Positions 1 through 21,464 of a DNA stretch of 21,464 bases are shown piece after piece. Positions within the stretch are counted from its first letter, which is position 1; each line of letters begins with the position of its first letter. Source of the stretch: a virus. The notes below the pieces were generated by a model. The model searched no databases, was not told the DNA's origin, and saw nothing but the letters and a program-made list of their open reading frames with translations. Both the position numbers and the translations under genes were made by a program. The DNA lies in IMG/VR virus record IMGVR_UViG_3300029266_002008, positions 1 through 21,464 of that record, one strand, 5' to 3'.

Positions 1-1
1 C

Positions 2-742
2 GCGATCGAGGCCAACCCGAAAATGGCTAATGCGCTGCTAACAAATTTTTTCCAGACTAGGAGCGCTGGAAAATCACTGCAAGGTACGAGAAGTTTTCCC
101 GGTGGATTGGAAATGCAGACATTCAAGGATGGCCGCACCGTGTTCAAACAAAATGGCGTAGTCCTCACCAGTTCTGCCGAAATCGACGGTGCATATCGGG
201 CGGTATCAGAGTATCAGGCGAAAACTTCTGGCGGGGTTGAGGGCGCAAAAACTTCTGCTCAGCTACAAGGTGAACGAGATTTTGCAATACGGATTGGCCG
301 AAGGAAAACGGCGACAGCGTTCAACCAAGCAAAAATTATCATCAACAGGATGATGGCAAATTTAGATGGAATGGAAGATGCGCTAGGAAAGGGCGTGGGC
401 CTCATTAATCTTGGGGGGCTAACACAAGGCACGATCTCTGATGAAGGCATTGAATTTATTACACAGCACGAAATGCTCGCAGGCCAGATTTTTCTTGACG
501 CATTCCAAGAGCTAAAAGGCGGTGGCCCCGTCACCGAAATCGAAGGAACCAAGGCCACCAAAGCTAAGGCCTCGATGGACCGCGCCCTGACGCCGAAAGC
601 ATACCGAATTGCTCTGCGACAATATCTAGAAGCGCTCCAGCGCGGTGTTGCTGGCTACGATGCTGAAATTAATAAACAGCCCGTTCTGATGGACGAGACA
701 CCTATCTACTGGGGCGATGCTGCCCCAGTTCCACAGCTTTGA
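2..742 (+). CDS. Probable virion or ejection protein, 5' end cut by window edge
   Basis: The reading frame is open to the left edge: codons before the ATG at 23 read AIEANPK without a stop, so the gene very likely starts outside the window and the ATG at 23 may be internal. The visible 239+ residues are soluble and helix-prone, with no motif I recognise. The gene ends 14 bp before the next large gene on the same strand, so the two are probably co-transcribed. A long gene followed by a Gly/Ala-rich protein at the end of a structural module suggests an internal virion or DNA-ejection component, but this is inference from position. The family is unknown to me. Confidence 0.7.
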   Translation, partial: AIEANPKMANALLTNFFQTRSAGKSLQGTRSFPGGLEMQTFKDGRTVFKQNGVVLTSSAEIDGAYRAVSEYQAKTSGGVEGAKTSAQLQGERDFAIRIGRRKTATAFNQAKIIINRMMANLDGMEDALGKGVGLINLGGLTQGTISDEGIEFITQHEMLAGQIFLDAFQELKGGGPVTEIEGTKATKAKASMDRALTPKAYRIALRQYLEALQRGVAGYDAEINKQPVLMDETPIYWGDAAPVPQL

Positions 743-756
743 TGAGGTAAAGAAAA

Positions 757-2535
757 ATGGCATCGATAACATTAGAAGACCTCAGAAAATCATATCCAGA
801 TAACGGTCTGTCAAAAGACGGGCGGCGATACGGCGAATGGTCGGATCAGGAGTTGGCGAGTGCTTACACGGCAGCGACAGGCATCACGATCAGTGATTTC
901 TCCGACGATGCCGATCAGCCCGAATTAGGTGGCCGCCCGAAATGGACTGAAAATTTCGTTGGAGATGGCAAAATCGACACGCTTGGTGAAGACGCCGGAG
1001 CCGCTATCGGGAGTGGATTTGAGCGCGGCGCTGTTGGCGTGGCAGGCTTGCCCGGCGCAATTATGAACAGCATCGGCATGGGTCTAGAGAAAGCGGGTCT
1101 GGGTGAATTTCCTGACGAGGACCGTTTTTTCGGGTTCCCCGAAGCAAAAGCGGCTGTTAACAAATTAACCGCTAGTCAAGAGGACGGTGGGTTTCTGCCA
1201 GAGGCGCTTTCTGGCGTTGGCACAGACTACAAACCAACCACCCGCACAGGCAAGTATTTGCAAACGGGGGCAGACTTTGCCGTTGGAGCAGTTTTGCCGG
1301 GAACCGGGTTTAACAATTTAGGCCGCAACGTCTTGGCCCCGGCTCTCGTTTCTGAAACCGCTGGACAGGTGACTGAGGGTACTACGTTAGAGCCGTATGC
1401 GAGAATGGCTGGCGGAATTTTTGGCGGCAAGACGCTAGAAATGCTTGAGAACATGGTGGCTGGTGGCAAGGTGAGCCCGGCATATCAGAACGCTGTGGAC
1501 GCGCTCAGAGCGCGTGGTGTAACCCCGACTGCCGGGCAGTCCACTGATACACCAAGGCTCCAAGCGGCTGAGGATAGTTCGGGAGCAGGCCGGGCGTTGT
1601 ACGATCGCGCAGATGAGAGCTATACCAATGCGGCAATCCAAACAGCGATACCAGCATCGTTGCGCCGCACGATCGATGTGCCACAGGGTACTAACGCTAC
1701 GCAGGCGGTAGTGACTATTAGGAACGGCTTGGGCAGAACGATGGACAGCCTCGCGGAGAGTAACAGTTTCGTAGTTACTCCTGATATTCGGCTAGGATTT
1801 CAGAGGACAGCAGGCGAATACGCAGATGTAGTAACCGCTGGCGGTCACAGCGCAATTTTTCAAAATCTTTCAAACCAAATGGCAAACGCAACCGTAGTCA
1901 GTGGCGAAGCATATCAGAGAATGAGAACACAACTATCTAAGTTGACTCAATCGCCGGAGCAGGCCACCCGGGAAGCGGCTGCGGCGGCCCAAAACTTGAT
2001 CGATAACGCGATGGAAGCGTCGATCAGATCGGGGGGAAATAGAACAGAATTGGCACGGTATCAGGACGCTCGACAGGGCTATCGTGATCTGCTTATTCTG
2101 GAAAAGGCGCTCACGTTTGCCAAATCGCGGGGAAGCCGCCCAGTTATTGGGCCAGCGGAACTTGCGAACGCAGCGAAATCAAACGACATCATGGCGTATG
2201 TCCAAGGTAGATCGTCATACAACGATCTAATTCGGTATGGCGCAGACGTTCTGAAAAAGCCCGGCAACACGGGAACTTCGGATCGGCTGGGAGCAAACGC
2301 AATGGCGCTCATGCCCGTTTTGCCGGGCGCAGGGCTGGCGTATGGCAGTGGAGCCGGAGGTGCGGGGATGGCAACAGCCGGGGTGCTTAGCTTGATGGCA
2401 CCAGCAGCGCGAAATCGATTGTTGGCGACCGGAGCCGCACAAAATTATTTCGATATGACATCACGCCGGGGCTTGCCTGTTCCGACCACCAGTTTGCCTG
2501 CTGCAACTGGCGGCCTTCGGCAAGATCAATATTAA
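757..2535 (+). CDS. Large Gly/Ala-rich protein, putative internal virion / DNA-ejection protein
   Basis: This 592-residue protein starts at an ATG preceded by GATGAGGTAAAGAAAA, an acceptable ribosome binding site. The first ~60 residues are charged and start MASITLEDLRKSYPDNG. Residues ~85-110 and ~170-230 are rich in glycine, alanine and hydrophobics, the middle (~240-480) looks helical, and a strongly hydrophobic Gly/Ala segment lies near the C-terminus (about 515-555). Soluble proteins with membrane-prone Gly/Ala stretches are typical of internal virion proteins that podoviruses eject into the cell, so that is the favoured role. I see no transglycosylase or peptidase motif. It is the last structural-type gene before the lysogeny region and is followed by a hairpin that could end the transcript. 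Confidence 0.75.
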   Translation: MASITLEDLRKSYPDNGLSKDGRRYGEWSDQELASAYTAATGITISDFSDDADQPELGGRPKWTENFVGDGKIDTLGEDAGAAIGSGFERGAVGVAGLPGAIMNSIGMGLEKAGLGEFPDEDRFFGFPEAKAAVNKLTASQEDGGFLPEALSGVGTDYKPTTRTGKYLQTGADFAVGAVLPGTGFNNLGRNVLAPALVSETAGQVTEGTTLEPYARMAGGIFGGKTLEMLENMVAGGKVSPAYQNAVDALRARGVTPTAGQSTDTPRLQAAEDSSGAGRALYDRADESYTNAAIQTAIPASLRRTIDVPQGTNATQAVVTIRNGLGRTMDSLAESNSFVVTPDIRLGFQRTAGEYADVVTAGGHSAIFQNLSNQMANATVVSGEAYQRMRTQLSKLTQSPEQATREAAAAAQNLIDNAMEASIRSGGNRTELARYQDARQGYRDLLILEKALTFAKSRGSRPVIGPAELANAAKSNDIMAYVQGRSSYNDLIRYGADVLKKPGNTGTSDRLGANAMALMPVLPGAGLAYGSGAGGAGMATAGVLSLMAPAARNRLLATGAAQNYFDMTSRRGLPVPTTSLPAATGGLRQDQY

Positions 2536-2566
2536 TAAAATATAGCATAAAATCCGGCGGCGGCCT

Positions 2567-2592
2567 CATGTCTCCCAAATGTGGGAGACGTG
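2567..2592 (+). terminator. Stem-loop after the ejection-type gene, possible terminator
   Basis: GTCTCCCA (2570-2577) and TGGGAGAC (2582-2589) form a perfect 8-bp stem with an AATG loop. The stem extends by three more pairs (one G-T wobble) to CAT/GTG on the outside. It lies 32 bases after the stop of the preceding gene. There is no strong T run after it, only a mixed T-rich stretch, so it is a weak intrinsic terminator at best and could instead be a protein-binding palindrome. Confidence 0.45.
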
Positions 2593-2688
2593 TTCCCATT
2601 TAAAGTTGTAGTCGAAAAAGTATTAGTTGTTGCCAATGACAAGTTAATCTGCGAATAGTTGTCTTAACGGAAACATTCGGATTAAAAA

Positions 2689-2865
2689 ATGAACAAGCGA
2701 GATGAGATAGCCCTAGATAAATTGCGTTGTGTTGCGAGATGCAACATAGAGGCCGCAAAATATCTAGCACTGGCAGCATGTGCGTCCACCTACGCTTGTG
2801 CTGGCGGCTTGTTCGTTTCCGCCAGTTCGTGGCAAGACGCCCCGACCGGACCTACCCAAATATAA
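2689..2865 (+). CDS. Small hydrophobic protein (58 aa), hypothetical
   Basis: An ATG at 2689 opens a 58-codon frame ending in TAA at 2863-2865. The product has a charged N-terminus (MNKRDEIALDKLR), then an Ala/Cys-rich hydrophobic stretch of about 22 residues (~25-46) that could cross a membrane once, then a short polar tail. The ribosome binding site is weak (only CGGA-like bases upstream). It lies 41 bp before the repressor start, and its stop codon falls inside the left arm of the inverted repeat found there. It could be a small lysogenic-conversion or superinfection protein, or a chance ORF in a control region. Confidence 0.35.
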   Translation: MNKRDEIALDKLRCVARCNIEAAKYLALAACASTYACAGGLFVSASSWQDAPTGPTQI

Positions 2866-2895
2866 TTCAGCCTACTAGCTAGAATTATATTTGGG
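2855..2895 (+). promoter_or_regulatory. Perfect 14-bp inverted repeat overlapping the repressor ribosome binding site
   Basis: CCCAAATATAATTC (2855-2868) is matched exactly by GAATTATATTTGGG (2882-2895), with a 13-base spacer that contains part of the palindrome CTAGCTAG. Each arm contains TATAAT, one per strand. The right arm runs into the GGGGAGA Shine-Dalgarno sequence (2893-2899) of the TTG-start repressor gene. As DNA it could be an operator or a pair of facing -10 elements; as RNA it would form a hairpin that partly hides the ribosome binding site. I could not find matching -35 boxes. Confidence 0.55.
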
Positions 2896-2906
2896 GAGAC
2901 AATACA

Positions 2907-3500
2907 TTGAAACTTAAAGAAATTCGGCTTGCTAGGTCGGTATCTCAGGCACAGCTAGCGCTGTTATCTGGGATCACGGCCAGCCAGCTATCAAGAATGG
3001 AACACGGCACTCGTATGCCCACATTATCTACTATCCAGAAAATCGCTACCGCACTCGATGTCACAATCGATGAAATGTTAGCTGGTAAAATTAAAAACAT
3101 TGTCACGCCAATTCTAATACCTTACTATTCTTGTCAGAATGACAACTATCCCAACGATTCGGTGGGGGATGAGCAGATGCTGGTGATAGACCCCCGCATT
3201 GCAAGGGGGTGTGAGGTGATTGATTTGTTTGCATTGCGGGTTCTGGGTGACGAAATGTCACCTACGATTGAGCCCGGCGATACAGTCATTTTCAACAAAG
3301 GCCAAACCGATTTGAACGATGGCGGCATTTTTGTTTTTGACATGCCAAGCGGCCCCGCGATTGGCCGGATCATATACTCTAAATTTTCTGGAACGATCAA
3401 GATTAAATCAGACAATCCTAACCACCAAGACGAGGCCGTTTCGGACGAGAGCGATTTGAAGGTGCTGGGCCGTGTAATCTCAGTGCAGAAAAATCTTTAG
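2907..3500 (+). CDS. CI-like phage repressor: XRE helix-turn-helix plus S24-like domain lacking catalytic residues
   Basis: The 197-residue protein starts at TTG (2907) with GGGGAGA well placed upstream. Residues ~1-60 are a classic lambda-CI/XRE helix-turn-helix (SQAQLALLSGITASQLSRME region). Residues ~90-197 match the LexA/CI S24 fold, with the GDxMxPTIEPGD signature at 114-125 and a closing VLGRV strand. In cleavable S24 proteins a serine sits before the Met of that signature and a lysine precedes the later R-I; here those positions are Glu116 and Gly153. The fold is therefore probably kept for dimerisation while RecA-stimulated self-cleavage is lost. It likely maintains lysogeny by binding early operators. 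It lies upstream of the integrase on the same strand, not divergent from the Cro-like gene as in lambda. Confidence 0.9.
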   Translation: MKLKEIRLARSVSQAQLALLSGITASQLSRMEHGTRMPTLSTIQKIATALDVTIDEMLAGKIKNIVTPILIPYYSCQNDNYPNDSVGDEQMLVIDPRIARGCEVIDLFALRVLGDEMSPTIEPGDTVIFNKGQTDLNDGGIFVFDMPSGPAIGRIIYSKFSGTIKIKSDNPNHQDEAVSDESDLKVLGRVISVQKNL

Positions 3501-3518
3501 TGCCAATACGGCACTAAA
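3496..3518 (+). promoter_or_regulatory. 9-bp perfect stem-loop at the repressor stop codon
   Basis: TTTAGTGCC (3496-3504) and GGCACTAAA (3510-3518) pair perfectly around the loop AATAC, overlapping the TAG stop of the repressor gene. No T run follows on the plus strand; read on the minus strand the hairpin is followed by GATTTTTC, which would suit a weak terminator facing the other way. It could also be a protein-binding palindrome at the start of the attP-like region. Confidence 0.4.
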
Positions 3519-3763
3519 TTAGTTTCAAAAACGTACCCTCAAGACCCGCTTTATTTTTGAAACCTTTTATCTAAGTCCTTGTTTTTAAACAGTGTTAGTA
3601 TAATTGCCCTTTATCTCTAGATTATTTTTTTACTATTAATATCAATACTTTACATAGCGTATACCGCATAGTTTCAAAAGTAGTTTCAAAAAGGCACTTG
3701 ATACTTGTCAGTTGGGCAACTATTTATAGTCAAGGAATTTGGAACAACAACAAGGATAAGAGC
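3519..3763. other. AT-rich leader of the integrase gene with GTTTCAAAA repeats; candidate attP/arm-site region
   Basis: This gap holds no gene I trust. The 9-mer GTTTCAAAA occurs at 3522-3530, inverted at 3555-3563, and twice in tandem at 3671-3679 and 3683-3691 (12-bp spacing). Between them is a very AT-rich stretch (~3590-3655) and a near-palindrome GCGTATACCGC. Repeated short motifs flanking AT-rich DNA beside an integrase gene are what arm-type integrase/excisionase sites look like, so attP is the favoured reading. They could instead be operators for integrase transcription. No host-like tRNA fragment is visible. Confidence 0.4.
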
Positions 3764-4807
3764 ATGAAAAAGCGCAGCCTGCCAAAATATGTATATGCAA
3801 AAAAAATGGGCCAGTACTTATATTTCATACGGGACGGGCAGTGCATCAGTCTTGGTCCATCGGTTAACGCGAACACCCCCGAATTTTTTAAAAAATATAG
3901 TGACTGCTTGGGCGGCGCTGTCAAAAGCAAAAATCGGCGGACTGTGGATGAATTGATAAAAATGTACTGCGCTAGCCCAAAGTATTTAACGAAAACATTC
4001 AACACGAAAAAGAGTTACGCACATAGTTTAAAAAAAATATCTGAGAGCGTAGGCACGGTGTCGGTTAAATTGATGACACGGAAACATATGATCCAAATGC
4101 GCGACAGTTATGCAGAGAAACCAGCGACTGCGAACATGCTATTGGCGGTGATGTCTAACATTTTTGAGACGGGGATAGATGAGGAGTGGGTCACCACCAA
4201 CCCGGCCAAAGGTGTCGGGAATTTGGCTACGAACAACGAGGCAAAAATGCCTTGGTCAGACGCTGAGATCGTTTCGTTTCGCAACGCTGCTGAAGCTGCG
4301 GGTGATGACCGCACCGTGCTGGTCATGGAACTGTGCCTAGCCACTGGCCAGCGGATCAGTGACGTGCTGCTAATGTGCTGGGAGAGCCTGCACATGGATA
4401 AACTTGCTGGCTATGGTCTGCATGTGACACAGAAAAAAACTGGCGCACAAGTTTTCATCCCGTTTACCCATGCTCTACAAAGCATATTGAAACGCATGGG
4501 AAATTCAAACGACTGCACTGGTTACATACTTGAAAACAAAAACTGGAAAAACAAACCACTCACCTATGACGCAGTATTCTCCCCCTTTAATGAAATCCGC
4601 AAGGTGTCAGGCGTCAAGCGTACAATACACGAATTGAGACACACATGTTGCAGCCGCTTGGCCGAAATCGGCCTCGATGATGATGCGATCATGGCGATCT
4701 CTGGCCACGGGTCAAAGAAAATGGTAGGGCGATATTGCCGGGCAGCAGCGCAAAAGCGCCGCGCTGCTGATGCAATCAAAGCAGTAGACGCCGCTGCGTT
4801 TACCTAA
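3764..4807 (+). CDS. int: Tyrosine-recombinase integrase
   Basis: I start the gene at the ATG at 3764 (347 aa), which has AGGATAAG just upstream; an in-frame TTG at 3698 would add 22 residues that look unlike the family. The catalytic set of phage tyrosine integrases is visible: Arg197 (TGQRISD), a Lys at 224/225 (TQKKTG), His289 and Arg292 (IHELRH), His315 (SGHGS) and the nucleophile Tyr324 (VGRYCR). The N-terminal ~55 residues resemble an arm-binding domain, and ~60-150 the SAM-like core-binding domain. It would insert and excise the phage at a host att site. The gene follows the repressor and converges with the minus-strand early operon, sharing 4 bp with its last ORF. Codons 91-97 carry a sequence repeated exactly downstream of the gene. 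Confidence 0.95.
   Translation: MKKRSLPKYVYAKKMGQYLYFIRDGQCISLGPSVNANTPEFFKKYSDCLGGAVKSKNRRTVDELIKMYCASPKYLTKTFNTKKSYAHSLKKISESVGTVSVKLMTRKHMIQMRDSYAEKPATANMLLAVMSNIFETGIDEEWVTTNPAKGVGNLATNNEAKMPWSDAEIVSFRNAAEAAGDDRTVLVMELCLATGQRISDVLLMCWESLHMDKLAGYGLHVTQKKTGAQVFIPFTHALQSILKRMGNSNDCTGYILENKNWKNKPLTYDAVFSPFNEIRKVSGVKRTIHELRHTCCSRLAEIGLDDDAIMAISGHGSKKMVGRYCRAAAQKRRAADAIKAVDAAAFT
4036..4053 (+). repeat. 18-bp exact direct repeat, copy 1 (inside integrase)
   Basis: The bases AATATCTGAGAGCGTAGG occur here and again at 4816-4833, exactly 780 bp apart. This copy encodes part of K-I-S-E-S-V-G in the integrase. An 18-bp exact match is not expected by chance in 21 kb. Confidence 0.85.
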
Positions 4808-4968
4808 CGCCAGCGAATATCTGAGAGCGTAGGATCAGCTTCTGGCTGGTCCGACAGGACGAACTCAGTTCGTTTCCCATCATAGATTATTTTGTATACT
4901 TTCCGGCCATCCTTTTCTAACATTTTGACAGCCTCAAGGGTGACCTCATTTTTACTTTTTGTCGGCAT
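4804..4968 (-). CDS. Small hypothetical protein (54 aa), last gene of the minus early operon
   Basis: An ATG at 4968 (minus) opens a frame ending at 4804. The product starts MPTKSKNEVTLEAVKMLEKD, has a mixed-charge body and a central IIYDGKRTEFVLSD segment typical of a small beta-rich soluble protein. The start lies 17 bp inside the 3' end of the upstream winged-helix gene, with an AGGATG-like ribosome binding site, so translation is probably coupled. Its stop overlaps the last 4 bases of the convergent integrase gene. It carries copy 2 of the 18-bp repeat in its 3' part. I do not recognise the family. Confidence 0.55.
   Translation of the reverse strand: MPTKSKNEVTLEAVKMLEKDGRKVYKIIYDGKRTEFVLSDQPEADPTLSDIRWR
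4816..4833 (+). repeat. 18-bp exact direct repeat, copy 2 (downstream of integrase)
   Basis: This is the second copy of AATATCTGAGAGCGTAGG, starting 9 bp after the integrase stop codon. It also lies inside the last small ORF of the minus-strand operon. It could be a duplication scar, a recombination site or a core att sequence; no host junction is present to decide. Confidence 0.85.
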
Positions 4969-5311
4969 CTGGCATCCTATAAAATCTGATTTGGCTATTT
5001 ACCCCGGTGCGCAATATTGTGCCATCGCGCACCAAGAATGGCATGGTTGATTGGATCGATCTGTTGTTGATATTCGTGTAGTCAGATATTTGAGCGGTAG
5101 TGCATCGCCCGATAGATTTAATCGCGCAAACAATAGCCGCCCGGCGGCTCGCCTGATCAGCAATTCGATCAGTATTCGTTTGGGTGAAGTAGGGTGACAT
5201 GCGGTCGCGCATGGCCTTATTCTCAGCGATAGATACGCGCTTCATGCCCCTAGCGTACCAATCCTCGATCTGTTCGGCCTGTGAGCGCTTGAGAGGGCGC
5301 TCAGCTACCAT
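4952..5311 (-). CDS. Putative winged-helix DNA-binding protein
   Basis: The 119-residue protein has a basic N-terminus (MVAERPLKRSQAEQIEDW) and a C-terminal domain, about residues 58-112, with the layout of a winged helix: a helix after IVCAIKSIGRC, a second helix TTAQISDYT, a recognition helix NINNRSIQSTMPFLV, then the wing GTILRTG. A basic region of ~55 residues comes first. It overlaps the upstream DUF6378-like gene by 11 bp, as do most neighbours in this operon. It is likely a small regulator or DNA-metabolism accessory factor of the early phase; the specific target is unknown. Confidence 0.7.
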   Translation of the reverse strand: MVAERPLKRSQAEQIEDWYARGMKRVSIAENKAMRDRMSPYFTQTNTDRIADQASRRAAIVCAIKSIGRCTTAQISDYTNINNRSIQSTMPFLVRDGTILRTGVNSQIRFYRMPDADKK

Positions 5312-5573
5312 CAGTACCCTCTGCTAATGTCGCCATCAGCGAAGCATACCCTGCGATGTCCACAGCGGTGTCGCGCTTGTAACCTGCACCCGGGCCGCAG
5401 AGCCTCGCAATTTTCAGGTCGATCATCATTGCTGCTACCTGCCAAGTGCTGATCTCTACTCCCAAAATCATTTCCCACCGCTTAGCGATCAAGGAAAAAT
5501 TGTCGGAAGGATCGCCGTATTCTTTTTTGCGGGTTCCCTCGACTAGCATCTGCGCTTCCATAAGTAATTTCAT
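5301..5573 (-). CDS. DUF6378-like phage protein
   Basis: I place the start at the ATG at 5573 (90 aa), with AGGGAAGAAGA directly upstream; a longer TTG start is possible but its extra 35 residues look like read-through of the neighbouring frame. The protein has the layout I associate with DUF6378: a helix EAQMLVEGTRKKEYGDP, then a NFSLIAKRW helix, then VAAMMIDLKIARLCG, and a closing DTAVDIAGYASLMAT helix. The family is common in phages next to DNA-metabolism genes and is all-helical; its function is not established. Its first 92 bp overlap the preceding gene in another frame. Confidence 0.75.
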   Translation of the reverse strand: MKLLMEAQMLVEGTRKKEYGDPSDNFSLIAKRWEMILGVEISTWQVAAMMIDLKIARLCGPGAGYKRDTAVDIAGYASLMATLAEGTDGS

Positions 5574-5703
5574 TCTTCTTCCCTTTCGGCCTTCCGCCCC
5601 TTTGTGCCTGCCCGGCGATCCCATAATTTTGACGGCCCGTAATTTCAAGAAGCCGTTTGTTGCAACTTTCGGCGTCAAGTTTCATCATTTCCAATGGTGT
5701 CAT
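5482..5703 (-). CDS. Small basic protein (73 aa) overlapping the DUF6378-like gene
   Basis: The ATG at 5703 is preceded by TTGGGAGACAGCAA, one of the better ribosome binding sites in the operon, which supports translation of this frame. The product starts MTPLEMMKLDAESCNKRLLE and then becomes very basic (GRPKGKK, KRIRR), consistent with nucleic-acid binding. Its last 92 bp overlap the start of the DUF6378-like gene in a different reading frame. Either both are translated, or the N-terminal half is real and the tail is a by-product, or a frameshift joins the two frames. I do not recognise the family. Confidence 0.5.
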   Translation of the reverse strand: MTPLEMMKLDAESCNKRLLEITGRQNYGIAGQAQRGGRPKGKKNEITYGSADASRGNPQKRIRRSFRQFFLDR

Positions 5704-5851
5704 TTGCTGTCTCCCAAGGTGGCGCTGGCGGCAGCGTCAGTGGCACAGCGCGATGCCTCAAGCTATTCGTCTGACTATTTCGCAGGTATTCCCGCGCATG
5801 CTGCTCGCTGGTTTTTTTTTGACTTTGGTTGGCCTTCGTTACGGCTACCAT
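5675..5851 (-). CDS. Small basic protein (58 aa), hypothetical
   Basis: The ATG at 5851 overlaps the stop of the upstream nuclease gene (ATGGTAG), a common translational-coupling arrangement. The product starts MVAVTKANQSQKKTSEQHA, is rich in Lys, Arg, Gln and Asn, and has a proline-rich middle (LTLPPAPPWE). It overlaps the next gene by 29 bp and that gene's ribosome binding site lies within its coding sequence. No family is recognised; it could be a disordered accessory protein. Confidence 0.5.
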   Translation of the reverse strand: MVAVTKANQSQKKTSEQHAREYLRNSQTNSLRHRAVPLTLPPAPPWETANDTIGNDET

Positions 5852-6285
5852 TTCTGACGTTCTTCTAATTCTTGGTGAGCCATAACTTCCCGGGCCAACG
5901 TGATCCAAGCTGGCAGGCTAGTCTGATAGAGATCGGTCGATTCACTATGTGATCCTATTGCGTCTGCAATTGTGCTTAATTGCAGTACTACAACGGGATC
6001 GCGGCGATCGTATTTGTAGATCAGAATTGGTAATTTTTCAGCGGCATTGGCTGCATCTTTTGCTTGCTGCCACCATGCTGGCTGGCCGCCTTGGGGGCCA
6101 TTTGCATACCTTTTTAATTCGATGACGAAAGGCCAATCAGGATCGTCACAGCAGATGTCACCGTGGAGCCCTTCCCGATACTGCTCTAGATCACGTCTGA
6201 AATTGAACACTTGGCCAAACTCTAAATTTAAAATCTGGCACGTTTTTCGCTCGAAATCCGCTCCTTTTGTGCGACTATTTACCAT
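5845..6285 (-). CDS. PD-(D/E)XK nuclease, Holliday-junction-resolvase-like
   Basis: The 146-residue protein has the ordered motifs of a compact archaeal-Hjc-like resolvase: an N-terminal KGADFERKTCQIL helix with Glu12, Asp43 in the GLHGDIC strand, and the E56-L-K58 catalytic motif in the FVIELKRY strand. A Q-A-x-x-A-A helix follows. This is the usual core size for a single-domain endonuclease that cuts branched DNA, needed for replication-recombination intermediates. The start has GGGGAAAAG upstream and overlaps the preceding gene by 11 bp. A small restriction-type or VRR-NUC-like nuclease is an alternative reading of the same fold. Confidence 0.75.
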   Translation of the reverse strand: MVNSRTKGADFERKTCQILNLEFGQVFNFRRDLEQYREGLHGDICCDDPDWPFVIELKRYANGPQGGQPAWWQQAKDAANAAEKLPILIYKYDRRDPVVVLQLSTIADAIGSHSESTDLYQTSLPAWITLAREVMAHQELEERQKW

Positions 6286-6445
6286 TCTGCTTTTCCCCTC
6301 GCATCCAGCGTATGTCGGATAAAAGATTGTCTCGCTCGTCAGTCAATTTGCCGACAACATCAGTCAGGCGCGATATTTCCACGCGCTGCTTTGCAACCTT
6401 GCCTTGCATAGATTGCAGTCTGATTATTGTTTGCTCATCTGTCAT
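6275..6445 (-). CDS. Small coiled-coil protein (56 aa)
   Basis: I start at the ATG at 6445, which overlaps the previous gene's stop as ATGA; a longer in-frame start would add residues that belong to the neighbour's frame. The product (MTDEQTIIRLQSMQGKV...) is predicted as one long amphipathic helix with heptad-like leucines and isoleucines and alternating charges, so it probably forms a coiled coil. The first bases match the start of the gene at 7014 on the other strand. Function unknown. Confidence 0.6.
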   Translation of the reverse strand: MTDEQTIIRLQSMQGKVAKQRVEISRLTDVVGKLTDERDNLLSDIRWMRGEKQNGK

Positions 6446-6627
6446 TGCATCGCCTGATATGATAATGCTTGACGCCGGAACGATCTCGATTTGCGCTCTT
6501 GATTGCAAACCTCCTCAGATACCCAGCCCGGGCGCACACCTCGATATTCATGTTCCAATCTCACTGCTTCCCGGTCAGCATTTTCTGCCTGACGGATCAG
6601 TGAGTCGTATTTGTCCAATCTGTCCAT
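6442..6627 (-). CDS. Small charged helical protein (61 aa)
   Basis: The ATG at 6627 follows AAAGGGGCGG, a good ribosome binding site, and overlaps the Cro-like gene by 31 bp. The product (MDRLDKYDSLIRQAENADRE...) is rich in Arg, Glu and Gln and looks helical; its last codons overlap the next start as ATGA. It resembles no family I can name. Tight overlap on both sides suggests it is a genuine member of the operon. Confidence 0.55.
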   Translation of the reverse strand: MDRLDKYDSLIRQAENADREAVRLEHEYRGVRPGWVSEEVCNQERKSRSFRRQALSYQAMQ

Positions 6628-6791
6628 GAGACCGCCCCTTTGGTTTGTTCAGTGATTTTGCTGATATTCTGTCGAGATGGGACACGCAGGCCATTGACCC
6701 ACCGTGACACAATCGAAACTCCGAAACCTTTTTCTCTAGCCCAGACCGCCTGCGACTGACCACTCAAAGTTAAATATTCTTGTAATGTCAT
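6597..6791 (-). CDS. Cro-like helix-turn-helix regulator
   Basis: The 64-residue protein is almost entirely a single helix-turn-helix domain. TLQEYLTLSGQSQAVWAREKG looks like helices 1-2, the recognition helix is near GVSIVSRWVNGLRVP, and PSRQNISKITEQTKG closes the domain. The spacing and size fit Cro/YdaS-type phage regulators. It is the first gene of the minus-strand early operon and sits beside the divergent control region at 6792-6927, so it most likely binds there and limits early transcription or blocks repressor action. The separate CI-like repressor is about 3 kb away. Confidence 0.8.
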   Translation of the reverse strand: MTLQEYLTLSGQSQAVWAREKGFGVSIVSRWVNGLRVPSRQNISKITEQTKGAVSWTDWTNTTH

Positions 6792-6927
6792 GGTTTTACT
6801 CAGTTTCCCTTTTTAATGTTTACTTTCTGACAAGTTTTTGTCTATCTCCTATTTACTCGCTAGGCAAGTTGTGTTTGTCATAGCGGAAAGATTAATCGAG
6901 AACAAACCAAAAACTAAAGGAGCAAAG
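6792..6927. promoter_or_regulatory. Divergent early control region with palindromic operator candidate
   Basis: This 136-bp AT-rich gap separates the minus-strand Cro-like operon from the plus-strand early operon and must carry both promoters. GACAA-GTTT-TTGTC (6829-6842) is a small palindrome, and TTTGTCA occurs at 6874-6880. The 8-mer TGACAAGT (6828-6835) also occurs at 2637-2644 and, inverted, at 3703-3710 in the other control regions, as an operator shared by one regulator would. A weak plus-strand promoter could be TTGTGT (6869) with ATTAAT (6891). I found no near-consensus promoter on the minus strand. Confidence 0.55.
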
Positions 6928-7017
6928 ATGATACAAGGCAGGGCAAAAATACGGGACGTGATCGGAGTGATCGCGATAGTAATATTGTGCTTCACATTTC
7001 TTCTGGTGACGCCATGA
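6928..7017 (+). CDS. 29-aa single-span membrane peptide, first gene of the plus early operon
   Basis: AAAGGAGCAAAG places a near-perfect ribosome binding site before the ATG at 6928. The peptide has a basic N-terminus (MIQGRAKIRD) and one hydrophobic segment (VIGVIAIVILCFTFLLVTP) that fills the rest, so it should insert in the inner membrane. Its stop overlaps the next start as ATGA. First position in an early operon and small size suit a host-interaction or exclusion peptide, but this is inference; a leader with no product function is possible. Confidence 0.5.
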   Translation: MIQGRAKIRDVIGVIAIVILCFTFLLVTP

Positions 7018-7190
7018 CAGATCAGCAAATCACCGACATGGCCGCAGTCGCCAAGCGGATCGACCGGGTCGCCGACCTCATCCGACTGGAGTGCAAGCAA
7101 CGTGGAAATTTGGAAGGTATTAAGTGCCGGGCCGATGAAATCAGCAGCCTCAGCTATCACCTCTTGCCAAGGAAAGTGGCGAAAACATGA
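7014..7190 (+). CDS. Small helical protein (58 aa), hypothetical
   Basis: I start at the ATG at 7014, which overlaps the preceding stop (ATGA) and has GGTGACGCC upstream; its own stop overlaps the nuclease start (ATGA). The product (MTDQQITDMAAVAKRIDRVADLI...) is helical and charged, ending KVAKT. The chain of ATGA overlaps suggests strict translational coupling with the nuclease gene. Function unknown. Confidence 0.6.
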   Translation: MTDQQITDMAAVAKRIDRVADLIRLECKQRGNLEGIKCRADEISSLSYHLLPRKVAKT

Positions 7191-7942
7191 GTGGATTTGA
7201 GCAACATGGTATAAACCACTTAAGCGCTAGCTCGATCAACCTATTCACGAATGCGCCCGATGTTTGGGTGATGTCATACCTGCTGAAGCAAAGAACGGGC
7301 GGGAGCGCGCCAATGTTTCGAGGCATCTGCGCTGAGGACGTTGTGAGCGACACTCTGACAGGGACATCGTTTGATGACAGTTTAAAAGCGGCGCACAAGA
7401 AATTTGACAAGCAATTTCCTATAGCGCTTAGCCCTAAAATCACAAAAGAACGGGACATGATCGAGGCAGTTGCAACGATCTGCATTGACGAACTCAAGCC
7501 GTTTGGCGAACCCGAATTTCCAGAAGACGGTGGACAGCATAAAGTCGAAATCTTTTGCAAGCACAAAGATAACTGGGCTATCCCAATCGTCGGGTATTTG
7601 GATTTCGTTTTTCCCCGACATGGTTTGGTGGTCGATTTGAAAAGCACGGGCCGCATTCCTAGCGTCATGTCGCCAGAACACCAATTGCAACGGGCAATTT
7701 ACGCAAAAGCACGGGGCAATAGCGCAGTAAAATTTCTGTATGTCTCAAGCAAAAAAGCAAGCTGGCTTGAAGACGGGGACGTTGTCGAAACTCTGGCAAA
7801 GGCCAAAAAACAGATAATCAGAATGGAGAGATTTCTCACGCACGTCGAGGATGCCGCGACAGCCGCAGCTATCGTGCCTACAAATCCGCACAGCTTTTAT
7901 TGGTCTGGCTCAGAAGAGCTTCACGCCACACATTTCGGATAG
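7187..7942 (+). CDS. RecB-family PD-(D/E)XK nuclease
   Basis: The 251-residue protein carries the RecB/Cas4-like exonuclease core: HLSASSINLF near the N-terminus, GYLDF with Asp139, VVDLKST with Asp150 and Lys152, and the Q168-x-x-x-Y172 motif (QLQRAIY). No cysteine cluster typical of Cas4 is obvious. Phage nucleases of this type process DNA ends for recombination together with an SSB or annealing protein, and here an SSB-like gene follows two genes later. ATGA overlap with the preceding gene supports the start. The protein probably acts in the cytoplasm during replication. Confidence 0.8.
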   Translation: MSGFEQHGINHLSASSINLFTNAPDVWVMSYLLKQRTGGSAPMFRGICAEDVVSDTLTGTSFDDSLKAAHKKFDKQFPIALSPKITKERDMIEAVATICIDELKPFGEPEFPEDGGQHKVEIFCKHKDNWAIPIVGYLDFVFPRHGLVVDLKSTGRIPSVMSPEHQLQRAIYAKARGNSAVKFLYVSSKKASWLEDGDVVETLAKAKKQIIRMERFLTHVEDAATAAAIVPTNPHSFYWSGSEELHATHFG

Positions 7943-7951
7943 GATAAACTA

Positions 7952-8275
7952 ATGGAAAACGCAGATGAAGAAACGTCAACGGTGCGGCTTGGGCGCGATG
8001 TCAGCATGAAGGAAAAATGGTGGAATTGGCATCAAAAAAACCCGCAAATTTACGAGCAGTTCAAAAAGTTCACATTCCAAGCGATTGGCATGGGCCACTC
8101 AAAGTTCTCCGCTTGGCTAATAGTAAATCGCATTCGCTGGGAGACGATGATCGCGACTACCGGAAGCGATTTCAAGATTTCAAACGATTACATAGCATAT
8201 TATGCCCGGCAATTTATGTTCGATCACCCAGAGCATGACGGCATTTTCACCACGAAAACACTCAAACGATCTTAA
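7952..8275 (+). CDS. Conserved phage protein of unknown function (107 aa)
   Basis: The ATG at 7952 has an AGGA-containing site upstream, 9 bp after the nuclease stop. The protein begins MENADEETSTVRLG, has an aromatic-rich middle (KEKWWNWHQKNPQIYEQF) and a FKISNDYIAYYARQF segment followed by a DHPEHDGIF turn. I recall similar short phage proteins near recombination genes, but no assigned function. Position between a RecB-like nuclease and an SSB suggests a role in DNA metabolism. Confidence 0.65.
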   Translation: MENADEETSTVRLGRDVSMKEKWWNWHQKNPQIYEQFKKFTFQAIGMGHSKFSAWLIVNRIRWETMIATTGSDFKISNDYIAYYARQFMFDHPEHDGIFTTKTLKRS

Positions 8276-8288
8276 CCAAGGAAACAAA

Positions 8289-8924
8289 ATGTTAAATATC
8301 GATCTCTCAAGCGACACCACTTCGGGTCCATTCATGCAGTGGACTGCTCGCGGAACTCAAGACCTTACCGTACCCGCCTGCACTTTTTTTCTGCGCGATG
8401 GCCCGGATAAACAGCCGCTCGACATATCAAACGGTTTCGTCATCGACATCGCCACATTGAAAACTGGTTGGTGCCAAACAGAGGGCGTCATTGGGGTGGC
8501 CCCAGAATGGAAATGGAACCAATCGACATCGCAGATGATGCCCTCGCCGGGCGAGGGATGGAAAAAGGGGATCAGTGTGCGGGTAGCCCTTAGCAAAAAT
8601 AAAACTGCCGTCTGGGAACAAGCAGGGGCCGCTGTTTGGGATGCACTCATTCACTTAGTACCTCAAATTAATAAAGAGGTAGGCCCGAATGAAGTGCCGC
8701 AAGTTATCCTCAAAGATGTCGCGCAGAAAAAATACAAAAAGGGTAGCACAGCAGTTCCATTGCTAGATGTTAAACAATGGATCGAGCGCCCGGACAGCCT
8801 CAAAGCTGGCCCGTCAGAAATTGTGATTAACCCGGTACAGCCAGCGGCTCAACCAGCGGCTCAACCAGCGGCTCAACCAGCGGCTCAGCCAGCGGCAGAA
8901 ATTCACCCTGACGATTTATTTTAA
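8289..8924 (+). CDS. SSB-like single-stranded DNA-binding protein
   Basis: The better start is the ATG at 8289 (211 aa), preceded by AACCAAGGAAACAAA. The first ~170 residues look like one beta-rich domain with conserved aromatics (WTARG, FFLRDG, PEWKWN). A low-complexity linker of QPAA units follows at the C-terminal third, and the protein ends in HPDDLF. An acidic, Phe-ended tip after a flexible Gln/Pro/Ala linker is the hallmark of SSB proteins, which use it to recruit partners. It lies between a nuclease and the primase-helicase, the expected position. The OB fold itself is not proven from sequence. Confidence 0.75.
   Translation: MLNIDLSSDTTSGPFMQWTARGTQDLTVPACTFFLRDGPDKQPLDISNGFVIDIATLKTGWCQTEGVIGVAPEWKWNQSTSQMMPSPGEGWKKGISVRVALSKNKTAVWEQAGAAVWDALIHLVPQINKEVGPNEVPQVILKDVAQKKYKKGSTAVPLLDVKQWIERPDSLKAGPSEIVINPVQPAAQPAAQPAAQPAAQPAAEIHPDDLF
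8838..8897 (+). repeat. 12-bp tandem repeat (5 copies) encoding the QPAA linker
   Basis: Five tandem 12-bp units of the form CARCCAGCGGCW encode Gln-Pro-Ala-Ala each, in the linker of the SSB-like protein. The middle three units are identical (CAACCAGCGGCT), so slipped-strand changes in copy number are likely, which would vary linker length without changing frame. Confidence 0.9.
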
Positions 8925-8933
8925 GGCTTCGCT

Positions 8934-8972
8934 CCCCCGGTTTTAAAAAGACCTCAACATCTTCACCGGGGG
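8934..8972 (+). promoter_or_regulatory. GC-rich inverted repeat after the SSB-like gene
   Basis: CCCCCGGT (8934-8941) and ACCGGGGG (8965-8972) are complementary with a 23-base spacer, starting 9 bp after the stop codon. No T run follows directly, so it is not a standard intrinsic terminator. It could stabilise the 3' end of the transcript or be a regulatory RNA structure ahead of the stronger terminator at 9024. Confidence 0.45.
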
Positions 8973-9023
8973 GGCAAGGCGCTTAATCAGGCATCTAAAC
9001 TGCCCTTGATCAAGCGTAACTAT

Positions 9024-9077
9024 CCCGGCGATTTTCTCATGTTAATTTACCTCTCAGTAAATCGCCGGGTCTTTTTT
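9024..9077 (+). terminator. Rho-independent terminator after the early operon
   Basis: CCCGGCGATTT (9024-9034) pairs perfectly with AAATCGCCGGG (9059-9069) over 11 bp, and the stem is followed at once by TCTTTTTT (9070-9077). The 24-base loop is long but the GC-rich base and U tract make it a strong candidate. It would separate early recombination genes from the primase-helicase transcript, whose own promoter I could not place. Confidence 0.85.
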
Positions 9078-9100
9078 GACATATAAAAACAGAGGCAAAA

Positions 9101-11206
9101 ATGCTGGCAGTTAAACAGGAAATACGGTCGCACCTCGCGGCGATCACAAAGCGCTGGGGTGAGCTAACAGAACCCGCGCAGTTTGAATTGAGGTGTCTGG
9201 AACAGGACAACAAATTACCAAGCTGGCAGCACTTTGCACCAGAACAGATCGATGAGGCTGTTGACTATGCGGCAAGTCAAAATGCCAGCAACAATAATGT
9301 ATATGTGACGGTCAACCCGATCCGCATCGAGCGCGCTGGCAAGGCCAGCAGCACCGCCGATGTCATCGCGGCATTTTACGCATTTGCAGACGCAGACGAT
9401 CAGCGAGGCATGGATAACATAAGATCATTCGCCGGGCCGCAGCCCAGCCTGACGGTTAAGACGGGCTCGACCCCACACCTCAGAGGCCATGCTTACTGGG
9501 AGTTAGACGAGCCAGTATATAATTTATCTGCTTGGACTGAGTTGCAAAAAGCGATCTTAGGATCGCTGCAAACAGACCCGGCAATTCACAATCCAGATAG
9601 AATTATGCGGCTAGCCGGGACAGTCACTTGGCCGGATGAAAAGAAGCGTGGCCGTGGCTATGTGCCAGAGATCAGCACGATTAAAACAGTGTTCCACACT
9701 GATCGCGATCCTGTTGAGTTCCAACGAATGTATCAAGTTTTTCAAGCGTCCAAGTCTGATCCGATCTCAGGATTTGCAAGTGCCGGAATTGACCTAGGAC
9801 CACAGCGGCTTGACCGGGAAAAAGCACGAATAAAAGCGCTGTCCGGCGAGGAATGGAACAGCCACGTTTTGAAGCTGGTTGGTTCATATGTAACCAAAGG
9901 ACTGGACGATGACGAAATCCAAAGCCTTGTAGAGGAACTCACGTTCAAAACAGAGGCGTCCCGGCGGCAAATCCAAAAGATGATCGATGGTGCCAGAGCT
10001 AAAGGCTACGCACCCAGCGAGCCGCCCCAGCCGCTCACAACAGAAGAATTGTCAGCCCTGCCAGAGTTGCCATTCCAATCATGGATCGAAAAAGACTTGG
10101 CGGCCATTCCGCAGCCGCAGTTTGTCTATTCAGATTTTTACGCAACTGGATACACCAGCCTCACAGTAGCACCGCCCAAGGTTGGCAAATCTATGCTGGC
10201 TCTCGCTGAGGCTATCGACATTGCAACAGGCCGTGGCATTCTGACAGGCTACCAGCGAGAGCCAGCCCGGGTGCTGTACTACAACGCAGAAGATGATCAG
10301 GACGTTTTAAATAGCCGGGTCGCCGCGCTGCTAACACAATACCAAATCGATCAGGCTGAAATTGTAGGGCGGCTTTACGCAGTCTCAGGCATCGACCACG
10401 ATGATTTCTGGCTGATCGGCGGTATCGAGGGCGTCATAAATGAAACGCTGTTCGCTCAGCTTGAGACGTTCATAACTGTAAATAAAATTGATGTAGTGAT
10501 TTTCGATCCGCTGCAAGACTTGTCACGCTCACCAGAGACAAACGAGATATTCAGATCAGTAGGCCAGCGGCTCAGACTTATGGCAAACAGAACGCAAACT
10601 GCTTTGGGCCTTGTGCATCACACCAGAAAAATAGCGCAGGGCGTGACGGCCAGCATTGACGATGCCAGAGGTGGATCAGCATTGCGCGGCACCAGCCGCT
10701 TCAATCGAATACTGGTGAGCATGTCAGAAGACGAAGGTGCCAAGGCAGGCATCACCAATCACAGATATTACTTCAGACTTGCTGACATGGAGAGCAACCT
10801 AGCGCCGCCCAGTGCAGCCGTTAATCAATGGTACGAAAAGGTCAGCGTGATGCTGCCCAGCGGCCAGAGCGTAGGCGCGGTTAAGAAATGGCAGTGGCCA
10901 GACGCATTCGATGGGGTGACCAATGAGGACGCAGCAGCCGTGCAGCAGGCCGTGGCAGCGATGGTCAGCAATGAGCCTAGTCAGTCATCGCAAGCGGCCA
11001 ATTGGGTCGGTGTGACAGTCGCAATCGCGCTGCAATTAGATGTCAGCCAAGACGCAGTCAAAGCAAGGGTAAAGGAATTGGTGAAGCACTGGATCAGGAC
11101 AGACGTGCTGGCGATTGAGGAACGCCCGGACGGTCGAAACGGCAGAATAAAGAAGGTCGTAGTCGCCGGGATGAACAGCCCAACAACAACAATAACAACG
11201 CACTGA
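9101..11206 (+). CDS. Replication protein: primase (PrimPol/RepB-like) fused to RepA/DnaB-type helicase
   Basis: The 701-residue protein has two recognisable parts. Residues ~60-200 resemble the archaeo-eukaryotic/RepB-type primase core: the DAD acidic pair in FADADD (~95-100), His130 in GHAYWEL, and the RIMRLAGT strand-helix (~167-174). Residues ~345-580 are a RecA-fold ATPase of the AAA_25/RepA group: Walker A PPKVGKS (358-364), Walker B VVIFD (465-469), and the GLVHHTRK motif (~503-510). A C-terminal ~70 residues look like a winged helix. Such fusions prime and unwind DNA at phage origins. An iteron-like block lies about 260 bp downstream. No separate DNA polymerase is visible. Confidence 0.85.
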   Translation: MLAVKQEIRSHLAAITKRWGELTEPAQFELRCLEQDNKLPSWQHFAPEQIDEAVDYAASQNASNNNVYVTVNPIRIERAGKASSTADVIAAFYAFADADDQRGMDNIRSFAGPQPSLTVKTGSTPHLRGHAYWELDEPVYNLSAWTELQKAILGSLQTDPAIHNPDRIMRLAGTVTWPDEKKRGRGYVPEISTIKTVFHTDRDPVEFQRMYQVFQASKSDPISGFASAGIDLGPQRLDREKARIKALSGEEWNSHVLKLVGSYVTKGLDDDEIQSLVEELTFKTEASRRQIQKMIDGARAKGYAPSEPPQPLTTEELSALPELPFQSWIEKDLAAIPQPQFVYSDFYATGYTSLTVAPPKVGKSMLALAEAIDIATGRGILTGYQREPARVLYYNAEDDQDVLNSRVAALLTQYQIDQAEIVGRLYAVSGIDHDDFWLIGGIEGVINETLFAQLETFITVNKIDVVIFDPLQDLSRSPETNEIFRSVGQRLRLMANRTQTALGLVHHTRKIAQGVTASIDDARGGSALRGTSRFNRILVSMSEDEGAKAGITNHRYYFRLADMESNLAPPSAAVNQWYEKVSVMLPSGQSVGAVKKWQWPDAFDGVTNEDAAAVQQAVAAMVSNEPSQSSQAANWVGVTVAIALQLDVSQDAVKARVKELVKHWIRTDVLAIEERPDGRNGRIKKVVVAGMNSPTTTITTH

Positions 11207-11215
11207 GGAATTAGA

Positions 11216-11467
11216 ATGAACGAGGACAAGATCGACGCACACATGGCACTGGTCGAAGCGATGCCGGATCGAATGCAGGTAGGTGAAATGGCGGCCCTAA
11301 TCGCTCACATGATCTGCACCTACGACATGCAATCAGACATCAAGAACATCAGTAAGATGGTGAAGATGCTGGTCGGATTAGACGGCGATAATTTGGCAGT
11401 TATGACCGCCGCTATTGATGACGCAGACAAATTTATGGCAGGGATAAAGGGCAAGAATAATGTTTGA
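11216..11467 (+). CDS. Small acidic helical protein (83 aa), hypothetical
   Basis: The ATG at 11216 has GAGGAATTAGA upstream, 9 bp after the primase-helicase stop, so it is probably co-translated. The product (MNEDKIDAHMALVEAMPDR...) is Met- and Asp-rich with several predicted helices (EMAALIAHMIC, IKNISKMVKMLV). I recognise no family. Close coupling suggests a helper of replication. Confidence 0.6.
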   Translation: MNEDKIDAHMALVEAMPDRMQVGEMAALIAHMICTYDMQSDIKNISKMVKMLVGLDGDNLAVMTAAIDDADKFMAGIKGKNNV

Positions 11468-11472
11468 TTGTA

Positions 11473-11617
11473 CCGCAGGTTTCCGCAGGTTTCCGCAGGT
11501 TTCCGCACCTTGGCTTCCGCACTCGAAACTCACCGCCGCCGCACCTTCTATAGGGGTGCGGGGTGGTGCGGTTGTGCGGTTCTGTCAGTTTCTGTTCGTC
11601 TCGCCGCACCGCACCTT
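11473..11617. repeat. CCGCA repeat cluster (iteron-like), candidate replication origin
   Basis: The core CCGCAGGTT occurs three times in tandem at a 10-bp period (11473, 11483, 11493) and is followed by CCGCACCTT at 11503. Related CCGCACC units follow at 11539, 11604 and 11609, and in opposite orientation as GGTGCGG at 11555 and 11565 with a partial copy at 11574. That is about ten units in 145 bp, on both strands, able to fold into hairpins. The block lies between genes, just after the primase-helicase operon. Iterons like these are typical of plasmid and phage origins bound by an initiator. It could instead regulate the next gene. Confidence 0.6.
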
Positions 11618-11713
11618 GGAGTTGGGGCTTTGAAGCGTGGTGCTTACCGGGCGGCAGCGCGGAAGGGGAAATCGGATCAGATCATTAATCCCGGCGCTAG
11701 CAAGGATCAGATT

Positions 11714-12220
11714 ATGTGCGACCTCGCGACAGTTGCATTTGATCGTACAGCCAGAGCTATGGATCAGAAGTGGGGGGTGGATAGGCTGGTCGATCTGGTC
11801 AGCCCCGAAATGGCCCAGCGGTACGGGCAGGCACTCGATCGGATGAACCAAGCGGTTGGTGAGGGGAGCGACCCACAGCTTGCTCAGCAGAGATGTAATG
11901 ACGCCGTGAAGGGCATGCAGGCAATGGATCGAGTTGCGACTGATACGGGCGCAGAGCCAGCGTCAGATGCATACTGGGAGTTAGAGGTGGAGGGACTGAA
12001 GCTAGGCATCATGGCAGACATGGCAGCATGGCCGACCGTGCAGCGCCAGCGGCCTGATCTAACGCTGGTCTCATTGCGAGAGGTGGGGCTAGCATATCAG
12101 CACTACAGCCGCACCGCGCTCGACTTCATGGCTGTCACCAAGTCCAGTTTCCCGGGGGCTGAAGTCACCGCGATCAGATGCACGGCAGACGAAACGATCG
12201 ATGATGACATCCCCATCTGA
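11714..12220 (+). CDS. Hypothetical protein (168 aa) downstream of the repeat block
   Basis: I start at the ATG at 11714, with AAGGATCAGATT giving an ideally spaced ribosome binding site; the longer TTG start at 11468 would translate through the CCGCA repeats and is rejected. The protein (MCDLATVAFDRTARAMDQ...) is helical and Gln/Met/Ala-rich, with a soluble, charged end (DETIDDDIPI). No motif is recognised. Position suggests a replication or recombination accessory protein. Confidence 0.7.
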   Translation: MCDLATVAFDRTARAMDQKWGVDRLVDLVSPEMAQRYGQALDRMNQAVGEGSDPQLAQQRCNDAVKGMQAMDRVATDTGAEPASDAYWELEVEGLKLGIMADMAAWPTVQRQRPDLTLVSLREVGLAYQHYSRTALDFMAVTKSSFPGAEVTAIRCTADETIDDDIPI

Positions 12221-12569
12221 CCAAGTGCCGGGACTGCCGGGGCTCACCTCATGCGCCCTCGCGAGGGCAGAAATAGGTGCCGATATATCATTCCATTATA
12301 CCGAAACCCAATGAAATCAATGACTTACATGGTCAGGTTTCAACATAGTTTCAAAAAGAGGGCAATTTTGCATGAATTTACCCCCCCCCGGGGGTGGGAT
12401 GGCCGCCCCTCCGCTGGGCTGGTTAAGAGACATACACGCAACAAAAAAAACTCAGAAATGTCTAAAACATAAAATGCGATGTTTGTTTGAGAAAAATGTT
12501 TTTTTTCGCATAAGCTGACATCGTCCACCACGCAGCCTATATTTTTCTCAAACCAGAATGGGGAAAGTT
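12221..12569. other. 349-bp gap upstream of terminase: palindromes, GTTTCAA motifs, possible packaging or control site
   Basis: No convincing gene is present. Structures in order: the palindrome GCCCTCGCGAGGGC (12255-12268); GTTTCAACA and GTTTCAAAA at 12337 and 12348, the same motif as before the integrase; a C9G5 run (12381-12394); the nested ATGCGA/TCGCAT pair (12474-12479 and 12506-12511); and the perfect 13-bp inverted repeat GTTTGAGAAAAAT/ATTTTTCTCAAAC (12485-12497 and 12541-12553). Packaging (cos/pac) sites usually lie near the small terminase gene, so one may be here; late-promoter control is the alternative. Confidence 0.5.
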
Positions 12570-13004
12570 ATGGCTGGACAGCCGCTAAAACGCGCAATGA
12601 TCGAAACGATTGAAAAAGCTGGCGGCGTTGATTGGATTGCTGAGCAGATTGCCAACGGCGATACTGTCACATCGCTGGCGCGCAGCATGGATGTCAGCCG
12701 AAATATTATGTATAAATGGCTGCATTCTGAGCCGGATCGCAGCGCTACGGTCAAGGCGGCTCGCAAGGTGGCGGCTGAGCGTTTGGCTGACGAGGCGATG
12801 GAGTTGGCGGACAATGTTGATGTTGACACGTCGAGCATCGCGAAAGTTCGGGAGCAGATCAGCGTGAGAAAGTGGCGCGCTGCTGCATTTGACCCGGATG
12901 TGTGGGCGACCAACAAAAATCAGACGAATGTGCAGGTAAATGTTGGCGCTCAGCATCTGGACGCTTTGCGCCGGGTACAGATCGAGGTGGCCAGCGATGG
13001 CTAA
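12570..13004 (+). CDS. terS: Terminase small subunit
   Basis: I prefer the ATG at 12570 (144 aa), with GGGGAAAGTT upstream, over the ATG at 12558. The N-terminal ~60 residues hold a helix-turn-helix (DTVTSLARSMDVSRNIMYKWL), followed by a helical region rich in AERLADEAMELADN-type repeats and a REQISVRKWRAAAFDP segment typical of Sf6-like small terminases that use this region for oligomerisation. The protein recognises phage DNA and hands it to the large subunit, whose gene lies one ORF downstream. A strong inverted repeat just upstream could be its recognition site. Confidence 0.85.
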   Translation: MAGQPLKRAMIETIEKAGGVDWIAEQIANGDTVTSLARSMDVSRNIMYKWLHSEPDRSATVKAARKVAAERLADEAMELADNVDVDTSSIAKVREQISVRKWRAAAFDPDVWATNKNQTNVQVNVGAQHLDALRRVQIEVASDG

Positions 13005-13212
13005 ATGGGAATGGAACCGTGGCGAGTATGATCAGATGGACAAAGAGCAGGCGGCACAGTTGCGACAGGAAAATATCACGTTGCAGCACAATGCTTGGTT
13101 AGCCGCCCGTGCTGAGCGGGAAAAAATCGCTGATTGGCTATGCCAGTGCGGTCAAGAGGAAATAGGTTTGGAGGTGCGCAATGGCTATAATGGCGCTAAA
13201 GAAGTCTGTTAG
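12997..13212 (+). CDS. Small protein (71 aa) between the terminase genes
   Basis: The ATG at 12997 overlaps the end of the small terminase gene by 8 bp in another frame (GATGGCTAA). The product (MAKWEWNRGEYDQMDKEQ...) is helical, with coiled-coil-like spacing in the middle and Trp/Cys near the end (ADWLCQCGQEEIG). Tight packing between terS and terL suggests a real gene, possibly a terminase accessory. No family is recognised. Confidence 0.6.
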   Translation: MAKWEWNRGEYDQMDKEQAAQLRQENITLQHNAWLAARAEREKIADWLCQCGQEEIGLEVRNGYNGAKEVC

Positions 13213-13217
13213 ATAGC

Positions 13218-14630
13218 GTGGCAGACGAAAACCATTTTGTTGAATTTTTGCGGAGATACCGTGACCAGCCTGTTCTTTTTGTGCGCGAGGTATTCGGCGT
13301 TACGCCGGACGCTTGGCAAGGGGAGATGATGATGGCTGTTGCTACTGGCAGCCGCCGTTTGAGCGTTGCCAGCGGCCACGGCGTTGGGAAATCTTCTGGT
13401 GCTAGTTGGATGATGCTCTGGTATTTGCTAACGCGCTACCCTGTTAAGATTGTTTGCACTAGCCCTACCAGCGCACAGTTATTCGACGCGCTTTTTGCGG
13501 AGTGTAGACGTTGGATTAATGAGATGCCGGATCAGCTAAAAGAATTGCTTATTGTTAAATCTGATCGGATTGAATTGGCTGCGGCTCCGGCGGAGGCATT
13601 TATTTCGGCTCGCACGAGCCGGGTAGAAACGCCAGAGGCTCTGGCTGGAATACACAGCGACCATGTGATGCTGGTGGCAGATGAAGCTAGCGGTATTCCT
13701 CCGCAGGTCTACGAGGCTTCAGCAGGCAGTATGTCGGGACAAAACTGTTGTACGTTGTTGCTTGGGAACCCGACCAGATCGAGCGGTTTTTTCTACGACA
13801 CGCACAATAAATTAAAGGCGGATTGGTGGACTAGGAAAGTTAGTTGCATCGATAGCCCTAGAGTTTCTGACGAGTATGTCGCGGAGATGCGGTCTCGTTA
13901 TTCAGAAGACAGCAATCAGTTCCGGGTGCGCGTTTTGGGCGAATTTCCCGTGATTGATGACGATGGCGTCATCCCGCATCATTTAGTTGAGAGTGCGATG
14001 AAGCGCGACATCCCAGATCGCCCGGGCGGCGTTGCTGTTTGGGGCTTGGATGTCAGCAGGTTTGGTTCGGATAAGAGCAGTTTGTGCAAGCGCGTTGGCC
14101 GTGTTGTGACCGAATTTAAGCTGTGGCAGGGGTTGGATTTGATGCAACTTACGGGGGCTCTAAAAGCCGAATATGATGCGTTGCCGCCTAGTGAGCGCCC
14201 AGAGGCCATTTATGTCGATTCCATAGGTTTGGGTTCGGCTGTTGTTGATCGAGGGCAAGAGTTAAATTTGCCTGTGATACCTGTTAATGTGAGCGAAAGC
14301 CCGAGCATGGGCGAGCAGTACATCAATCTGAGGGCTGAGCTTTGGTATAAAGCCAAGGCATTTCTAGAGGCTCGCGATTGTCGGCTGCCGAAAGATGATG
14401 ACTTGTTGGCTGAGCTTGTTGGCCCGACTTACACGTTTTCGTCCAACGGCAAGATCAAGGTCGAGAGTAAGGCCGACATGAAGAAACGGGGCGTAAAAAG
14501 CCCGAATATGGCCGATAGTTTTTGCCTGACCTTGAGCCGCGATGCGGCGATCGGAGTCCACGGCTCAGCGGCCAGTAGAAAATGGAACGCGCCGATCAGG
14601 CGCAACTTGCGCGGGGTTCGCGTGGCATAG
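13218..14630 (+). CDS. terL: Terminase large subunit
   Basis: The 470-residue protein starts at GTG (13218), five bases after the preceding stop, with a poor ribosome binding site, so coupling to the upstream gene is likely. The ATPase domain shows Walker A GHGVGKS (53-59) and Walker B VMLVADE (150-156). The C-terminal RNase H-like nuclease shows GLDVSRFG with Asp278, IYVDSIG with Asp334, and a PNMADSF motif near the end. This is the DNA-packaging motor and nuclease that cuts concatemers. Length and motif order match a complete large terminase. Confidence 0.95.
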   Translation: MADENHFVEFLRRYRDQPVLFVREVFGVTPDAWQGEMMMAVATGSRRLSVASGHGVGKSSGASWMMLWYLLTRYPVKIVCTSPTSAQLFDALFAECRRWINEMPDQLKELLIVKSDRIELAAAPAEAFISARTSRVETPEALAGIHSDHVMLVADEASGIPPQVYEASAGSMSGQNCCTLLLGNPTRSSGFFYDTHNKLKADWWTRKVSCIDSPRVSDEYVAEMRSRYSEDSNQFRVRVLGEFPVIDDDGVIPHHLVESAMKRDIPDRPGGVAVWGLDVSRFGSDKSSLCKRVGRVVTEFKLWQGLDLMQLTGALKAEYDALPPSERPEAIYVDSIGLGSAVVDRGQELNLPVIPVNVSESPSMGEQYINLRAELWYKAKAFLEARDCRLPKDDDLLAELVGPTYTFSSNGKIKVESKADMKKRGVKSPNMADSFCLTLSRDAAIGVHGSAASRKWNAPIRRNLRGVRVA

Positions 14631-14640
14631 GAGAGAACAA

Positions 14641-14712
14641 ATGTTTGGGAAAAAGAAAAAAGTGGCCAAGAAAAAGGCGTCGAAATCTAAGTCATCCAGT
14701 TCACGTTATTAA
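14641..14712 (+). CDS. Tiny Lys/Ser-rich peptide (23 aa)
   Basis: AGGAGAGAACAA gives an excellent ribosome binding site for the ATG at 14641, 10 bp after the terminase gene. The peptide, MFGKKKKVAKKKASKSKSSS and three more residues, is almost all Lys and Ser, as expected for nucleic-acid binding or a short disordered tail. It ends 2 bp before the next gene. Its size leaves room for a chance ORF, but the start signal is strong. Confidence 0.5.
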   Translation: MFGKKKKVAKKKASKSKSSSSRY

Positions 14713-14714
14713 GA

Positions 14715-15335
14715 ATGGCTGGGCTTTTCGGATTCAAAAATTTAGCTGATATGTTTAATGGTGGTGGCGCTGGCTACAGCGGCGACCAATTTATGTCAGG
14801 CGGCGGCAGTAAAATGGACGCCAACAGCGATGGCCGTATTAGCTCGAAAGAGTACGAATTTGATCAGTCCAAACCAAAGGCTAACAGGCAGGCGAAGCAC
14901 GATATTTTCTCGATGTTTAGCAATGACGTTGGCGCGACACCTCGCGGCAGCGGAATGTATCCGACCGGGCCTGCTAGTTTAGTAAACAACGGTGGTATAC
15001 TGGGCCAATTAATGTTCCCGGGTTCCAGAGGGCCAGTGAGCCCAAATGGCGCATATGATCAGAATGCTATGTGGCAGCCTAACGGCCCGGATGATCAACC
15101 GGAGCGCACGTTGATGCAGTTGTTGGATCAATACATGACAGGCCAGCGCGGCCCGATGGATACGATCAATAATAATATGATGGGCCAGCCTGCCCCAAGT
15201 GCGGCAGGGGAAACGCCTGCTTTTCAACAGTATTTGAAGGACAAAAGACGGTCAGAGGCAAGATTTAATAAACCACCAGCATCGATGGAAAAAATAAAGC
15301 AGTTATTCGCTGCGCGGCTGAGAGGGGAAAGCTAA
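14715..15335 (+). CDS. EF-hand-containing protein (206 aa), unknown phage function
   Basis: Residues 35-46 form a canonical calcium-binding EF-hand loop: D35, N37, D39, R41, S43 and E46 sit at the ligand positions, with Gly40 and Ile42 conserved as usual. The rest is Gly-, Asn-, Pro- and Gln-rich (GGGAGYSG, repeated 'GxMxP' stretches), low complexity and probably disordered. The ribosome binding site is weak. It lies between terminase and two large polyvalent-like proteins, where a portal gene would often be, so it may be a virion or co-injected protein. A single EF-hand loop is also seen in dockerin-like modules. Confidence 0.7.
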   Translation: MAGLFGFKNLADMFNGGGAGYSGDQFMSGGGSKMDANSDGRISSKEYEFDQSKPKANRQAKHDIFSMFSNDVGATPRGSGMYPTGPASLVNNGGILGQLMFPGSRGPVSPNGAYDQNAMWQPNGPDDQPERTLMQLLDQYMTGQRGPMDTINNNMMGQPAPSAAGETPAFQQYLKDKRRSEARFNKPPASMEKIKQLFAARLRGES

Positions 15336-16696
15336 TGTCAGGCATTGTAGGAAAATTGATGCGCGGCAGCAGATCGCTTACCGACCTGATCCCGCAGCCG
15401 CCAGCACCCATTTCGGCGATCGGCCACAATATGCCGCCAGCGTCCATGCGGATGCGCCCGATTGACAGTGTAGACAATCCAGCGGGATCAAATCCAAGAT
15501 ACCGTGGCCCTGCCCCGGATCGCTCTGGTGGATCGTTTGAGCGATATCGGCCAAAGAACATTCCCGGGAGAATGGGGCGCTTAATTTCACGGGCCGACGA
15601 TGCCAACGACCCGATCAATTCGATGTTTGATAATTACATTAAAAGCGGCATCCAATTCGGAGGAGAAGATTGGTACAACACCGAAGAAATGCGCGATTGG
15701 TTTGTCGATCTTTTAGGCCCGGATCGGGGCCACGACGAATGGAGCGAATTTGTCGAGATGATCGGCGCTACTAGCACCGGGTCAAATGTCCCTCAAAACC
15801 TCCGGGCTGGCACATTCTACAGAGCGATTGCCGATCCTGACGAGCGGCTCGCGGTTGCTATGCTTGTGAAACAGGGCGGGATAACCCCTGCGGATGCGGC
15901 CAAAAAATTAGGCATTAGTGTGCCGAATGCGCCGAAGGGATACGGTTACGGGCATGTGATGCAAAAGGGGCAGGCAGGCAACATTGTAAATCAGCTAGAC
16001 GGCAAGTGGGATCGCCAGACGCCGCCTGATTTGAAGGGCGCGGCGCTATCTAAGCATTTGCAGGCAAATCCAAAAGTGAAAGGCTTTGCGAACAGCCTCA
16101 AGGGCAGCGATACAAATATTGCGGCTGACAAGCATTTTATGCGAATGTTGGCGATGGCGGACGGCGGCTCTGACTTTTTGTCGGGTCAAGCGCAATTGTC
16201 TCAGGAGAACATCGCGATTGTTAAAAAGGCTTTTGGGCCTCGCAAAATGAAAAAATACATAACGATCCGAAAGACAGGCACCGGGCAAGAGATCACCACG
16301 GTTAATTTAGCCAAAGCGGTTTCGGACGGCGTCATCAAATCGACTGCCCCGTTTTCGCGGATGCCAACGGCTTGGCTGGATACGCCCAAAGGAACAGAAT
16401 ATGCGGCGCTGGAGGAAATGGCGCAACGTCTAGCCAAAAACTACAACATGACGCCTGCGCAGTTTCAAGCTAGCCTTTGGATGGGCGCTGGTGACATCAC
16501 CGGGCTCGCTGACGAGAGCCAAGGCACGGCGATGGAGTTGTTCCGCAGAACGCTTGACAAGCGCGCTGGTGAGCGCGGCTTGAGCCGTCAGGGCATGCTC
16601 AAAGATTTTATTGTAAACCGCTCCCCGCTGGCGGTAGGCGGCACAGGCATAATGGGGTCAATGATGTCTCCCCGAGCAGATGAAACAGGGCAATAA
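15335..16696 (+). CDS. Large protein (453 aa) resembling part of phage polyvalent proteins
   Basis: It overlaps the preceding stop by one base. The N-terminal ~85 residues are Pro/Arg-rich and disordered, with the motif IGHN at 29-32. From ~105 the protein has a globular region with WYNTEEMRDWFVDLLG, then GATSTGSNVPQNLRAG, and near 315-385 PTAWLDTPKGTEYAALEEMA and MTPAQFQASLWMGAGD. I recognise this layout as like a domain of uncharacterised (DUF7178-like) modules in phage polyvalent proteins; the match is from memory and tentative. The C-terminus is Gly/Met-rich and hydrophobic. It probably works with the next protein, perhaps after injection. Confidence 0.7.
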   Translation: MSGIVGKLMRGSRSLTDLIPQPPAPISAIGHNMPPASMRMRPIDSVDNPAGSNPRYRGPAPDRSGGSFERYRPKNIPGRMGRLISRADDANDPINSMFDNYIKSGIQFGGEDWYNTEEMRDWFVDLLGPDRGHDEWSEFVEMIGATSTGSNVPQNLRAGTFYRAIADPDERLAVAMLVKQGGITPADAAKKLGISVPNAPKGYGYGHVMQKGQAGNIVNQLDGKWDRQTPPDLKGAALSKHLQANPKVKGFANSLKGSDTNIAADKHFMRMLAMADGGSDFLSGQAQLSQENIAIVKKAFGPRKMKKYITIRKTGTGQEITTVNLAKAVSDGVIKSTAPFSRMPTAWLDTPKGTEYAALEEMAQRLAKNYNMTPAQFQASLWMGAGDITGLADESQGTAMELFRRTLDKRAGERGLSRQGMLKDFIVNRSPLAVGGTGIMGSMMSPRADETGQ

Positions 16697-16697
16697 A

Positions 16698-19010
16698 ATG
16701 GGTATATTAGATTTTCTAAATAGCCGTTATTCGCCGCAACCTGAAAATCGCTTTGGCGACATCGGTGGCAAGGCCGGAAGACAGATGCTCAGCGATGCGA
16801 AGATGATCGGCCAGAACGCTGGCAACGTGACTTATAATGCTCTGCCGGAGTTTATGCGTGGCGGCATTATGGAGCCCGTAAACCGGGCGATCACTTATCC
16901 GGTGGATATGGCGCTCGCGGCGCTGACGGGCGCAACAGGCGCAACAGAAAAAGCTGTGGGTTACGCCTCAGAGATTATTGGCGGCGATACGGCAAGCGAA
17001 AAAAGGCTCTTCAAGGACGTGATGGGTGGCCTTGAAGTGGCAGGCTTTGGCCCTCATGGCAAACTGGCTGGAATACTCTCTGGGCCTGCTATGCGGTCTC
17101 TGAGGGCTGGTATGAACAATCGAGGGCAGATGCCCACTGTCGGCACCAATTTTGCCAACATTGGCCACAACGGCGGCCCGTCTTTGGAGCCGTTACCAAG
17201 GCCTAAATTACAGGATATGTATTCGCCCTCAATTAAAGCCGCTGAGGCCATGCCGCAGTCAAAAGGGACATACGAGCAACTGCGCGCAATGATGATCAAA
17301 GGCGGCGCAAAAGAGGACGAATTAGAGTGGTCGGGATTTGACAATAAATTTCGGGACATGCCCAAAGTAACAAAAGACGGTATTATCACATATTTGCAGC
17401 ATTATGCAGGCAATAGCATGCTCGATGAATCCAGTGATACGGCCCCCGGTATTTTGGATGATGATAGCACGTTGAGTTCGGACGAATTGTCTTCTCGTTG
17501 GGTCGAGGATCGTCTGGATGACGAGACAGAATACTACATGGATAGCGTCCGGTACGACATGCTCTACGGCGGCGGCCAAGACACAGTCCAATATTCAGAT
17601 TTAAACGCAGAGGAAGCGCAAAAAATTGCTGATGAAATGGGCTTTGGGAGTGTCGAGCTATTTGAAGAAAATTTAATGAACAAATTTCAAGGTGACGATA
17701 CTTGGATGACGCCTCAAGATTACGGCAGAGACAACACAAGATCGGGCTACACACTGCATGCTGACGAAGACGAAGCGCTCGACTACACTATGAGTTATGA
17801 ATCAGCCCGGGAGTATGCGGATGAGAGCTTACGAGAACAGGTAGGCCAAATGGATGTGGTGGACGTTCGCGATGAGCTTGGCCTGTCAGTTTCGGCAGAT
17901 ATTGGCGAAGTTCAGTACAGTGATTATTTCACTACCGGGGTCGAAGATTACACAGAAAATAGGTATCAATATGTGCCGCCTGACCAAAACTTGCGCGGTG
18001 GCACTTTCGATCAATCTCATTGGTTAGAAGAGGACAATTTGGTGCATACCCGCACCGGGCTGTTCCCCGTAATAGGCGGCGGCAAAACACATCACGTTGG
18101 TGAAATCCAGTCAGATTGGGGCCAACAGTTGCGTAAAACAAAAGAGTCCACTGATTATCATAATCTTACCAACCCAAATCAGGCTGGCCCATCATACCGT
18201 TCTAAAACATTTGACGAGCAAGCTGTCGAGGGGCGTTATCAACAGGCAAGAATTGAAGTGGGCGACCTCCAAAGGTCGGCCAGATCAGCGTTTAAGTTTA
18301 GCCAGAAAATAGCCGATTCTGATGAAGCGATCGACCATATAAATGTTCTTGGAGACATTAAAAAATATCAAGAAGATGTGCTGGGCATACCGCACAATCC
18401 TAATCCTTCTGATGGCACTAGCCAATTATATGAGCCAAACAATAATGTCCTACTTTCTTACTTAATGGATGAAAATTCAAACACCACAATTGCGACTGAT
18501 TTTCGTGACCGTTACGGCGCACGATATGCTGAAATGATGCCGGACTATCAAGCTGGTCTGAAACAGAACAATACCCTGAGTGCGAAAGAGGGTGGCCCAC
18601 TGATCAGCAGTACAAACAAATGGGTTGATTTCGCCCTGCGGCAAGAACTCCAAAAAGCAATTAATTCTGGCGAGGATTACATAACATTGGGGTCGGCTGA
18701 CATGGCGTCAGATATGACAATGGAGCGCAGTGAGGGCGGCGAATTTTACGACAAAATTGTGCCTCAAAGGATGAAAGCGGTTCTAAAGAAATTGGACTCA
18801 AAAGCCAAATTGGAGCGCGTCACTATCCAGACCGGGGACGGCGAACGAAATGTTCTAGGGCTGCGCCTTACCGACGATCTGGTGCGCAAAATTGCGGCCA
18901 AGGGTGGCATACCATTATTTTCAGCAGCGCTAGCCGCTCAAGGGCCAGCATCACAGCGCGCTGATCAGCCCAAGGGCAACGGCATCATGGCCGCGCTGAG
19001 CGGAACATAG
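16698..19010 (+). CDS. Large protein (770 aa) with EIQSDW domain, phage polyvalent-protein type
   Basis: I prefer the ATG at 16698, one base after the previous stop, with AGGG upstream. Motifs in order: IGHNGGPSLE (155-164); a YEQLRAMMIKGGAKEDELEWSG block and PKVTKDGII (192-230); an acidic insert (~250-430); HVGEIQSDW (466-474); an STNKWVDFAL helix (~638); GEFYDKIVP (681-689); and GIPLFS near the end (737-742). These match the EIQSDW module I know from large phage polyvalent proteins, whose function is unproven but which are thought to be delivered with the DNA. It is a stand-alone version here, with an unusually long acidic middle. Not a portal or capsid gene. Confidence 0.8.
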   Translation: MGILDFLNSRYSPQPENRFGDIGGKAGRQMLSDAKMIGQNAGNVTYNALPEFMRGGIMEPVNRAITYPVDMALAALTGATGATEKAVGYASEIIGGDTASEKRLFKDVMGGLEVAGFGPHGKLAGILSGPAMRSLRAGMNNRGQMPTVGTNFANIGHNGGPSLEPLPRPKLQDMYSPSIKAAEAMPQSKGTYEQLRAMMIKGGAKEDELEWSGFDNKFRDMPKVTKDGIITYLQHYAGNSMLDESSDTAPGILDDDSTLSSDELSSRWVEDRLDDETEYYMDSVRYDMLYGGGQDTVQYSDLNAEEAQKIADEMGFGSVELFEENLMNKFQGDDTWMTPQDYGRDNTRSGYTLHADEDEALDYTMSYESAREYADESLREQVGQMDVVDVRDELGLSVSADIGEVQYSDYFTTGVEDYTENRYQYVPPDQNLRGGTFDQSHWLEEDNLVHTRTGLFPVIGGGKTHHVGEIQSDWGQQLRKTKESTDYHNLTNPNQAGPSYRSKTFDEQAVEGRYQQARIEVGDLQRSARSAFKFSQKIADSDEAIDHINVLGDIKKYQEDVLGIPHNPNPSDGTSQLYEPNNNVLLSYLMDENSNTTIATDFRDRYGARYAEMMPDYQAGLKQNNTLSAKEGGPLISSTNKWVDFALRQELQKAINSGEDYITLGSADMASDMTMERSEGGEFYDKIVPQRMKAVLKKLDSKAKLERVTIQTGDGERNVLGLRLTDDLVRKIAAKGGIPLFSAALAAQGPASQRADQPKGNGIMAALSGT

Positions 19011-19019
19011 GGGGTTGTT

Positions 19020-19235
19020 ATGACCAAAGAGGACAAAAGACACTTAGACTATGAGGTATACCAAAAAAACAGGCGGCATATGTGCTGGTGCAGTTTGGGC
19101 ATGATGTCGGTTTGCACTATCGCAACTGTTCTGGACCCGGGGCGGATGGAAGCAGCGGAAAGTATTTTGATGGCACAGTTTCTGGCCCTTTCGGGCCTTG
19201 TGGCGAGTTACTTCATCGTGGGGCAAAAAGAATGA
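19020..19235 (+). CDS. Two-span membrane protein (71 aa), holin-like or antiholin
   Basis: GGGGG before the ATG at 19020 is a strong ribosome binding site. The product has a charged N-terminus (MTKEDKRHLDYEVYQKNRR), a first hydrophobic segment CWCSLGMMSVCTIATVL and a second, SILMAQFLALSGLVASYFIV. Its stop overlaps the next start as ATGA. Two membrane spans directly before a 3TM holin and an endolysin suggest a second holin or an antiholin that times lysis. No sequence family is recognised. Confidence 0.65.
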   Translation: MTKEDKRHLDYEVYQKNRRHMCWCSLGMMSVCTIATVLDPGRMEAAESILMAQFLALSGLVASYFIVGQKE

Positions 19236-19639
19236 GCATACTGAATGCATTGATCGGCCCGGTAACGGGCCTACTGGACAGCGTTATTACTGATAAGGAT
19301 GAGCGCGCCCGGTTGGCCCATGAGATCGCCACAATGAGCGAGAAACACGCTCAGCAGGCATTGCTTGGCCAGTTAGAAATAAACAAAGCAGAGGCGGCCT
19401 CAGGATCGCTTTTTAAGGGCGGCTGGCGTCCGATGGTGGGCTGGATCGCGGCACTTTCGTTCGGTTACACATATTTACTCTACCCGATTATCGGCGCGTT
19501 TTACGGCCACTATTTTGAGTTTAATTTCGATGAAATAGCGCCGAAACTTGACGATGGACCGATGCTCACTGTTTTGGCCGGAATGCTGGGGATTGGAACG
19601 CTCAGAACGTATGAAAAACAAAAAGGGTTGACCAAATGA
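19232..19639 (+). CDS. 3TM-type holin
   Basis: The 135-residue protein begins MSILNALIGPVTGLLDSVI, continues with a charged helix (TDKDERARLAHEIATMSEK), then a WRPMVGWIAALSFGYTYLLYP membrane region and a final hydrophobic segment DGPMLTVLAGMLGIGTLRTYE. This matches the pattern of the Holin_3TMs family found beside phage endolysins. It would open the inner membrane for the endolysin, which has no signal peptide. ATGA overlaps on both sides bind it into one lysis unit. Confidence 0.8.
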   Translation: MSILNALIGPVTGLLDSVITDKDERARLAHEIATMSEKHAQQALLGQLEINKAEAASGSLFKGGWRPMVGWIAALSFGYTYLLYPIIGAFYGHYFEFNFDEIAPKLDDGPMLTVLAGMLGIGTLRTYEKQKGLTK

Positions 19640-20106
19640 GTTACAAACTATCCAAGCGATCATTAAAGCGGCTTGACGGCGTACACCCACAACTTGTTGA
19701 AACTGTTAAAATCGCGCTGGGCAAATACGCAGTGTATGATTTTGGTGTTACCTGCGGCGTCAGGGATTTGAAAACCCAGAAAAAACTGTTGAAAAGTGGC
19801 GCGTCGAAAACATTAAAAAGCAAACATTTAGTACAATCAGACGGGTATTCACATGCTGTCGATCTGGTTGCTTATGATGGCTCTGTCAGGTGGGAGATGC
19901 CCTACTACATTGCGACAGCAGAGGCGATGCGTGACGCCGCGCAAGAGGTAGGTCTAGCGATGACTTGGGGCGCTTGTTGGCACGTCAAGGACTATTGCGC
20001 AGTCGAAGAAGATTGTGACGATTTGATGGACGATTACATTGCCCTGCGCCGATCTCAGTCGCGAAAAGCCTTTCTCGATGGACCACATTGGCAAGCCCGG
20101 TTTTAA
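19636..20106 (+). CDS. Endolysin, M15-type peptidase
   Basis: The 156-residue protein has the zinc-peptidase signature of VanY/M15 enzymes: S-K-H (His64), then G-Y-S-H-A-V-D-L with Asp76, and a late FLDGPHWQ with His151 as the third ligand. It lacks a signal peptide, fitting holin-dependent release. It would cut peptide bonds in peptidoglycan (endopeptidase or carboxypeptidase activity). The usual PHFE end is PHWQ here, and a ~35-residue acidic insert (CAVEEDCDDLMDD) lies between WG and PH. The ATGA overlap with the holin and end-overlap with the convergent regulator are clear. Confidence 0.85.
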   Translation: MSYKLSKRSLKRLDGVHPQLVETVKIALGKYAVYDFGVTCGVRDLKTQKKLLKSGASKTLKSKHLVQSDGYSHAVDLVAYDGSVRWEMPYYIATAEAMRDAAQEVGLAMTWGACWHVKDYCAVEEDCDDLMDDYIALRRSQSRKAFLDGPHWQARF

Positions 20107-20300
20107 TCGGGCCATTCCGGTGGTCGATAGCCAGCTAGAAACCACTGCATACAGCGCGCAGCAATTGGGTTGACGGGCCTGCTATCTTGATCTGATTCCC
20201 ATTTGCGAATTGTGCGCTTGTCTGTGTTTAATATTAGGCCAAGCTGGGCAGATGACAGGCCCAGCGAATTACGGGCCTGCTTGAATTGTTTGGGGGTCAT
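20103..20300 (-). CDS. XRE-type helix-turn-helix regulator (65 aa)
   Basis: The protein is a single helix-turn-helix unit: MTPKQFKQARNSLGLSSAQL and LNTDKRTIRKWES form the DNA-binding helices, and a short MQWFLAGYRPPEWPD tail follows. Its 3' end overlaps the endolysin 3' end by 4 bp, and its start overlaps the previous minus-strand stop as ATGA. Likely a local regulator of this right-hand minus-strand operon or of late genes. Confidence 0.75.
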   Translation of the reverse strand: MTPKQFKQARNSLGLSSAQLGLILNTDKRTIRKWESDQDSRPVNPIAARCMQWFLAGYRPPEWPD

Positions 20301-20677
20301 GCTGTCTCCAAAATTTTAGCGGCTTCAACGTACAATTCGAAAACGTGAACTATAGACTGCCATGCTTCTGCGCTGTCGGCATATCCATCAAGCCACATGT
20401 GTCGCATATCCGCTGGACATAAATCTTCATCATAATCATCCTCAACGTCATGGTTGACATAGGCTGACGGGTGGCTACTCCATAGCCATACTTCAGTCGG
20501 GCTGTCCCAATCCCAGCTAAGGAAGTCATGCTTGCGCTCAAGCCGCTGGGCTTTGCGCTTCAGACGTGTAGTGTCCTGTTCGATTTTTACAAGCACATCC
20601 ACTTGCTTTTGAATAGCGCGTGTGGCGGCTTTCTGCTTGGCAATTGTAGCTTTGAGTTGGTCAACTTTGCTGGTCAT
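20297..20677 (-). CDS. Coiled-coil plus acidic protein (126 aa), hypothetical
   Basis: The ATG at 20677 has AAGGAGAA upstream, within the repeated leader described here. The first ~50 residues form a likely coiled coil (KVDQLKATIAKQKAATRAIQ, then RLKRKAQRLERK). The second half has Trp-rich and acidic stretches (DWDSPTEVWLW, DVEDDYDEDLC). No family is recognised. Acidic surface segments in small phage proteins can mimic DNA, but that is only a suggestion. Confidence 0.6.
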   Translation of the reverse strand: MTSKVDQLKATIAKQKAATRAIQKQVDVLVKIEQDTTRLKRKAQRLERKHDFLSWDWDSPTEVWLWSSHPSAYVNHDVEDDYDEDLCPADMRHMWLDGYADSAEAWQSIVHVFELYVEAAKILETA

Positions 20678-20691
20678 TGTGTCGTTCTCCT

Positions 20692-20714
20692 TAGATGGGC
20701 TTGATTGCCCGGTT
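20692..20714 (-). repeat. Repeated leader with GGGC stem-loop, copy 1
   Basis: TAGATGGGCTTGATTGCCCGGTT (written in two parts: TAGATGGGCTTG and ATTGCCCGGTT) occurs before the gene at 20677 and again, with one mismatch, before the gene at 21321. On the minus strand, GGGC and GCCC flank a six-base loop, just upstream of the ribosome binding site. Confidence 0.7.
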
Positions 20715-20992
20715 TAAATGCCAACGTATCCGGCGTCAGAAATCGCTCCGACATAACCGCCAGTATTGTTGCGCCGCAGAAATTCTGTAAGCAAGAAAAT
20801 GGTGGTAAACCGTTTGCGGTTCGGTAAATACACAACAATGTATCTCATCGGCACAGTTACATCGAAATGTGCGAGGCATTCTTCTGCCAGTTTTTGTCCC
20901 TTGGAGTTGGCGAATTGTGGGCTTTTAAATGTTTTGACGGCGCGATTATCGTCGTTCAAAAGCTCCTCGATCATGGCCGTTATATTTTGCAT
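20714..20992 (-). CDS. Hypothetical protein (92 aa)
   Basis: The ATG at 20992 is preceded by GGATTAGGAGACCGAAAG, a good ribosome binding site. The product (MQNITAMIEELLNDDNRAVK...) is soluble, with a short beta-like MRYIVVYLPNRKRFTTIF middle and a Gly-rich end. It lacks the repeated leader. No family is recognised. Confidence 0.55.
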   Translation of the reverse strand: MQNITAMIEELLNDDNRAVKTFKSPQFANSKGQKLAEECLAHFDVTVPMRYIVVYLPNRKRFTTIFLLTEFLRRNNTGGYVGAISDAGYVGI

Positions 20993-21003
20993 CTTTCGGT
21001 CTC

Positions 21004-21321
21004 CTAATCCTCAAGCGACAGCCGCATAATTTTAGCGAACAATGTTGGATCGTTGAGCGTCATTTGACGAGGGTCACAGAAGGTATAACAGCTACACATT
21101 CCAAAATATGCGTTTCCCTGTTTCATGGCGTCATCAATGGCAGCCTGAGCTTCTGGCTCCTCGCTCCCGTATCCAAACTGGTTAAGGTAGACGAGTTTAG
21201 TTATCTGGTCGTTTTCTACGTGAGCGATTGCGTGTCCTGATCCATGATAAAGTTTGCTTTCGGCATCATTTAGCGAAACAAAGTCACAAGCCTTGCCATG
21301 TTCTAATCGTGTTTTAATCAT
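21004..21321 (-). CDS. Hypothetical protein (105 aa)
   Basis: The ATG at 21321 follows TAGGAGTAAGCAA, just after the second copy of the repeated leader. The product (MIKTRLEHGKACDFVSLN...) has a beta-rich middle (AIAHVENDQITKLVYL), an acidic helix (SEEPEAQAAIDDAM) and a Cys cluster (MCSCYTFCD) that could bind a metal or form disulfides. Unknown family. Confidence 0.55.
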   Translation of the reverse strand: MIKTRLEHGKACDFVSLNDAESKLYHGSGHAIAHVENDQITKLVYLNQFGYGSEEPEAQAAIDDAMKQGNAYFGMCSCYTFCDPRQMTLNDPTLFAKIMRLSLED

Positions 21322-21332
21322 TTGCTTACTCC

Positions 21333-21355
21333 TAGATGGGCTTCATTGCCCGGTT
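21333..21355 (-). repeat. Repeated leader with GGGC stem-loop, copy 2
   Basis: TAGATGGGCTTC followed by ATTGCCCGGTT is the second copy, one base different from the copy at 20692. A separate GGGGGC/GCCCCC hairpin lies close by at 21363-21380. Confidence 0.7.
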
Positions 21356-21362
21356 GATGGGC

Positions 21363-21380
21363 GGGGGCGCTATGGCCCCC
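21363..21380 (-). promoter_or_regulatory. GC hairpin between two minus-strand genes
   Basis: GGGGGC and GCCCCC flank a 6-base loop. On the minus strand it follows the stop of the edge gene by 5 bp. Without a T run it is a weak terminator candidate or a processing signal. Confidence 0.4.
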
Positions 21381-21385
21381 AGTGG

Positions 21386-21464
21386 TTAAAGCTGCCACTC
21401 TGCCGGGGCGTCTACCACATCTTTATATCGTGGCTTTTTCTCTTCACGGGCCAGAGTGTCCATC
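21386..21464 (-). CDS. Small protein or 3' end of a larger gene, right window edge
   Basis: A minus-strand frame ends in TAA at 21386-21388 and reads MDTLAREEKKPRYKDVVDAP then five more residues to the stop. The ATG at 21463 may be an internal Met, since the frame reaches the window edge. The end is cut off, so neither length nor function can be judged. Confidence 0.4.
   Translation of the reverse strand, partial: MDTLAREEKKPRYKDVVDAPAEWQL

Follow-up and report, generated by a model that had tools for sequence, protein, structure and literature searches.

What is the function of the two long genes that follow the terminase genes of a marine phage, at a place where its portal and capsid genes would be expected? 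The DNA analysed here (the window) is a 21,464-nucleotide IMG/VR virus record. An earlier note on it had described ORFs of 453 and 770 aa at positions 15335-19010 as two stand-alone polyvalent-type proteins located where portal and capsid genes are expected. Both ORFs are present as described; they are called p453 and p776 below. The finding is real and provides a useful case, although the claim about position has to be corrected.

Gene order of the window

The genes in this part of the window run in the order TerS, TerL, p206, p453, p776, holin and endolysin. The small (Sf6-type, 12558..13004) and large (13218..14630) terminase subunits are recognized by profile matches, as are the holin (GTA_holin_3TM, 19082..19639) and the endolysin (M15-type peptidase family, 19636..20106). 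All features with coordinates in this list and below for which a strand was assigned are on the plus strand, and small minus-strand ORFs are found at the right end of the record (21464).

The p206, p453 and p776 genes form a tightly packed trio. p206 (14715..15335) is a Gly/Asn-rich protein with an EF-hand-like loop (14811-14855, DANSDGRISSKE). It is translationally coupled to p453 (15335..16696), the ATG of which overlaps the p206 stop codon as TAATG, and p206 relatives are located 5' of p453 in many loci. The EIQSD-type protein p776 (16698..19010) has 770 aa if translated from ATG 16698 and 776 aa if translated from ATG 16680; its residues are numbered here in the 776-aa frame. ATG 16698 follows the p453 stop codon at a distance of 1 nt and is preceded by a GGG-type ribosome-binding site; the closest relative (L002) has its start at the matching position. 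Judged by these features it appears to be the better start.

At the other end of the window, p239 (23..742) has a match to phrog_2534, a family annotated 'released from the phage upon host infection', and is among the most distal of the late genes. It is adjoined by p592 (757..2535), a putative ejection-type protein. The ORFs at 2907-4807, as far as can be judged by reading them, include a tyrosine-recombinase-like integrase and a repressor-like gene, which suggest a temperate phage. In contrast to this hint, relatives of p453 are present in only 1 of 84,980 species genomes searched as hosts, on a single MAG contig (Halobacteriovorax, L134).

Position of the portal and capsid genes

A syntenic 32-kb record (L022) contains TerL, p206, p453, holin, endolysin, portal, scaffold and major capsid genes and, further on, p239 and p592 in the same order as in the window. 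About 1.5 kb of small ORFs separate its endolysin and portal genes; with this spacing, the end of the window is projected to fall ~0.2 kb short of the portal gene. As the distal late genes of the L022 record, p239 and p592, are found at the left end of the window, the map of the window is an L022-type map that is permuted and broken within the portal-to-tail stretch, which is missing. The portal and capsid genes would therefore lie beyond the right end of the window.

In the relatives, separate genes for portal (phrog_1216), scaffold (phrog_3927) and major capsid (phrog_1328) accompany p453, which is situated either before or after the portal gene. Pfam and PHROG scans give no portal or capsid match to p453 or p776. 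The apparent location of the two genes where portal and capsid are expected is thus a contig-end effect: in relatives that are long enough, the separate genes are found further downstream.

Conservation of p453 and its relationship to DUF7178

Homologues of p453 are found at 61 loci in IMG/VR with identities of 38 to 72%, similar to those of the terminase in the same loci (39-73%). Together with the relatives of p776 described below, they indicate that both ORFs are real conserved genes. Conservation as strong as this could equally well be due to a structural role.

Residues 233-273 of p453 match the Pfam family PF23802 (DUF7178) with an E value of 0.002 and 18.5 bits, below the curated cut-off of 27 bits. 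Nevertheless, among the 25 aligned relatives 20 have a DUF7178 match at E<=0.01 (best 4.8e-6), and two relatives, CRP-212 gp38 (35.3 bits) and MJing1 WKV16971 (29.1 bits), exceed the cut-off and are both recovered by the p453 profile. The link to DUF7178 made in the earlier note, weak in the window protein itself, is thus borne out by its family, and p453 is a divergent relative of DUF7178. The two have a common K...D-x-H signature. The window protein differs from canonical DUF7178 in its score under the cut-off, in being single-domain and in its shorter Lys-Asp loop (18 versus 20-23 residues). DUF7178 is not named, and no function assigned to it was found, in the literature searched.

DUF7178-type proteins resembling p453 are encoded by the Roseobacter phages CRP-901 (gp68), CRP-212 (gp38) and CRP-738 (gp40) and by the Microcystis phage MJing1 (WKV16971). 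Their genes are beside portal and head genes, and all are annotated 'hypothetical protein'. Unlike the window, CRP-901, CRP-212 and MJing1 are without a p776-type protein, and the DUF7178 domain of CRP-212 is part of a 1203-aa protein whereas p453 stands alone. In some related loci the slot filled by p453 contains other proteins of ~390-440 aa (L106:7540-8853, L086:5527-6687 and L088:6897-8180). No distant relationship of slot proteins of this type to p453 was detected, and the two that were scanned (L106 and L086) have no Pfam match.

Predicted glycosylase-like fold of p453

The structure of p453 was modeled from 25 sequences with a pLDDT of 85 and a pTM of 0.82. Among the fold families covered by the structural comparison, the top solved structures matching the model are all 8-oxoguanine DNA glycosylases: TmOgg (3n0u, Z 9.7, 181 residues, 3.9 Å), SsOgg (3fhg, Z 9.3) and AGOG (Z 5.7). 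The first match outside the OGG families has a Z score of 4.3. The stretch that superposes on the Ogg2 structures comprises residues 86-399 (15590..16531).

OGG enzymes rely for catalysis on a Lys and an Asp, both within the HhH-GPD motif (PMC3397491). The proposed counterparts in p453 are Lys247 (16073..16075) and, 18 residues further, Asp265 (16127..16129), which is followed by His267. All three residues are identical in 25/25 aligned sequences, down to 36% identity, and the pattern PKxxGF-x13-DxH is maintained in 67/71 ORFs of the p453 family. Three of the four exceptions are truncated by contig ends, and the fourth, CRP-212, is a variant with K...VDTH. The spacing of 18 is also that of Ogg2, the sequences of which read K-x17-D-[RK]-H. 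The corresponding stretch is KPATFAENVYGNLDGVTVDTHAIR in CRP-212 and KVRSFYNNILMPWSDRGEITVDTH in a 3051-aa phage protein described below, and these two sequences bridge p453 to the VDTHV of EndoIII-type proteins. The best local alignment of DUF7178 with bacterial HhH-GPD profiles, which was unguided, places K on K and DTH on DTH with a weak score (E 0.03). The register of Lys247 and Asp265 is thus set by the spacing and by this weak profile alignment, not by coordinates.

Identity of p453 to Ogg2 is ~13%, and the hairpin is degenerate: the Gly-x-Gly that precedes the Lys is missing and p453 reads A-N-P. An hhalign comparison of p453 with one Ogg2 protein was not significant, the HhH-GPD Pfam model PF00730 does not match the window protein, and sequence profile searches of the PDB with the p453 or p776 family gave nothing significant. 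p453 also differs from Ogg2 in its phage late-gene setting and in helix-turn-helix-like and β-hairpin insertions. A weak HTH_23 match, under the cut-off, is located at residues 168-196 (15836-15922), and this part of p453 is possibly an insertion relative to the glycosylases. Considering the model and the conserved residues together, p453 very probably has a glycosylase-like (HhH-GPD) fold. That it is an active glycosylase is plausible, with the chances about evenly balanced.

The probable GNAT-like domain of p776

A scan of IMG/VR with the p776 sequence alone found nothing, and an alignment query recovered 58 loci. A tblastn search of 50,697 isolate phages with p776 and two of its relatives gave no match, and an EIQSD domain of this form is therefore known here from metagenomes only. 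No Pfam or PHROG family matches p776. The EIQSDW module to which the earlier note had drawn attention is present (18102..18119; GEIQSDW, residues 474-480), and its core is conserved: G474, E475, Q477, S478 and Q482 are near-invariant over 36 relatives. The W of the motif varies among them, and the strict GEIQSDW DNA pattern is found in 5 contigs only.

The N-terminal ~165 residues of p776 have no confident structure and are followed by one folded domain, which is confidently modeled (residues 170-750, 17187..18929) and contains long helical insertions. Plain Foldseek against the PDB gave no significant match (best E 0.29). In a second structural comparison nearly all matches were GNAT folds, the best being the C-terminal domain of ICL2 (Z 8.3); AtaT, KacT, NatD and HAT1 are also among them, as is chimallin. 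In the model the EIQSDW motif is positioned between a strand (469-477) and a helix (479-497), which would correspond to the CoA loop of a GNAT. GNATs often have a general acid in the helix that follows the fifth strand. The near-invariant Tyr690 (18747..18749) is located in such a helix and might be a candidate for this role. The CoA-binding motif Q/R-x-x-G-x-G/A after the fourth strand is absent, and the sequence of p776 there is GEIQSDWGQQLR. p776 is probably GNAT-like, and a putative acyltransferase.

The idea that the two domains are of the same kind is not supported as far as their folds are concerned, p453 being glycosylase-like (HhH-GPD) and p776 probably GNAT-like. In one related locus (L112:12739-16191), a 1150-aa protein with histone H1-like HC2 repeats is encoded between a p776-type gene and the terminase and portal genes.

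The IGHN tag

The motif that p453 and p776 had been reported to share is found in both. It reads IGHNMPP in p453 (from residue 29, 15419..15439), at the junction of the disordered N-terminus and the folded domain, and IGHNGGP in p776 (from residue 161, 17160..17180), immediately ahead of the region that folds in the model. Among the ORFs of 118 loci, the pattern [ILMFV]G[HD]N.[GP]P occurs 57 times, with 0.3 expected from shuffled ORFs: 37 times in p453, 13 times in p776 and 7 times in ART-like proteins, which are three unrelated carriers of the tag. Because p453 or p776 served to select these loci, and many of them nearly duplicate one another, the family counts lack independence; what is informative is that no other gene of the 118 loci has the tag.

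An unselected scan found GHNGGPP in at least 120 contigs, compared to 52 for a scrambled heptapeptide. Among the matches listed, the motif is in the longest reading frame in 67/81 copies (5/52 for the scrambled one) and is flanked by hydrophobic residues on both sides in 62/81 (1/52). The 81 copies listed have 62 different DNA spellings. This rules out a DNA-level repeat, and the tag is therefore a protein-level motif.

In the form [ILMV]GHNGGPP[LMI] the motif is widespread in phage proteins (L146-L225). Of 18 unrelated groups of tag carriers scanned, 12 consist of terminases or portal proteins, and 2 of exonucleases. Two contigs have the tag in both of two adjacent genes, the first of which in L160 is the terminase large subunit. 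No mention of the IGHN motif was found in the literature searched. Recruitment to the packaging vertex and processing are guesses as to its role.

Stand-alone and multi-domain forms

Stand-alone versions of domains that elsewhere are parts of multi-domain phage proteins, including giant ones presumably injected with the phage DNA, had been suspected here, and this is supported. DUF7178 is found (E=5e-27) in a protein of at least 3051 aa from the Rhodobacteraceae phage LS06-2018-MD07, which also contains ART-PolyVal (E 1e-4, under the cut-off) and methyltransferase domains; a gene annotated 'internal virion protein' is located near by. In L034, p453 forms the C-terminal half of a 975-aa protein, the N-terminal part of which has a tail-lysozyme domain. 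The folds of both p453 and p776 match large polyvalent-type proteins in BFVD. The domains are also found side by side as separate genes. In L072 the gene before the p776 relative clearly encodes a DUF7178 protein (E 3e-20), and in L096, L083, L084 and others this place is taken by a solo ART-PolyVal-like gene (E 1.9e-4, under the cut-off). The solo ART-PolyVal-like proteins beside p776 relatives at L083:1611-2759 and L096:7836-8984 have an IGHNNPP linker. Domains of the same types are thus fused in some phages, whereas this group encodes them separately.

The account of polyvalent proteins by Iyer et al. (2017, PMC5512222) already includes solo forms of their domains. It makes no mention of DNA glycosylases, and it describes its two GNAT families as RimI-like. 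The window genes encode the same kinds of domains and are likewise close to virion genes. In contrast to the polyvalent proteins, each domain here has its own gene: p453 and p776 have one folded domain each, not the two or more disparate domains per polypeptide, and fusions are found in their relatives only.

Possible function of p453 and p776

By combining these observations, it is possible to propose a function for the two proteins. On balance, it is slightly favored that p453 and p776 are separately encoded, virion-delivered effector-type proteins of a podovirus-like marine phage, with p453 acting on DNA, p776 acting on a host factor, and the tag used for loading or processing at the vertex. 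Both would be expressed late, packaged into the virion and ejected into the host with the phage DNA. p453 would then most likely excise bases from DNA or act on them in a related way, either to repair a damaged incoming genome or to attack DNA that belongs to the host or bears defence modifications. p776, with its GNAT-like domain behind a disordered N-terminus, would probably modify or bind a host factor. The IGHN tag that precedes each fold would probably serve for loading or processing at the portal vertex. The context of the two genes in related phages, namely the 3051-aa ART-PolyVal/methyltransferase protein, the fusion to a lysozyme half and the solo ART-PolyVal-like neighbors, speaks for effectors of this type. 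A search of the literature for a virion-borne glycosylase found nothing.

The strongest competing explanation would give the proteins a structural role in the head. p453 and p776 might be non-enzymatic proteins of head assembly or of the portal vertex, their enzyme folds having been recruited for morphogenesis or for the organization of packaged DNA. The genes are always beside those for terminase, portal, scaffold or capsid, p453 is conserved about as well as the terminase, p776 is without the GNAT CoA motif and has a phage chimallin among its structural matches, and the tag is elsewhere frequent in terminase and portal proteins. However, an invariant glycosylase Lys and Asp with a neighboring His would be unexpected in a purely structural protein, and homologous domains are found in proteins with ART and methyltransferase domains. 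Furthermore, p776 is missing from many loci that carry p453, and unrelated proteins fill the slot in others, so that these proteins are not universally needed. A purely structural role is thus rather doubtful, though it has to be taken seriously.

A bolder version of the effector proposal would make the tag [ILMV]GHN-x-[GP]P a portal-vertex targeting peptide of many phages. It would mark terminase and portal as well as three effectors (glycosylase-like, GNAT-like and ART) that are loaded via the vertex and injected, and the phage would thus inject a DNA glycosylase. Taken as a whole, this is quite unlikely.

It is very unlikely that p453 is instead an enzyme of DNA base hypermodification, of the amino acid:DNA transferase type with an HhH-GPD-like fold, which acts in the infected cell at replication or packaging and is not injected. 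The glycinyltransferase PUGT of phage PaMx11 (8z2n) is the fifth structural match of p453 (Z 4.3), and thymidine hypermodification genes are carried by related marine podoviruses (PMC9599517). However, the Ogg2 glycosylases match p453 far better, hypermodification genes in other phages are near the DNA polymerase gene (PMC9599517) and not the head cluster, and no thymidylate-synthase-like partner was seen among the subset of window ORFs scanned. Finally, there is next to no chance that p453 and p776 represent a diverged portal and a diverged capsid gene of the phage, as their place after the terminase and the portal-sized 770 aa could suggest, because synteny with separate genes in the same loci of relatives rules this out and the models match other folds.

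For DUF7178, a recurrent domain of giant phage proteins, the glycosylase-like fold and the preserved catalytic pair amount to a testable prediction. The testing of single domains is hard with proteins of 1000-3000 aa. In this group the glycosylase-like, GNAT-like and ART-type domains are separate small genes, and each can thus be expressed and tested alone. Through the shared tag, the possible recruitment of such proteins to virions can be approached directly.
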